Shown one piece after another: positions 1 through 64,000 of a stretch of DNA of 64,000 nucleotides. A program made the position numbers and the translations under genes. A model generated the notes under the pieces. The model worked only from the letters and a program-made list of their open reading frames with translations, made no database searches and was not told the origin of the DNA. Source of the DNA: Pseudomonadota bacterium. GTDB taxonomy: Bacteria; Pseudomonadota; Gammaproteobacteria; Steroidobacterales; JBCBZW01. Each line of letters opens with the position of its first letter. Position 1 is the first letter of the stretch. The stretch covers positions 62,001 to 126,000 of the forward strand of contig JBCBZW010000002.1 in the NCBI GenBank assembly GCA_039815145.1, in the 5' to 3' direction.

Positions 1-91
1 GGAAGAGGCAGCCATCCGAGCGGATCCGGCCGCACGAACGACGGATCTCCTGCGCACTGTGTTCTCCGCGGCCGCGGGGGGTAACGATTAG
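1..91 (+). CDS. 3' end of an unidentified plus-strand gene (partial)
   Basis: Frame 2 is open from the window edge to a TAG at 89-91 and encodes about 29 residues ending TVFSAAAGGND. Most third codon positions are G or C, as in real genes here, and the frame ends just before the convergent lipocalin gene. That fits the carboxyl end of a gene starting upstream of the window. The piece is too short to assign a family; a competing frame closes at 82-84. Confidence 0.35.
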   Translation, partial: EEAAIRADPAARTTDLLRTVFSAAAGGND

Positions 92-97
92 GGCACC

Positions 98-745
98 TCA
101 GGGCGAGACCTGAGCGTAGGCACCCGCCGCTGGCGCTGTCGGGAGTGCGCTCTCGCCTAGCGCCGGTGGGTTGTCCTGTTGCACCCAGATCAGCGTCTCT
201 ACGTCGAATTCCAGCTCGCGCGCTTTGGCGACCAGGGCGTCCTTGACCGACGCTGGCAGCTCGGGATCACGGGCCAGGATCCACAGGTAGTCGCGGTTGG
301 GACCGCAGACCAGGGCGTACGCGTACGCTTCGCGATCGAGAGCGATCACGTTGTAGCCGCCGAAGAAGGGCCCGAAGAAGGACACCTTGATCTCGGCCAC
401 GTCCCGCTCGCCCACGAACAAGGCCCTGCCCTCGACCGACTTCCATTCCTGACGCTTGGTGGAGTAGCCGCTGTTCACGACGCCGACGCTGCCGTCTTCG
501 CGCAGCGTGTACTCGGCGCGAACGTGGGTGAGGCCGCGTTCGAAGCGATGATCCAGGCGAGCGATCTCGTACCAGCGGCCGAGGTAACGCTCGAGTTCGA
601 AGTCGTCGACCGCTTGCACGCCGTCCGGCACACCCACACATCCCGTTAGCCAGAGGGTGCACAGGGTGATCAGTATCGTGGCGGCATGCCGCCGGCTGCC
701 GTGCACCGTGGGCACGCCCTCGATCGCGTCGCTTCTCTGCCTCAT
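98..745 (-). CDS. blc: Outer-membrane lipocalin lipoprotein (Blc family)
   Basis: This 215-residue protein is a bacterial lipocalin, a beta-barrel that binds lipids or other hydrophobic ligands at the outer membrane and is often linked to envelope stress. A signal segment (about residues 20-35) ends in lipobox LTGC with Cys36 as the lipidation site. The lipocalin signature follows at about 54-60 (YLGRWYE, with the invariant GxW). The length is near the usual 170-190 residues plus a low-complexity Ala/Pro tail after about residue 190. The start is supported by AGGAGA about eight bases upstream on the minus strand. It stands alone, convergent with the partial gene at the window edge. The family call is firm; the ligand is unknown. 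Confidence 0.85.
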   Translation of the reverse strand: MRQRSDAIEGVPTVHGSRRHAATILITLCTLWLTGCVGVPDGVQAVDDFELERYLGRWYEIARLDHRFERGLTHVRAEYTLREDGSVGVVNSGYSTKRQEWKSVEGRALFVGERDVAEIKVSFFGPFFGGYNVIALDREAYAYALVCGPNRDYLWILARDPELPASVKDALVAKARELEFDVETLIWVQQDNPPALGESALPTAPAAGAYAQVSP

Positions 746-868
746 GGACAGGTTCTCCTGAGTATGCGTCCAGGCGAATTGTACTAAGTCCTGGCGTCCC
801 CCGTTGCGCTTACACCATGGTGCCCCGAGCCACTCGAGCAGCGTCCGGGCGGGTCGGGCGGGTGGCTA

Positions 869-892
869 CCGGGGCAAACGCCTTCGCCCCGG
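869..892 (+). other. GC-rich hairpin in the leader of the beta-propeller gene
   Basis: CCGGGGC (869-875) and GCCCCGG (886-892) form a perfect seven-base stem with a ten-base loop. It lies in the 285-base non-coding stretch between the divergent lipocalin and beta-propeller genes (746-1030). No T-run follows, so it is not an ordinary terminator. Otherwise I see no convincing element in this stretch. Confidence 0.3.
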
Positions 893-1030
893 ACTCCTGT
901 TCTCCCGGGCCCTTGTAACCGAAGGCTGGCTATCCCCGGCTACGCACCCGTACGTGTCGTTTCGGGGGTGTCGCAACAGGCAATCAAGGTCCGTACGTCC
1001 AGTGCACAGAAGAACTCGGGAGACTCATGG

Positions 1031-3259
1031 ATGACTCGCCTCACTCGACACCTCGCCTGGCTGCTGCTTGCCAGCCTCTCGCTGCCCGCCCTCGCACAGG
1101 ACCGGGAGTTCGTCTACTTCCTGAACTTCGTCGGTACCGGCGGCAATACCAACGCTGATGACATCGGCGTCTTCGACGTTCGAGATCGCCGCCTGGACCA
1201 ACCACTGAGCGCGGTCGCGGAGCGCCTGTTCGATCTGGAGCATCTGCCCGGCAGTGAGGTGATTTGGTTCGCGGAAGAGGGCGCGGTGCGGGCGATCGAC
1301 ATCCGCCAGGGCGAGGTGCTGCAGACGATAGCCGTGGCAGGCCCGGAGCCGCAGATCGCCCTCAGTCCGGACGGTGCGATGCTGTACGTACTCACGCGCG
1401 ACGGCCAGCTCCTGGCCTACGACATCGCGACGGGGCAACAGACCGCGGCGGAACCGGCGCAGCGCGGCGCCCAGCTCTCCGTCGATCCAAGCGGGCGTCG
1501 GGTCTTCTGGACCGCCCGCTGCTGCAGTGATGAGACGGTGCACGTGGTGGACCCGGTCAGTTTGGAGGAGATCGACCGCATCGTCCTCCCGTCCTCCTCG
1601 ACGAGCAGGATCGCCGTCTCCCCCGACTCGACCACGTTGGCGGTGACCAGCTCCACCTTGTCCACCCTGATGGTGGTGGATCTGGCGAGCAACGCCGTCA
1701 CCACGATCTCCCTCGGTGCGCAACCGAGCCTCGACCTGGCGCTCTCGGCGGATGGCGGGACGGCCTACGTGCAGACGGAGTTCAACGGCGTCCGGGTGAT
1801 CGATACGGGCGCAGAGGCAGCGGTCGCGCAACTCGGGCAATTCTCGTCGGCGTTGGCCCTGAGCCGTGATGGGTCACAGCTCTACCTGGTCGACAACAGT
1901 GAGCTTGCGGTGGCCGATACGACGAGCAATACGATCCTCTCACGTACGCCCATCAATGGTGCGGTGGACAAGCTGCTCGTCGGGCAGGTGCCTCGAAACC
2001 TGAGTGGCCTCATGCGCGGCATGCGCGCACGCATCGGCCAATGCACCAACACGGACAACTTCTTCGGGTTCTCCTTCAGCTTCTCCGCCCAGAACTGGTT
2101 CTGCCCCTTGGACTCGCTGGCGGTGGATCCGGGGACGCCGGTACAGGTGCTGCTGCGTGGGGTAGTGTCGAACTACCGTCACGCATACTTACCTAGTGCT
2201 TTCGATGACCAACTGTACGTGGTGGCCTTGAACGGCAATCAGCTGGTCGATCGCGTCCCGGTTGGCGGTAACTCGAACGCCGTCGCGGTGAGCCCGGACG
2301 GTAGCGAGGTGTACGTCGCAAGCGAAGATGAGGAAGAGGTGTGGGTGCTGGATGGGGTGAGCCACGAGGTGCTGGCGCGGATCCCGGTGAACGGGAATCC
2401 TGAGCGCCTCGCGCTGTCGCCCGATGCGACCCAGCTGTGGGCGAGCATCGACAGCCCGAGCGAGGTGAACGTGATCGATCTGGCCACGCGAAGCATGATC
2501 GCCGCCATCCGCACCACGGGCCTGCCTAGTGAGCTCGCCTTCTCCCCGGACGGCGCCACCGCGTACGTGGCGATCAATTTCTTCTCCACGGAGTCGGTGA
2601 ACGTCATCGACGTGGCAAACCTCGCCCTGCGCGGCACCATCCGCCTGGGCTTCCCGATATCGTCCTTGGAGGTGAGTCAGTCCGGCACGCGCTTGTACGT
2701 GGTCGCGGATCCGGGCTCGTCCGTCGTGGTGTACGACCTCGCCTTGGGCCTGCCTATCGCCAACATCGACCTGGCGGACGATGGTCGCAGCGTCCTCGAG
2801 TCCGCCGATGGCAACCTGCTCTACATCACCGACGATAGCGGCGCACTCACCTACGTCGAGACCACCACATTCTCCGTCGTGGGCACGGCCGCCGCGCCGC
2901 TCGAGCCCCGTGGTATTGCGCAGGACGCCGGCACGCAATTGCTCTACGTGGCCGGGGAGGGCGACGGGGGTTTCCAGCTGTTCACCCCACTCACAGGCTT
3001 GGCGGGGCCGAGCGTACAGATCGGCAACCTGACCCGCGCGTGGGGCGACTTCCTGGGGCCGAACATCAGCCCGCATTTCGCCGGGCGCGTCGACAATGCG
3101 GTGACCCTGACGTCCTACACGTGCCGCAACATCACGACGGGGCAAACCCTGTCCACCACCGTGGCGCCGGGCACCAGGACCTGGGATTGCACCGCGCTCG
3201 GGCTGGCCACCTCGTCTGGTGACTTCGCCGAGGTGCAGATGCTCGTGGTCAGCGACTAG
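1031..3259 (+). CDS. Secreted YncE/YVTN-type beta-propeller protein
   Basis: The protein of 742 residues has a signal peptide (about 1-22, ending PALA before QD) and then many repeats of about 40 residues with the pattern LSPDG..LYV...... V.V.D. This is the YVTN/lactonase-like beta-propeller pattern of the YncE family, usually periplasmic or surface proteins of unclear function. Two cysteine-containing modules of similar layout, one near the middle (CTNTDNFFGF region) and one at the carboxyl end (CRNITTGQ region), interrupt or follow the propeller; the last could be a small beta-sandwich. I chose the ATG at 1031 because GGGAG lies eight bases upstream and the signal peptide begins there; a longer reading frame opens at 968. 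Its stop overlaps the convergent beta-helix gene by 11 bases. No catalytic residues can be assigned. Confidence 0.7.
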   Translation: MTRLTRHLAWLLLASLSLPALAQDREFVYFLNFVGTGGNTNADDIGVFDVRDRRLDQPLSAVAERLFDLEHLPGSEVIWFAEEGAVRAIDIRQGEVLQTIAVAGPEPQIALSPDGAMLYVLTRDGQLLAYDIATGQQTAAEPAQRGAQLSVDPSGRRVFWTARCCSDETVHVVDPVSLEEIDRIVLPSSSTSRIAVSPDSTTLAVTSSTLSTLMVVDLASNAVTTISLGAQPSLDLALSADGGTAYVQTEFNGVRVIDTGAEAAVAQLGQFSSALALSRDGSQLYLVDNSELAVADTTSNTILSRTPINGAVDKLLVGQVPRNLSGLMRGMRARIGQCTNTDNFFGFSFSFSAQNWFCPLDSLAVDPGTPVQVLLRGVVSNYRHAYLPSAFDDQLYVVALNGNQLVDRVPVGGNSNAVAVSPDGSEVYVASEDEEEVWVLDGVSHEVLARIPVNGNPERLALSPDATQLWASIDSPSEVNVIDLATRSMIAAIRTTGLPSELAFSPDGATAYVAINFFSTESVNVIDVANLALRGTIRLGFPISSLEVSQSGTRLYVVADPGSSVVVYDLALGLPIANIDLADDGRSVLESADGNLLYITDDSGALTYVETTTFSVVGTAAAPLEPRGIAQDAGTQLLYVAGEGDGGFQLFTPLTGLAGPSVQIGNLTRAWGDFLGPNISPHFAGRVDNAVTLTSYTCRNITTGQTLSTTVAPGTRTWDCTALGLATSSGDFAEVQMLVVSD

Positions 3260-4961
3260 GGTCGGTGGCCGAGGTGCGCGATAGGATCCGCTCGGCGAGC
3301 TGATAGTCGTACAAGGAGGGGGCCGCCTGCACGGCCTCGTTCAGCATCTCCACGTAGGGTGCAGGGCGATAGTCCAACGTGAAGGAGCGGTTGCCGTGCA
3401 GGCCGACGATCCGCGCCATCGGTCCCTCGTCCAACCCCTGCACGGTGACGATCTCATCGGGGTGGGCGCCGCCGGTGATCAATACCCGTAGGTTCCAGGC
3501 GGTGTTGAAGCCACCGTGGCCGGGTTGCCAGTAGGGCGCGCCGCTGCCATCGAAGACGGGGGTGACGGGGCCGTCATCGGTGCGCAGGGCTCGCTTGTGG
3601 ATCGTGACGTCGTCGTAGAGGTTCTGATGGTTGGCGCCGGCGTGTTGATCCAGCGTCGGGGTGGTGAACACCTCCGCGTGCTTGTAGACGCACTTGGTGG
3701 ATTGGGTGTTGAAGGTGAGTGAGTGGAGCACGGGGTTCATCACCCGCACGTTCTCTGCGAGGACGTTGTGTACGTTGCCCATGTGCACGGCGTAGTGGGC
3801 GCGGCGGGTGCCGTCGGAGAGGATGTCGCGATAGGTCACGTTGGCGCTCGCGTAGCTCAGGATGCCGCTGTCCGCGTTGGTGATGCGGATATTGCGTGCC
3901 CAGGAGTCGAAGGCGGTAGTGAAGTAGATGCCGTTGTAGCCGCGCTCCATGTGATGGCCGAAGAAGGGGGAGTCCGGGAATTCGAGGTGCAGGTCTTCTA
4001 CGCCCACCTGCTCCAACCCATCCCAGGTGGCCACCTGAGCGGGAATCGACTCCCCGACGTCGTGCAGTAGCGGATCGGCGAGGCGCAGGGTGCGCCCGTC
4101 CACCGCTTGCACCCGCGAGGTCTGGCGGACGAGGGGGCGCTTGGGAAAGGTCCAGTGATGGGAGCCGGCGCGCTCGTGATCATCGCCGTAGAGGGACTTG
4201 ATGATGCCCGCGCCCGGGCCAGCGCTATTGATCCACTGCAGTTGAACGATGTCGCCGGCCTCCAGGGAGGCGGCAGTGGAGGCGAGTTGGAGTTCCCGGT
4301 CACCGCGGGTGCCCGAGGCGATTTGGGCGAGCACGTGGATCTTCGGGTCGTACTCCTCGAGGTAGGGCGCCGTGCGCACCCCCGGTTTCTGGATCCAGAC
4401 AAAACCGCCGCTCCAGGAATACTCAGAGAACAGGTCATTGAGGTTCTTTGCAGGCTCCACCTGGCGCTTGTCGAGCTTGACCAGATACTTGCGCAACTCG
4501 TCGAGGGAGTCGCTCTGATCGACTTGGTTGAGCGGCCTCGGGAAGCTCAGCACCGTGCCGCCGGGACCTGACCCTGCGCCCTGCAGGACGAAATTGGATC
4601 GGGTGATGCGCAACACCGCCGACACCCGGTAGCGCCCCGGCGAGAAGCGAACGATGACCGGGCCTACTGCCGCCGTGGCTGCAGCGATGGCTTGCTGGAT
4701 GGCCTTCGTATCGTCGATCTCGTCATCGGGTTTGGCGCCGAAGTCGTCGACCAGGAATACACGCCCGCTCGCTACCGGTAGCGCATCGAGGCCGTTCCGA
4801 TACCCCGCATAGGAGAAGTCCGGAAGGTAGTGGCTCGCGCTTATTGTCTCTAGGGACAATATGTCAGGGAGCCGCTGCGCCGAAGTCCCCACGGCGAGTG
4901 CCGCTGCCGACCACATTGCCAGCAGGCTCATCGCCATTCGCGATAAGTAGTTAATTTGCAT
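3249..4961 (-). CDS. Secreted right-handed beta-helix protein (pectate-lyase superfamily)
   Basis: This protein of 570 residues has an amino-terminal signal peptide (about 1-28) and then, at about 70-92, the opening module of Pectate_lyase_3-like folds (DDFGAKPDDEIDDTKAIQQAI), in which the first rung of a parallel beta-helix is built. Repeated short beta-rungs rich in Asn, Gly and Val follow (for example near NADSGILSYASANVTYRD). Such proteins include lyases, hydrolases and non-enzymatic binding helices, and no catalytic set could be recognised. It is divergent from the TonB-dependent receptor and shares with it the intergenic LacI-type motif, so a part in degrading the same polysaccharide is likely. 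The start is backed by AAGGA about ten bases upstream. Substrate unknown. Confidence 0.65.
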   Translation of the reverse strand: MQINYLSRMAMSLLAMWSAAALAVGTSAQRLPDILSLETISASHYLPDFSYAGYRNGLDALPVASGRVFLVDDFGAKPDDEIDDTKAIQQAIAAATAAVGPVIVRFSPGRYRVSAVLRITRSNFVLQGAGSGPGGTVLSFPRPLNQVDQSDSLDELRKYLVKLDKRQVEPAKNLNDLFSEYSWSGGFVWIQKPGVRTAPYLEEYDPKIHVLAQIASGTRGDRELQLASTAASLEAGDIVQLQWINSAGPGAGIIKSLYGDDHERAGSHHWTFPKRPLVRQTSRVQAVDGRTLRLADPLLHDVGESIPAQVATWDGLEQVGVEDLHLEFPDSPFFGHHMERGYNGIYFTTAFDSWARNIRITNADSGILSYASANVTYRDILSDGTRRAHYAVHMGNVHNVLAENVRVMNPVLHSLTFNTQSTKCVYKHAEVFTTPTLDQHAGANHQNLYDDVTIHKRALRTDDGPVTPVFDGSGAPYWQPGHGGFNTAWNLRVLITGGAHPDEIVTVQGLDEGPMARIVGLHGNRSFTLDYRPAPYVEMLNEAVQAAPSLYDYQLAERILSRTSATDPSR

Positions 4962-5087
4962 GAGCTATTGTCCTTTCAACGGTCGGAGCTCGCGTCGCAT
5001 TTCCTGACCAAGACCGTAGCCCACGCTCTGGCAACCGGCAACTGCAGCGCGACTCCTGGAGGCTTAGGACGCGATATGCAATCGGTG

Positions 5088-5115
5088 TAGACACCGGTGA
5101 CATTTTGCGTATGCT
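5088..5115 (+). promoter_or_regulatory. Candidate promoter and LacI-type operator before the TonB-dependent receptor
   Basis: GACACCGGTGACA (5090-5102) has the palindromic centre CACCGGTG typical in form of LacI-family operators. The same 13 bases recur at 8395-8407 before the operon that encodes a LacI regulator. The motif overlaps a -35-like TAGACA (5088-5093), followed 16 bases later by TATGCT (5110-5115), so a bound repressor would block the promoter. An alternative overlapping inverted repeat is CGGTGT-AG-ACACCG (5083-5096). The site also faces the divergent beta-helix gene. Confidence 0.55.
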
Positions 5116-5179
5116 TGACGCTGAGGGAGCCAATGGGGTTTCCGCTAACGCAGTTTCCGGATCCGGGGGGGTCAAACCA

Positions 5180-8092
5180 GTGAAACATCGTCTCAGCGCG
5201 TCTGCGCTTGCCGTCTATGCCGCCGCCATGGCGGCACCAGCCACCGTTAACGCGCAGCAGGAAGGGCCTATCGACGAAGTCGTCGTTCAGGGCATCCGCG
5301 GATCCCTGGCGAGCGCGATCGACCAGAAGCGCGATTCCGACAACCTCGTCGAGGTCATCGTTGCCGAGGACATCGGTAAGCTGCCGGATCAGAACCTCGC
5401 TGAAGTGCTCGAGAACGTCACGGGCATCCAGATCACGCGTACGGCGGGCGTCGGCACGGGCGTGCAGATTCGCGGCACCAACGCGAATCGCGTCGAGTTC
5501 AACGGTGTGTCCACCGTCGCCTCCGGGTCGAGCCGCACCGGTATCGACTTCGAAGACGTCAACCCCGCGATCATCTCCGCCGTGGAGGTGATCAAGTCCC
5601 CCGAAGCCAAGACCATCGAGGGCTCGGTCGGCGGCACCATCAACCTGCGCACGATCCGCCCGTTGGAGCTCTCGGAGATCCTGGCGTCGGCGCGGATCCA
5701 GGTGGAGGATAGCAGTCTCACGACTGACGGCCGCCAGCCCCGCCTGTCAGGCGCCTTCGGTAATTCCTGGGACACGGGCATCGGGTCGATCGGGTTCGTC
5801 GTCAGCGGCAGCTACACGGAGCAGGAGTCCGTGTCCTTCCGCCCACGTACGGACCGCGACAACATCGCCTCGCCGCCCGGCGCAGACCCTGCCGAGTTCC
5901 TCGGCATCCAGTTCCTGGTGCAGGAGCAGGAGAACTTCGATTACGAAACCACCAACATCGCGACGACCCTGGAGTGGGCACCGAGCGACCAGCTGAAGTT
6001 CAGCTTCGACGCCATCATCAACGAGCAGGAACGCAGCCAGGATAGCTACCGTCTGCAGGCCTCCGGCGTCAGCACGCTACGAAACATCAGCATTCCCACG
6101 GCCTTCGAGATCGTCGACTTCGGCGTGGGACCCGGTGAATTCCCAGCGGCCCTGCGCGGTGAGCTCGAGCCTGACCTGGCCAACGACGACGACGACCCGA
6201 ACCTGCGCTTCTCGAGCGACACGGGCTCGCGAGTGACCGACAGCCAGGTGTTTGCCTTCGCGACGGAGTGGACCGGTGATCGCTGGACCGTCCGGGGCGA
6301 GATCGCCTCGACCACCTCGGACACGGAGAACCCGAACCTGAGCACCACGCTCAATTTCCTCAATCCCAACTGTCCGCAGGACGGCACCAGCAACGACAAC
6401 TGCGTGCCCTTCATCTACGACCTCTCCGACGGGTCACTGGCCTGGGGCATCAACTTCAACTCGCCCTTCGCGCCGACCGTCGCAGACCTGACGGACCCCG
6501 CCAACGTCGTGCTCGATCAGGTGATCGTCGGTCGTAACACCACCGAGAACGAAGACATGGCGTTCCGCCTCGACTTCAACGTCGATCTCCAGTGGAAGGC
6601 CTTCACGTCGATCGACTTCGGCGCACGCTACAACCAGGCGTCCAGCCGCTTCGATGACATCGAGGATCGTATCGGTGGCTTCAGCCAGCTGGTAGATAGC
6701 CCGAGCGGCCTGCTGTTCGAGGAGTTGCTGGTCCCGGGGCCAGACAACTACGGCGATGCCGACGGCCGGGATCTGTTCATCTCCAACTTCCTCCTGGTCG
6801 ATCCCAACCGGGCCTTTTCCGATCCTGATGGCACGGTTCAGATCCTCCAGGACGCGGTGATCGAGCACGATCCGGACAGCCCCGACATCCTGATGTTGGC
6901 CTCGGACGAGAACCAGTTCTACGATGTCACCGAGGACACCATCGCCTTCTACGCCCAGGCCAACTTCGAGGCCGGCATCGTGCGCGGTAACGTCGGCCTG
7001 CGCTACGTCGACACGGAGACGGACTCCGTGGCCTTCGGCTTCGCCGACCAGAACGGGGTACGTGCCCTCGAGTCCACTAAGGGCAACGCGGACTTCTTCC
7101 TGCCTCGCGCCAACCTCGTGATCCAGCCGCGCGACGATCTGCTCGTGCGCCTTGGTTTCGGGTCTGACATTCGTCGCCCGAACTTCAGTGATGTGAACAC
7201 GGCCTTCGCGGCGGACGATCAGGAGAACTCGGTCATCGCCCTTGGTAATCCGAACCTGCAGCCCGAGGAGGTGGATTCCTACGACCTCTCCGTGGAGTGG
7301 TACTTCGCGCCAGCGGCCATCGCCAGCATCGGGTACTTCCGCAAGGAACGCACCAACATCATTGGGGTCGACTTCGACGGCGCTTTGCTGGTCGACGATC
7401 CGACCACCACCAGCGGTCTCGCCCGTGAGACGGATCCGAACTGCCCCGGGGGCGGTATCTTCAACCCCAACGTCATCCCCAATGTCCTGGGAGACCCGGA
7501 TACCATGGGGCTATGCGTGGATCGCACCACCCCGACCAACGATCCGGAGACCACCACGCAGCAGGGCATCGAACTCGCCTTCCAGTACAACCTGTCCGCC
7601 TTCGAAGATACCCTCGGGTGGGCGTCCGGCTTTGGCATCCTCGCCAACTACACCTACCAGGACTTCAGCGGCGGTTCGGTCATCGACACCACCTCCGGTC
7701 GTGGCCTGGATGTGCTGGGGGATGTCTCCATCCCCCGCGGGCTGCTCGACTTCTCGAAGAACGCCTACAACGTCACGCTCTTCTACGAGAAGTTCGGTCT
7801 CTCCGCCCGCGTGCGCTACACCTGGCGCGAGGGCTTCCGCACGCAGGATTTCGGTGGTGGTGCGAACACCAGCGGTAGCAGCACCTTCAGCTTCCCCGTC
7901 AACACGCTGGACCGCGGTCAGCTCAACGCCAGCATCAACTACGCCTTCACCGATAACTTCGCGGTCGAGTTCCAGGCCGTGAACATCACGGAGGAGCGTA
8001 TCGATCAGCACTGCGTGGCGGAGACCGGGCCCCTGTGCTTCGTCGGCTTCCCGGACCGACGCCTCGCGCTCGGTGCGAGCTATCGCTTCTGA
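5180..8092 (+). CDS. TonB-dependent outer-membrane receptor (Xanthomonas/Caulobacter carbohydrate type)
   Basis: This is a 970-residue TonB-dependent receptor that would import a substrate across the outer membrane with energy from TonB-ExbBD. The signal peptide (about 1-25, ending VNA before QQ) is followed by a TonB-box-like DEVVVQGIR and a plug domain with EDIGKLPDQNLAEVLENVTG, the hallmark of the large TIGR01782-type receptors. The rest is a 22-strand barrel ending in aromatic YRF. No STN signalling domain is present. I chose GTG at 5180 because it begins the signal peptide and because the upstream starts (TTG 5105, ATG 5111) lie inside the proposed promoter. Context with alginate lyases and a TRAP transporter suggests alginate or related oligouronates, but this is inference. 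A strong terminator follows at 8132-8161. Confidence 0.9.
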   Translation: MKHRLSASALAVYAAAMAAPATVNAQQEGPIDEVVVQGIRGSLASAIDQKRDSDNLVEVIVAEDIGKLPDQNLAEVLENVTGIQITRTAGVGTGVQIRGTNANRVEFNGVSTVASGSSRTGIDFEDVNPAIISAVEVIKSPEAKTIEGSVGGTINLRTIRPLELSEILASARIQVEDSSLTTDGRQPRLSGAFGNSWDTGIGSIGFVVSGSYTEQESVSFRPRTDRDNIASPPGADPAEFLGIQFLVQEQENFDYETTNIATTLEWAPSDQLKFSFDAIINEQERSQDSYRLQASGVSTLRNISIPTAFEIVDFGVGPGEFPAALRGELEPDLANDDDDPNLRFSSDTGSRVTDSQVFAFATEWTGDRWTVRGEIASTTSDTENPNLSTTLNFLNPNCPQDGTSNDNCVPFIYDLSDGSLAWGINFNSPFAPTVADLTDPANVVLDQVIVGRNTTENEDMAFRLDFNVDLQWKAFTSIDFGARYNQASSRFDDIEDRIGGFSQLVDSPSGLLFEELLVPGPDNYGDADGRDLFISNFLLVDPNRAFSDPDGTVQILQDAVIEHDPDSPDILMLASDENQFYDVTEDTIAFYAQANFEAGIVRGNVGLRYVDTETDSVAFGFADQNGVRALESTKGNADFFLPRANLVIQPRDDLLVRLGFGSDIRRPNFSDVNTAFAADDQENSVIALGNPNLQPEEVDSYDLSVEWYFAPAAIASIGYFRKERTNIIGVDFDGALLVDDPTTTSGLARETDPNCPGGGIFNPNVIPNVLGDPDTMGLCVDRTTPTNDPETTTQQGIELAFQYNLSAFEDTLGWASGFGILANYTYQDFSGGSVIDTTSGRGLDVLGDVSIPRGLLDFSKNAYNVTLFYEKFGLSARVRYTWREGFRTQDFGGGANTSGSSTFSFPVNTLDRGQLNASINYAFTDNFAVEFQAVNITEERIDQHCVAETGPLCFVGFPDRRLALGASYRF

Positions 8093-8131
8093 TAGGCCGT
8101 TTCCAAGCGGCCCACACTGACGCTACAGCCA

Positions 8132-8161
8132 GAAAGCCCCGGCAGCTTGCCGGGGGCTTTC
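8132..8161 (+). terminator. Intrinsic terminator after the TonB-dependent receptor
   Basis: GAAAGCCCCGGCA pairs with TGCCGGGGGCTTTC across a short loop, with one extra G bulged, forming a stem of about 13 pairs flanked by A on the left and TTTCC on the right. It lies about 40 bases after the receptor stop and should end that transcript. Confidence 0.75.
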
Positions 8162-8392
8162 CGGGCGGTCGGGTGGGGATTGTCTGCTGAGACATCCCCC
8201 ATGTCCGGCGCGCCAGTGCACGTGATCATAGGTGGGGAGGGGCACGGTGGCATGGATCGACTGCTTGCCGTTCTCCTGAAGATTGGCGAGCTGAGGCTCG
8301 CTGGTACCCTGCCGGGGAGGTGCTCGCCTTCGTGATTGGCCGCCAGGACATTGCCCACAGCCGCTAGAAAAGCGCGAAACGAGGCGTTATTC

Positions 8393-8420
8393 TTGACACC
8401 GGTGACAATAAGTCTCGAAT
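8393..8420 (+). promoter_or_regulatory. Candidate promoter and LacI-type operator before the uronate/TRAP operon
   Basis: TTGACA (8393-8398) is a consensus -35, and TCGAAT (8415-8420) is a -10-like hexamer 16 bases downstream. Overlapping the -35 is GACACCGGTGACA (8395-8407), identical over 13 bases to the motif before the TonB receptor. It lies in a 410-base non-coding stretch (8093-8502) in which I see only the receptor terminator and this site. Probable target of the LacI regulator at 9376; autoregulation is expected. Confidence 0.6.
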
Positions 8421-8502
8421 GCTTCGAGCCATTGGCGGTTCAGTGTATGCCGTCTCACCGAGTGAGTTTGTTCGGTAGATCTTCTCGCGAAGGATGACCT
8501 GA

Positions 8503-9363
8503 ATGCCATTGGAGAACGATCCCGCCGAGCCGCGACCGCTTTCCCCAGCGCTCGAAGAGGTGTCGCAGCGCCTGGTGAGTGCCCGCTTGGGCGCACGGGC
8601 CCTCGATAGCTTCCCGGGTCAACTCCCGGCCAGCCTCGAGGACGCCTATTCCGTGCAGAGCGCATCGATGGCGCGTTGGCCGGACAGGGTGGCTGGCTGG
8701 AAGGTGGGCGGCGTGCCCACTGATCTGCGTGAGGTGCTCGGCGCGGCGCGCCTCTCGGGGCCGATCTATCGAGCATCGCTCGCGCACACCGCCGTGGGCG
8801 AGCAGCACACTATGGCGATCTTCGAGGGCGGCTTTGCGGCGGTGGAGGCGGAGTTCATCTTTTGCCTCGATGAGGCGTTCCCGCCGGACGGTCGAGTCTA
8901 CGGTGACGACGACTTGATCGAACGCATCACGTTGCACGTGGGTGCGGAGATCGCCAGCAGCCCGATGGCGGACATCAACCGTATCGGCCCCGTGTGCGTG
9001 GTGTGCGACTTCGGCAACAACGGAGGGTTGCTCGTGGGGCCGGCGATTCCCCAGTGGCACACGCTCGCGGAGGAGGAGCTCAGCGCTAGGGTGCACGTCG
9101 ACGGTGTGCTCGCTGGCGCGGCTACGGTGACGGACGTCGAGGGCGGCCTGCTGGCGCCGCTTCGCTTCCTCCTCGCCCTGTGTACCGCCCGTGGCCTGAC
9201 CTTGGAGGCGGGCACTTTCGTCTCGTGTGGAGCCTTGACCGGTATCCACGAGGTGACGGTGGACTCGCATGCCAAGGTCCAGTTCGGTGGCGTTGGCGCG
9301 TTCGATGTGACGTTCGAAGCCAGGCAGCCGATGCCGGACAGTGCGGCCTCAGCGGAGCACTAG
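8503..9363 (+). CDS. FAH-family hydratase/hydrolase (2-keto-4-pentenoate hydratase-like)
   Basis: The product of 286 residues belongs to the fumarylacetoacetase/2-keto-4-pentenoate hydratase family, cytosolic enzymes that act on beta-diketo acids or enol forms of 2-keto acids using a divalent metal. Recognisable features are the central EAEFIFCLDEAFP segment carrying acidic metal ligands, GAEIASSPM, and the late VSCGALTG motif. AAGGA lies eight bases before the ATG. It is the first gene of the LacI-SDR-TRAP operon. FAH proteins paired with a KduD-like dehydrogenase recall the diketo-hydrolase branch of fuconate-type sugar-acid pathways, so it may process a diketo-deoxy acid from the imported uronate. 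Exact substrate unknown. Confidence 0.7.
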   Translation: MPLENDPAEPRPLSPALEEVSQRLVSARLGARALDSFPGQLPASLEDAYSVQSASMARWPDRVAGWKVGGVPTDLREVLGAARLSGPIYRASLAHTAVGEQHTMAIFEGGFAAVEAEFIFCLDEAFPPDGRVYGDDDLIERITLHVGAEIASSPMADINRIGPVCVVCDFGNNGGLLVGPAIPQWHTLAEEELSARVHVDGVLAGAATVTDVEGGLLAPLRFLLALCTARGLTLEAGTFVSCGALTGIHEVTVDSHAKVQFGGVGAFDVTFEARQPMPDSAASAEH

Positions 9364-9375
9364 AGGATCGCTCAG

Positions 9376-10467
9376 GTGGGACGAACCAGTCGAAAATCAG
9401 CCATCGATTACGCAGCCGCGGCGCGACGGTGGGTCGAGAGCAACAAAGAGGGCCGTAAGCCGACCATCCGCGACGTGGCGGAGTTGGCGGGCGTCTCAAA
9501 GAAAACCGTCTCGCGCGTGATCAACGATTCACCCACCGTGAACGAGGCCACGCGCAAGGGCATCAAGGGGCTGATCCGCGAAATCGGTTATCGCCCTGAT
9601 CCACAGGCGCGCGGGCTCGCGTCGCGCCGTTCCTATCTGGTGGGCCTGATCACCGATAACCCCACCCCGCAGTACGTGGTCAACATCCAGCACGGGATCC
9701 TCGACGTGTTGCGCCAGACCGGCTACGAACTCGTGGTGCACCCGTGCGATCGAAAGAGCGAGACCTTCGTCGAAGACGCCCGCCGCTTCGTGGAGGTGCA
9801 GAAGCTCTACGGCGTGATCCTGACGCCGTCGGTGTCCGAAGACGAACGCCTGGCCGAAGTGCTGCGCGAGCTGGGTTGCGCGTACATTCGCATCGCCTCC
9901 ATCGCCCTCGACATGGAGCGGCGCATGATCGTGACCAACGATCGGGTGGGCGGGCGAGAGGCCGCTCGGCACCTGGCGCACCTTGGGCACAAGCGCTTGG
10001 CGGTACTCGTGGGGCGTCGCAGCTTTCGCTCGTCGCACGAGCGCCGGGCAGGCTTCGAGGAAGGGCTGGCCGAGTTCGGCATATCGCTGCCCCCCGAGTA
10101 CGTGCTGCAAGGTGACTACACCTTCGAGTCGGGTCTGGCGCTCGGGGCGGAGATTCTCGATCTCGATCCGCCGCCGACCGCGGTGTTCGCCTCCAACGAC
10201 GAGATGGCCGCAGGTGTGTTGCAGGCCTTGCACGTGGCCGGCCAGACGCCACCGGACGCACTGTCGGTGGTGGGCTTCGACGACTTCGAGACGGCCACTC
10301 GCGTGTGGCCGCGACTCACGACGGCGCGTACGCCGGCTCGCAAGATCGGTAGGTTGGCGGCCGAGCGACTGTTCGAGTTCGAGAGCGACGACAGCAAGGC
10401 GACGGGGCCTAACGAGACCACCCCCCGTTTGATCGAGAGAGACTCCACCCGGCGCCCGAGATCGTGA
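9376..10467 (+). CDS. LacI-family transcriptional regulator
   Basis: This 363-residue regulator has a LacI helix-turn-helix at about residues 29-50 (PTIRDVAELAGVSKKTVSRV), a hinge with DPQARGLAS at about 74-82, and a periplasmic-binding-protein-like effector domain (VGLITDNP, ASNDEMAAGVL, VVGFDDFE). An unusual extension of roughly 28 residues precedes the helix-turn-helix. The start is GTG, 12 bases after the FAH gene. It lies inside the operon it probably represses through GACACCGGTGACA at 8395-8407 and 5090-5102. The inducer is likely a uronate-derived metabolite; which one cannot be read from the sequence. Confidence 0.9.
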   Translation: MGRTSRKSAIDYAAAARRWVESNKEGRKPTIRDVAELAGVSKKTVSRVINDSPTVNEATRKGIKGLIREIGYRPDPQARGLASRRSYLVGLITDNPTPQYVVNIQHGILDVLRQTGYELVVHPCDRKSETFVEDARRFVEVQKLYGVILTPSVSEDERLAEVLRELGCAYIRIASIALDMERRMIVTNDRVGGREAARHLAHLGHKRLAVLVGRRSFRSSHERRAGFEEGLAEFGISLPPEYVLQGDYTFESGLALGAEILDLDPPPTAVFASNDEMAAGVLQALHVAGQTPPDALSVVGFDDFETATRVWPRLTTARTPARKIGRLAAERLFEFESDDSKATGPNETTPRLIERDSTRRPRS

Positions 10468-10513
10468 TGCCCCGAGGCGCGCCCATCAACATCGACACAC
10501 AGGGTAGGCCAGC

Positions 10514-11275
10514 ATGAGCACACCGCTATTCAGCCTGACGGGTAGGGTCGCCGTGGTCACGGGCGCCAATACAGGCCTGGGGCAAGCGATGGCGGTGGCT
10601 CTTGCCGGCGCTGGTGCCCGCGTAGCGCTGGTCGGGCGCTCGGAGCCGAAGGAGACGGAGCGCCTCATCCAAGAGTTAGGGGGGGAGAGTGCTGTGGTCA
10701 TGGCCGACCTCAGCACGGCTGCCGTCGCGCCGGAGGTGATCGAGCAATGTGAGCAGGCGCTGGGTCCCGTCGACATCCTGGTCAACAACGCTGGCATTAT
10801 CCGGCGCGAAGACGCCCTGAGCTTCAGCGAGGACGATTGGGACGATGTGCTGGGCACCAACCTCAAGGTGCCGTTCTTCCTGGCGCAGGCGGCGGCCAAG
10901 TCCATGATCCGCGATCAGCGTCGCGGCAAGATCATCAATGTCGCCTCGTTGCTGTCGTTGCAGGGCGGTATCCGGGTGGCGTCGTACACGGCCAGCAAGA
11001 GCGGACTCGCAGGCCTGACCCGCTTGCTCGCCAACGAATGGGCGGGCGCCGGGATCAACGTGAATGCGATCGTCCCAGGGTACTTCGCCACCAACAACAC
11101 GGCCGCCTTGCGCGCCGACGAGGTGCGCAACCGACAGATCCTCGAGCGCATCCCCGCCGCGCGCTGGGGTGACCCTGCCGATCTCGGTGGCGCAGCCGTG
11201 TTCCTGGCCTCGTCCGCCGCGGACTACATCCACGGCACGCTGCTGCCAGTGGATGGCGGATGGTTGGGCCGATGA
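10514..11275 (+). CDS. kduD: KduD-like short-chain dehydrogenase (2-deoxy-gluconate type)
   Basis: This 253-residue classical SDR closely resembles KduD, which interconverts 2,5-diketo-3-deoxygluconate and 2-keto-3-deoxygluconate with NAD(H). Visible motifs are the cofactor loop TGANTGLG (about 16-23), NNAG, catalytic Ser in NVASLLS, the YTASK catalytic Tyr/Lys, and the KduD-typical segments ATNNTAALRADE and RNRQILERIPA near residues 195-215. Its stop overlaps the start of dctP (ATGA), so the two are translationally coupled. KduI, the usual partner in pectin breakdown, is not seen, and a second SDR at 19585 is a better candidate for DEH reduction. The family is firm; the physiological substrate is not. 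Confidence 0.8.
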   Translation: MSTPLFSLTGRVAVVTGANTGLGQAMAVALAGAGARVALVGRSEPKETERLIQELGGESAVVMADLSTAAVAPEVIEQCEQALGPVDILVNNAGIIRREDALSFSEDDWDDVLGTNLKVPFFLAQAAAKSMIRDQRRGKIINVASLLSLQGGIRVASYTASKSGLAGLTRLLANEWAGAGINVNAIVPGYFATNNTAALRADEVRNRQILERIPAARWGDPADLGGAAVFLASSAADYIHGTLLPVDGGWLGR

Positions 11276-12270
11276 TTACTCGGCGGACCCTGCTGCTAGC
11301 GCCGTTGCTGCTGACCGGCTGCGCCAGGCGTCGCGGCGCGCGGCCCCTGTTCGCCGCGGACTCGCAGCCGGACGACTACCCCACCACCCAGGGCTTGCAC
11401 GCGATCGATCGCTTGCTCGACGAGCGCACCAACGGTGAGATGCGGGTGCGGGTCTACCCCGGGGGCCAGTTAGGTGCGGAGAAGGATACGCTCGAGATCG
11501 CCGTGTTCGGCGGGCTCGATTTGACCCGGGTCAACCTCGCCCCGGTGAACTCGATCGTCCCCGCTTCCATCGTGCTGGCCTTGCCGTTTCTATTCCGCTC
11601 GATCGCCCACTCGCGGGCCACCTTCGACGGCGCCATCGGTCGCCAGATCCTCGACGCCATGATGCCCTTCGGCCTGCGCGGCATGTGCTACTACGACTCG
11701 GGGGCGCGCTGCTTCTACAACACCAAGCGGCCGATCGTCTCGCCCAAGGACATCGCGGGCATGAAGATCCGCGTGCCTAAGTCGGATATCTACGTGGCGA
11801 TGATCCAGGCCCTCGGCGCCAACCCGACGCCCATCCCCTACGGCGAGGTGTACCAGTCCCTGGTGCAGGGGGTGGTGGACGGGGCGGAGAACAACTACCC
11901 GTCCTACGAGAGCTCGCGTCACTTCGAAGCCGCCCAGCACTTCAGCCTGACCCGCCATGTGATGGCGCCGGAACTGGTGGTGGGCTCACGCCGTAGCTGG
12001 GACCGAATGTCCGGGGAGGAACAGGCCTATCTGCAGGCCGCCGCCGCCGACTCCGTCCCCGTGATGCGAGCCCTGTGGGATGAGCGGGTGGGTATCTCCC
12101 GGCAACGGGTGGCCGACGCCGGCGTCCAGGTGGTCGAGGCGGTCGATCACGCCGCCTTCTCCGAACAGATGCTGCCGGTCTGGGATCGCTTCGTGACCAC
12201 GCGGCAGATGCGTGGAGTGGTGGACGACATCGTGAATCTCGGTGCACAACTAGGCGATGAGAATGGATAG
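11272..12270 (+). CDS. dctP: TRAP transporter solute-binding lipoprotein, DctP family
   Basis: The product of 332 residues is the extracytoplasmic receptor of a TRAP transporter for organic acids, here probably uronates or unsaturated uronate products. The signal sequence ends in LLTGC, so Cys17 should be lipidated, which anchors this receptor rather than leaving it soluble. Family motifs are the YPGGQLG segment, MKIRVP with the conserved Arg that clamps the substrate carboxylate, and PYGEVYQSLVQGVVDGAENN. I chose the ATG at 11272, which overlaps the kduD stop; an in-frame start at 11260 would spoil the signal. It overlaps dctQ. Confidence 0.9.
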   Translation: MITRRTLLLAPLLLTGCARRRGARPLFAADSQPDDYPTTQGLHAIDRLLDERTNGEMRVRVYPGGQLGAEKDTLEIAVFGGLDLTRVNLAPVNSIVPASIVLALPFLFRSIAHSRATFDGAIGRQILDAMMPFGLRGMCYYDSGARCFYNTKRPIVSPKDIAGMKIRVPKSDIYVAMIQALGANPTPIPYGEVYQSLVQGVVDGAENNYPSYESSRHFEAAQHFSLTRHVMAPELVVGSRRSWDRMSGEEQAYLQAAAADSVPVMRALWDERVGISRQRVADAGVQVVEAVDHAAFSEQMLPVWDRFVTTRQMRGVVDDIVNLGAQLGDENG

Positions 12271-12760
12271 GTCTTCATGGGCGGGCAGCCGCCAGATCAG
12301 CGTGTTGGCGAAGTGGTTTGCCGCCCTCGGCCTGCTGGTCATGACGGCCATCATCGGCCTGCAGGTGTTCGCTCGCTACGTCCTCAACGCCAGTCCGGCC
12401 TGGGCCGAACAGGCGGCGCTCCTGCTTATGATCTGGTACGTGTTCATCGCCGCGGCGGCAGGGGTGCGCGAAGGCTTTCACATCCGCATCGCCGTCTTCG
12501 CCGATAACCTGCCATCCGCGCTGCGCCGGCCCGTCCGCGTGATCGCGCACCTGATCGTGGTGGCTTTCGGGGTGGCGATGGTGGTGTTCGGTATCGAGCT
12601 GGCGCGGGCCACCTGGCAACACGTGATACCGACGCTCGGGATTGCGCGCGGATTCGCCTACGTCCCCATCGCCCTGTCGGGAGGGCTGATCGCCGGGTTC
12701 TCGCTGGAACAGCTCGTCGCGGAACTGCGCAACACGGAGGTGCCCCAGGCATGGAACTGA
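12257..12760 (+). CDS. dctQ: TRAP transporter small permease, DctQ family
   Basis: This 167-residue membrane protein has about four hydrophobic segments. The family signature lies near residues 30-50, where LQVFARYVLNASPAWAEQ matches the DctQ pattern of R-Y-x-x-N and a Trp-Ala-Glu-Glu/Gln motif. It joins DctM in the membrane to form the sodium-driven TRAP permease. It overlaps the end of dctP by 14 bases (or 8, if ATG 12263 is used) and dctM by 10 bases, so all three subunits are coupled in translation. Confidence 0.9.
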   Translation: MRMDRSSWAGSRQISVLAKWFAALGLLVMTAIIGLQVFARYVLNASPAWAEQAALLLMIWYVFIAAAAGVREGFHIRIAVFADNLPSALRRPVRVIAHLIVVAFGVAMVVFGIELARATWQHVIPTLGIARGFAYVPIALSGGLIAGFSLEQLVAELRNTEVPQAWN

Positions 12761-14031
12761 CGGTACTCATCGGCGTGTTGATCGCGCTGCTGCTCATCGG
12801 CGTGCCGGTGGCGTTCGCCCTAGGGCTAGCGTCCCTGGTCACCTTCGCCATGCTCGACATCCCGCTGGTCGTCGCCTTTCAGCGCATGGCCGCGAGCATG
12901 AACATCTTCGCCCTGATGGCGATTCCGTTCTTCGTGTTCGCCGGTGACTTGATGCACCGGGCCGGCATCGCCGAGCGTTTGATTCGCGTGGCGGATGCCG
13001 CGTTGGGGCGTACGCGCGGCGGCCTGGGCCAGGTCGATGTGGGGGCGTCCATGTTGTTCGGCGCCGTCTCCGGCTCCGCCATCGCCAGCGTGTCGGCCAT
13101 CGGCTCGACCCTCGGTCCGATGATGGAGGAGAAAGGCTACGACAAGGACTACGTGGTCAACGTCTCCGCCACCTCGGCGATCACCGGATTGCTGATCCCG
13201 CCGTCGCACAACATGATCATCTATGCAGCCGCGGCCGGCGTGAGCATCTCCCTGGCCGACCTGTTTCTCGCGGGGGTTATCCCCGGCATCCTCACCGGAC
13301 TCCTGCTTATGGTGGCCGCGTACGCGGTGGCCGCGAAACGCAACTACCCCCAAGGGGCGTTTCCCGGTTGGCGCGCGTTCGTCGCCGCGTTCGCGGCCGC
13401 CATACCCGGTCTGCTCGCGGCAGCGATCATCGTCGTCGGCGTGCTATCGGGTGTGTTCACCCCCACCGAGTCGGCCGCGATCGCCGTCGTCTACACCATC
13501 CTGGTGGCGGTGCTGGTGTATCGCTCGTTGACCTGGGAGGGCTTCCTAGCCGCGACCACGGCCTCCGTGCGCACCACGGCCATGGTGATGATCGTGATCG
13601 GGGCCGCGGGCGCCTTCGGCTGGCTCCTCGCCCTGCTGGAGGCGCCGACGCAGCTGGCGGCGCTCCTGCGCGGTATCACCGAGAACCCGCTGCTGCTGCT
13701 CCTGCTGATCAACGTCGTGTTGCTGTTGCTAGGCACCTTCATGGACATGGCGCCGCTGATCATCATCACCACGCCGATCTTCCTGCCGATGGCCTCGGAG
13801 CTGGGGATGGATCCGGTGCAGTTCGGCATCATGCTGCTGCTCAACCTGGGGATCGGCCTGGTCACCCCGCCGGTGGGGGCAGTGCTGTTCGTGGGCTGCG
13901 CGATCGGCAAGATACCGATCGAGCAAACCGTGCGCACGATATGGCCCTTCTACGGGGCGCTGATACTGGCCTTGATCGCCGTGATCTACGTGCCGGCCCT
14001 GTCCCTGTGGCTGCCGAGCTTGCTGGGCTAG
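12751..14031 (+). CDS. dctM: TRAP transporter large permease, DctM family
   Basis: The protein of 426 residues is the large, about 12-segment membrane subunit that carries substrate and sodium through the TRAP transporter. Family motifs include GVPVAFALGLAS near the start, ALMAIPFFVFAGDLM, the GAVSGSAIASVSAIG loop with sodium- and substrate-site residues, and the late segment NLGIGLVTPPVG. Its length is usual for DctM. It is the last gene of the LacI-controlled operon and meets the PL6 gene tail to tail with an 18-base gap in which no terminator is obvious. Confidence 0.92.
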   Translation: MELTVLIGVLIALLLIGVPVAFALGLASLVTFAMLDIPLVVAFQRMAASMNIFALMAIPFFVFAGDLMHRAGIAERLIRVADAALGRTRGGLGQVDVGASMLFGAVSGSAIASVSAIGSTLGPMMEEKGYDKDYVVNVSATSAITGLLIPPSHNMIIYAAAAGVSISLADLFLAGVIPGILTGLLLMVAAYAVAAKRNYPQGAFPGWRAFVAAFAAAIPGLLAAAIIVVGVLSGVFTPTESAAIAVVYTILVAVLVYRSLTWEGFLAATTASVRTTAMVMIVIGAAGAFGWLLALLEAPTQLAALLRGITENPLLLLLLINVVLLLLGTFMDMAPLIIITTPIFLPMASELGMDPVQFGIMLLLNLGIGLVTPPVGAVLFVGCAIGKIPIEQTVRTIWPFYGALILALIAVIYVPALSLWLPSLLG

Positions 14032-14049
14032 GCGGTCGAGAAGCGGCCG

Positions 14050-16311
14050 CTACTGGTAGGTGACGTTCTCCGCCTCGTAACCCGCGTGGTTGGCCCGAAT
14101 GGGCTGCGTGTTCTTCATGACCACATCGCGAATCTGCGTGATGGGCTCACCGTTGGTGAGGAAGAGGGTCAAGGGGGCACTGCCGTCCCAGTTCGAGTCG
14201 CTGATGTGCAGCTTCTGCACACCATGGAACAGCATCGAGGCGCCCGACTTGTTGCGCTTGCCCAGGCCCACATTGGTCAGCGTGTTGTCCGCGATGGTCA
14301 CGATCGGACCGAAGGTGCTCTCGTCCGTGCCTCCCCGGTAGAGGTTAGCCACGGCTCCTTGTACGTCCTCGAAGGTGCTGCGCTCCACCCGTAGGTTCTC
14401 GACGTTGTAGATGCCGAGGTCGTCGGTCTCCTTATCCAACGCCAGGATCGAGCCGGTGATGTTGATCATCGCCGTGTCGAGGATCTCTATGCGGTCCGCG
14501 AAGGTGCTGCGATACACCTTGAGGAAATCGTAGCTGTGGTTGACGTCGAGGTTGGTCACGCGGCTGTTGCGAACCACCAGCGAGTAGTTCTGATTCATCG
14601 AGTAGCGGCTGGTGCTGATCACGTTGTTGCCAGCGAGGTCAGGGGACTCGGCGCCATCGATGCTGAGGTTGTCGAGCTCGAGGGAGCCGCCGTTGTCGAT
14701 GATGAAGAAGCTGGATTTCTCGGAGCGGATGACCGGCTTCTCCCCGGCGCGCGCCAGGATCGTGAGGGTGTGCGAGGTCGGCGCGTACTTGGTGAGCAGG
14801 TATTCGCCGGCGTTCTCCAGCACGAGCACGTCGCCCGGCTGGCTCTCGCGCATGGCCTCCAGGATCGTGTTGGTGCCCGGTGCGACGGGGATTTCGCGCC
14901 CGCTGCGAAACGCCATGGCGATCTCTTGCTTGGGGTAGTAGGCGGCGCCGGTGTCGCGCTTGGTCACCGGCAAGCGCACGTCGTCGAAGCCGATACGCTC
15001 GAGCAGGGAGTCCTCGGGCACGCGCAAGCCCTCATCGGTGGTCCGCACGGCGTAGGGCACATGCTCGAAGCCCTGCTCGAGGGGGGCGCTGGCGCCGTCG
15101 CTCAGGATGTTGCCATCGAAGCTGATACCGGAGATGTCGTCGTACACCGTGAAGGGCGCGGGAGTGGTCTGCGACAGGATGATGTTGTCGTGCATCGTCG
15201 TGCCCGTGGGCGGTGCTGAGCGTTCCTCGTCGGCCCCCGCGCAGAGCTGGATGTGGTCGCTGTCGATGACCACGTTGCGGTCGAGGACCGAGTCGATCAC
15301 GGGGTCGTAGCGGTTGATGGGGCCGTTGGGCACGCCGTTCATGATCACCAGGGCGCCGCGGAAGCGATGGCCGGTAAGCCCGTAGAGGTAGTTGTGGCGC
15401 ACCGTCTGGTGCTCGTTGATGATACGGATGCCACCCGTGTTGGGCTTGCGGTTGCCGAGAAAGTAGTTGTTCTCCACGGTGGTGTAGTGACCGTGGCGCA
15501 TGGTGAGCGTGCCCTGGCTCTCGAAGAACACGTTGTCGCGGATCTGGTTACCACAAGACTTGCTGGAGATGATCTCGAGTTCACCACTGGTGCGGTCGAA
15601 GTAGTTCTCGCGCACGATCGTGTTGGCGAATTCGCGCGAGTAATGGCTGGTGCCGATGCGCAGGGTTTCACCGCCGTTGGAACCGAGCGTCTGCCGGGGG
15701 CCGAAGTAGTTGCGCTCGATGATGTGGCCGTTCTCCCGGCTCGCCTCCGTGTTCATGCGCACGGCGAGGGTGACGCCTCGGTTGCCCTTGTTCAGGAGGG
15801 TGTTGTGATCGAAGCGATTGTGCTTGCCGTAGATCGCCACCCAGGTGTCCGCGGAGTGGCGCTCGGGGTTGCTGAAGCTGTCGATGACCACGTTGGTGAC
15901 GCGCGTGTGATTGGCCAGCTGGTCCTTCGCCGTGCGGTAGGAGATCACCTCGCTGGTCGGGGTGAAGCCGTCCCTGAAGACGAGTCCGGAGACGACGATG
16001 TGTTCACCGGACAGCGAGAGGTTGGACTCGCCCGTGATGAGCACTTCGCCCGGCGTCTCGGCGCGCAGGGTGATGGGCGCGTCCTCCCGCCCGACGCCCT
16101 TCAGTACCAGCTCCACGTCGCGCCAGCGTCCGTTGCTGAGGACGACGGTATCGCCGGGGCTGAGGCTGGCGGTGGCCGCCTGAAACTCCGCCAAAGAGGT
16201 CACTCGCGTGCTCTGTGCTGCGACAGCCGCGCAGGTCGACGAGGCCAGGAGGGTACCTAGCAGGCAGGCCAGGGGGAGTCTTGTGGGGGTGTACTGGATC
16301 ATCGCTGTCAC
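14050..16311 (-). CDS. Secreted PL6-family alginate lyase (two beta-helix domains)
   Basis: The protein of 753 residues is a polysaccharide lyase family 6 enzyme that cleaves alginate (or, less likely, dermatan) by beta-elimination. After a signal peptide (to about residue 33) a parallel beta-helix carries the PL6 catalytic pair, Lys251 in ISSKSCG and Arg272 in TLTMRHG. Candidate calcium ligands are Asn212, Glu244 and Glu246, nearly the same spacing as in chondroitinase B. A second beta-helix-like half (about 480-753) makes it a two-domain PL6, as in several alginate lyases. The GTG start overlaps the stop of the GntR regulator (GTGA), and an ATG three codons later is an alternative. The alginate assignment rests on the PL17 and KDG genes nearby. 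Confidence 0.85.
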   Translation of the reverse strand: MTAMIQYTPTRLPLACLLGTLLASSTCAAVAAQSTRVTSLAEFQAATASLSPGDTVVLSNGRWRDVELVLKGVGREDAPITLRAETPGEVLITGESNLSLSGEHIVVSGLVFRDGFTPTSEVISYRTAKDQLANHTRVTNVVIDSFSNPERHSADTWVAIYGKHNRFDHNTLLNKGNRGVTLAVRMNTEASRENGHIIERNYFGPRQTLGSNGGETLRIGTSHYSREFANTIVRENYFDRTSGELEIISSKSCGNQIRDNVFFESQGTLTMRHGHYTTVENNYFLGNRKPNTGGIRIINEHQTVRHNYLYGLTGHRFRGALVIMNGVPNGPINRYDPVIDSVLDRNVVIDSDHIQLCAGADEERSAPPTGTTMHDNIILSQTTPAPFTVYDDISGISFDGNILSDGASAPLEQGFEHVPYAVRTTDEGLRVPEDSLLERIGFDDVRLPVTKRDTGAAYYPKQEIAMAFRSGREIPVAPGTNTILEAMRESQPGDVLVLENAGEYLLTKYAPTSHTLTILARAGEKPVIRSEKSSFFIIDNGGSLELDNLSIDGAESPDLAGNNVISTSRYSMNQNYSLVVRNSRVTNLDVNHSYDFLKVYRSTFADRIEILDTAMINITGSILALDKETDDLGIYNVENLRVERSTFEDVQGAVANLYRGGTDESTFGPIVTIADNTLTNVGLGKRNKSGASMLFHGVQKLHISDSNWDGSAPLTLFLTNGEPITQIRDVVMKNTQPIRANHAGYEAENVTYQ

Positions 16312-17072
16312 CCGGCGTCCGACTGGGGCAGGTTCTGCAGGAACCGTTGCCTGCGCGCCGCCGCCTCGACGCGCAGGGCGGCGACGGCTTGCGCCTCCGA
16401 GGCGTCGATGATCGACGCCAGCAGGCGCGAGAAGTGATCCTGCATGGCGCTTCGGGCTGCCGCCGGGTCGTGCTGCTTGAGGGCGTCGAGGATGCGTTCG
16501 TGTTCCTTGCCCCGTTCCTTCGCCATGTCGTCGCAGCAGACCGCGGCGTGGGCTTGCTGTACGGCGGGCAGTTCCGTGCGCATGCGCCAGAGCCGCTCGA
16601 TCGTGTCTTGCACCGCTGCGTTGCCCGAGGCCGCCGCGATGGTCAGGTGGAACTGCCGATCTGCATCCAGGGAGGTGTCGGCGCCACTCGGGTCGGGCTC
16701 GGACATCACCGAGACGAGTGCGGTCAGGTGGACGAGGGTCTCGTCGGAGATCGCGCGGGCGGCTAACGCGGCGGCTTCCGATTCGAACAGCAGGCGCGCC
16801 TGGGTCAGCTCCAACGCGGTGACCGCGGGCACGTCACCGGGATGATCGGTGGCGATGCGGTCGATGACGTAGGCACCGGAGCCAGGCTTGACGGCGATAA
16901 ACCCCATCGCCTGTAGCGCGATCTCCGCTTCCCGCACCGTGACGCGGCTCACCCCGAGTTCGTCGGCCAACTCCCGCTCTCCCGGTAGCCGATCGCCTGG
17001 TTTGTACACGCCGTCGGCGATGCGCTTTTTCAGCCGTTCGGCCACGGTTTGGTAGAGGCGGTGATCACTCAA
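16308..17072 (-). CDS. GntR/FadR-family transcriptional regulator
   Basis: This 254-residue regulator has a GntR winged helix at about 5-72 (KKRIADGVYKPGDRLPGERE, then LAVSRVTVREA-like ELGVSRVTVREAEIAL) and an all-helical FadR/FCD ligand domain with metal-binding His residues (FHLTIAAASGN, DHFSRLL). Relatives such as UxuR, ExuR and LldR sense uronates or other acids. The start is TTG with AGGAG nine bases upstream. Its stop overlaps the PL6 start, so regulator and lyase are coupled. A perfect inverted repeat, ATTGG-TCAGT-CCAAT (17089-17103), lies just upstream between this gene and the divergent PL17 operon, its likely operator. Confidence 0.88.
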   Translation of the reverse strand: MSDHRLYQTVAERLKKRIADGVYKPGDRLPGERELADELGVSRVTVREAEIALQAMGFIAVKPGSGAYVIDRIATDHPGDVPAVTALELTQARLLFESEAAALAARAISDETLVHLTALVSVMSEPDPSGADTSLDADRQFHLTIAAASGNAAVQDTIERLWRMRTELPAVQQAHAAVCCDDMAKERGKEHERILDALKQHDPAAARSAMQDHFSRLLASIIDASEAQAVAALRVEAAARRQRFLQNLPQSDAG

Positions 17073-17088
17073 GGGACTGCTCTCCTAG

Positions 17089-17103
17089 ATTGGTCAGTCC
17101 AAT
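17089..17103. promoter_or_regulatory. Candidate GntR/FadR operator between gntR-PL6 and the PL17 operon
   Basis: ATTGG (17089-17093) and CCAAT (17099-17103) form a perfect inverted repeat around TCAGT. The form agrees with the TTGGT..ACCAA-type sites of uronate-responsive GntR regulators. It lies 16 bases upstream of the regulator start in the divergent intergenic stretch 17073-17233, so one dimer could control both transcripts. Confidence 0.5.
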
Positions 17104-17233
17104 TATGGGGCATTCTGCGGATATTTGTGTAGCACGAATCGCTAGTGGATGCACTCAGTGGTATAGGGAATCGAGCTGATTCAGGGTCATTTGGCCTGTT
17201 CAGTTTTGAGTGATTGATCTGTACAGTATCGAT

Positions 17234-19579
17234 ATGCGCTTAGACCAATATTCCCGGCCAGCACCCCCAGGACAACGCGCTGGGTGCTTGCTGCGCGCTT
17301 CGGGTAGCCCCGGGTGGCTGGTGTGGGGAGTGTTGGTGCTCGCCATCGGGGCTGCACTCGTTCGTCCCGCGTTCGCGGAGCACCCGAAGCTGGTCATGAC
17401 CGAGGAGGGCGTGCAACGGATTCGCGCGGGGCTCGGTCGCACGCCGCTGTTCGACGCCACCCTGGCGCGGGTGACGGCCGAAGTGGACGCGGAGATCGCC
17501 ACCGGCATTCACACGCCACCTCCGCGCGATTTCTCCGGCGGGTATAGCCACGAGCGCCACAAACGCAATTTCCTGCTGATGCCGAAGGCCGGTGCCTTGT
17601 ATCAACTCCTCGAGGATGAGAAGTACGCCGTCTACCTGCGGGACATGCTGCTGCAGTACGAGGGCATGTACGCAGAGTTGCCCCTGCATCCCCAGGAGCG
17701 GTCCTACGCGCGGGGCAAGTTGTTCTGGCAGTGCCTGAACGATGCGAACTGGTTGCTCTACGCGAGTCAGGGCTACGACGCCATCTACGAATACCTGAGC
17801 GTGGAGCAGCGTGAGCGTTTGGAGACGAACCTATTTCGCCCGTTCGCCGACTTTCTGTCCGTCGGCAATCCTCAGTTCTTCAATCGCATCCACAACCACA
17901 GCACCTGGGGCACTGCGGCCGTCGGCATGATCGGTCTCGTCATGCAGGACGAGGAGCTGGTGCAGCGGGCGCTCTACGGGTTGCAGATCGAAGACGCCGA
18001 TTTCAGCGCCCGTGACGACGACGGCGGCTTCATCCGCGAGCGCGGCCAGGTGGCGGGCTTTCTCGCCAACCTCGATGAGCCGTTCTCCCCCGACGGTTAC
18101 TACACGGAGGGACCGTACTACCAGCGCTACGCGATGTACCCGTTTCTGATCTTCGGCCAGAGCCTGCAGAACGCGCGCCCCGAACTGCAGATCATGGGCT
18201 ACAAGGACGGCGTGTTGCTGAAGGCGATCAAGGCGCTGCTGAACCTGACGGATGCCGACGGTGAGTTCTTCCCGCTCAATGATGCCCAGAAGGGTATGTC
18301 CTGGCTCACCGAGTCCGTAGTCACAGCGGTGGATATCGCCTATCACGCGGGCGACCACGACCCGCAGTTGCTCGACATCGCGCATGCCCAAGGGCGCGTG
18401 ACTCTGGACGACGCCGGCTTCGCCGTCGCTCGTGATCTCCACCAAGGGCTCCGCGAACCTCTGGTCCGCCACTCGGTGAACTACGCTGACGGTGCACAGG
18501 GCAGCGAGGGTGGCCTCGCGGTGCTGCGCTCGCCGACCACACCGCTGACCCTGGTATTCAAGTACTCCGCGCAGGGGCTGAGTCACGGCCACTACGACAA
18601 GCTCGCGTTCTCCCTCTATGCCGAAGGGCAGGAAGTGCTGCAGGACTACGGCATGGCGCGCTTCGTCAACATCGGCCAGAAAGGGGGCGGCAACTACCTC
18701 CCGGAGAACACGAGTTGGGCGAAACAGACAATCGCGCACAACACGTTGGTGCGGGACGAGCGCTCCCACTTCGAAGGTCGCTACGAGATCGCCAGTCAGC
18801 ACCACGCCGACCTGGCGTTCTTCGACGCAAGCCAGGCTGGGGCGCACGTGGTGAGCGCCACTGCTGCGGCCGCCTATCCGGACACCACCCTGCGTCGCAC
18901 GATGGCGATGGTGCAGGTCGCGGGCGAGCCCGTGGTGATCGACCTCCTCCGCGTGGCGAGCGATGGCGTTCATCGCTACGACCTGCCCTTCTGGTACATG
19001 GGCCAACACCTGGGCGCTGACTTCACGGTGACGCCGCCGAAGGCCAAGGCGGCGCTGGGCGCGAGCCACGGCTATCAACACCTGTGGGTGGAGGCGCACG
19101 GCCGACCGGGTGGGGAGAGTGCTCGTGCTCGCTTCCAATGGCTGGCCGGCGGTCGCTTCTACACCCTGACCAGCGCTGTCGCGGCCGGCGACGAATGGGT
19201 GTTCGCTCGCCTTGGCGCCAACGACCCGAACTTCAACCTGCGTCGGGACGCAGGCCTGATCATCCGCCGACAAGCCGACGGCGACACCCTGTTCGCGAGC
19301 GTCATCGAGCCGCATGGCCACTACAGCCCGGTGACCGAGCTCACGGATGGCCCCGTAGGCCAGATCGCCGACATCGAGGTGCTGAGAGATGACGGGGATT
19401 ACACCGCCGTGTTGCTCATCGCCCGTGACGGGCGAGAGCGCGTCTTCATCGTTGCCAACGGCGATCCCGCGCCCGAGACCACCCACGCCTTGACCATGAA
19501 GGATCAGGTCTACCGCTGGCGCGGACCCTACCTCTACCAAGAACACTCACTCACAGAAGCAGATCACAGCGAAGGATAA
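17234..19579 (+). CDS. PL17-family oligoalginate (exo-)lyase, heparinase II/III-like
   Basis: The protein of 781 residues is an exo-acting alginate lyase that releases unsaturated monouronate, which opens to DEH. Its alpha/alpha-toroid domain carries Asn221-His222 in NRIHNHSTWG and the Tyr-rich YYTEGPYYQRYA segment (about 289-300), which match the catalytic Asn, His and Tyr of PL17 enzymes such as Alg17C. The heparinase II/III beta domain follows with HGHYDKLAFSLYAEG and the QTIAHNTLVRDE metal-site region. A hydrophobic segment at about 28-48 ending AFA before EH is a signal peptide or anchor, so it acts in the periplasm or at the outer membrane. I chose the ATG at 17234; a GTG at 17210 is possible. 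The next gene begins 5 bases after its stop. Confidence 0.92.
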   Translation: MRLDQYSRPAPPGQRAGCLLRASGSPGWLVWGVLVLAIGAALVRPAFAEHPKLVMTEEGVQRIRAGLGRTPLFDATLARVTAEVDAEIATGIHTPPPRDFSGGYSHERHKRNFLLMPKAGALYQLLEDEKYAVYLRDMLLQYEGMYAELPLHPQERSYARGKLFWQCLNDANWLLYASQGYDAIYEYLSVEQRERLETNLFRPFADFLSVGNPQFFNRIHNHSTWGTAAVGMIGLVMQDEELVQRALYGLQIEDADFSARDDDGGFIRERGQVAGFLANLDEPFSPDGYYTEGPYYQRYAMYPFLIFGQSLQNARPELQIMGYKDGVLLKAIKALLNLTDADGEFFPLNDAQKGMSWLTESVVTAVDIAYHAGDHDPQLLDIAHAQGRVTLDDAGFAVARDLHQGLREPLVRHSVNYADGAQGSEGGLAVLRSPTTPLTLVFKYSAQGLSHGHYDKLAFSLYAEGQEVLQDYGMARFVNIGQKGGGNYLPENTSWAKQTIAHNTLVRDERSHFEGRYEIASQHHADLAFFDASQAGAHVVSATAAAAYPDTTLRRTMAMVQVAGEPVVIDLLRVASDGVHRYDLPFWYMGQHLGADFTVTPPKAKAALGASHGYQHLWVEAHGRPGGESARARFQWLAGGRFYTLTSAVAAGDEWVFARLGANDPNFNLRRDAGLIIRRQADGDTLFASVIEPHGHYSPVTELTDGPVGQIADIEVLRDDGDYTAVLLIARDGRERVFIVANGDPAPETTHALTMKDQVYRWRGPYLYQEHSLTEADHSEG

Positions 19580-19584
19580 CGATT

Positions 19585-20340
19585 ATGAAAACGCTCGAAG
19601 GAAAGGTCGCCATCGTTACCGGGGGTGCCCGTGACATCGGCCGCGCCGTGTCCGAGAAGCTCGCCGCCGAGGGGGCCCGGGTCGTCGTCAACTACTGCAG
19701 CAACCCAGACTCCGGTGCGCAAACCGTGGCGAGCATCGAGCAGGCAGGGGGGACGGCCATCGCCGTCGCCGGGGACATGACCAAGAAGCAGGACGTGGAC
19801 AACCTCGTGGCCAAGGCCCGTGAGGCCTACGGTGATTCGATCGATGTGTTGGTCAACGTGGTCGGCGGCCTGGTCGCGCGCAAGGCGCTTGCGGAGATGG
19901 ACGATGAGTTCTTCGACCGGCTGATGCGCTTGAACGTGACCAGCACGTTCCTCGCCACGCACGCCGTGGTGCCCTACATGAGCGAAGGGGCGACGATCGT
20001 CAACTTCGCTTCCCAGGCAGGCCGCGACGGCGGTGGCGGTGGCGCTTCCGCGTACGCGACCTCCAAGGGCGCAGTGATGACCTTCTCCAGAGCGATGGCC
20101 AAGGAACTCGGCCCCTCGGGTATCCGCGTCAACTGCGTGTGCCCGGGGATGATCAGCACCACCTTCCACGACACGTTCACCAAGGACGAGATCCGCAAGA
20201 ACGTGGCCGGGGCGACCCCGCTGCGCCGTGAGGGCAAGGCCTCGGAGGTGGCGGACCTGGTATGGTACCTGGCCTCGCCTCAATCGAGCTTCGTCACCGG
20301 CGCGAACGTGGATATCAACGGCGGCCTCTTCTTCTCCTAA
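19585..20340 (+). CDS. Short-chain dehydrogenase, probable DEH reductase
   Basis: This 251-residue classical SDR has the cofactor loop TGGARDIG (about 13-20), an NVVGG in place of the usual NNAG, and the catalytic SAYATSKGA Tyr/Lys motif. Placed between an exo-alginate lyase and KDG kinase, it most likely reduces 4-deoxy-L-erythro-5-hexoseulose uronate (DEH) to 2-keto-3-deoxygluconate with NAD(P)H, as known SDR-type DEH reductases do. The order PL17-SDR-kdgK with gaps of 5 and 20 bases makes one operon. The start follows AAGGA at 19571-19575. The substrate is inferred from context; SDR substrates cannot be read from motifs. Confidence 0.8.
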   Translation: MKTLEGKVAIVTGGARDIGRAVSEKLAAEGARVVVNYCSNPDSGAQTVASIEQAGGTAIAVAGDMTKKQDVDNLVAKAREAYGDSIDVLVNVVGGLVARKALAEMDDEFFDRLMRLNVTSTFLATHAVVPYMSEGATIVNFASQAGRDGGGGGASAYATSKGAVMTFSRAMAKELGPSGIRVNCVCPGMISTTFHDTFTKDEIRKNVAGATPLRREGKASEVADLVWYLASPQSSFVTGANVDINGGLFFS

Positions 20341-20360
20341 GCGTCAGCGAGTGCCGAGCG

Positions 20361-21293
20361 ATGGCCCGTATCACCGTCTTCGGTGAGCCCCTCCTGGAGC
20401 TCGCCTCCACCGCCTCCGGGAGCGTCCTGGGCGCTGCGCAGTTGGGTATCGCCGGCGATACCCTCAACACATCGGTGTACCTCGCGCGCCTTGGCCATGA
20501 GGTGAGCTACGTGACGGCCTTGGGGGAAGACACGTACTCGCAAGCGATCGTCGAGCGCCTGAACGGCGAGGGCGTGAGCACGGACCGCATCGTACGCCAC
20601 CCCACGCGGGTGCCGGGCCTCTACGCCATTCGCACGGACGAAGCGGGCGAGCGCTTCTTCACCTACTGGCGCGATCAGTCGGCAGCGCGGGACTTCTTCG
20701 CCCTGGCGCAGGCGCCCGCCGCCATCGGCAGCGCGTGGGAGAGTGACCTGTTCTACTTCAGTGGCATTTCCCTCGCGATCCTACAGCCCCAGCAGCGCAA
20801 TCAGCTGCTGGAAGTGGCACGAGCCTGTCGCCGGCGAGGGGTGGAGGTCGCCTTCGACGGCAACTACCGTCCTTACGGTTGGCAGTCCACGGACCAGGCT
20901 CGCGGTTGCCTCACGGAGGTAGGCCAAACGGCCAGCATCGTGCTGCCGACCAGCGAGGATGATGACCAGCTGTTCGGCCCGTCCACGCCGGTTGAGCACG
21001 CACACCGATGGCGATCCTTCGGCGCTGGGCTCGTGGTGGTCAAGAACGGTCCCAACGGCGCCTACGTGGTGAGGGAGGGGGTGGTGGACCCCACCCACGT
21101 CGCCGTCGAGCAAGTGATCCAGCCCGTCGATACCACCGGTGCCGGTGATAGCTTCAACGCCGCGTTTCTCGCGGCTACGCTCGGCGGCCGCTCGCCCACG
21201 GAGGCGGCGGCGATGGGGAACCGACTAGCGGCGCGGGTCATCCAGCACCGCGGCGCTCTCATCCCACCCAGTGAGATGCCGAGCTTGGCGTAG
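20361..21293 (+). CDS. kdgK: 2-keto-3-deoxygluconate kinase (PfkB family)
   Basis: The protein of 310 residues is a ribokinase/PfkB-type sugar kinase. The amino end FGEPLLELAS and GDTLNTSVYLARLG are typical of KdgK, and the PfkB signature VDTTGAGDSFNAAFLAATLGG carries the anion hole and catalytic Asp. It would phosphorylate KDG to KDPG, the last step before KDPG aldolase, which is not in this window. I chose the ATG at 20361, which starts the fold directly; the reading frame is open further upstream into the preceding SDR gene. It ends the PL17-SDR-kdgK operon. Confidence 0.88.
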   Translation: MARITVFGEPLLELASTASGSVLGAAQLGIAGDTLNTSVYLARLGHEVSYVTALGEDTYSQAIVERLNGEGVSTDRIVRHPTRVPGLYAIRTDEAGERFFTYWRDQSAARDFFALAQAPAAIGSAWESDLFYFSGISLAILQPQQRNQLLEVARACRRRGVEVAFDGNYRPYGWQSTDQARGCLTEVGQTASIVLPTSEDDDQLFGPSTPVEHAHRWRSFGAGLVVVKNGPNGAYVVREGVVDPTHVAVEQVIQPVDTTGAGDSFNAAFLAATLGGRSPTEAAAMGNRLAARVIQHRGALIPPSEMPSLA

Positions 21294-21379
21294 GCGCCGG
21301 CGAGGCCTGCAGGGGCAGGGTGGCTTCACATTCGAAGCCGTCCTTGCGCCTATGGCACTCTAGGTCACACCCGACCTGG

Positions 21380-21937
21380 ATGACCGCTATGGCCGATCAG
21401 TTCCCCGCGCTCCTGGACAAGCACATCGACTTCATCCAGCAGCAGCACCTGTTCTTCGTGGCCACCGCCGGTGCCGAGGGTTACGTCAACGTCTCCCCGA
21501 AGGGCATGGATACGCTGCGGGTGCTGGATGAGCAGAAGGTCATCTGGCTGAACCTGACGGGCAGTGGTAACGAGACCGCAGCCCACGTGCTCGAGAATCA
21601 GCGCATGACGCTGATGTTCTGCTCCTTCGACCGCCAACCGCTCATCCTGCGCCTCTACGGCAACGCCACGGTGATTCACGCCGACGACCCGGCGTGGTCG
21701 GAGCGAATCGGATTGTTCCCCTCGTTCACGGGCGCCAGGCAGTTATTCGAGTTGGAGCTCACCTTGGTGCAAACCTCGTGCGGGTACGCCGTGCCGTACT
21801 TCGAGGCCAAGGGCGAGCGGCCGACGCTGGCCAAATGGGCGGACAACAAGGGGCGCGCGGGTATCGAGGACTACTGGCAGGCCAAAAATACCAAGAGCCT
21901 CGATGGCAAGCCTACCGGGATGGGGTCGGACGACTAG
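21380..21937 (+). CDS. Pyridoxamine 5'-phosphate oxidase-like flavin-binding protein
   Basis: This 185-residue protein has the split-barrel fold of PNPOx-like proteins: QQQHLFFVATAGAEGYVNVSPKG is the typical first strand and loop, followed by WLNLTGSGNETAAHVLEN with the flavin phosphate-contacting region. Members bind FMN, F420 or haem and reduce various substrates; most are uncharacterised. The ATG at 21380 removes an unlikely Ser/His-rich extension; ATG 21389 is also possible. It lies between the alginate operon and the RiPP locus, with no overlap to either, so its link to them is unclear. A small hairpin follows at 21943-21958. Confidence 0.75.
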   Translation: MTAMADQFPALLDKHIDFIQQQHLFFVATAGAEGYVNVSPKGMDTLRVLDEQKVIWLNLTGSGNETAAHVLENQRMTLMFCSFDRQPLILRLYGNATVIHADDPAWSERIGLFPSFTGARQLFELELTLVQTSCGYAVPYFEAKGERPTLAKWADNKGRAGIEDYWQAKNTKSLDGKPTGMGSDD

Positions 21938-21942
21938 TTTCC

Positions 21943-21958
21943 TTCGGCGCCCGCCGAA
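21943..21958 (+). terminator. Short hairpin after the PNPOx-like gene
   Basis: TTCGGC and GCCGAA pair perfectly across the loop GCCC five bases after the stop. No T-run follows (AATAGACC), so if it ends transcription it does so weakly or with Rho. Confidence 0.3.
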
Positions 21959-22123
21959 TAGACCTCCCCTAGCGACACTGTTCCTTGCCCTAGGGTCGGC
22001 GCCGCGTCCTGTCGTGTTTATGAGTTCGACAGCCGTAAGCTGCTGCTGCTCGTCGAAAGTAAGTGTTGCACGCTTGCTGAATCAACTAACGGCGAAGTAA
22101 TTTCATAGGCAGTGCTCTGTCGC

Positions 22124-22143
22124 CTAGGTCAGTCGTGACCTGG
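22124..22143. promoter_or_regulatory. Palindrome upstream of the RiPP precursor gene
   Basis: AGGTCA (22126-22131) and TGACCT (22136-22141) are a perfect inverted repeat around GTCG, extended by one G-T wobble and one C-G pair. It lies in the 410-base gap 21938-22347, which is visibly poorer in GC than its surroundings near the precursor and holds no credible gene. It could be an operator or an RNA hairpin. I could not assign a convincing -35/-10 pair in this gap. Confidence 0.35.
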
Positions 22144-22347
22144 CAGTCAAGACTATTCCGTTAGGCGGTCGATAGGGGCGAAAGGTGCAAAGTGCAGGTC
22201 GTGGGCAACTCGCGAATCCATTTGCTGTATTGTTGAAAAAACGACGACCTCTTGCAAAAAGCCGTTTCATTTCCCAAGAAGTTCGTGCTACTCCTGGAGA
22301 TGCCGTTTGACATAAAGCGGACTTCAATTTCATCCAAGGAGCGATCG

Positions 22348-22539
22348 ATGACCAAACCCACCTCGAAAACGTCTGGCGAGCTGTTTGCGTTCAAGCTAGC
22401 AACGAAGAAGTCGGAGCACCAGTCGCAGAAGCGTACGCAGTGGCAGACCCGCGACGGCGTATCCGCGGCTGGTTGCACCGTCAACCTTCGCGGTCATGTG
22501 CTCTGCCCGTCCTGGGGCGACGGCGGTAACTTCTGCTAG
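22348..22539 (+). CDS. Putative RiPP precursor peptide, 63 residues, three evenly spaced cysteines
   Basis: The peptide has a Lys/Thr/Gln-rich leader-like half (1-36) containing ELFAFKL (11-17), reminiscent of the PFFARFL helix that microviridin ATP-grasp ligases recognise. A hydrophobic and Gly-rich second half (37-63) has Cys43, Cys53 and a carboxyl-terminal Cys63, exactly ten residues apart, with Trp56, Asp58, Thr44 and Ser55 as other reactive residues. AAGGAG (22336-22341) sits six bases before the ATG and fixes this start over an in-frame ATG at 22252. A hairpin and then an ATP-grasp maturase gene follow. Function is inferred from size, leader motif and neighbours; the mature product is unknown and no homolog is recognised. 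Confidence 0.7.
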   Translation: MTKPTSKTSGELFAFKLATKKSEHQSQKRTQWQTRDGVSAAGCTVNLRGHVLCPSWGDGGNFC

Positions 22540-22564
22540 GTCACTAGCGAGCTAGCGTACGAGT

Positions 22565-22597
22565 TGGGCATGCCGCATACCGTCACCGGCATGCCCA
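22565..22597 (+). terminator. Strong hairpin between RiPP precursor and maturase (partial terminator or RNA stabiliser)
   Basis: GGGCATGCCG (22566-22575) pairs perfectly with CGGCATGCCC (22587-22596), and one outer T-A pair makes an 11-pair stem with an 11-base loop. No T-run follows. Between a precursor and its enzymes such a hairpin usually lets the short precursor message outnumber the downstream message, by partial termination or by protection from 3' exonucleases. Confidence 0.6.
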
Positions 22598-22661
22598 TCT
22601 CACCGAGACCAACGGGTGCGCGTGGTGTTCCAGTGCGCCTCGACGCCAGGGGTAGGGCAGT

Positions 22662-23654
22662 GTGAGTAAGCGTATTCTGATCGTCACGCACACGGGCGAC
22701 CTTCACGCGGAGCGCGTTGCGCGGCGTATCGCGGATGCCGCACCGCCCGCCTTCCACCTGAATTTAGACAGATTTCCTCGCGACTACGCGCTCGAGTTGG
22801 CGTTCTCCCGGGGGCGCTGGCACGGGCAGTTGCAGGGCGGGGGTCAGGCGCCGCTGTCGATCGATGAGGTCGGCGCCGTGTGGATGCGCAAGCGAGGAGA
22901 GTTCACCTTCGCAAGCGATGCGCTCAGCGCTCAGGAGCGCGCCTACGCGAGCGGTGAGGTCGAGCATATCCTGATGGGGCTCCTCTACAGCCTCGACTGC
23001 TTTTGGATGAGCCACCCGCGGGCCTTGCGCGCAGCGGGGTGGAAGGGCGAGCAGCTGTTGCGGGCCGCAAGTATGGGCTTCCAGGTGCCGCCGTCGCTCA
23101 TCACCAACCAGCCGTCGGCGGTGCGGGAGTTCCATCGGGCACAGCCTGGCATCGTGTTCAAGTCCCTGTCCTCGCCATTGCTCGCGGCGGAGCAGGTGAG
23201 CGATCGGGATCGCATGGTCGACGGTATTCCCACCACGCCCGTTGGGGAAGATGAGTTGGATCTCGTGGAGTCCGTCGCGGTGATGCCATCGTTCTTCCAA
23301 CGGCACGTTCGCAAGAAGCATGAACTGCGGGTGACTGTGATCGGCAACGACGTGTTCGCGGCTCGGATCCACTCGCAGGACGATCCGCGTACGGCGGTGG
23401 ACGTACGCAACTACGCGGCAGAGATTCGCTACGAAACGGCGCAGCTGCCTACCGCGTTGCTCGATCGCTGTCGCGCGTTCGTGCACAGCTACGACCTTAC
23501 CTACGGAGCCCTCGACATCATCGTGACCGAGGACGATGAGTACGTTTTCCTGGAGAACAACCCCGGTGGCCAGTACCTCTACGTCGAGGAGCTGGTCCCG
23601 GAGCTGCGCATGACCGAGGCGGTGGCAACCTGCCTGCTGCGGGGCGCGAGGTAG
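22662..23654 (+). CDS. MvdC/MvdD-like ATP-grasp peptide maturase
   Basis: This 330-residue protein belongs to the ATP-grasp ligases that make ester or amide cross-links in microviridin-type peptides (graspetides). Typical segments are the amino-terminal ILIVTHTGDLHAERVA, the central MSHPRALRAAGWKGEQLLRA followed by GFQVPPSLITNQP, the Arg/His-rich substrate region FFQRHVRKKHELRVTVIG, and the ATP/Mg-binding FLENNPGGQYLYVE at about 296-309 with Glu298, Asn300 and Gln304. Known members activate acidic side chains of the precursor by acyl phosphate. The start is GTG at 22662. The protease gene begins 6 bases after its stop. Only one ligase is present, unlike the MvdC/MvdD pair of microviridins. 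Confidence 0.85.
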   Translation: MSKRILIVTHTGDLHAERVARRIADAAPPAFHLNLDRFPRDYALELAFSRGRWHGQLQGGGQAPLSIDEVGAVWMRKRGEFTFASDALSAQERAYASGEVEHILMGLLYSLDCFWMSHPRALRAAGWKGEQLLRAASMGFQVPPSLITNQPSAVREFHRAQPGIVFKSLSSPLLAAEQVSDRDRMVDGIPTTPVGEDELDLVESVAVMPSFFQRHVRKKHELRVTVIGNDVFAARIHSQDDPRTAVDVRNYAAEIRYETAQLPTALLDRCRAFVHSYDLTYGALDIIVTEDDEYVFLENNPGGQYLYVEELVPELRMTEAVATCLLRGAR

Positions 23655-23660
23655 GGCGCC

Positions 23661-24521
23661 GTGCTGAGCTTTCCTGAACTGAACACACTCGAGACCCACC
23701 TCGGCCATCCCGTTCTTGTGCTCGGTGCGGTGAACCTGGAGCTCGACCTGGTCGCCGAGCTGTACGAGGCGCTGCACACGATCGACGGTCACGAGCGCCT
23801 GGGCGTGCTGATCTACACTCGCGGTGGCATCGTCAACGCGGCCCGGCGTATCGCCCTGTTGCTGCGCGAGCGCTTCGAGCACATCACGTTCATCGCCCCC
23901 CATTATTGCGAGTCGGCCGGCACGCTGACGGTGTTGAGCGGGGACCACATCGTGGCGAGCCCAGCGTCGATCTTCTCGCCCATCGACCCACAGCTATCCG
24001 GCACGGGGGAGGGTAGCGGGCCCGCGGCCGTGTCGAGCCAAGACGTGCGCTTATTCGGTGAGATGGCGAAGGCGTGGTTCCACCTGAGCGACGATGAGGT
24101 GCGCTCCAACGCCCTGAGCACCATGGCCGAAGCGATGTTCCCCACCACCCTGACGGCCTTCTACCGGACCACGTTGGAGGTGAAGACCATCGCCCACGAG
24201 CTGCTCGCCCTGCATCGGTGCGAGCGCTCCTCGCAGGCGCGTGGCGAGATCGTCGATCGCCTGCTGTTCGAGCACCACTCGCACAACTACGCGGTCACCG
24301 CCCAGGAGTTGAAGCTGCTCGGCTTGTCCGTCGCCTCAGACGAGACGATCGAACCCGCGAGCTGGGCGGTCGCACGCAGGCTCGGCACGCGACTGGGCGC
24401 AGGCACGCGCACGCGCGACGACGAAGACTGGACGGACACGGTGGTCGCGACGCGCGCCCGCGTTCGGTGGCGACGGGTCAGCCACCAGGGCATGGGCTTC
24501 ACGTGGGAGGGGAACGGATGA
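23661..24521 (+). CDS. SDH-type ClpP-fold serine protease
   Basis: The protein of 286 residues resembles the SDH (serine dehydrogenase proteinase) family, relatives of SppA and ClpP. Recognisable are the strand and oxyanion Gly motif LIYTRGGIVNAARRI (about 50-64), the nucleophile elbow with Ser85 in CESAGTL, and the stretch SPIDPQLSG (about 106-114) that matches the GPIDPQ of this family. Catalytic His or Lys partners would come later. The start is GTG and the stop overlaps the next gene (ATGA). No signal peptide is visible, so it acts in the cytoplasm. Since the ABC exporter lacks a peptidase domain, this enzyme is the best candidate to remove the precursor leader. Confidence 0.75.
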   Translation: MLSFPELNTLETHLGHPVLVLGAVNLELDLVAELYEALHTIDGHERLGVLIYTRGGIVNAARRIALLLRERFEHITFIAPHYCESAGTLTVLSGDHIVASPASIFSPIDPQLSGTGEGSGPAAVSSQDVRLFGEMAKAWFHLSDDEVRSNALSTMAEAMFPTTLTAFYRTTLEVKTIAHELLALHRCERSSQARGEIVDRLLFEHHSHNYAVTAQELKLLGLSVASDETIEPASWAVARRLGTRLGAGTRTRDDEDWTDTVVATRARVRWRRVSHQGMGFTWEGNG

Positions 24522-25063
24522 CCACGCCGGTGTACCTGGCGGAGATCGCACGGCTGTTCGTGGCCATCACCCTGGTGGTCGCCGTGCTCGGCAAGTGCTT
24601 GGCCACAAGGTCTTTCATCGTCAGTCTCACCGATCAATTCCGTGTGCCCGATGCCCTGGGGCCGTTCGTGGCCTGGGGACTCATCGCGCTCGAGGCGACG
24701 GTGGCGGCTGCGTTGCTCATGCCCGTGGCGCAGACGGTGGACCTAGGGGTGCGCGCCGCCCTGGTGCTGTTCGCGCTCTTCGGGCTGCTGATCGCCTCGG
24801 TGCTGCTGCGACGCCAACCCGTGTACTGCTATTGCTTCGGTCAGGCGACGCAACCGCTCGGCGCCGCCGACTTGCTTCGCAACATCACGCTGGTGGGGGC
24901 TTGTGTGCTGGCCATGCGCTGGGGCGCGGGTGAGGCGCCGCTGGCGCTCGGCACCTGGTTGTCAGTAGCGGCGGCTGGCCTCGTAGGCTTCCTCATGAGC
25001 GCGCATCTGGGAACGGTGGTCCAGCTGCTGGCGACGCCCACCGAGGAGGCCCCCCTTGGCTGA
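24518..25063 (+). CDS. MauE/DoxX-like redox-associated membrane protein
   Basis: This 181-residue protein has four to five hydrophobic segments and the MauE family marker CYCFG (Cys104 and Cys106) followed by ADLLRNITL; other cysteines are Cys27 and Cys129. MauE was first known from methylamine dehydrogenase maturation, where it helps disulfide formation together with the thioredoxin-like MauD. No mauA/mauB genes are present here, so that role is excluded. The ATG overlaps the protease stop, and its own end overlaps the following thioredoxin-like gene. It probably exchanges electrons with that protein in the membrane to oxidise (or reduce) cysteines of the exported peptide. Confidence 0.75.
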   Translation: MTTPVYLAEIARLFVAITLVVAVLGKCLATRSFIVSLTDQFRVPDALGPFVAWGLIALEATVAAALLMPVAQTVDLGVRAALVLFALFGLLIASVLLRRQPVYCYCFGQATQPLGAADLLRNITLVGACVLAMRWGAGEAPLALGTWLSVAAAGLVGFLMSAHLGTVVQLLATPTEEAPLG

Positions 25064-25619
25064 CCCACTCGTCACGGCGTTGCTGATCGTGCTCGTCCCC
25101 GCCGTCGCGCTGAACCTGTGGCTCACGCAGCGGCTGTCCTCGCGCCTCCGCCACGCGATGACCGCCGAGCCCGCGCTCACCTGTGCGATCGACGCGACCG
25201 TCCCCGAGTTCTCCGGGAGGCGCCTGGTTGACGGTACGCCCGTCGCAGACGCCGCCCTCGCAGGGCAAGCCAACGTGTTGGTGTTCCTGTCCACCGCGTG
25301 CGGTGACTGCCGGCGCAAGCTGCCGGTGCTCGAGGAGTTACTGGAGCCGATGGAGCGGCACGGCGTTCAGCTTTGGTTGCTCTCCCAGGAGCCGCCGGCG
25401 CGGCTGCGCAGGTTCATCCAGCGGGATGCGTTGCGAGCGCGCGTCGTTCGCCTCGATCGGCGTGCGTACCAGCGTTTGAATCCGCGCTACGCAGCACCGC
25501 TGTACCTGTTCGTTGACGACCAACAGGTGGTCAGGGCCGGCGACTTCATCGGCGATGAGAACTGGCGGGCCTTCGTGGACCAGATCCTCGCCGCGCCCTC
25601 CATGCGGGAGGCGAGCTGA
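25056..25619 (+). CDS. Membrane-anchored thioredoxin-like protein (CGDC), MauD-like
   Basis: The product of 187 residues has an amino-terminal membrane segment (about 5-23) and a TlpA/MauD-type thioredoxin domain with the active site CGDC at 82-85 in VFLSTACGDCRRKLP. The cis-Pro side is seen later as AAPLYLFVDD. The domain should face the periplasm. The start is TTG, well supported by GAGGAGG (25043-25049) six bases upstream; it lies within the end of the MauE gene. Its stop overlaps the exporter start (TGATG). Its pairing with MauE points to disulfide handling of the three-cysteine precursor. Confidence 0.8.
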   Translation: MADPLVTALLIVLVPAVALNLWLTQRLSSRLRHAMTAEPALTCAIDATVPEFSGRRLVDGTPVADAALAGQANVLVFLSTACGDCRRKLPVLEELLEPMERHGVQLWLLSQEPPARLRRFIQRDALRARVVRLDRRAYQRLNPRYAAPLYLFVDDQQVVRAGDFIGDENWRAFVDQILAAPSMREAS

Positions 25620-27448
25620 TGTCGCGGTCGGCGGGGCGCTGGCGCAGGCAGGCGGAGGGGCTCAGCCGCCTCGGGCTGCTGCAGGAATTTCGTTGGCCGC
25701 TGCTCGGCGGCTTGGGATTGCTGGTCATCGCATCGGGCTCGCAGTTGGCGTACCCCCTGGTGTTCTCCTGGTTCATCGACCATATCGTGGTCGAGCAAGA
25801 CCTCGCGTGGCTCGGCGCCGCGCTGCTCATCGGCGCGCTGGTGCTGGTCCTGCAGGCCGCGGCAGCCAGCGGTCAGTATTACCTCTTCGCCTCGACCGGA
25901 TCGAAGATCGTGGCGAGGCTCCGGCATCGCCTCTACGCTGCCATGCTGCGGCGGGAGATCGCGTTTTTCGATCGCCAGAACGTGGGGGATCTCACCAACC
26001 GCCTCGCAGCCGACGTCGAGAAGATCCAATCCACCCTGACCGTGGAGACGGCGCTCTTCATGCAGACCCTGCTGATGGCGCTGGGCAGTATCAGCATGCT
26101 GCTGGTCTTGTCGCCGACGCTGGCCGGGGTGGCGTTGCTGATCGCGCCGGCGATGGTGGTGTCCGCGCGCTGGATCGGCGGGTTGATCAAGACCCACTCG
26201 ATGGCCCGCCAAGATCGCCTCGCGGCCTGTGCGCAACACGCGCAGGAGACGCTATCCAACGTGCGCGTCGTGCACGCCTTCGCCCAGGAGGCGAATGAAA
26301 CCGCACGCTACGGCCGCGCCACGCAGGACGCGCTCGACCACTCGCTCGCCTGCAACCGCATGTTCGCCGGGGTGCAGGGGGTGAACGCCATGGTTCAGGG
26401 GGGCGCCTTGCTGGTCACCCTGTGGTGGGGTGGCCGCCTGGTGGCCGCCGGCACGATCAGCGTCGGCGATCTCGCCGGCTTCGTCCTGTACGCGAACATG
26501 GCCGCGGGGGCCGTCGGCACGTTGAGCACGCTCTGGGGCGAATGGATGCAATCGGTGGGCGCCACCGAGCGAGCCTTCGAGCTGCTGCAACACGCACCCG
26601 AGCCTGGCCGTGGGGCTGGAGGTGAACGTGAGGCGCGATCGCGGCAAGCGGCAGCGAGCGGCTGCATCGAATTCGAGGCGGTGTCCTTTGCCTATCCGAC
26701 CCGTGCGGGGCATCGCGCGCTGGAGGGCATCTCCCTGACCGTCGCCCCCGGTGAGAAATTGGCGTTGATCGGCCCCTCGGGATCCGGCAAGACCACGCTG
26801 GTCAACCTGCTCCTCGGCTTCTATCCGCCCAGCGAGGGGCGCCTGTGCGTCGGCGACATGGACGTGCGCGAAATGGATCGCCTTGCCCTGCGCGCCCACA
26901 TCGCGGTGGTCGAACAGGAGCCTGTGCTGTTCACCGGCACGATACGGGAGAACATGGTGTACGGGTGTGACGCGGCGGCCGCGATCGACGAGGCGCGTTT
27001 CATGGCGGCGGCGGTCGACGCCAGCGTCCACAGCTTCGTCGCCGAACTCCCGGGTGGTTACGAGACCGAAGTAGGGCACCGTGGGCTGCAACTCTCCGGT
27101 GGCCAGAAGCAGCGCGTCGCGATCGCGCGCGCGTTGCTACGAGACCCGAGCATTCTGATCCTCGATGAGGCCACGAGCGCCCTCGACTCGCAGAGCGAAG
27201 GACTGGTGCAGGCAGCGTTGGCGCGGCTGATGGTCGGCCGCACCACCGTCATCATCGCCCATCGCCTCTCCACGGTGGCGCACGTCGATCGTCTGGTGGT
27301 GATGAACAAGGGGCGGATCGAGCAGGTTGGCACGCACCAGCAGCTGTCGGCGCAGGCATCGGGTCTGTACGCACAGCTGTTGCGTAGGCAGCGGTTGGCG
27401 GCGGAGGTGACGTTGGAGACGGAGATGCCCCCGACCCGATGTGCCTGA
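25619..27448 (+). CDS. ABC exporter, fused membrane and ATPase domains, no peptidase domain
   Basis: This 609-residue half-transporter has a type IV (ABCB-like) membrane domain of six helices (about 20-330) and an ATPase with Walker A GPSGSGKTT (385-393), signature LSGGQKQR (492-499), Walker B LILDEATSALD and the H-loop AHRLST. It should act as a homodimer. An amino-terminal C39 peptidase, common in bacteriocin exporters, is absent. It is the last gene of the coupled protease-MauE-thioredoxin-exporter set, so the likely cargo is the modified peptide. The MsbA-type sequence alone would also fit lipid or drug export. Confidence 0.88.
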   Translation: MSRSAGRWRRQAEGLSRLGLLQEFRWPLLGGLGLLVIASGSQLAYPLVFSWFIDHIVVEQDLAWLGAALLIGALVLVLQAAAASGQYYLFASTGSKIVARLRHRLYAAMLRREIAFFDRQNVGDLTNRLAADVEKIQSTLTVETALFMQTLLMALGSISMLLVLSPTLAGVALLIAPAMVVSARWIGGLIKTHSMARQDRLAACAQHAQETLSNVRVVHAFAQEANETARYGRATQDALDHSLACNRMFAGVQGVNAMVQGGALLVTLWWGGRLVAAGTISVGDLAGFVLYANMAAGAVGTLSTLWGEWMQSVGATERAFELLQHAPEPGRGAGGEREARSRQAAASGCIEFEAVSFAYPTRAGHRALEGISLTVAPGEKLALIGPSGSGKTTLVNLLLGFYPPSEGRLCVGDMDVREMDRLALRAHIAVVEQEPVLFTGTIRENMVYGCDAAAAIDEARFMAAAVDASVHSFVAELPGGYETEVGHRGLQLSGGQKQRVAIARALLRDPSILILDEATSALDSQSEGLVQAALARLMVGRTTVIIAHRLSTVAHVDRLVVMNKGRIEQVGTHQQLSAQASGLYAQLLRRQRLAAEVTLETEMPPTRCA

Positions 27449-27452
27449 GTGT

Positions 27453-27465
27453 CCCTTGGCAAGGG
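27453..27465 (+). terminator. Small hairpin after the ABC exporter gene
   Basis: CCCTT-GGC-AAGGG lies four bases after the exporter stop. It is short and has no T-run, so it is a weak candidate; the stem at 27480-27494 may also serve the plus strand. Confidence 0.25.
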
Positions 27466-27472
27466 CACAACT

Positions 27473-27494
27473 GAAAAGACCGTCCTCGGGACGG
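27473..27494 (-). terminator. Intrinsic terminator of ssrA
   Basis: On the minus strand CCGTCC-CGA-GGACGG is followed by TCTTTTC, a compact hairpin and T-rich tail starting 17 bases after the tmRNA 3' end. It may work for the plus-strand exporter as well, though less well because the T-rich side faces minus. Confidence 0.7.
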
Positions 27495-27510
27495 CCTTGT
27501 CAGGTAAAGA

Positions 27511-27873
27511 TGGTGGAGGCGGCGGGAATCGAACCCGCGTCCGCAAGCCCTCTGCTCCGAGCTCTACATGCTTATCTCACCTTTGAGTCTCGCTAGCAGC
27601 TACCCGATGAGCAGGGAAGACCACTAGCCAGTCCAGTAGGGTTTTAGCGCGTTCCGCCCTGAACAAACGTTGGCGCGATCCTGTGAAATATGACTCTCGG
27701 TTCCGCCACGCACAGGCACGCGACGGGCGAAAGGCAATCTACTGTTTTTTAGGCAGCGAGTGCGTAGTTGTCGTCGTTGGCAACTAATCGATTTGCAGCG
27801 TATTTAACGAGGCACTCTGCACCTCGGCATGCACCCGGAGTTTCGCGACCCACGTCGAAGCCAGGTCGCCCCC
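27511..27873 (-). ncRNA. ssrA: Transfer-messenger RNA (tmRNA), tag ANDDNYALAA
   Basis: The one-piece tmRNA of about 363 bases rescues stalled ribosomes. Its 5' end GGGGGCG pairs with CGCCTCC before the encoded 3' ACCA, giving the Ala-tRNA-like acceptor, and the T arm GCGGG-TTCGATT-CCCGC is intact. The tag frame (27749-27781) starts GCC and reads ANDDNYALAA, then TAA, a form common in gammaproteobacteria. smpB lies upstream on the same strand, as often seen. The 5' and 3' ends are set by acceptor-stem pairing. Confidence 0.95.
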
Positions 27874-27885
27874 CAAGAACTCAAT

Positions 27886-27913
27886 AGGTTAGGCCGCTGG
27901 GCGGACTTTTCAA
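27886..27913 (-). promoter_or_regulatory. Candidate promoter of ssrA
   Basis: On the minus strand TTGAAA (27908-27913) and TAACCT (27886-27891) are 16 bases apart. The -10 lies 12 bases before the mature 5' end, consistent with a precursor trimmed by RNase P. The rest of the 183-base gap to smpB holds nothing else that I can recognise. Confidence 0.45.
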
Positions 27914-28056
27914 GTGATTTCGAGAGGGTACGCAAGGTGATGGGGACGGAAGGGCGACGCTGAGGCCACTGTCCAGCTCACGAGCGGCGCAGACAGTCGC
28001 CATCGCCGACCATAGGGGATCTAAATCTTACCTGAGGTAAGTTCTGCAACTAACTG

Positions 28057-28542
28057 TTATCTAGCGAGTTTCAGTCGCTCCTTATCACGCTGCCAATCTC
28101 GATCCTTCTCAGCGGCGCGCTTGTCGTGCTTCTTCTTACCGATCGCAAGTCCCAGTTCCAACTTCACTTTTCCGTTGCTCCAGTGGAGCTGCAGGGGCAC
28201 CAGGGTGTAGCCCTTGCGCTCGACCGAGCCGATCAGTGAATTCAATTCCTGCCTATGCATCAGTAGCTTACGAGATCTTCCTGGATCTGGTATCACGTGA
28301 CTCGAGGCAGACAACAGCGGGGAGATGCGGGCCCCGAACAACCAGGCTTCGCCGTTCTTGAGCAGCACGTAGCTCTCCGTGATCTGCACGCGACCCTCGC
28401 GCAGGCTCTTCACTTCCCAGCCGAGCAAGGACAGGCCCGCCTCGAAGCGGCGCTCCACGTGGTAGTCGTGGGTGGCCCGCTTGTTGCGCGCGATGATCCG
28501 CGACGGCGCCTTCGCGCCGCCCTTCTTTTTCTTTCCAGCCAT
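28057..28542 (-). CDS. smpB: SsrA-binding protein SmpB
   Basis: This 161-residue protein binds tmRNA and brings it to stalled ribosomes. It shows the SmpB barrel segments [36 protein letters not shown] and the carboxyl-terminal basic tail [18 protein letters not shown] that enters the mRNA channel. The length is usual for the family. It is transcribed toward ssrA with a 183-base gap and is divergent from the sodium symporter gene. Confidence 0.97.
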
Positions 28543-28648
28543 GGGCGGAAGTATACGCCGGGCGGCCGGTTGTTACTCCGCAGCAAAAGGCGCAGAATCC
28601 GCCGTCACTTGGCCCCGGCCGACACCCACGACACTGCCGTCAGGCGTC

Positions 28649-30025
28649 ATGTCTGCAAACTCCCGCACGTCCCTCCAAGGGCTCTGGTCTTCACGCACCG
28701 CCTTCGTTCTGGCGGTGTCGGGGTCAGCGGTGGGCCTCGGCAATCTCTGGAAGTTTCCCTACATCGCCGGCGAGTACGGTGGTGGCGCCTTCGTCTTCTT
28801 CTACCTGCTCTGCGTCTTCGCCATCGGGCTGCCCATGATGGTGTCCGAGGTCATGCTGGGGCGACGCGGCCGGCGCAATCCCATCGCCACCATGCGCCTG
28901 CTCGGCGAGGAGGAGGCGAGCAACCACTGGTGGCGCCTGGTGGGCCTGGCCGGGGTGATCTCCGGCTTTGTCATCTTGTCCTTCTATTCCGTGGTGGCCG
29001 GTTGGTCTCTGGAGTACGTGGTGCAGACGGCGCGCGGCAGCTTCACCGACAGCGAACCGCGCGTGGTGGCAGCGAGCTTCCAGGCCCTGACCCATGACTG
29101 GCCGCGACTGATCCTCTGGCACACGGTATTCATGAGCATCACCGTGCTGATCGTGGCCAACGGCGTGCGCGACGGGCTCGAACGCGCGGTGCGCATCTTG
29201 ATGCCGCTGCTGCTACTGCTGCTCTTGATTCTTGTCAGCTTCGCGGCGAGCACCGGGGAACTCGGTGAGGCCACGCGCTTCCTGTTCAAGCCCGACTTCA
29301 AGCAGTTCAGCGCCGAGGGCGCCCTGGTGGCGCTCGGCCATGCCTTCTTCACCCTGAGCCTCGGCATGGGGGCGGTGATGGCCTACGGCGCCTACCTGCC
29401 CAAAGATGCGTCGATCACCGCCACCTCGGTGGCCGTGGTGCTGGTGGATACGCTGGTCGCCCTGCTCGCCACCCTCGTCGTGTTCCCCCTCGTCTTTGCC
29501 TTCGGCCTGGATCCGGCAGCGGGGCCGGGCCTGGTGTTCGAGACCTTGCCGCTTGCCTTCGGGCGTATGGAGCTCGGCTCCATGTTCGGTGCCTTTTTCT
29601 TTGTGGTGTTGGCCACGGCAGCGCTCACCTCGGCGATCGGGCTGCTGGAGCCGGCCGTGGCCTGGCTGACGGAGACTACGAAGATGCCCCGGGTCTGGGC
29701 AACGATCGGCTTAGGTGCCGTCGTGTGGTCCTTAGGGCTACTCACGATCTTCTCCTTCAACATGCTCGCCGACGTGCGCTTCTGGCAGGGCACGCTCTAC
29801 AACAACCTCGAGCATGTGACGGTGAACATCCTCCTGCCACTGGTGGGGCTCGCGATCACGTGGTTTGCGAGTTGGGTGATGTGCGGCAACTCGAGCGCGG
29901 AAGAGCTGGACGACGACGTCTCACCGCTCGCCTACACCGTGTGGCGGTTCCTGGCGCGCTTCGTGGCGCCGGCGGGGGTGGCCATCGTGTTCTTGAACGC
30001 GGTGAGCGCGCCGGGGATCAGCTGA
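28649..30025 (+). CDS. Sodium-dependent NSS-family amino-acid symporter
   Basis: The protein of 458 residues is a neurotransmitter:sodium symporter (LeuT fold). The amino end SSRTAFVLAVSGSAVGLGNLWKFPY holds the unwound TM1 with the sodium- and amino-acid-site residues, and ENGGGAF is here EYGGGAF. About 11-12 membrane segments can be traced. Bacterial relatives carry amino acids, but the substrate cannot be told. I chose ATG 28649; the open frame extends back over the smpB start. It sits where ratA is commonly found between smpB and rnfH, and only 9 bases before rnfH. Confidence 0.9.
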   Translation: MSANSRTSLQGLWSSRTAFVLAVSGSAVGLGNLWKFPYIAGEYGGGAFVFFYLLCVFAIGLPMMVSEVMLGRRGRRNPIATMRLLGEEEASNHWWRLVGLAGVISGFVILSFYSVVAGWSLEYVVQTARGSFTDSEPRVVAASFQALTHDWPRLILWHTVFMSITVLIVANGVRDGLERAVRILMPLLLLLLLILVSFAASTGELGEATRFLFKPDFKQFSAEGALVALGHAFFTLSLGMGAVMAYGAYLPKDASITATSVAVVLVDTLVALLATLVVFPLVFAFGLDPAAGPGLVFETLPLAFGRMELGSMFGAFFFVVLATAALTSAIGLLEPAVAWLTETTKMPRVWATIGLGAVVWSLGLLTIFSFNMLADVRFWQGTLYNNLEHVTVNILLPLVGLAITWFASWVMCGNSSAEELDDDVSPLAYTVWRFLARFVAPAGVAIVFLNAVSAPGIS

Positions 30026-30034
30026 GCATCACCG

Positions 30035-30364
30035 ATGGCTGAGCACGACGCGACGATCGCCGTGGAGGTAGTGTTCGCCCTCCCGGATGTGCAACATCGC
30101 GTGGCTCTGCAGCTGCCCGAGGGCAGCACGGCGCGCGAGGCGGTGACTCGCTCAGGCTTGGTGGAGGCACTGCCGGAGTATGCGATCGAGCGTGCGCCGC
30201 TAGGCGTCTACGGGCATCAGGTCGATGGGGCGCTGGTGTTGGCCGATGGCGATCGCGTGGAGATCTACCGCCCGCTGCAGGTGGACCCGAAGACCAACCG
30301 GCGCCAGCGGGTGGCGTCCGGGGAGACGATGGCAGGGGGGCGCGCGCGCGAGCGGCGTCGCTAG
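30035..30364 (+). CDS. rnfH: RnfH/RatB-family ubiquitin-like protein
   Basis: This 109-residue protein has the beta-grasp fold of the UPF0125 family: VEVVFALPDVQHRVALQLPEGSTAREAV, then LGVYGHQVDGALVLADGDRVEIYRPLQVDPKTNRR, which is the family signature. Its role is unclear; it is usually part of a ratA-rnfH-bamE neighbourhood. Here ratA is missing. The tail after about residue 90 is basic and low in complexity. It is convergent with bamE, with a 6-base gap. Confidence 0.9.
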   Translation: MAEHDATIAVEVVFALPDVQHRVALQLPEGSTAREAVTRSGLVEALPEYAIERAPLGVYGHQVDGALVLADGDRVEIYRPLQVDPKTNRRQRVASGETMAGGRARERRR

Positions 30365-30370
30365 AACGTC

Positions 30371-30745
30371 TCAGCCCTTCGGGTCGGCGAAGCGCTCGAC
30401 GCTGCTCACCCGATCGTCCTCGAAGTACACCACGAAGTGCCCTTGCTCCACCCGTCGCCGGCGGCCGCTGATGACGTAATACAGGTAGTCCCAGCGCTCG
30501 GCGTGGAAGGGGTCTTCGATCATCGGGGTGCCGAGCAGGAACTGCACCTGCTTGCGCGACATCTGCATCTCGACCTGGTTGATCAGCTCCTCATCCAGGA
30601 AATTGCCCTGCTGGATGGTGATGCGGTAGGCGCAACCCTGTAGCAGGCACAGCATCAGCGCGGCGCCGAGGGCGAGCAACATGGCGCGCGGGAGGCCCTG
30701 AGAATTGGGCTGGCGACGCTGGAAAATGGGGAGTAGGTGGCTCAT
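30371..30745 (-). CDS. bamE: Outer-membrane assembly lipoprotein BamE
   Basis: The product of 124 residues is the small BamE (SmpA/OmlA) lipoprotein of the beta-barrel assembly complex. The lipobox LLQGC follows a hydrophobic segment, and the BamE core shows IQQGNFLDEELINQVEMQMS, KQVQFLLGTPMIEDPFH and RWDYLYY. I chose ATG 30745; the open frame continues upstream to 30838 with no signal-like sequence. No Shine-Dalgarno motif precedes this ATG, but TATATT lies nine bases upstream on the minus strand, so the message could be leaderless. The fur gene that often adjoins bamE is absent. Confidence 0.9.
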   Translation of the reverse strand: MSHLLPIFQRRQPNSQGLPRAMLLALGAALMLCLLQGCAYRITIQQGNFLDEELINQVEMQMSRKQVQFLLGTPMIEDPFHAERWDYLYYVISGRRRRVEQGHFVVYFEDDRVSSVERFADPKG

Positions 30746-31043
30746 AGGCGGGGGAATATACCGTACCTCGCTCTGGCCTGGGACCCTGGCGGGCGAGCTT
30801 TGTTCACGGCGGTCGAGGAAATAGATCCGCGCTGCCATCGCCGAAGTCAGCCACGGGCGGCTCCAGCATGTGGCCCTCCGCGCTGTTCCCGCCCGGCGCC
30901 CGCCGTACTCGTGGCCGGTGGGGGCGTGCTGCCAGTTGCACGATGCGAGGGGGCCAGTGCGGGGGAAGGCAGTCGGCGGCGCGTCGCGCGCGTCCCGGCC
31001 TGGGTGGGGTCTCGGATGGGAGCGCGCGGCCCGTCTCCGAGCG
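30746..31043. other. Gap of about 300 bases between recN and bamE with no gene recognised
   Basis: Only the -10-like TATATT (minus strand, 30755-30760) before bamE stands out. Open frames here are GC-rich shadows with Arg/Gly/Ala-rich translations and no family resemblance. In related bacteria fur often lies here; no Fur-like HHDH or zinc-finger segment is seen in any frame. Confidence 0.5.
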
Positions 31044-32726
31044 CTAGGTGCTCTCCTGGGCTTGCTCGCGCATCTCCCGCGCGTGGGCGCGGGTGGTGGC
31101 GGTGATCTCCACGCCGCCTAGCATTCGCGCTAGCTCATCAACGGCTTCGTCGTGTGCCAGGGTTTCGAGGCGGGTGCTGGTCTGGCCGCCCTTCACCCGC
31201 TTGGTGACGCGCAGGTGATGATGGGCTTGGCTGGCCACCTGCGGCAGGTGAGTCACGCACAGCACCTGATGGGAGCCGCCGAGTTGGCGCAGGCAGCGCC
31301 CGACGATCTCGGCGACGCCACCGCCCACCCCCGTGTCCACCTCATCGAAGACCAGGCAGGGCACGAGGGAGCTCTCCGCGGCGACCACCTCGAGGGCCAG
31401 GGCAATGCGCGAGAGTTCGCCCCCGGACGCGACCTTGTCCAGGGGGCCTGGCGGTTGTCCGGGGTTGGTGCTGATCTCGAAGCCCACCTCGTCCAGGCCG
31501 TGAGAGGCAGGCGTGCCATCTTCCTGGAGGCGCAGACCGATCTGAAAGGCCGCGTTGGCAAGGCCCAGGGAGCGGATGATCTCCTCGGCCGTGCGCTGCA
31601 CCTTCTTGCTGGCTTTGCGTCTGGCCTCGTGCAGGGTTCGGGCGGCCTTGCGGTAGGCACGATCGGCCTCATCGAGGCGAGCCTGCGCGTCGCGCAAGGT
31701 GCCCTCCATGTCCTGGCTGGCCGCGAGGCGAGCGCTGAGGCGGTCGAGGACGTCACCGAGCTCACGGCTGCGGACGCGGTGCTTTCGGGCCACGTCGTCG
31801 ATCGTTCCCAGGCGCTGCTCCACCGCTGCCAGGCGCTCGGGGTCTGCGTCGATGTCGTTCAGGTAACGCTCGAGGGAGCCGATCGCTTCCGTTAGCTGAA
31901 TCTGGGCTTCGTCGAGCACCTGGCCGATGTCGCCCAGGCGGGGGTCGACGTTAGCGGCCGCGGCGAGTTCGCGACTTGCCTGCGCGAGCCCTTGGCTGGC
32001 GCCGGAAGGCTCGCTCGTGAGCGCTGCGAGCGCTTGTTCGGCGTTGCGGATGACTTCGCCGGCGGATCCGAGCAGGCGCAACTCGGACTCGAGGCCTTCC
32101 ACTTCGCCGTCCTGCAGGGCCAGGGCCTCGAGTTCGTTGACCTGGTGGCGCAGGAGTTCCAGCTCGCCTTCGCTCAGCGTGTGCTGCTGGGCGAGGAGGT
32201 CGTCGAGGGTGCTTTGGGCCTGACGCCAGGTGTCCCAGCGAGTGCGCACCTCGGCGGCCGGCTTTCCGAGCTTGCCAAGTGTGTCCAGGGCGCGCCGTTG
32301 GGTGGCTCGCTGCAGTAAGCCCTGGTTGGCCTGCTGGCCGTGGATGTTGAGGAGCTGCTGGCAGAACTCCGCCAGGGTCGCGGCGGGGACGCGGCTCGCG
32401 CCCAGATACGCTTGGGACCGGCCCGCAGCGGTGATCACGCGGCGGGCCACGCACTCGCCGTCTTCGACGGTGATGTCGTGGTCCTCGAGCCAAGCGGCGA
32501 CGGCGCTGTCCGCCTGGATCGCAAAGCTGGCGGTGATCTCCGCCCGCTGGGCGCCGTGGCGGACCATCCCCGCGTCCGCCCGCCCGCCCGCGATCAGCCC
32601 CAAGGCGTCGACCAGGATGGACTTGCCCGCCCCGGTCTCGCCGGTCATCACGGTGAGGCCGGGCCCGAGTTCCAGTTGGAGCTCGTCGATGATCGCGAAG
32701 TGACGGATGTGCAGCTCTACGAGCAC
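31044..32726 (-). CDS. recN: DNA repair protein RecN
   Basis: This 560-residue SMC-like ATPase acts in double-strand break repair. The amino end LHIRHFAIIDELQLELG leads to Walker A GETGAGKS (about 29-36). Two coiled-coil stretches lie between about 160 and 370, and the carboxyl lobe has the signature ASGGELSRIALALEVV and Walker B LVFDEVDTGVGG. The start codon is GTG, 15 bases after nadK, so the two form an operon. The carboxyl terminus is MREQAQEST. Confidence 0.95.
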   Translation of the reverse strand: MLVELHIRHFAIIDELQLELGPGLTVMTGETGAGKSILVDALGLIAGGRADAGMVRHGAQRAEITASFAIQADSAVAAWLEDHDITVEDGECVARRVITAAGRSQAYLGASRVPAATLAEFCQQLLNIHGQQANQGLLQRATQRRALDTLGKLGKPAAEVRTRWDTWRQAQSTLDDLLAQQHTLSEGELELLRHQVNELEALALQDGEVEGLESELRLLGSAGEVIRNAEQALAALTSEPSGASQGLAQASRELAAAANVDPRLGDIGQVLDEAQIQLTEAIGSLERYLNDIDADPERLAAVEQRLGTIDDVARKHRVRSRELGDVLDRLSARLAASQDMEGTLRDAQARLDEADRAYRKAARTLHEARRKASKKVQRTAEEIIRSLGLANAAFQIGLRLQEDGTPASHGLDEVGFEISTNPGQPPGPLDKVASGGELSRIALALEVVAAESSLVPCLVFDEVDTGVGGGVAEIVGRCLRQLGGSHQVLCVTHLPQVASQAHHHLRVTKRVKGGQTSTRLETLAHDEAVDELARMLGGVEITATTRAHAREMREQAQEST

Positions 32727-32741
32727 GCGCGCGTCCCGGGG

Positions 32742-33629
32742 CTAGACGTCGCCGGGGCGTGCGTGGCGACCGCGGCCCCAGCGCAGCTTCTGGCGCAGCA
32801 TCTGGTAGTAGTCGTGGCGCGGCGGGTGGATGAGGGTGACGCGCTGTTCCGCCGCCCCGATGCGCAGGGACTCGCCGGGCCCCAGGCGGCCAAGGAGATG
32901 CCCATCGGTGGTGACCTGGGCGTCGCCCTCGCGCCGATGCCCGAGGCGCAGCTCCACGGTCTGCCCGCTCGGGATCACGATCGGTCGATCGCTGAGCGTG
33001 TGGGGGCACACGGGCACCAGCACCATCGCATCGAGCTGCGGGGCCAGGATGGGGCCCCCGCAGGACAGGGCGTAGGCGGTGGAGCCCGTGGGGGAGGCGA
33101 CGATCAAGCCGTCGCCGCCGTGCGTATTCACGAAGCCGCCGTCGATCCAGGTCTCGAACTCGAGCATGCGGCCGACGTCCACCTTTTGCAGGACCACGTC
33201 GTTCAGGGCGATGCCCGCGGGCTTGGCACTGCCTGGCAGGTAGGCGTTCAGCATCAGGCGCGTGACCACCGTGTAGCGGCCCGCCAGCACGTCGTTCACG
33301 CCCTCGACCATCTCCTCCGGTCCCAGGTCTGCCAGGAACCCCAGGCGGCCGCGGTTGACGCCGAGGATGGGCACGTTGTGACGCGCTACCAGGGGGGCGG
33401 CGTAGAGCATGGTGCCGTCGCCGCCGATGGCGATGGCAAGGTCCGCTTCGGCCACAGTGCGTTCGGCGCTACCGCTCGCCACGGCGCCGATGTGGTGGGC
33501 GATGCTGTCCTCGGCGCGGACCGTTACGCCGCGGCCCTTGAGGTGGCGGGCGAGGGCTTCCATGGGGGCGCCCACGCGCTCGTCCTCGTAGCGACCGAGC
33601 AGCGCTATTTGATTGAATCGGTTGACCAT
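32742..33629 (-). CDS. nadK: NAD kinase
   Basis: The protein of 295 residues makes NADP from NAD and ATP. It has the GGDGT motif (in LAIAIGGDGTML), the NRGRLGFLAD loop, ALNDVVL and the SPTGSTAYALSCGGPI segment that binds the nicotinamide side. I chose ATG 33629 over the GTG two codons upstream because the fold starts MVNRFNQIALLGR. It lies upstream of recN on the same strand and is divergent from hrcA, with a 217-base gap. Confidence 0.95.
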   Translation of the reverse strand: MVNRFNQIALLGRYEDERVGAPMEALARHLKGRGVTVRAEDSIAHHIGAVASGSAERTVAEADLAIAIGGDGTMLYAAPLVARHNVPILGVNRGRLGFLADLGPEEMVEGVNDVLAGRYTVVTRLMLNAYLPGSAKPAGIALNDVVLQKVDVGRMLEFETWIDGGFVNTHGGDGLIVASPTGSTAYALSCGGPILAPQLDAMVLVPVCPHTLSDRPIVIPSGQTVELRLGHRREGDAQVTTDGHLLGRLGPGESLRIGAAEQRVTLIHPPRHDYYQMLRQKLRWGRGRHARPGDV

Positions 33630-33740
33630 AAGCACCGGGAATCGTGGATGGGCGCAGTCTAGGCGCTACGCGGCGGCAACACCACCGCTCGCACCGTTTG
33701 CGCGCAGGTGTTAAGGACCATGACTTATGCTCAACAGTTG

Positions 33741-33768
33741 CTTGACGCGCTCCCGGGACGCGCATAAC
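33741..33768 (+). promoter_or_regulatory. Candidate heat-shock (sigma-32-like) promoter of hrcA
   Basis: CTTGAC (33741-33746) and GCGCATAAC (33760-33768) are separated by 13 bases. They resemble the sigma-32 elements CTTGAA and CCCCATnTA, and match the 13-base spacing of the stronger site before dnaK. A sigma-70 reading (TTGACG, CATAAC) is also possible. A perfect hairpin CCGTGCG-ATT-CGCACGG follows at 33771-33787. No CIRCE repeat was found. Confidence 0.45.
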
Positions 33769-33770
33769 TT

Positions 33771-33787
33771 CCGTGCGATTCGCACGG
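33771..33787 (+). other. Hairpin in the hrcA leader
   Basis: CCGTGCG and CGCACGG pair perfectly across ATT, just after the proposed hrcA promoter. It would lie at or near the 5' end of the message and may affect its stability or translation. Confidence 0.35.
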
Positions 33788-33846
33788 CAGCGTCCCCAGG
33801 GACCCGGGGCCAACGAGGCAGCAGAGCCTGACCAGCACGGAGCGAC

Positions 33847-34911
33847 ATGACCGACTCTAGCGACAACCCTGAATTGAGTGAGCGCGCTCGCCAGCTGCTG
33901 AAGACGCTGGTCGAGTCGCACATTCGTGAGGGGCAGCCGATTGGCTCGCGCACGCTGTCGCGCAACTCCGGCCTGTCCTTGAGCGCGGCCACGGTGCGCA
34001 ACGTGATGGTCGATCTCGAAGAGATGGGCTACGTCGATTCGCCCCACACCTCTGCCGGGCGCGTACCCACGGCCAAGGCCTACCGGTTGTTCGTGGATAC
34101 GCTGGTCACGGTGAGTCCACCGGGCCAGGTCGAACTCGATCGCCTCCAGCGCGCCCTCGACCCGGGCCGCGCCTCCCGCGATCAGCTGGCCGACTCGGCG
34201 TCGAGCCTGCTCTCGGATATCACGCACCTGGCAGGCATCGTGTCGCTGCCGGTGACGCGCCACGCCTCCCTGCGGCAGATCGAGTTCCTGCCGCTCTCGG
34301 GCAGCCGCATCCTGGCAATCCTGGTGGTCAACTCGGAGGAGGTGCAGAACCGCATCCTGCAGCTCGATCGCGAGTACTCCGAGTCGGAGCTGCGCCGCGC
34401 CGCGAACTACCTCAATGAGCAGTTTGCGGGGAAGGACCTCATGCAGGTGCGCCAGGCCCTGATCGAGGAGCTGCAAACGGCCCGAGATTCCATGAACGCG
34501 GCCATGCTCGATGCCATCCAGATCGCCCACCGCGCCCTCGACGGCGGCGAGCAGCAGGGCGCCGGCGGCGACTACGTGCTGGCGGGGCAGACCAATCTCA
34601 TGGGCTTTCAGGAGCTCTCGAGCACCGAGCGCCTGCGCGAGCTGTTCGAGGCCTTTACCCGCAAGCAGGACGTGCTGCACCTGCTCGATCAAAGCCTCAC
34701 CGCCGACGGTGTGCAGATCTTCATCGGTCAGGAATCCGAGCACAATTTCCTCGATGGCTGCAGCGTCGTGAGCGCTCCCTACACCCTCGATGGCGAGGTC
34801 ATCGGCGTGCTCGGCGTGATCGGACCCACCCGCATGGCCTACCAGCGCGTCATTCCGATCGTGGACGTGACGGCACGATTGTTTGGCGCCGCCTTGAAAT
34901 CCGGCGGCTGA
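33847..34911 (+). CDS. hrcA: Heat-inducible transcription repressor HrcA
   Basis: This 354-residue repressor normally binds CIRCE elements and is kept active by GroEL. The winged-helix amino end shows LSERARQLLKTLVESHIREGQPIGSRTL and LSAATVRNVMVDLEEMGYV; the GAF-like domain holds SSTERLRELFEAFTRKQDVLHLLDQ and VSAPYTLDGEVIGVLGVIGP. The length is usual. It heads the hrcA-grpE-dnaK-dnaJ cluster, yet I see no CIRCE repeat in front of it or of dnaK, so its target may be groESL elsewhere. GGAG precedes the ATG. Confidence 0.95.
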   Translation: MTDSSDNPELSERARQLLKTLVESHIREGQPIGSRTLSRNSGLSLSAATVRNVMVDLEEMGYVDSPHTSAGRVPTAKAYRLFVDTLVTVSPPGQVELDRLQRALDPGRASRDQLADSASSLLSDITHLAGIVSLPVTRHASLRQIEFLPLSGSRILAILVVNSEEVQNRILQLDREYSESELRRAANYLNEQFAGKDLMQVRQALIEELQTARDSMNAAMLDAIQIAHRALDGGEQQGAGGDYVLAGQTNLMGFQELSSTERLRELFEAFTRKQDVLHLLDQSLTADGVQIFIGQESEHNFLDGCSVVSAPYTLDGEVIGVLGVIGPTRMAYQRVIPIVDVTARLFGAALKSGG

Positions 34912-34998
34912 GTCACCACCTCGCTTCCACCGGCTGCTCGGCTGGTCTCGAAGGGACCGGGCGACGGGCAGATTTGCGTCGTATTTTTGGAGTGAGGG

Positions 34999-35616
34999 AT
35001 GACAAACCAGTCCACCCCGGGCGGGGCCACGCCCGAGTCCGCCGAGGCGGCAGGAGTCGAGGAGGCCACCGCAGGTGGTGCACCAGCACCCGGGAGCGCC
35101 GACGAGCTCGAGCTGCTGCGCCAGGAGCGCGACGGCGCCCGCGAGGAGGCCCAGCAGAACCACGACCGTTTCCTGCGTGAGGCCGCCGAGCTGCAGAACC
35201 TTCGCAAGCGCGCCGTCGAACGCGAGGAGAAGGCGCGCAAGTTCGCCGTCGACCGCTTCGCGAGCGATCTGCTGAACGTGAAGGACAGCCTGGAGATGGG
35301 CCTGACGGCCGCCGCCTCCGAGCCCACCGTCGATTCCCTTCAGGAAGGGATGGAGGCCACCCTGCGCCAGCTGGAGCAGGCCTTCGAGAAGGCGAACCTC
35401 ACGGTCATCGATCCCTCCGACGAGCCCTTCGATCCTCGCCAGCACGAGGCGATGGCGATGCAGGAAGTGCCGGGCCTCACCGAAGAGAAGGTGCTGGCAG
35501 TGATCCAGAAGGGCTACCTGCTGCACGACCGTGTGCTGCGCCCCGCGCGGGTGATGGTGGGCAAGCCTGCCCCCGCGCCGGCCAGCGACGCGCCAACCCC
35601 CGACGCCGAGGGCTGA
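34999..35616 (+). CDS. grpE: Nucleotide exchange factor GrpE
   Basis: The protein of 205 residues releases ADP from DnaK. A low-complexity acidic start (to about 35) and a coiled coil (about 35-85; ELLRQERDGAREEAQQNHDR, then LQNLRKRAVEREE) are followed by the GrpE beta domain with PFDPRQHEAMAMQEVPG and GYLLHDRVLRPARVMV. The length is usual. It lies 87 bases after hrcA; a weak sigma-32-like pair (CTCGAA 34947-34952, then GGGCAGATT) with 13-base spacing lies in that gap but is not convincing. Confidence 0.97.
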   Translation: MTNQSTPGGATPESAEAAGVEEATAGGAPAPGSADELELLRQERDGAREEAQQNHDRFLREAAELQNLRKRAVEREEKARKFAVDRFASDLLNVKDSLEMGLTAAASEPTVDSLQEGMEATLRQLEQAFEKANLTVIDPSDEPFDPRQHEAMAMQEVPGLTEEKVLAVIQKGYLLHDRVLRPARVMVGKPAPAPASDAPTPDAEG

Positions 35617-35624
35617 CGGCACGG

Positions 35625-35652
35625 CTTGAAGCCGGCGCCGGCGCCCCTATCT
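35625..35652 (+). promoter_or_regulatory. Sigma-32 (heat-shock) promoter of dnaK
   Basis: CTTGAA (35625-35630), a 13-base spacer and CCCCTATCT (35644-35652) match the sigma-32 consensus CTTGAA-N13-17-CCCCATnTA almost fully. It lies 45 bases before the dnaK ATG, within the grpE-dnaK gap. The spacer contains the palindrome GCCGGCGCCGGC. Confidence 0.75.
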
Positions 35653-35697
35653 ATCAGGCTAACTTCGATCCCAATCGCATAGAGCGGAGCAACTTAC

Positions 35698-37629
<1,932 letters not shown>

Positions 37630-37654
37630 GCCGACAGGCGAGGCGACAGACTAG

Positions 37655-38797
37655 ATGGCAGATCTCTACCAAACGCTCGGTGTCTCGCGCACCGCCACCG
37701 CGGATGAGATCCGCAAGGCCTTCAAGCGCCTCGCCATGAAGCACCATCCGGATCGCAATCCGGATGACCCGGAAGCGGAAAACCGCTTCAAGGAGGTCAA
37801 GCAGGCTTACGACGTTCTTAGCGACGCCGAGAAGCGGGCCGCCTACGATCGATTTGGTGATGCCGCCTTGAACGGTGGCATGGGCGGTCCCGGCGGTGGC
37901 GGCGGCGGCTTCGAAGATCTCAACGACGTGTTCAACGAGATCTTCGGCGACGTCTTCGGCGGTGGCGCCCGTCGCGGTGGCGGCGGCCGTCGCTCGCGCG
38001 TAATGCGTGGCGCGGACATCGCCTACGACCTGGAGCTGGAGCTCGAGGAGGCGGTGTTCGGTACCACGGTCGAGATCGAGGTGCCGAACACGGCCCAATG
38101 TGGCACCTGTGACGGCAGCGGCGCCGAACCCGGCAGCGAGCCCGAAACCTGTGAGACTTGCGGCGGACGCGGTCAGGTCCGCGTCCAGCAGGGGTTCTTC
38201 TCCCTGCAGCAACCCTGCCCGCGGTGTGGCGGGCGTGGCGTGCGCATCACCGACCCCTGCCGTACCTGTGACGGGCAAGGCCGGGTCGAGGAGTCGCGTC
38301 GGCTGTCCGTGAAGGTGCCGGCGGGCGTCGATGATGGCGATCGGATCCGCCTCTCCGGCGAAGGGGAGACCGGTCGCAACGGCGGGCCGCCAGGGGATCT
38401 GTACGTCGAGATCCGGACCAAGGAGCATCCGCTCTTCACCCGCGACGGTCGCGACCTGCACTGCGAGATTCCGGTCTCCTACGCTACCGCCGTTCTCGGC
38501 GGCCAGGTCGAAGCGCCGACCTTGTCCGGTCCCGTCTCGCTCAAGGTGCCCGTGGGTACTCAGGCCGGGCGTGTATTCCGCATGAGTGGCAAGGGCGTAC
38601 GGCCCGTTCGCGGGGGTGCCACCGGCGACCTCTACTGCCGAGTCACCGTGGAGACGCCGGTCAATCTCACGGGCCACCAGAAGGACCTGCTGCGCAAGTT
38701 CGAGGAATCCCTGCAAGAGGATACGGGGCGCCACAGTCCGCGCTCGCGCGGCTGGCTAGACGGCGTCAAAGAGTTCTTCGATGACCTCCGCTCCTGA
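37655..38797 (+). CDS. dnaJ: Co-chaperone DnaJ (Hsp40)
   Basis: This 380-residue type I Hsp40 has the J domain with KHHPDRNP, a Gly-rich linker (about 75-115, [13 protein letters not shown]), a zinc domain with four CxxCxGxG repeats ([32 protein letters not shown]), and the client-binding carboxyl half. It activates DnaK ATP hydrolysis and delivers substrates. It overlaps the start of dapB by 17 bases, so dapB is likely co-transcribed with the heat-shock genes. Confidence 0.98.
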
Positions 38798-39623
38798 TCG
38801 GAGCGGGGCGAGCACACCACTTCGCATCGCACTGTTCGGCGCGTCTGGTCGTATGGGAGGCGCGGTGGCGCGCACCATCGCCGAGCAGGGTGGCGCCGTG
38901 CGCCTCACCGGGGCCTGCGTTTCGCGTGAGAGCCACGCGCTAGGAAAATCCCTCGGTGAGCTGTTCGCGTTGCCGAGCGAGGCGGGCGGCCAAGTGGTCA
39001 CGGTGAACGAACCTGCCGACGCCCTCGCCGACGCGGACGTCGCCATCGATTTCAGTCTGCCCGCGGCCACCCCGGCCTACGCGACCGCGTGTGCCCGAGC
39101 CCGCTGTGCCCTGGTGAGCGGGGTGACGGGTTTGGACGCGGCCGCCGAAGCCGCGCTCGAGAGCGCCGCCGAGGAGATTCCGGTGCTGCACGGTCGCAAC
39201 ATGAGCCTCGGCGTCAACCTCCTGGCCCTGGCCTTGCGCACGGTAGCGGCGCACTTGCCCGCGGCGGCCTACGACGCCGAGATCCACGAGTGGCACCATC
39301 GCGGCAAGCGCGACGCACCCTCAGGCACCGCCTTGATGCTGGGCGAGGCGATCGCGGCGACGCGCGGCGATGAGCTGGCGATGCAGCCCGACCGCGCAGG
39401 CCTGCGCGAGGTGGGCACGATCGGCGTGGCGGTGAATCGTGGTGGCGACGTCGCCGGCGAGCATACGGTCACCTTCGCTGGCGACGGCGAGCGCCTGGAG
39501 TTCACCCACCGCGCGGGTGGGCGCGAGGGGTTTGCGCGCGGCGCTGTGCTCGCGGCCCGCTGGTTGGTCGACCGGGCCCCGGGGCGCTACCAGATGAGCG
39601 ACGTGCTGAGCCTGGAGCGCTAG
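38781..39623 (+). CDS. dapB: 4-hydroxy-tetrahydrodipicolinate reductase
   Basis: The enzyme of 280 residues makes tetrahydrodipicolinate in lysine and peptidoglycan-precursor synthesis. The nucleotide loop is FGASGRMG; the catalytic motif [19 protein letters not shown] carries the His-His and Lys residues of the DapB active site. The start overlaps dnaJ; the first ten or so residues before [13 protein letters not shown] are extra and low in complexity. The order dnaJ-dapB-carA is common in gammaproteobacteria. Confidence 0.95.
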
Positions 39624-39689
39624 CGCTGAGGAACCCCTTCGGCGCGGACTTCTCTGGCGCCGTCGCCGACGCTCCCGTATCATCCACTC

Positions 39690-39762
39690 CTCAGGATGTC
39701 GCCGCGCGACGTACCTGAGCGAATCAGTGCGGGAGGGCTCCATCCGGGGTTCTCCCGCTTTT
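39690..39762 (+). promoter_or_regulatory. Two-hairpin leader with intrinsic terminator before carA (possible attenuator)
   Basis: The first hairpin (39690-39719) pairs CTCAGG with CCTGAG and inside them GTCGC with GCGAC. The second (39729-39758) pairs GCGGGAG with CTCCCGC and is followed by TTTT (39759-39762), a standard intrinsic terminator. A -10-like TATCAT lies at 39679-39684. The terminator stands about 85 bases before the carA start, so it either ends the dapB transcript or attenuates carAB. A 35-codon frame (39696-39803, [10 protein letters not shown]...) crosses it and could be a leader peptide, though without a good ribosome site. Confidence 0.5.
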
Positions 39763-39846
39763 CGTATGTGCGGCTCATTCAGGGGCCGGTGCGAAACGCC
39801 TGAGCGCCGCCGGTGCTGCCCATCCCCATCCACGGAGGAGAGTGTT

Positions 39847-40978
39847 TTGAATCAGCCTGCGACGCTGGCTTTGGCGGATGGCACCGTGTTTACCGGTCGA
39901 CTCGGCGGGGTGGCCGGAGAGGCCGTCGGTGAGGTGGTGTTCAACACCGCGTGTACGGGGTACCAGGAGATCTTGAGCGATCCCTCCTACGCGCGCCAGC
40001 TGGTCACGCTGACTCAGCCGCACATCGGCAACACGGGGGCCACGCCCGAGGATATGGAGAGTGCTCAGGTGCAAGCCGCCGGCCTCATCGTGCGAGATAT
40101 CCCTAAGCGCCATTCGAACTGGCGGGCTACGAGTTCCCTGCAGGAATTCCTGGTCGAGCAGCAAGTCACTGCTATCAGCGACGTTGATACGCGTGCGCTG
40201 ACCAGACACATCCGCGAGCACGGCGCCCAGGCGGGGTGCATCGTCGACGGCGAGGGTGAGGAGGCCACCGCACGCGCCCTGGTGGCGGCGCGCGAGTTCG
40301 CTGGCTTGTCGGGCATGGACCTGGCCAAGGTGGTGAGCACCCAGGAGGCCTACCATTGGGGTGAGGGCGCCTGGCGCCACGCCCAGGACGGCGAGGCCCC
40401 ATCGCACGGCAAACGTCACCGTGTGGTCGCCTTCGACTTTGGCGTGAAGCGCAACATCCTGCGCCTGCTCCACGACGCGGGCTGCGAGGTGACGGTGGTG
40501 CCGGCGCAAACCACCGCCCAGGAGGTCTTCGATCTGCGGCCGGACGGCGTCTTCCTCTCCAACGGACCGGGCGATCCGGAGCCCTGCGACTACGCGATCC
40601 GCGCCATCCGTGACGTGCTCGCCCGCGGCGTGCCGACCTTCGGCATCTGCCTTGGCCATCAGCTGTTGGGTCTGGCCGCCGGCGCGCGCACGCAGAAGAT
40701 GAAGTTCGGTCACCACGGCGCCAACCACCCGGTACTGGAGGCCGCGAGCTGTCGGGTCTACATCACCAGCCAGAACCACGGCTTCGTGGTGGACGAAGAC
40801 AGCCTGCCGGCCAACGTTCGCGTTAGTCACCGGTCGCTCTTCGATGAGTCTCTGCAAGGCATCGAGTTCACGGACCTGCCGGCCTTCGGCTTTCAAGGGC
40901 ATCCGGAGGCGAGCCCGGGGCCGCATGACATCAGGCCCCTGTTCGAGCGTTTCGCCAAGGCCATGGAGGAGGGCACCG

Positions 40979-40995
<17 letters not shown>
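39847..40995 (+). CDS. carA: Carbamoyl-phosphate synthase small subunit (glutaminase)
   Basis: The subunit of 382 residues takes ammonia from glutamine for carbamoyl phosphate, needed for arginine and pyrimidines. The amino domain begins [17 protein letters not shown] and has [18 protein letters not shown]; the class I amidotransferase domain has the nucleophile Cys in [13 protein letters not shown] and the His/Glu pair in [13 protein letters not shown]. The start is TTG at 39847, with GGAGGAG six bases upstream and the correct family length; the open frame continues upstream without sense. It overlaps carB by 17 bases. Confidence 0.96.
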
Positions 40996-44202
<3,207 letters not shown>

Positions 44203-44206
<4 letters not shown>

Positions 44207-44682
44207 CCAAGAAGGTTCCCCTGACGGCGCGTGGCGCCGAGCTGCTGCGCGAGGAATTGCGCAAGCTCAAGTACGAGGATCGCCCGCGGGTGATCGAGGC
44301 GATCGCCGAGGCCCGTGAGCACGGTGACCTGAAGGAGAACGCCGAGTACCACGCGGCCCGTGAGCAGCAGAGCTTCATGGAGGGCCGCATCGCCGAGATC
44401 GAGAGCACCCTCTCGCTGGCCGACATCATCGACGTCACCAAGATGACCAACAACGGTCGGGTGGTCTTCGGCGCCACCGTGCACCTGTACGACCCGGACG
44501 AGGACGAGAAGCGTGTCTACCGCATCGTCGGCGAGGACGAGGCCGACGTGAAGCAGGGGCTCATCTCCGTGAGCTCCCCGATCGCGCGGGCGCTCATCGG
44601 TAAGAACCAGGACGATGAGGTCGAAGTGCAGGCGCCCGGCGGCGTCCGCGTGTTCGAGATTGAACGCGTCGAGTACCTCTGA
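44203..44682 (+). CDS. greA: Transcription elongation factor GreA
   Basis: The factor of 159 residues restarts backtracked RNA polymerase. It has the coiled-coil amino domain with [16 protein letters not shown] and the tip acidic region [17 protein letters not shown]-like [20 protein letters not shown], and the carboxyl FKBP-like domain ([11 protein letters not shown], then [24 protein letters not shown]). The ATG overlaps the carB stop. The yhbY gene often found between greA and rlmE is absent; the 85-base gap that follows holds no clear terminator. Confidence 0.97.
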
Positions 44683-44767
44683 CACACGCGGCGCTATTCA
44701 TGTTGTCTGAATCTACTGTTTCGCCCCTGCCGAAACTCTCCTCCAGGGACGTGCTGAGGATTCACTA

Positions 44768-45397
44768 GTGGCTAACGGCGTGAGGCGAGGGCGCGGCACC
44801 TGGATGCAGGAGCAGTTGTCGGACCCTTACGTCAAGCGTGCCCACCGCGAGGGCGCGCGCTCCCGGGCGCTCTACAAGCTCTCCGAACTGCTCGACAACC
44901 AGCGCTTGATTCGCCCCGGCATGAACGTGGTGGACCTGGGTGCGGCGCCGGGCGGGTGGAGCCAGCATGTGGCCAAGCTGCTAGACGGCAACGGGCGCGT
45001 GGTGGCAGTGGACCTGCTCGAGATGCCGACGATCGCCGGGGTTCACTTCTTGCAAGGGGATTTCCGCGAGCAGGAAGTGCTCGACGCGGTGCTTGAAGCC
45101 CTCGGCGGCGAGCCGGCGAATCTTGTAATGAGCGATATGGCCCCCAATCTCAGCGGACAGCGGGCGGTCGATCAGCCTCGCGCCATGTATTTGGCGGAAC
45201 TGGCGCTCGATTTTGCGCAGCGGACCCTGGCCCCGGGCGGTGCCCTGATCGTAAAACTGTTTCAGGGCGAGGGCTTCGATGAGTACCTGCGGACGGTGCG
45301 TCAGCAGTTCGGCTCGGTGAAGAATCGCAAGCCCGCGGCGTCGCGATCTCGCAGCCGGGAGATGTACCTCGTGGCGCGCGATTTCAAGGGCGCGTGA
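44768..45397 (+). CDS. rlmE: 23S rRNA 2'-O-ribose methyltransferase RlmE (RrmJ/FtsJ)
   Basis: This 209-residue enzyme methylates U2552 of 23S rRNA with S-adenosylmethionine. It has the SAM motif [16 protein letters not shown], catalytic Lys in ARSRALYKL, Asp in [10 protein letters not shown], and Lys in [11 protein letters not shown], the K-D-K-E set. The start is GTG at 44768. It lies upstream of ftsH, its usual partner, with a 103-base gap. Confidence 0.96.
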
Positions 45398-45500
45398 GGG
45401 CGGCCGCGGCAGGGGCTTCGCTGGTGATGAACCTGAGCGTGTAGTACTGTCTAAACAGCCAGATAGGCGATTTTTCGGGCACCCCCCGACGGAGTTTCGT

Positions 45501-47438
<1,938 letters not shown>

Positions 47439-47471
47439 CCGGCTCGCCGCGGCCTTGCCCGCGGCGGCTTG

Positions 47472-47508
47472 AGCCGTCAGTGCCGATCGCGGCGCTGGCG
47501 GCTTTTTT
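47472..47508 (+). terminator. Intrinsic terminator after ftsH
   Basis: AGCCGTCAGTGCCG pairs over 14 positions (two G-T wobbles) with CGGCGCTGGCGGCT around loop ATCG, and TTTTTT follows (47503-47508). This ends the rlmE-ftsH transcript. The usual next gene, folP, is missing. Confidence 0.92.
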
Positions 47509-47582
47509 GTACACCGAACGGAAATCCTACGCGTTGAGCAAACGAGTGTGACCGTATGCCGGGGCGAGGGGTTGAACTCCGT

Positions 47583-47588
47583 TATGAT
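47583..47588 (+). promoter_or_regulatory. -10-like element directly before glmM (possible leaderless start)
   Basis: TATGAT ends eight bases before the glmM ATG, and no Shine-Dalgarno motif lies in between (CGACGGTT). A transcript from here would begin at or next to the ATG. No good -35 is seen 16-18 bases upstream. Confidence 0.35.
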
Positions 47589-47596
47589 CGACGGTT

Positions 47597-48946
47597 ATGG
47601 GAAAATACTTCGGCACTGATGGAATACGAGGGCGCGTCGGCCAGGCGCCGATGACGGTGGACTTCGCTGTGCGCCTGGCGGGCGCCGCTGGGCGGGTGCT
47701 CACGCCGGGCGGGGGCCGCGTTGTGGTCGGCAAGGACCCGCGCCTCTCCGGGTACATGTTCGAGTCCGCCTTGGAGGCGGGCTTCGTGGCGGCGGGCGTC
47801 GACGTGAAGCTGTTGCAGGTGATGCCCACGCCCGGGATCGCGTTCCTGACCAAGGCGCTCGGGGCCGATTTCGGCGTCGTCATCAGCGCCTCGCACAACC
47901 CGTACTTCGACAACGGCATCAAGTTCTTCGATCACCGAGGCAGCAAGCTCTCGGACCATACGGAGGCGGCAATCGAGCGCGCCCTGGAAGAGCCGGTCAC
48001 CACCAACGACCCGGCGTCACTGGGCAAGGCGGAGCGCCGCTACGATGCGGTGGACCGCTACCACGCCTTCTGTCGCCAGTCCGTCGGCGACACGGATTTC
48101 AGCGGCCTGAATCTGGTCGTCGACTGCGCCAACGGCGCCACCTACAAGGTCGCGCCTCGGGTCTTCTCTGACTTGGGCGCGGATGTCATGACCATAGGCT
48201 GTTCGCCCAACGGCCGGAACATCAATGAAGGGTGCGGCTCGACGGCCCCAGACCGCCTGCGCACCACCGTGACCGCGGTGGGCGCGGATCTCGGCGTGGC
48301 CTTCGACGGCGACGGTGACCGAGTGCTTCTGGTCGGCCCGGACGGCAGCCTGATCGACGGCGACGACATGGTGTACCTGCTGGCGCTGGACCGTCAGCGT
48401 CGCGGCGAACTGAAGGGGCCGGTGGTCGGCACCCTGATGAGCAACCTGGGCCTCGAACTGGCCCTGCGTGAACACGGCATCGGCTTCGAGCGCACCAAGG
48501 TCGGGGACCGACACGTGCTGAGTCGCCTGCACGAAGTGCGCGGCACGATCGGCGGTGAGGGGTCGGGCCACGTGCTTTGCCTGGATCGCACCACCACCGG
48601 GGACGGCATCATCACCGCCCTGCAGGTGGTCGCTGCCTTGCGCGATAACGGTGGCGACCTCAAGGAGCAGCTGTCCGGCTTCTACAAATTCCCGCAGCAC
48701 CTGGTGAACGTGCGTATCGACGAGCCGTTCGATTTCGCCGCGGACGCCAGCGTCGGCGCGGCGGTGGTGCGGGCGGAGGAACGCCTGGGCGCGCGGGGCC
48801 GCGTGTTGCTGCGAGCCTCGGGCACGGAGCCCCTGATTCGGGTGATGGTCGAGGGCGAGGATGAGAGCCTCGTGGCGGGGCTGGCCGCGGAGCTGGCGAG
48901 CGCAGTGCAGGCCGCAGCGCGTGGCCGTGGAGAGGCCTCGGCGTAA
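47597..48946 (+). CDS. glmM: Phosphoglucosamine mutase
   Basis: The enzyme of 449 residues converts glucosamine-6-phosphate to glucosamine-1-phosphate for cell-wall synthesis. The start is KYFGTDGIRGRVG; the phosphoserine loop is VVISASHNPY (Ser at about 101), the metal loop is FDGDGDR, the sugar loop is EGSGH and the phosphate loop is RASGTEPLIRVM. The length is usual. The coding start has no Shine-Dalgarno motif and may be leaderless. Confidence 0.97.
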   Translation: MGKYFGTDGIRGRVGQAPMTVDFAVRLAGAAGRVLTPGGGRVVVGKDPRLSGYMFESALEAGFVAAGVDVKLLQVMPTPGIAFLTKALGADFGVVISASHNPYFDNGIKFFDHRGSKLSDHTEAAIERALEEPVTTNDPASLGKAERRYDAVDRYHAFCRQSVGDTDFSGLNLVVDCANGATYKVAPRVFSDLGADVMTIGCSPNGRNINEGCGSTAPDRLRTTVTAVGADLGVAFDGDGDRVLLVGPDGSLIDGDDMVYLLALDRQRRGELKGPVVGTLMSNLGLELALREHGIGFERTKVGDRHVLSRLHEVRGTIGGEGSGHVLCLDRTTTGDGIITALQVVAALRDNGGDLKEQLSGFYKFPQHLVNVRIDEPFDFAADASVGAAVVRAEERLGARGRVLLRASGTEPLIRVMVEGEDESLVAGLAAELASAVQAAARGRGEASA

Positions 48947-49004
48947 GCCATTGCGTTCCGGCGCCGTCCGGGCTACGATCGCGCGCTTTCATCGAGCAGC
49001 GTAC

Positions 49005-49769
49005 GTGTCTAAGCCCGCATATCTCGTCGTCGGTAACTGGAAGATGCATGGCACCCGAGCGGGTGCTATCCGATTGATTTCAGAGATACTTGCGGCCCGA
49101 TCAGAAGCATCGAGCGGGTGCCAGATGGCGGTGTGTCCGCCGGCGGTGCACATCGATGCGGTTGCGCAAAAGGCTGCCGGTCACGACGTGGCGGTAGGCG
49201 CGCAAGACGTGGCAGTGCCCGCGGCGGGCGCGCACACCGGCGACGTGTCGGCGCCGATGCTTGCGGACCTTGGTTGCCGCTACTGCATCGTCGGCCACTC
49301 GGAACGCCGGGCGGATCACGGTGAGAGCAGCGCTGAGGTCGCGTCGAAGTTCGCGTCCGCCAGGGAACATGGCCTCGTGCCGATCCTGTGTGTGGGCGAG
49401 ACCGAGGCACAGCGCGCGAGTGGAGAGACCGAGAGCGTCATCGCCGAGCAGATCGGTGCGGTGCTCGAGGCGGAGACGGTAAAAGGGTTTGAAGGCGCCG
49501 TGGTGGCCTACGAACCCGTCTGGGCGATCGGCACAGGGCAGAGCGCCACGCCGGAGCAGGCCCAGGCGGTGCACAAGGCGATTCGGGCCCTGATCGGGAG
49601 CCACGATGCGGCGATCGCGTCGGCGCTACCGATCCTGTACGGCGGCAGCGTCAAGGCAGCGAATGCGGCTGAGCTGTTCGCCATGCGAGACATCAACGGC
49701 GGCCTCATCGGCGGCGCGTCCCTATCGCCCACGGATTTCCTGGCGATATGCGATGCAGCCGGCAGCTGA
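49005..49769 (+). CDS. tpiA: Triosephosphate isomerase
   Basis: The enzyme of 254 residues interconverts dihydroxyacetone phosphate and glyceraldehyde-3-phosphate. Seen are the substrate loop VVGNWKMHG (Asn and Lys), catalytic His in IVGHSERR, catalytic Glu in AYEPVWAIGTG and the phosphate loop YGGSVKAANAAEL. I chose GTG 49005, which gives MSKPAYLVVGNWK; the open frame extends upstream into glmM. It lies 58 bases after glmM and 30 before secG. Confidence 0.97.
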   Translation: MSKPAYLVVGNWKMHGTRAGAIRLISEILAARSEASSGCQMAVCPPAVHIDAVAQKAAGHDVAVGAQDVAVPAAGAHTGDVSAPMLADLGCRYCIVGHSERRADHGESSAEVASKFASAREHGLVPILCVGETEAQRASGETESVIAEQIGAVLEAETVKGFEGAVVAYEPVWAIGTGQSATPEQAQAVHKAIRALIGSHDAAIASALPILYGGSVKAANAAELFAMRDINGGLIGGASLSPTDFLAICDAAGS

Positions 49770-49799
49770 GTAGCACCGACAGGACAGGTTGAGAGGAAC

Positions 49800-50177
49800 A
49801 TGATTCAGAAGCTTTTGCTCGTCGCGCACGTGCTGATCGCCCTTGGCATCATCGCCTTCGTGCTGATCCAACGCGGCAAGGGCGCGGAGGCTGGCGCTGC
49901 CTTCGGTACCGGCGCGTCGGGCACGGTGTTCGGCTCGCGCGGCTCCGCCTCTTTCCTGACCCGCACCACGTCGGTGCTGGCAACGGCGTTCTTCGCCACC
50001 AGCCTGGCCTTGGCGTTCTTCGCCAACCAGCCGATTCGCCCCGGGGCTGGCAGCGTCATCGGCGCCGGGGACGTCGCGTCGGGCTCTATCCTCGATGAGG
50101 ACGTGGCGCCGGCGGTGGTGGAAGACGAACTCCCGGATGCCCCCGAGGCGTCCCAAGAGGAGGACGGCACGCGCTAA
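49800..50177 (+). CDS. secG: Preprotein translocase subunit SecG
   Basis: This 125-residue protein has the SecG layout: two membrane helices (about 4-24 and 55-75) with the conserved loop IQRGKGAEAGAAFG-T-ASGTVFGSRGS between them. It helps SecYE move proteins. The acidic, Asp/Glu-rich tail after about 100 is variable in the family. The tpiA-secG-tRNA-Leu-nuoA order is a known gammaproteobacterial arrangement. Confidence 0.95.
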   Translation: MIQKLLLVAHVLIALGIIAFVLIQRGKGAEAGAAFGTGASGTVFGSRGSASFLTRTTSVLATAFFATSLALAFFANQPIRPGAGSVIGAGDVASGSILDEDVAPAVVEDELPDAPEASQEEDGTR

Positions 50178-50219
50178 GGCGCACGCCTACGCGCCTCGCG
50201 GGGCGCCATGATCAGCTTT

Positions 50220-50304
50220 GCGGATGTGGTGGAATTGGTAGACACGCTGTCTTGAGGGGGCAGTGGCGCGAGCCGTGCCGGTTCGAGTCCGGCCATCCGC
50301 ACCA
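50220..50304 (+). tRNA. tRNA-Leu (anticodon GAG)
   Basis: A complete tRNA of 85 bases with encoded CCA. The acceptor GCGGATG pairs with CATCCGC; the anticodon arm is CTGTC-TTGAGGG-GGCAG with anticodon GAG, which reads CUU and CUC; a long variable arm (class II) and T arm CCGG-TTCGAGT-CCGG follow. It lies between secG and nuoA. Confidence 0.97.
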
Positions 50305-50311
50305 TATCCTT

Positions 50312-50336
50312 GGCGGCCCCCGTTCGCGGGGCCGCC
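50312..50336 (+). terminator. GC-rich hairpin after tRNA-Leu
   Basis: GGCGGCCCC and GGGGCCGCC pair, with TTCG at the loop and one extra C-G step. No T-run follows, so it is either a weak terminator or a 3' processing and stability element before the nuo operon. Confidence 0.4.
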
Positions 50337-50428
50337 TACGGGTCGTCAGAAGAGCGCAAAACCCATCGTCTTGAAGGCCCTTCGCTGCTATTATCCTCGC
50401 CCGTCAAAGTTTGTGGGTGAGGCAGTCA

Positions 50429-50785
50429 ATGGTCGCCGGGTACCTCCCGATTCTTATCTTCCTGTTGGTGGCCCTGGGGATGGGTATCGCCATGATCAGC
50501 ATGGGCTTCCTGTTCGGTCGCGGGCGCAAGGATGGGGAGAAGCTCTCGGCCTACGAGTGCGGGTTTGAGCCGTTCGAGGATTCGCGAAACCGCTTCGATG
50601 TTCGCTACTACCTAGTGGCCATCCTGTTCATCATTTTCGATCTCGAGATCGCCTTCCTGTTTCCCTGGGCCGTGTCCCTCGACAGCATCGGCGGCTTCGG
50701 CCTGATGTCCATGGCCGTGTTCCTGTTCATTCTCGTGGTGGGGTTCATCTACGAGTGGCGTAAGGGGGCACTGGAATGGGATTGA
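50429..50785 (+). CDS. nuoA: NADH-quinone oxidoreductase subunit A
   Basis: This 118-residue membrane subunit of complex I has three helices and the conserved [32 protein letters not shown] loop region, given here in its short parts YECGFEPF and [12 protein letters not shown]. It belongs to the junction with the peripheral arm. I chose ATG 50429, with GAGG upstream; a TTG six codons earlier is unlikely. It overlaps nuoB by 10 bases and starts the 14-gene nuo operon. Confidence 0.96.
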
Positions 50786-51297
50786 ACGCTGAGGACGCGA
50801 TGCCGGCGGAAGAGGGCGCGCTAGCGCCTGTCGCCCAGGGCAAGGGGTGGGCCACCACCTCGATCGACACCCTGTTCAACTGGGCCCGCACAGGGTCCAT
50901 GTGGCCGATGACCTTCGGCCTTGCCTGCTGCGCCGTCGAGATGATGCACGCGGGCGCCGCTCGCTATGACCTCGACCGCTTCGGCGTCGTCTTCCGGCCC
51001 AGTCCGCGCCAGTCGGACGTGATGATCGTGGCTGGCACCCTGGTGAACAAGATGGCGCCAGCGCTGCGTAAGGTGTACGACCAGATGCCCGAGCCCCGTT
51101 GGGTGATCTCCATGGGCTCGTGCGCCAACGGCGGCGGCTATTACCACTATTCGTACGCCGTCGTTCGGGGCTGCGATCGCATCGTCCCCGTGGATGTCTA
51201 CGTGCCGGGTTGTCCGCCTACGGCGGAAGCGTTGGTGTACGGCATCATTCAGCTGCAGAAGAAGATTCGCCGCACGCACACGATCGCGCGGCAGTAG
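50776..51297 (+). CDS. nuoB: NADH-quinone oxidoreductase subunit B (N2 cluster)
   Basis: This 173-residue subunit carries the terminal N2 [4Fe-4S] cluster next to the quinone site. The ligands are the paired cysteines in LACCAVEMM, Cys in MGSCANGGG and Cys in [11 protein letters not shown]. The length is usual, with a short extra amino end. It overlaps nuoA and is followed by nuoC after 6 bases. Confidence 0.98.
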
Positions 51298-51303
51298 GAG
51301 CAC

Positions 51304-52029
51304 ATGAGCGAGACACTGGAAACGGTCGCTAGCAAGCTGGCCGAACGCTTTGGTGAGCGTGTTCGTCAGGTGCCTTCGAAGGTGGGTGAGCTGACGATCG
51401 AGGTTGCTGCCGCGGATTGGCGCGAAGTCTCCACCTCGTTACGTGATGAGTGCGGCTTCGAGATGCTGATGGATTTGTGCGGCGTGGACTACCTCGCCTA
51501 CGGGGTGGACGAGTGGAAGGGGCAGCGCGCCACCGGGTCCGGGTTCAGCCGCGGCGTCAGCCGTGGTGCGGGCCATGCCACCGTGCCCGCAGATCGAAAG
51601 CGCTTCGCGGTGGTTGCCCACCTACAGTCGATCGCCCACAACCTACGCATGCGCGTGCGCACCTATTGTGAGCATGACGAGGCGCCCCTGGTGGCCTCGC
51701 TGGTGGAGGTGTGGGCGAGCGCGGACTGGTACGAGCGCGAGGCCTTCGATCTCTTTGGCATCCTCTTCGACGGTCATCCCGACCTGCGGCGCTTGCTCAC
51801 GGATTACGGCTTCATCGGCCACCCGTTCCGCAAGGACTTCCCCCTGAGCGGTCACGTGCAGGTGCGATACGACCCGGCGGCCGGTCGGGTGGCCTACGAG
51901 CCGGTCGATGTGGAGCCTCGCACCCTGGTGCCCAAGGTGATTCGCGACGACCACCGCTACGAGGACGCGTTGCAGGAGGCAGGTTCCTTCCGCGATGCCC
52001 CGCCGACCACCACCCAGGAGAACGCTTAG
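51304..52029 (+). CDS. nuoC: NADH-quinone oxidoreductase subunit C
   Basis: This 241-residue 30-kDa subunit of the peripheral arm has [11 protein letters not shown], the family signature [29 protein letters not shown] and [11 protein letters not shown]. About 30 residues are inserted between DYLAYG and [10 protein letters not shown] ([11 protein letters not shown]), a form I associate with xanthomonad NuoC. It is separate from nuoD, unlike the NuoCD fusion of enterobacteria. AGGAG precedes the ATG. Confidence 0.97.
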
Positions 52030-52032
52030 GTC

Positions 52033-53283
52033 ATGGCGGAGATCCAGAATCTCACGATGAACTTCGGTCCCCAGCACCCGGCCGCGCACGGCGTGCTGCG
52101 CCTGGTGCTGGAGATGGATGGCGAAGTGGTGCAGCAGGCAGATCCCCACGTGGGCCTGCTCCACCGCGGCACGGAAAAGCTCGCCGAGAGTAAGCCGTTC
52201 AACCAAAGCATCGGCTACATGGATCGTCTCGACTACGTGTCGATGATGGCCAACGAACATGGCTACGTGCTCGCCATCGAGAAGCTGCTCGGCATCGAAG
52301 CGCCGATTCGCGCCCAGTACATCCGCGTGATGTTCGATGAGATCACGCGCATCCTGAACCACCTCATGTGGCTAGGCGCCCACGGCCTCGACATCGGCGC
52401 CATGTCGATGTTCCTGTACTGCTTCCGCGAGCGCGAAGATCTGATGGATTGCTACGAGGCCGTCTCCGGCACCCGTATGCACGCCACCTACTATCGCCCC
52501 GGCGGCGTGTACCGCGATCTGCCTGAGACGATGCCCGAGTACCGTGCCAGCGAGTACCGCAGCCAGGCCGACGTGGACAAGCTGAACAAGAACCGCGGCT
52601 CCCTGCTCGATTTCATCGAGGACTTCACGGCGCGCTTCCCGGGCTGCGTCGACGACTACGAAACACTGCTGACGGACAACCGCATCTGGAAGCAGCGCAC
52701 CGTGAACATCGGCGTGGTCACCCCCGAGCGTGCCATGCAGCTCGGGTTCTCCGGGCCGATGTTGCGCGGTTCAGGCATCGAGTGGGATCTGCGCAAGAAG
52801 CAACCCTACGAGGTGTACGACCGGGTCGACTTCGACATCCCCGTCGGCGTGAACGGCGATTGCTACGACCGTTACCTCGTGCGGGTGGAGGAGATGCGCC
52901 AATCGAACCGCATCATCAAGCAGTGCGTCGAGTGGCTGCGCGCGAACCCAGGCCCGGTGATGCTGGACGATCACAAGATCTCCCCGCCGAAGCGCAGCGA
53001 GATGAAGGGCGACATGGAATCGCTCATTCACCACTTCAAGCTGTACACGGAAGGCTATTGCGTGCCGGAAGGGGAGGCCTATGCCGCCGTCGAACACCCG
53101 AAGGGCGAGTTCGGCGTGTACATCGTCTCCGACGGGGCCAACAAGCCCTACCGGGTGAAGGTGCGTGCCGCGGGCTTCCCGCACATCGCCGCCATGAGCG
53201 AGATGGTGACCGGCCACATGCTGTCTGACGTGGTGGCCGTGATCGGCACCCAGGACATCGTATTCGGAGAGATCGACCGATGA
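52033..53283 (+). CDS. nuoD: NADH-quinone oxidoreductase subunit D
   Basis: The 49-kDa subunit of 416 residues, related to hydrogenase large subunits, lines the quinone cavity with NuoB. It starts [16 protein letters not shown] after a short lead; [11 protein letters not shown] and the late [17 protein letters not shown] match the family. The quinone-site His of HPAAHG is present. It lies 3 bases after nuoC and overlaps nuoE (ATGA). Confidence 0.98.
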
Positions 53284-53786
53284 GTGCGGAACCGCAAGTG
53301 GGCGCCGGTGAACTGTCAGCCCACACGCGCGAGGAAATCGACCACTGGCTGACCCGGTTCCCGACCGAACGTAAGCGCTCGGCAATCCTGGGCGGGCTGC
53401 GCGCGGCTCAGCACCAGAACGACGGATTCCTCACCACGGCCTTGATGGACGCGGTGGCGGACTACATCGGAGTGCCCCCCGTGCAGGCGTACGAGGTGGC
53501 CGCGTTCTACTCCATGTTCGAGACCAAGCCGGTGGGCCGGATCTCGATCTCCGTGTGCAACAACGTGTCGTGCATGCTGCGCGGGAGCGATGAGATCACC
53601 GCTCACCTGGAGCGCAAGCTTGGCATCAAGCGCGGTGAGAGCACGCCTGACGGCAAGTTCTACCTGAAGCCGGAAGAGGAGTGTCTGGCCGCCTGCACCG
53701 GGGCGCCTATGATGATGGTGGATCACGTCTACCACGAGTACCTCACGCCGGAGAAGGTGGATCAGATTCTGGATGCCATCGAATGA
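53280..53786 (+). CDS. nuoE: NADH-quinone oxidoreductase subunit E (N1a cluster)
   Basis: This 168-residue 24-kDa subunit holds the [2Fe-2S] cluster N1a. Ligands are the cysteines in [11 protein letters not shown] and [13 protein letters not shown]. The helical amino domain has the [25 protein letters not shown] pattern seen in short as [12 protein letters not shown]. It overlaps nuoD and nuoF by 4 bases each. Confidence 0.97.
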
Positions 53787-55084
53787 CTACTGAGAACGCT
53801 AACCTCGTTGCCTTCGCCTCCCTGGGCGTCGATGAGCCCTGGACCTTGGAGCGCTACCGCGAGATCGGTGGGTACCAGGCCTGGGAGAAGATCCTGCGCG
53901 AGAAGATCCCGCCGGAAGAGGTGATCGAGATCGTCAAGGCCTCCGGCCTTCGCGGTCGTGGCGGTGCCGGCTTCCCGACGGGGCTCAAGTGGAGCTTCAT
54001 GCCTCGCAACGCCCCGGTCCAGAAGTACGTGGTGTGCAACTCGGATGAGAGCGAGCCTGGCACCTGCCACGATCGGGACATCCTGCGCTACAACCCACAC
54101 GCCTTGGTCGAGGGCATGGCCATCGCCGGCTATGCCATGGGCGCGACGGTGGGCTACAACTACATCCGCGGCGAGTTCATCGCCGAGCCGGTGCCGCGCT
54201 TCGAGGCGGCGGTGAAGGAGGCCTACGAGGCCGGCATGCTCGGCGAGGACGTGCAGGGTAGCGGTGTCGACTTCGATCTCTACACCTACGTGGGCGCCGG
54301 TGCGTACATCTGCGGCGAGGAGACAGGGCTGCTCGAATCGCTCGAGGGCAAGCCTGGCCGACCCCGCTTCAAGCCGCCGTTCCCGGCCAACTTCGGCCTT
54401 TACGGCAAGCCGACCACGGTCAACAACACCTATACGCTCTCGTCGGTGCCGTCGATCATCCGCAACGGTGCCGAGTGGTTCGCCAACCTCGGCCCCAAGG
54501 GCGCCGGTGGCACGGCCATCTACTCCGTGTCCGGTCACGTGGAGAAGCCCGGCAACTACGAGCTGCCCATGGGCACCCCCTTTGCGGAGTTGCTGGAGCG
54601 CTGCGGTGGCGTGCTCGGCGGGCGCAAACTCAAGGCGGTGATCCCCGGCGGATCCTCCGTGCCCGTGGTGCCAGGTGACACGATGATCACCTTGAACCTC
54701 GATTACGACTCTCTGAAAAGCGCGGGATCGGCCCTCGGCACGGGCGCCATCATGGTGATGGACGACACCACCTGCATGGTGCGCGTGCTCGAGCGCATCT
54801 CGCGTTTCTACTACGCCGAGAGCTGCGGTCAGTGCACGCCCTGCCGCGAGGGCACGGGTTGGATGTACCGGGTCATCAAGCGCATTCGCTCCGGCGGCGG
54901 CAAGCAGGAAGACCTGGACATGCTCGTCGACGTGGCGAACAAGATCGAGGGCCACACGATCTGCGCTCTCGGCGACGCTGCCGCCTGGCCCGTGCAGAGC
55001 TTCATGAAGCACTACCGACACGAATTCCAGCATTACATCGATCACGGCCGACCGCTGGTGGCAGACGCCAGCGTCGCTGCCTGA
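53783..55084 (+). CDS. nuoF: NADH-quinone oxidoreductase subunit F (NADH and FMN site)
   Basis: The 51-kDa subunit of 433 residues oxidises NADH with FMN and passes electrons to cluster N3. Visible are [16 protein letters not shown] (NADH/FMN loop), [33 protein letters not shown] and the N3 ligands in [15 protein letters not shown] plus a Cys in [14 protein letters not shown] chose the ATG overlapping the nuoE stop. nuoG follows after 8 bases. Confidence 0.98.
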
Positions 55085-55092
55085 GGCACGAG

Positions 55093-57282
55093 ATGAGCGA
55101 CGATCCGAACACCGTACACTTGGAGGTCGATGGGGTCCCCGTCGAGGGACGCAAGGGCCAGATGATCATCGAGGTCACGGACGCCCACGAGACCTACGTC
55201 CCTCGCTTCTGCTACCACCACAAGCTCTCGATCGCGGCCAACTGCCGCATGTGCCTGGTGGAGGTGGAGAAGGCGCCTAAACCGCTGCCGGCCTGTGCCA
55301 CGCCGATCGGCGAGGGCATGAAGATCTGGACCCGCTCCCCGCGCGCCATCGCTGCCCAGAAGGCGACGATGGAGTTCCTGCTGATCAACCATCCCCTCGA
55401 CTGCCCGATCTGCGATCAGGGCGGTGAGTGCGAGTTGCAGGATCTGGCGATGGGCTTTGGGCGAGGGATCTCGCGCTACACCGAGGCGAAGCGATCGGTG
55501 GACGATGAGAACCTGGGGCCCCTGGTCTCCACGGACATGACCCGCTGCATCCACTGCACGCGTTGCGTGCGCTTCGGACAGGAGATCGCCGGCATCCCCA
55601 CCCTCGGTGCGATGGGGCGCGGCGAGCACATGGAGATCAGCACCTTCGTCGAGAAGACCATCGACCACGAGCTCTCGGCGAACATCATCGACCTGTGCCC
55701 GGTCGGTGCCCTGAACAACAAGCCCTTCCGCTACCGTGCACGATCCTGGGAGATGACCCAGCACGCGCTGGTGTCTCCCCACGACTGCTTGGGCAGCAAC
55801 CTCTGGGGCCACGTGCACCGCGGTGAATTGCTGCGGATGGTGCCGCGCGAGAACGAGGCGATCAACGAGACCTGGATCGCCGACCGCGACCGCTTCAGCT
55901 GCGACGCGGTCTACCACGAGGATCGGCTGAAGCAGCCCCGCATTCGCCGCGATGGCGAGTGGGTCGACACGGATTGGAGCACGGCGCTCGAGTTTGCCGC
56001 GGAACGCCTGCGCGCCGTCGCGGCCGACGGGGGCGATGCTCTCGGGTCCCTGGCGTCACCGTCGTCGACGCTCGAGGAGCTCTACCTGCTGCAGTCCTTG
56101 AGTCGCGCCCTGGGCAGCAACAACATCGATCACCGCCTGCGTCAGGGTGACGTTCGCGACGACGCACTGGGTGTGCATGTGCCGGGCATCGGCATGAGCC
56201 TCGACGCGTTGGAGCAGCTCGATGCCGTGCTGGTGGTGGGGAGCAACGTGCGCCGCGAGGTGCCGATCCTCGCTCACCGCCTGCGCAAGTTGGCCCTGGC
56301 CGGACGCGCCGTCTCCTTCATCAACCCCGACGAGTACACCTTCACCCATCCGATCGCGGCCTACGTGAACTGTGGCGATGCGGCGGGCCTCGTGCCGGCG
56401 ATCGCTCGCGCGGTGAGCGCAGCGGCCGCCGCGACCGGTGCCGACGTTCCCGCGGCGCTTGCCAGCGTATGTGACCGGCACGGAACCGCGGACGACGCGG
56501 CGAAGCACCTCGCACAGCAGCTGCTGGGCGGCGAGCGGCGGGCGGTGTTGGTCGGCGCCCTGGTTCAGCGCCATGCGGATGGCGCGCTGCTGCGAGCCTT
56601 GGCACGGGGCCTGGCGACGCTCACGGGCGCAGAGTACGGCGAGCTGACCGAAGGCGCGAACAGCGCTGGTGCCTACCTGGCCGGGGCGGTCCCTCACGGG
56701 CTCGTCGGTGGCGCCGAGGCGCCGACGTCAGGGCAGGGCGCCCAGTCCATGCTGGCGAATCCGCGGGCCGGCTACCTGCTGCTCAACGTTGAGCCTGGCA
56801 ACGATTGCCTGGACGGGGAGCAGGCCAAGGCCGCGCTCGCCAAGGCGCAGTGCGTCGTGGCCCTGAGCGCTTTCCGCAACGACGAGCTGGACGAGGTTGC
56901 TGACGTGATTCTGCCGGTCGGCACCTTCGCGGAAACCGACGGCACCTACGTCAACGCCAGTGGCGATTGGCAGTCGGTGGCCGCGGCGGCGCGCTGCTTT
57001 GGGGAGTCTCGCCCGGCCTGGAAGGTGCTGCGCGTGCTCGGCACGCTGCTCGACTTTGAGGGCTTCGACTACACCAAGTGCTCCCAGGTAACGGAGCAGG
57101 TACGCACGGCAGTCGAGTCGCGAAGTAAATCCGCTGTAGAATCCGCGGCGCTCGGCGAGTTCGTCGTGCGCGGAGGCGGCAGCAGCGAATGGCCGATGTA
57201 CACCATCGATCCGCTGGTTCGCCGCGCGACGCCCTTGCAGTCGACCGCCGAGGGAGGCCAGAAGGCCCCCGTCGCGATCTGA
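55093..57282 (+). CDS. nuoG: NADH-quinone oxidoreductase subunit G
   Basis: The 75-kDa subunit of 729 residues carries clusters N1b, N4 and N5. The amino [2Fe-2S] domain has RFCYHHKLSIAANCRMCLVE; the His-Cys domain has HPLDCPICDQGGECELQD; the next ligands are in CIHCTRCVRFG. The molybdopterin-like domain (about 220-700) has lost its cofactor and is more diverged, as in the family. The ATG at 55093 gives MSDDPNTVHLEVDG; the open frame upstream lies within nuoF. Confidence 0.97.
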   Translation: MSDDPNTVHLEVDGVPVEGRKGQMIIEVTDAHETYVPRFCYHHKLSIAANCRMCLVEVEKAPKPLPACATPIGEGMKIWTRSPRAIAAQKATMEFLLINHPLDCPICDQGGECELQDLAMGFGRGISRYTEAKRSVDDENLGPLVSTDMTRCIHCTRCVRFGQEIAGIPTLGAMGRGEHMEISTFVEKTIDHELSANIIDLCPVGALNNKPFRYRARSWEMTQHALVSPHDCLGSNLWGHVHRGELLRMVPRENEAINETWIADRDRFSCDAVYHEDRLKQPRIRRDGEWVDTDWSTALEFAAERLRAVAADGGDALGSLASPSSTLEELYLLQSLSRALGSNNIDHRLRQGDVRDDALGVHVPGIGMSLDALEQLDAVLVVGSNVRREVPILAHRLRKLALAGRAVSFINPDEYTFTHPIAAYVNCGDAAGLVPAIARAVSAAAAATGADVPAALASVCDRHGTADDAAKHLAQQLLGGERRAVLVGALVQRHADGALLRALARGLATLTGAEYGELTEGANSAGAYLAGAVPHGLVGGAEAPTSGQGAQSMLANPRAGYLLLNVEPGNDCLDGEQAKAALAKAQCVVALSAFRNDELDEVADVILPVGTFAETDGTYVNASGDWQSVAAAARCFGESRPAWKVLRVLGTLLDFEGFDYTKCSQVTEQVRTAVESRSKSAVESAALGEFVVRGGGSSEWPMYTIDPLVRRATPLQSTAEGGQKAPVAI

Positions 57283-57372
57283 GTTCGCGGCGCCGTTGGC
57301 CGGCATGCGCGCGCTGAGTCGCCGCGTGCTCCCGCGTGCGCACCACAGTTAACGAGAACGTAAAGAGCTACG

Positions 57373-58404
57373 ATGCCGCTACCGCCCGCACTACTCGACG
57401 TCGTCCTGATCTTGGTGAAGATCGGCGTCATCCTCGTGCCGCTCATCCTGTCGGTGGCCTACCTGACCTACGCCGAGCGCAAGGTCATTGGCCACATGCA
57501 GTCGCGACTGGGGCCGACGCGGGTGGGGTTCCGTGGCTTGCTTCAGCCCTTCGCGGATGTGTTCAAGCTGCTGCTGAAGGAAATCGTCGTTCCTTCTAAC
57601 GCCAACCGCTTTCTCTTCGTCTCCGCGCCAATCCTGTCCCTTACTCCGGCCTTCGCGGCCTGGGCGGTGATGCCCCTCGCACCGGGCTTCACCCTCGCCG
57701 ATGTGGATGCGGGGTTGCTCTACGTGCTCGCGCTGACGTCCCTCGGCGTGTACGGCGTGATCCTGGCCGGCTGGGCCGCCAACTCGAAGTACGCGTTCCT
57801 CGGCGCTATGCGCTCGGCCGCGCAGATCGTGGCCTACGAGATCGCCATGGGGTTCGCACTGGTGGGCGTGCTGATGGTCGGCGGCAGCCTCAATCTGGGC
57901 GAGATCGTGCAGGCCCAGTCGGGCAGCATCTTCCACTGGTTCTGGCTGCCGTTGCTGCCGCTGTTCGTGATCTATTTCATCTCGGGCGTGGCGGAGACCA
58001 ACCGGGCGCCGTTCGATGTGGCGGAAGGCGAGTCGGAGATCGTGGCAGGCTTTCACGTCGAGTACTCGGGCATGGCCTTCGCCATTTTCTTCCTCGCCGA
58101 GTACGCGAACATGATCCTGATCTCGGCCCTGGCCGCAGCCATGTTCCTTGGTGGCTGGCTCTCGCCCTTCGAGGGGGTGCCGGTGGTGGGTGATTCGCTG
58201 ATCGGCGCCCCCGGCGTCCACTGGATGGCCCTGAAGACTGCCGTATTCCTGTTTTTGTTCCTGTGGTTCCGCGCCACTTTTCCCCGCTATCGCTACGACC
58301 AGATCATGCGCTTGGGGTGGAAGGTGTTCATTCCCGTCACCATCGTGTGGTTGACCGTCGAGGGTATCGCCGTGTACTTCGACGTGCCGCCCTGGTTCGA
58401 CTGA
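57373..58404 (+). CDS. nuoH: NADH-quinone oxidoreductase subunit H
   Basis: This 343-residue membrane subunit of about eight helices sits under the quinone site and forms part of the E-channel. It has [20 protein letters not shown], the FAAWAVMP helix, and the conserved loop [27 protein letters not shown], seen in short as [11 protein letters not shown]. The 90-base gap after nuoG is the longest in the operon and may hold an internal signal I cannot identify. Confidence 0.97.
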
Positions 58405-58441
58405 TGCGCGCTGACCTCACCACTTTGCGAGGAGATCGCTG

Positions 58442-58927
58442 ATGGGCCTGGGCACCGTCACCAAGACCTTCTTCCTGACCGAACTGCTCAAGGGCATGTC
58501 GGTCACCTTCCGGCAGTTCACGAGCAAGGGCGTGACGTTGCATTACCCGGAGGAGAAGACGCCACAGTCACCGCGCTTTCGTGGCCTGCACGCCCAGCGC
58601 CGCTACCCCAACGGGGAGGAGCGGTGCATCGCCTGCAAGCTCTGCGAGGCGGTGTGCCCGGCGCTTGCGATCACTATCGAGTCAGACATGCGCGACGACG
58701 GCACCCGCCGCACCACGCGCTACGACATCGACCTGTTCAAGTGCATCTACTGCGGCTTCTGCGAGGAGGCCTGTCCGGTCGATGCCATCGTCGAGACGCG
58801 CATCCACGAGTACCACATGGAAGCGCGCGGCGAGAACATCATGACCAAGGACAAGCTGCTCGCCGTGGGTGATCGCTACGAGGACATGATCAACGCCGAC
58901 AAGGCCGCCGACGCGGCCTACCGCTAG
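58442..58927 (+). CDS. nuoI: NADH-quinone oxidoreductase subunit I (N6a/N6b)
   Basis: This 161-residue ferredoxin-like subunit binds two [4Fe-4S] clusters by [12 protein letters not shown] and [12 protein letters not shown]. An amino-terminal amphipathic helix and a short tail complete it, in the usual length. GAGGAG lies nine bases before the ATG. It is followed by nuoJ after 17 bases. Confidence 0.98.
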
Positions 58928-58944
58928 GCGAACGAGGACCTTAC

Positions 58945-59547
58945 GTGTTCCAAACCATCCTCTTTTACCTGTTCGCTGCCGGCGTCCTGGCCTCGGCCAT
59001 TGGCGTGATCAGCTCGCGCAACCCGGTGCACTCCGCGTTGCTGCTGGTGCTCACGTTCGTGCAGTCCTCGGTATTGTGGCTGCTGGCCGATGCAGAGTTC
59101 CTCGCCATCGTGCTCGTGCTGGTCTACGTCGGCGCGGTCATGGTGCTGTTCCTGTTCGTGGTGATGATGCTCGACGTCAACGTCGAGAAAGTGCGCAAGG
59201 ACGCGGTGCGCTACGGCCCGATCGGCATCCTCACGGGCCTGATCGTGGTGGTGGAACTCGGCTACGTGATCTGGGCCAATCGCACGGGCAGCCTTGGTGA
59301 ATTCGCCGCCGCGCCGCGCGAGTCGGGCACCAGCAACACGCAGGAGCTCGGCGCCGTGCTCTACACGGAGCACTTCTATCCCTTCGAGATCGCGGCCGTG
59401 ATTCTGCTGGTGGCGATCATCGCGGCGATCGTCCTCACCATGCGCAAGCGCCCGGGCCTGAAGCAGCAGGACATCGTCAAGCAGGTCTCGGCCCGCCGCG
59501 AGGATCGCGTACGACTGGTGAGCATGCCGGCGGAGCCCAAACAATGA
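58945..59547 (+). CDS. nuoJ: NADH-quinone oxidoreductase subunit J
   Basis: The membrane subunit of 200 residues has five helices. [22 protein letters not shown] and [25 protein letters not shown], the latter with the pi-bulge region of helix 3 ([13 protein letters not shown]), are typical. The start is GTG with AGGA upstream. Its stop overlaps nuoK (ATGA). Confidence 0.96.
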
Positions 59548-59849
59548 ACATGCTGCCCGAATACCTGGTGCTGGGAGCGCTCCTGTTCAGCCTCGCCGTC
59601 GCCGGCATCTTCCTCAATCGCCGCAACGTGATCCTGCTCCTGATGTGCGTGGAGCTGCTGCTGCTCGCGGTGAACTACAACTTCGTGGCCTTCTCGCGCT
59701 ACCTCGGCGATGAGCAGGGGCAGGTCTTCGTGTTCTTCATTCTCACGGTGGCAGCGGCGGAAGCGGCGATCGGGCTGGCGATCCTGGTGGTGCTGTTCCG
59801 CACCCGCAAGTCGATCAATGTCAGCGAACTGACGACGATGAAAGGCTAG
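59544..59849 (+). CDS. nuoK: NADH-quinone oxidoreductase subunit K
   Basis: This 101-residue subunit has three helices and is related to MrpC. The conserved Glu residues of the proton path lie in [15 protein letters not shown] and in [13 protein letters not shown]. It overlaps nuoJ by 4 bases and precedes nuoL by 6 bases. Confidence 0.97.
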
Positions 59850-59855
59850 GCCAGC

Positions 59856-61802
59856 ATGCAGGGAACTTACCTCACGATCGCCTTGGCACCGCTTGTCGGT
59901 GCGCTGATCGCCGGTCTTGGCGGCAAGCAGATCGGGCGTCAGGGTGCACACCTGGTGACCATCGCTGGCGTGGCGATCTCCTTCGTGCTGTCGCTAGTGG
60001 TGCTGCGCCAGGCCCTCGACGGCGTGGTTTTCAACGGCCCCGTCTACACCTGGATGGCCAGTGACGGCATCCGCTTCGACGTCGGCTTCCTGATCGACCG
60101 CCTGACGGCCACCATGATGTGCGTGGTGACCTTCGTCTCGCTAATGGTGCACGTATACACGATCGGCTACATGAAGGAGGACCCGGGCTACCAGCGCTTC
60201 TTCAGCTACATCAGCTTGTTCACCTTCGCCATGCTGATGCTGGTGATGGCGAACAACTTCATGCAGCTGTTCTTCGGCTGGGAAGCGGTGGGCGTCGCGT
60301 CCTATCTGTTGATCGGATTCTGGTTCAAGAAGCCGACCGCCATCCACGCCAACCTGAAGGCGTTCCTGGTCAACCGCGTGGGGGACTTCGGCTTCCTGCT
60401 CGGTATCGCGGCCGTGGTGCACGTGTTCGGCAGCGTGGATTACGCCACCGTGTTCGAGGCAGCGCCCGGCGCCAAGGATCTGCACTTTGGCGGCGATGGC
60501 GGACCCTTGGCGATGACCGTGATCTGCCTGCTGCTGTTCGTCGGCGCCATGGGTAAGTCCGCCCAGGTGCCTTTGCACGTGTGGCTGCCCGATTCCATGG
60601 AAGGCCCGACACCGATCTCCGCCCTGATCCACGCGGCCACTATGGTGACGGCCGGCATCTTCATGGTGGCGCGCATGTCGCCGCTCTTCGAGCTGTCCAC
60701 CACCGCGCTCAACACGGTGCTCGTGATCGGTGCGACGACTGCCTTCTTCATGGGGCTGCTCGGGGTGGTGCAGAACGACATCAAGCGCGTGGTGGCGTAC
60801 TCGACCCTGTCCCAGCTCGGCTACATGGTGGTGGCCTTGGGCGTGTCGGCCTACGCGGCGGGCGTGTTCCACCTGGTGACCCACGCATTCTTCAAGGCGC
60901 TGCTCTTCCTTGCCGCCGGCTCGGTCATCATCGCCATGCATCACAAGCAGGACATGCGCGAGATGGGCGGCCTGCGCAAGTACATGCCGATCACCTATTG
61001 GACGTCCTTGCTGGGCTCCCTGGCCTTGATCGGGGCACCGTTCTTCTCAGGCTTCTACTCGAAAGACGTGATCATCGAGGCGGTACACGCCTCCGAGCTG
61101 CCTGGGGCTGGCTACGCGTACTGGGCCGTGTTGCTAGGGGTGTTCTTCACCGCGCTCTACACCTTCCGCATGTTCTTCATGGTGTTCCACGGTGAGGAGC
61201 GCATGGACGCGGAGACGAAATCGCATCTGCACGAGTCGCCGTGGGTGGTGACCGTGCCGCTAGTGCTGTTGGCGATCCCGTCGGTCGTGTTGGGGGGCAT
61301 CGCGATCGAGCCCTTCCTGTTCGACCACTTCTTCGATGGCGTCATCACGGTGGATCACCACCACGATGTGCTGCATCACGTGGGCGATCACTTCAAGGGC
61401 GCCGTGCCCTTCGCCCTGGCCGCCGTTAAGCACCCGCCGCTGTATCTGACGATCGCGGGGGTGGGCCTGGCCTGGTACCTGTTCCTGCACAAGCCGCAGT
61501 TGGCGACGGCCCTCGCCCAGCGCCTGTCGCCGGTGAACTCGCTGCTGGTCAACAAGTATCACTTCGACACCGTGTACGAGCGTGGCCTCGCCGCGGGTAC
61601 GCGCCTGTTGAGCCGCGGACTTTGGAAGGTGGGCGATGTGAGCGTGATCGATGGCGCCATCGTGAACGGCACGGCGAACACGGTGGGCTGGTTCTCGGGG
61701 GTCGCGCGGCGTATGCAGAGCGGCTATCTGTACCACTACGCGTTCGCCATGATCATCGGCCTCGCCGCCATGCTCGGTTGGCTGCTGACGGAAGGGAATT
61801 GA
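59856..61802 (+). CDS. nuoL: NADH-quinone oxidoreductase subunit L (antiporter-like)
   Basis: The subunit of 648 residues is the distal proton pump and carries the long lateral helix. Family segments are GWEAVGVASYLLIGFW with the key Glu, FLVNRVGDFGFLLG, GKSAQVPLHVWLPDSMEGPTPISALIHAATMVTAG with Lys and His residues of the channel, and KRVVAYSTLSQLGYM. The length is usual for NuoL. Confidence 0.98.
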   Translation: MQGTYLTIALAPLVGALIAGLGGKQIGRQGAHLVTIAGVAISFVLSLVVLRQALDGVVFNGPVYTWMASDGIRFDVGFLIDRLTATMMCVVTFVSLMVHVYTIGYMKEDPGYQRFFSYISLFTFAMLMLVMANNFMQLFFGWEAVGVASYLLIGFWFKKPTAIHANLKAFLVNRVGDFGFLLGIAAVVHVFGSVDYATVFEAAPGAKDLHFGGDGGPLAMTVICLLLFVGAMGKSAQVPLHVWLPDSMEGPTPISALIHAATMVTAGIFMVARMSPLFELSTTALNTVLVIGATTAFFMGLLGVVQNDIKRVVAYSTLSQLGYMVVALGVSAYAAGVFHLVTHAFFKALLFLAAGSVIIAMHHKQDMREMGGLRKYMPITYWTSLLGSLALIGAPFFSGFYSKDVIIEAVHASELPGAGYAYWAVLLGVFFTALYTFRMFFMVFHGEERMDAETKSHLHESPWVVTVPLVLLAIPSVVLGGIAIEPFLFDHFFDGVITVDHHHDVLHHVGDHFKGAVPFALAAVKHPPLYLTIAGVGLAWYLFLHKPQLATALAQRLSPVNSLLVNKYHFDTVYERGLAAGTRLLSRGLWKVGDVSVIDGAIVNGTANTVGWFSGVARRMQSGYLYHYAFAMIIGLAAMLGWLLTEGN

Positions 61803-61808
61803 CCAGCG

Positions 61809-63344
61809 ATGTTTGCGGACCTACCGCTACTCAGTCTTCTCATCTGGCTGCCGATGATCGGCGGCGTGCTGGCGATCGCCACAGGCGAGAACAACAACGC
61901 GCTGGCGCGTAAGATCGGCTTGGGCGTGTCGATTCTCACCTTCGTCGCCAGCATCCCGCTCTGGACCGGCTTCGACAGCACCACGGCGGCAATGCAGTTC
62001 GAAGAGCAGCTGCCGTGGATTCCGCTGCTCAACGCCACCTACCACCTCGGCGTCGACGGCATCTCGATGCCCTTGATCATCCTGACCACCTTCACGACGG
62101 TGCTGGTGGTGATCGCTGGGTGGGAGGTGATTCAGCATCGCGTCGGTCAGTACATCGGTTCGTTCCTGATCCTCGAAGGGGTGATGGTCGGGGTCTTCGC
62201 GGCCATCGACGGCCTCCTGTTCTACGTGTTCTGGGAGGCCATGCTGATCCCGATGTTCTTGATCATCGGGGTGTGGGGCGGCCCGCGTCGGATCTACGCG
62301 ACGATCAAGTTCTTCCTCTACACGTTCCTCGGCTCGGTGTTGATGCTGGTGGCGGTGATCTACCTCTACCTGAAGAGCGGCAGCTACGAGTTGGCGGATT
62401 TCTACGCCACGCCCTTGGGTGTCAACGAGCAACGCTTCATCTTCCTCGCCTTCCTGGCGGCCTTCGCCGTGAAGGTGCCGATGTGGCCCGTGCATACGTG
62501 GCTACCGGATGCGCACGTGGAGGCACCGACCGGCGGATCGGTGATCCTGGCGGCCCTGATGCTGAAGGTCGGGGGCTACGGCTTCCTGCGGTTCAGCTTG
62601 CCGGTGACGCCGGACGCGGCCAACGAACTCGACATGCTGCTGATCGCCCTGTCCCTGGTGGCGGTGGTGTACATCGGCTTCGTCGCGCTGGCGCAGCAGG
62701 ATATGAAGAAGCTGATCGCCTACTCATCGATCGCCCACATGGGCTTCGTCACCCTCGGGTTCTTCATCCCCTTCGCGGTGCTGCGCTCGACGGGCGCGTT
62801 GCAGGGCGCGGCGCTGGGCATCGAGGGCGGCATGGTGCAGATGGTGTCCCACGGCCTGATCTCGGGGGCGTTGTTCCTCTGCGTGGGCGTACTCTATGAC
62901 CGTGTCCACAGCCGCGAGATCAGCGCCTACGGTGGCGTGGCCAACACCATGCCGAAGTTTGCGGCGCTGATGGTGCTCTTCGCCCTGGCCAACGCAGGGC
63001 TGCCAGGAACGTCAGGCTTCGTCGGCGAGTTCATGGTGGTGCTAGGCACCTACAAGGCGAACGTCTGGTTTGCCGTGCTCGCAGCGACGACGCTCATTCT
63101 CGGCGCCGCCTACACCCTGTGGTTGGTGAAGCGCGTGGTGTTCGGGGAAGTGGCCAACGACAACGTGGCGCAGTTGCAGGACGTCAACCGGCGTGAGTTC
63201 GCCATGCTCTTGGTGTTGGCGCTGGCCGTGTTGGCGCTCGGCGTCTGGCCCGATCCCTTGGTCGACGTGATGCATGTCAGTGTGGACAACCTGCTCGAGC
63301 AGGCGACCACGAGCAAGTTGGAAACTCTGGAGGCGGGGCTGTGA
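61809..63344 (+). CDS. nuoM: NADH-quinone oxidoreductase subunit M (antiporter-like)
   Basis: This 511-residue pump subunit has about 14 helices. It shows HLGVDGISMPLIILTTF, WEAMLIPMFLIIGVWGG with the key Glu, FAVKVPMWPVHTWLPDAHVEAPTGGSVILAALMLKVGGYG with the channel Lys residues, and KKLIAYSSIAHMGF. It lies 6 bases after nuoL, and its stop overlaps nuoN (GTGA). Confidence 0.98.
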   Translation: MFADLPLLSLLIWLPMIGGVLAIATGENNNALARKIGLGVSILTFVASIPLWTGFDSTTAAMQFEEQLPWIPLLNATYHLGVDGISMPLIILTTFTTVLVVIAGWEVIQHRVGQYIGSFLILEGVMVGVFAAIDGLLFYVFWEAMLIPMFLIIGVWGGPRRIYATIKFFLYTFLGSVLMLVAVIYLYLKSGSYELADFYATPLGVNEQRFIFLAFLAAFAVKVPMWPVHTWLPDAHVEAPTGGSVILAALMLKVGGYGFLRFSLPVTPDAANELDMLLIALSLVAVVYIGFVALAQQDMKKLIAYSSIAHMGFVTLGFFIPFAVLRSTGALQGAALGIEGGMVQMVSHGLISGALFLCVGVLYDRVHSREISAYGGVANTMPKFAALMVLFALANAGLPGTSGFVGEFMVVLGTYKANVWFAVLAATTLILGAAYTLWLVKRVVFGEVANDNVAQLQDVNRREFAMLLVLALAVLALGVWPDPLVDVMHVSVDNLLEQATTSKLETLEAGL

Positions 63345-64000
63345 TCGAAGGTTGGGCTGGCCTGGCGCCCGCGATCGGCGAGATCGCATTGCTCACGTTG
63401 GCATGCACGGTGCTCCTGTTCGACGCCTTCGCGGGCGAGAGCGGCCGTCGGCTGACGGCGCCGCTCAGCATCGGCGCGCTGTTGGTGCTGCTCGTGCTAC
63501 TGATCCAGACCTGGCCGCAGGAGTCGCTGGTCACCCTGAGCGGACACTTCGTGGCCGATCCACTGGCGAGTCTCCTGAAGATTGTGGCCACGGTGACGGC
63601 GGCGATCGTCTTCGTCTACTCGCGACGCTACGTGGCGGACCGCGGGATCGAGAAGGGCGAGTACTGGATTCTGTCCCTGTTCGGGCTGCTCGGCATCTTC
63701 GTGCTGTCATCGGCCTACAGCTTCCTAACGCTTTACCTAGGCTTGGAGCTACTGTCCTTGTCGCTCTACGCCCTGGTCGCCTTCGATCGTAAGTCCGCGG
63801 TATCGGCCGAGTCGGCTATGAAGTACTTCGTGCTCGGTGCGATCGCCTCCGGGGCTTTGCTGTACGGCTTTTCGTTGGTCTACGGAGTCACCGGCGCACT
63901 GTCGCTGGGCGAGGTGGCCGCCGCGTCGGCTGATCTGGACCAAGGTGCTTCCCTGGTGCTGGTCGTGGGTATCGCGTTCATGGTGGTCGGCGTCGCCTTC
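63341..64000 (+). CDS. nuoN: NADH-quinone oxidoreductase subunit N (partial, cut by window end)
   Basis: The frame starts with GTG at 63341, overlapping the nuoM stop, and stays open to the window end, giving 220 residues of a subunit that is usually about 480. Helices and the NuoN segments GEYWILSLFGLLGIFVLSSA, YLGLELLSLSLYALVAF and ESAMKYFVLGAIASGALLYG, with key Glu and Lys residues, are in place. Nothing suggests truncation other than the window edge. Confidence 0.95.
   Translation, partial: MIEGWAGLAPAIGEIALLTLACTVLLFDAFAGESGRRLTAPLSIGALLVLLVLLIQTWPQESLVTLSGHFVADPLASLLKIVATVTAAIVFVYSRRYVADRGIEKGEYWILSLFGLLGIFVLSSAYSFLTLYLGLELLSLSLYALVAFDRKSAVSAESAMKYFVLGAIASGALLYGFSLVYGVTGALSLGEVAAASADLDQGASLVLVVGIAFMVVGVAF

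What the first reader, a model, noticed from the sequence alone, without database searches (positions are those of the whole stretch)
22474..22536. Cysteines at exactly ten-residue spacing in the precursor core, with Cys as last residue
Translated from 22348, Cys lies at 43, 53 and 63, so the core reads as two ten-residue units each opened by Cys and closed by a terminal Cys. Acidic side chains, the usual acceptors in graspetides, are scarce: only Asp58 and Asp36. The carboxyl-terminal Cys and its free carboxylate could therefore be a site of activation or of a disulfide. An odd number of cysteines suggests one disulfide plus one free or otherwise modified thiol, or a dimer.
Basis: partly seen in the sequence, partly recalled or inferred. 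Interest (0 to 1): 0.6.

Follow-up and report, generated by a model that had tools for sequence, protein, structure and literature searches.

The report
Cysteine-ended graspetide with disulfide-forming genes
A short bacterial peptide is probably closed into a double ring, by an ester bond made by a dedicated enzyme and a disulfide bond made by two redox proteins encoded beside it; the even ten-residue spacing of its three cysteines is coincidence, but the first and last cysteine define a whole family.

Summary
Translated from 22348, the precursor has Cys at 43, 53 and 63, as stated. The ten-residue spacing is not a family feature. Among 93 distinct homologous precursors the middle Cys occurs only in the two species of this genus, and the distance from first to last Cys runs from 18 to 32 residues. 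The two flanking cysteines are invariant. The core is C-[S/T]-loop(11-25)-D-x-G-x-x-C, after a conserved FAF leader and an A-G junction. The synthetases form one well supported clade of microviridin-type ATP-grasp ligases. Their operon adds a ClpP/SppA-fold protease, a MauE membrane protein with an invariant CxC, a thioredoxin-like protein with an invariant CxxC, and an ABC exporter. MauE and the thioredoxin sit beside 30 of 33 such loci and beside 0 of 27 other loci of the ligase superfamily. Best reading: a graspetide with one ester (Thr44-Asp58) nested inside a disulfide (Cys43-Cys63), with a variable loop. Cys53 is a local extra. The chemistry is inferred, not measured. I found no description in the papers I could search, but key graspetide catalogues were unavailable.

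The parts
22336..22341 (+). AAGGAG ribosome-binding site of the precursor gene
   Evidence: read from sequence, six bases before the ATG
22348..22539 (+). precursor peptide gene, 63 residues, TAG stop
   Evidence: 93 distinct homologues next to ATP-grasp genes; mostly synonymous core changes against G001
22381..22401 (+). leader motif LFAFKLA (residues 12-18), presumed synthetase recognition helix
   Evidence: F13, A14 and F15 invariant in A1; analogue of the Phhx(1,2)h leader motif of PMC8939145 but without the Pro
22441..22473 (+). conserved leader-core junction W-x-x-R-D-G-V-x-x-A-G (residues 32-42); predicted cleavage after Gly42
   Evidence: W in 92, A(-2) in 92 and G(-1) in 93 of 93 precursors
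22474..22536 (+). core CTVNLRGHVLCPSWGDGGNFC: Cys43, Thr44, 13-residue loop, Asp58, Cys63
   Evidence: C, [S/T], D at -5 and C conserved in 93 of 93
22477..22479 (+). Thr44, proposed ester donor
   Evidence: Ser or Thr directly after the first Cys in 93 of 93
22504..22506 (+). Cys53, lineage-specific third cysteine
   Evidence: only in the window and G001, 2 of 93
22519..22521 (+). Asp58, proposed ester acceptor
   Evidence: Asp five residues before the last Cys in 93 of 93; only acid in this core
22561..22601 (+). 15-base-pair stem-loop between precursor and synthetase genes, probable read-through regulator
   Evidence: 93% complementary arms, kept with a different loop in G001; z -4.5; many relatives have a stem in the same place
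22662..23654 (+). graspetide synthetase (MvdD/TIGR04187-type ATP-grasp ligase)
   Evidence: PF21068 1.6e-16; TIGR04187 3.9e-70; CdnC 7mgv 1e-40; R223, D285, E298 and N300 invariant in the clade
23661..24521 (+). SDH-type ClpP/SppA-fold serine proteinase, candidate leader peptidase
   Evidence: PF01972 1.5e-15; S85, D109 and H208 conserved; model matches ClpP and SppA
24518..25063 (+). MauE-family membrane protein with invariant C104-x-C106
   Evidence: PF07291 8.3e-20; Cys invariant in 30 sequences; helical model pLDDT 87
25056..25619 (+). membrane-anchored TlpA/MauD-like thioredoxin-fold protein with invariant C82-x-x-C85
   Evidence: PF00578 6.3e-9; CxxC invariant in 30 sequences; the anchor is inferred from the hydrophobic N-terminus
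25619..27448 (+). ABC exporter without a C39 peptidase domain
   Evidence: PF00664 and PF00005, no C39 peptidase match

Best explanation
The gene encodes the precursor of a graspetide with a second, redox-made crosslink. Proposed steps: (1) the ATP-grasp synthetase binds the FAF leader, phosphorylates the side chain of Asp58 and joins it to the hydroxyl of Thr44, giving one omega-ester loop; (2) the ClpP/SppA-fold protease cuts after Ala41-Gly42, leaving Cys43 as the first residue; (3) the ABC exporter moves the peptide across the inner membrane; (4) the anchored thioredoxin-like protein, coupled to MauE, oxidises Cys43 and Cys63 to a disulfide, closing the peptide end to end outside the ester. 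The product is a bicyclic hairpin of about 21 residues that displays a variable, Arg-containing loop. Cys53 is an extra thiol of this genus, free or used for dimerisation. Shown by comparison: the conserved residues, the operon and its specificity. Inferred: every chemical step, their order, and the biological target (an Arg-directed protease inhibitor or a toxin against other bacteria are both possible).
For: 93 distinct precursors from Lysobacteraceae, the family of Massilia, Caulobacteraceae, the family of Pseudoalteromonas and this genus share GC[ST]...D-x-G-x-x-C (G in 92); loop length varies from 11 to 25 and sequence varies widely. In the window Asp58 is the only core acid. The synthetase matches MvdD, MdnB/MdnC and CdnC and its clade is one group at 100/100 against 27 other ligase-family loci. 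MauE and TlpA-like genes sit next to 30 of 33 untruncated loci (window included) and 0 of 27 controls; the protease is likewise absent from all 27. A Deinococcus relative with an LFAF leader but no Cys in its putative precursor lacks all three genes. Invariant CxC and CxxC. MauE in RiPP clusters, with a suspected role in disulfides, was noted in PMC7794033.
Against: No mass or structure exists. TIGR04187 is matched below its curated cut-off (236 against 350 bits). The leader lacks the usual Pro. Three Lysobacteraceae loci lack adjacent MauE and TlpA; for one of them the genome has a second, complete locus. Thioredoxin/MauE pairs could reduce or isomerise rather than oxidise. The MauE model found no solved homologue. 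The association rests on two clades, so it is few independent events.
Confidence: 0.66

Rival explanations
1. Thioester variant: Cys43 (or Cys63), not Thr44, attacks the activated Asp58; after leader removal the N-terminal Cys43 thioester shifts to the free amine, giving an amide-closed ring.
For: Cys43 is invariant and predicted to be N-terminal after cleavage; PMC12291112 reports that ATP-grasp ligases can form thioesters on substituted substrates and that an S-to-N acyl shift can follow.
Against: It leaves the invariant Ser/Thr44 and the second invariant Cys with the redox genes unexplained.
Confidence: 0.1
2. In this genus Cys53 takes part: disulfide Cys43-Cys53 or Cys53-Cys63, or an intermolecular dimer through the odd thiol.
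For: Three Cys are kept in both species of the genus with synonymous changes around them.
Against: The family-wide pair is the first and last Cys; the middle one is absent in 91 of 93. Compatible with the best explanation for the rest of the family.
Confidence: 0.25
3. MauE and the thioredoxin-like protein keep the cysteines reduced, and the thiols bind a metal or form a mixed adduct, so the peptide is a metallophore or redox peptide.
For: TlpA-type proteins are often reductants (general knowledge).
Against: No metal-handling gene in the operon; two Cys at the two ends of a short peptide fit a disulfide better.
Confidence: 0.1
4. Ten-residue units each opened by Cys, are the functional design.
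For: Exact 43/53/63 spacing in the window and G001.
Against: Absent from all other homologues; end-to-end Cys distance 18 to 32; no similarity between the two units.
Confidence: 0.02

Closest known systems
Microviridins and other graspetides made by MvdC/MvdD, MdnB/MdnC and CdnC
   Same: homologous ATP-grasp synthetase, short precursor just upstream, aromatic-rich leader motif, invariant hydroxyl donor and acid acceptor, ABC exporter
   Different: no TxKYPSD-type core; one predicted ester; flanking invariant Cys pair; MauE, thioredoxin-like and SDH protease genes; leader FAFKLA without Pro
Fuscimiditide and graspimiditides (stem-loop graspetides, PMC12291112)
   Same: nested crosslinks closing a loop of tolerant length
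   Different: there two side-chain crosslinks plus an aspartimide made with a methyltransferase; here one ester plus a predicted disulfide
Graspetide group 9 of the RODEO surveys, over half with a serine proteinase (PMC13097080)
   Same: possible match through the serine proteinase
   Different: its core motif and member list were not in the text I could read, so identity is undecided
MauE/MauD-containing candidate RiPP clusters of decRiPPter (PMC7794033)
   Same: MauE, in one case with MauD, next to predicted precursors
   Different: those are Streptomyces families; the ATP-grasp candidates in that study were said not to resemble microviridin-type ligases

Membership tests
graspetides | microviridin-type ATP-grasp synthetase in the cluster | tested here: met
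   PF21068 above cut-off; TIGR04187 3.9e-70, below that model's curated cut-off; CdnC and MdnB/MdnC-type structures matched
graspetides | conserved Ser/Thr/Lys donor and Asp/Glu acceptor in the precursor core | tested here: met
   Ser/Thr44 and Asp58 in 93 of 93
graspetides | conserved leader recognition motif (Phhx(1,2)h or PFFARFL) | tested here: inconclusive
   invariant FAF followed by hydrophobic residues but no Pro
graspetides | side-chain ester or amide crosslink in the product | not testable with these tools
   needs mass spectrometry
microviridins (group 1) | TxKYPSD-type core and paired MvdC/MvdD ligases | tested here: not met
   core is C[ST]...DxGxxC and there is one ligase
graspimiditides (fuscimiditide type) | protein isoaspartyl methyltransferase in the cluster | tested here: not met
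   the other operon products are an SDH protease, MauE, a thioredoxin-like protein and an ABC exporter
disulfide-containing RiPPs | conserved Cys pair with dedicated thiol oxidoreductase genes | tested here: met
   Cys pair in 93 of 93; CxC and CxxC genes at 30 of 33 loci against 0 of 27 controls
disulfide-containing RiPPs | disulfide present in the mature product | not testable with these tools
   needs mass spectrometry with and without alkylation

The most novel reading that the evidence does not exclude
A new graspetide class in which an ATP-grasp ester and a dedicated MauE/thioredoxin-made disulfide are nested to close a loop of free length and sequence, with a ClpP/SppA-fold enzyme as leader peptidase; some genomes carry up to ten variants in tandem, a natural loop library.
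Probability: 0.45. Interest if true: 0.7.

Novelty: new variant of a known kind. Interest (0 to 1): 0.5.

Why it matters
If true, a known peptide class gains a second kind of crosslink and a dedicated oxidation system, and the open question of which enzyme removes graspetide leaders gets a concrete candidate of a fold not mentioned in the leader-peptidase review I searched (PMC10885120). The invariant frame around a hypervariable loop of 11 to 25 residues is also a ready scaffold for making doubly locked peptide loops.

Tried and rejected
Ten-residue repeat units: rejected by 93 homologues. C-terminal carboxylate activation: disfavoured, because three precursors in genome G298 end in Cys-Ala. 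Asp36 as acceptor: it lies in the leader and is D or E in only 81 of 93. Named precursor family: none in Pfam or NCBIfam for any of 16 precursors. Arg in the loop as proof of protease inhibition: present in 93 of 93 and slightly more than shuffles give (2 of 2000 reach it), but Arg is 16% of loop residues and the sequences are related, so it is only a hint. Structural match for MauE: none. A second copy of the precursor in the window's own genome: only chance matches. A phylum-wide sample of 398 genomes found no clear further member besides the window's own, so the family is patchy. Literature: no held paper has both 'graspetide' and 'MauE'; two papers I wanted, Ramesh 2021 and the Choi and Link review, were not held.

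Full report
Observation. The frame from 22348 gives a 63-residue peptide with Cys at 43, 53 and 63 and Cys as last residue. A ribosome-binding site precedes it, and the sister species G001 keeps the core with five synonymous codon changes and one conservative replacement. The acid count holds for the core and its edge, while the leader also has Glu11 and Glu23.

Family. The window's synthetase led to 13 related loci in named genomes, and the precursor profile to more in the families of Massilia, Lysobacter and Pseudoalteromonas. After removing one chance reading frame there are 93 distinct precursors. All have Gly-Cys-Ser/Thr, Asp five residues before the last Cys, and that Cys at the end (90) or followed by one Ala (3). 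The count pattern demanded GC[ST], but a looser search of the same loci for FAF-led short frames showed no precursor without it. The distance between the two Cys is 18 to 32. The middle Cys occurs in the window and G001 only.

What the conserved residues say. Graspetide synthetases join Ser, Thr or Lys to Asp or Glu through an acyl phosphate (PMC13097080). In this family one hydroxyl position and one acid position of the core are invariant, and in the window Asp58 is the only core acid. The simplest prediction is one Thr44-Asp58 ester. The first and last Cys lie outside it, at the predicted first and last residues of the mature peptide if the leader is cut after the near-invariant Ala-Gly. A disulfide would close the peptide end to end around the ester loop. 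The loop varies from 11 to 25 residues and differs widely even between tandem copies; genome G298 has ten precursors.

Operon. Downstream lie a ClpP/SppA-fold SDH protease, MauE, a thioredoxin-like protein and an ABC exporter without a C39 peptidase domain. The same order is kept in most relatives, though some have the exporter gene on the other strand nearby or not at hand. MauE carries an invariant CxC and the thioredoxin-like protein an invariant CxxC. As a control I took 27 other loci matched by TIGR04187 in the Lysobacter family and in the window's class: none has the protease, MauE or the thioredoxin-like gene nearby, against 30 of 33 untruncated related loci for MauE and the thioredoxin-like gene. 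A Deinococcus plasmid locus with a 37% identical ligase and an LFAF-led, Cys-free putative precursor also lacks them. On a tree the 35 Cys-type ligases are one side of a branch with 100/100 support, so the contrast is between clades and should not be read as dozens of independent events. The controls are distant, some on long branches, and not all are proven graspetide ligases.

Comparison with the literature. The ligase is homologous to CdnC and the MdnB/MdnC type. The surveys that number graspetide groups mention conserved cysteines in some precursors (PMC8939145) and a serine proteinase in more than half of group 9 (PMC13097080). I could not read the group lists, so this clade may already bear a number. 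MauE next to predicted RiPP precursors, and its suspected role in disulfides, is on record (PMC7794033). I found no report that combines a graspetide with a dedicated disulfide system.

Limits. No bond has been measured. The direction of the MauE/thioredoxin reaction, the cleavage site, the order of steps and the target are inferred.

Noticed in passing
window 22561-22601: A 15-base-pair inverted repeat with an 11-base loop lies between the precursor and synthetase genes; G001 has a perfect 15-base-pair stem at the same place with a different loop, and many relatives have a stem there, some shaped like a terminator. It probably sets precursor above enzyme expression.
   Followed up: partly
L094 (G298:C1, about 2407443-2409640): Ten tandem precursor genes in one genome, three of them ending in Cys-Ala instead of Cys.
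   Followed up: partly
L007, L102 and L106: Three Lysobacteraceae loci have precursors and ligase but no adjacent MauE or thioredoxin-like gene; the genome of L007 has a second, complete locus (L095), so the oxidation pair may serve both.
   Followed up: partly
L178:5672-6885 (Deinococcus wulumuqiensis plasmid): A related ATP-grasp gene follows a short frame MKNLFAFHVGK... with the same LFAF motif and no Cys: perhaps a Cys-free cousin.
   Followed up: no
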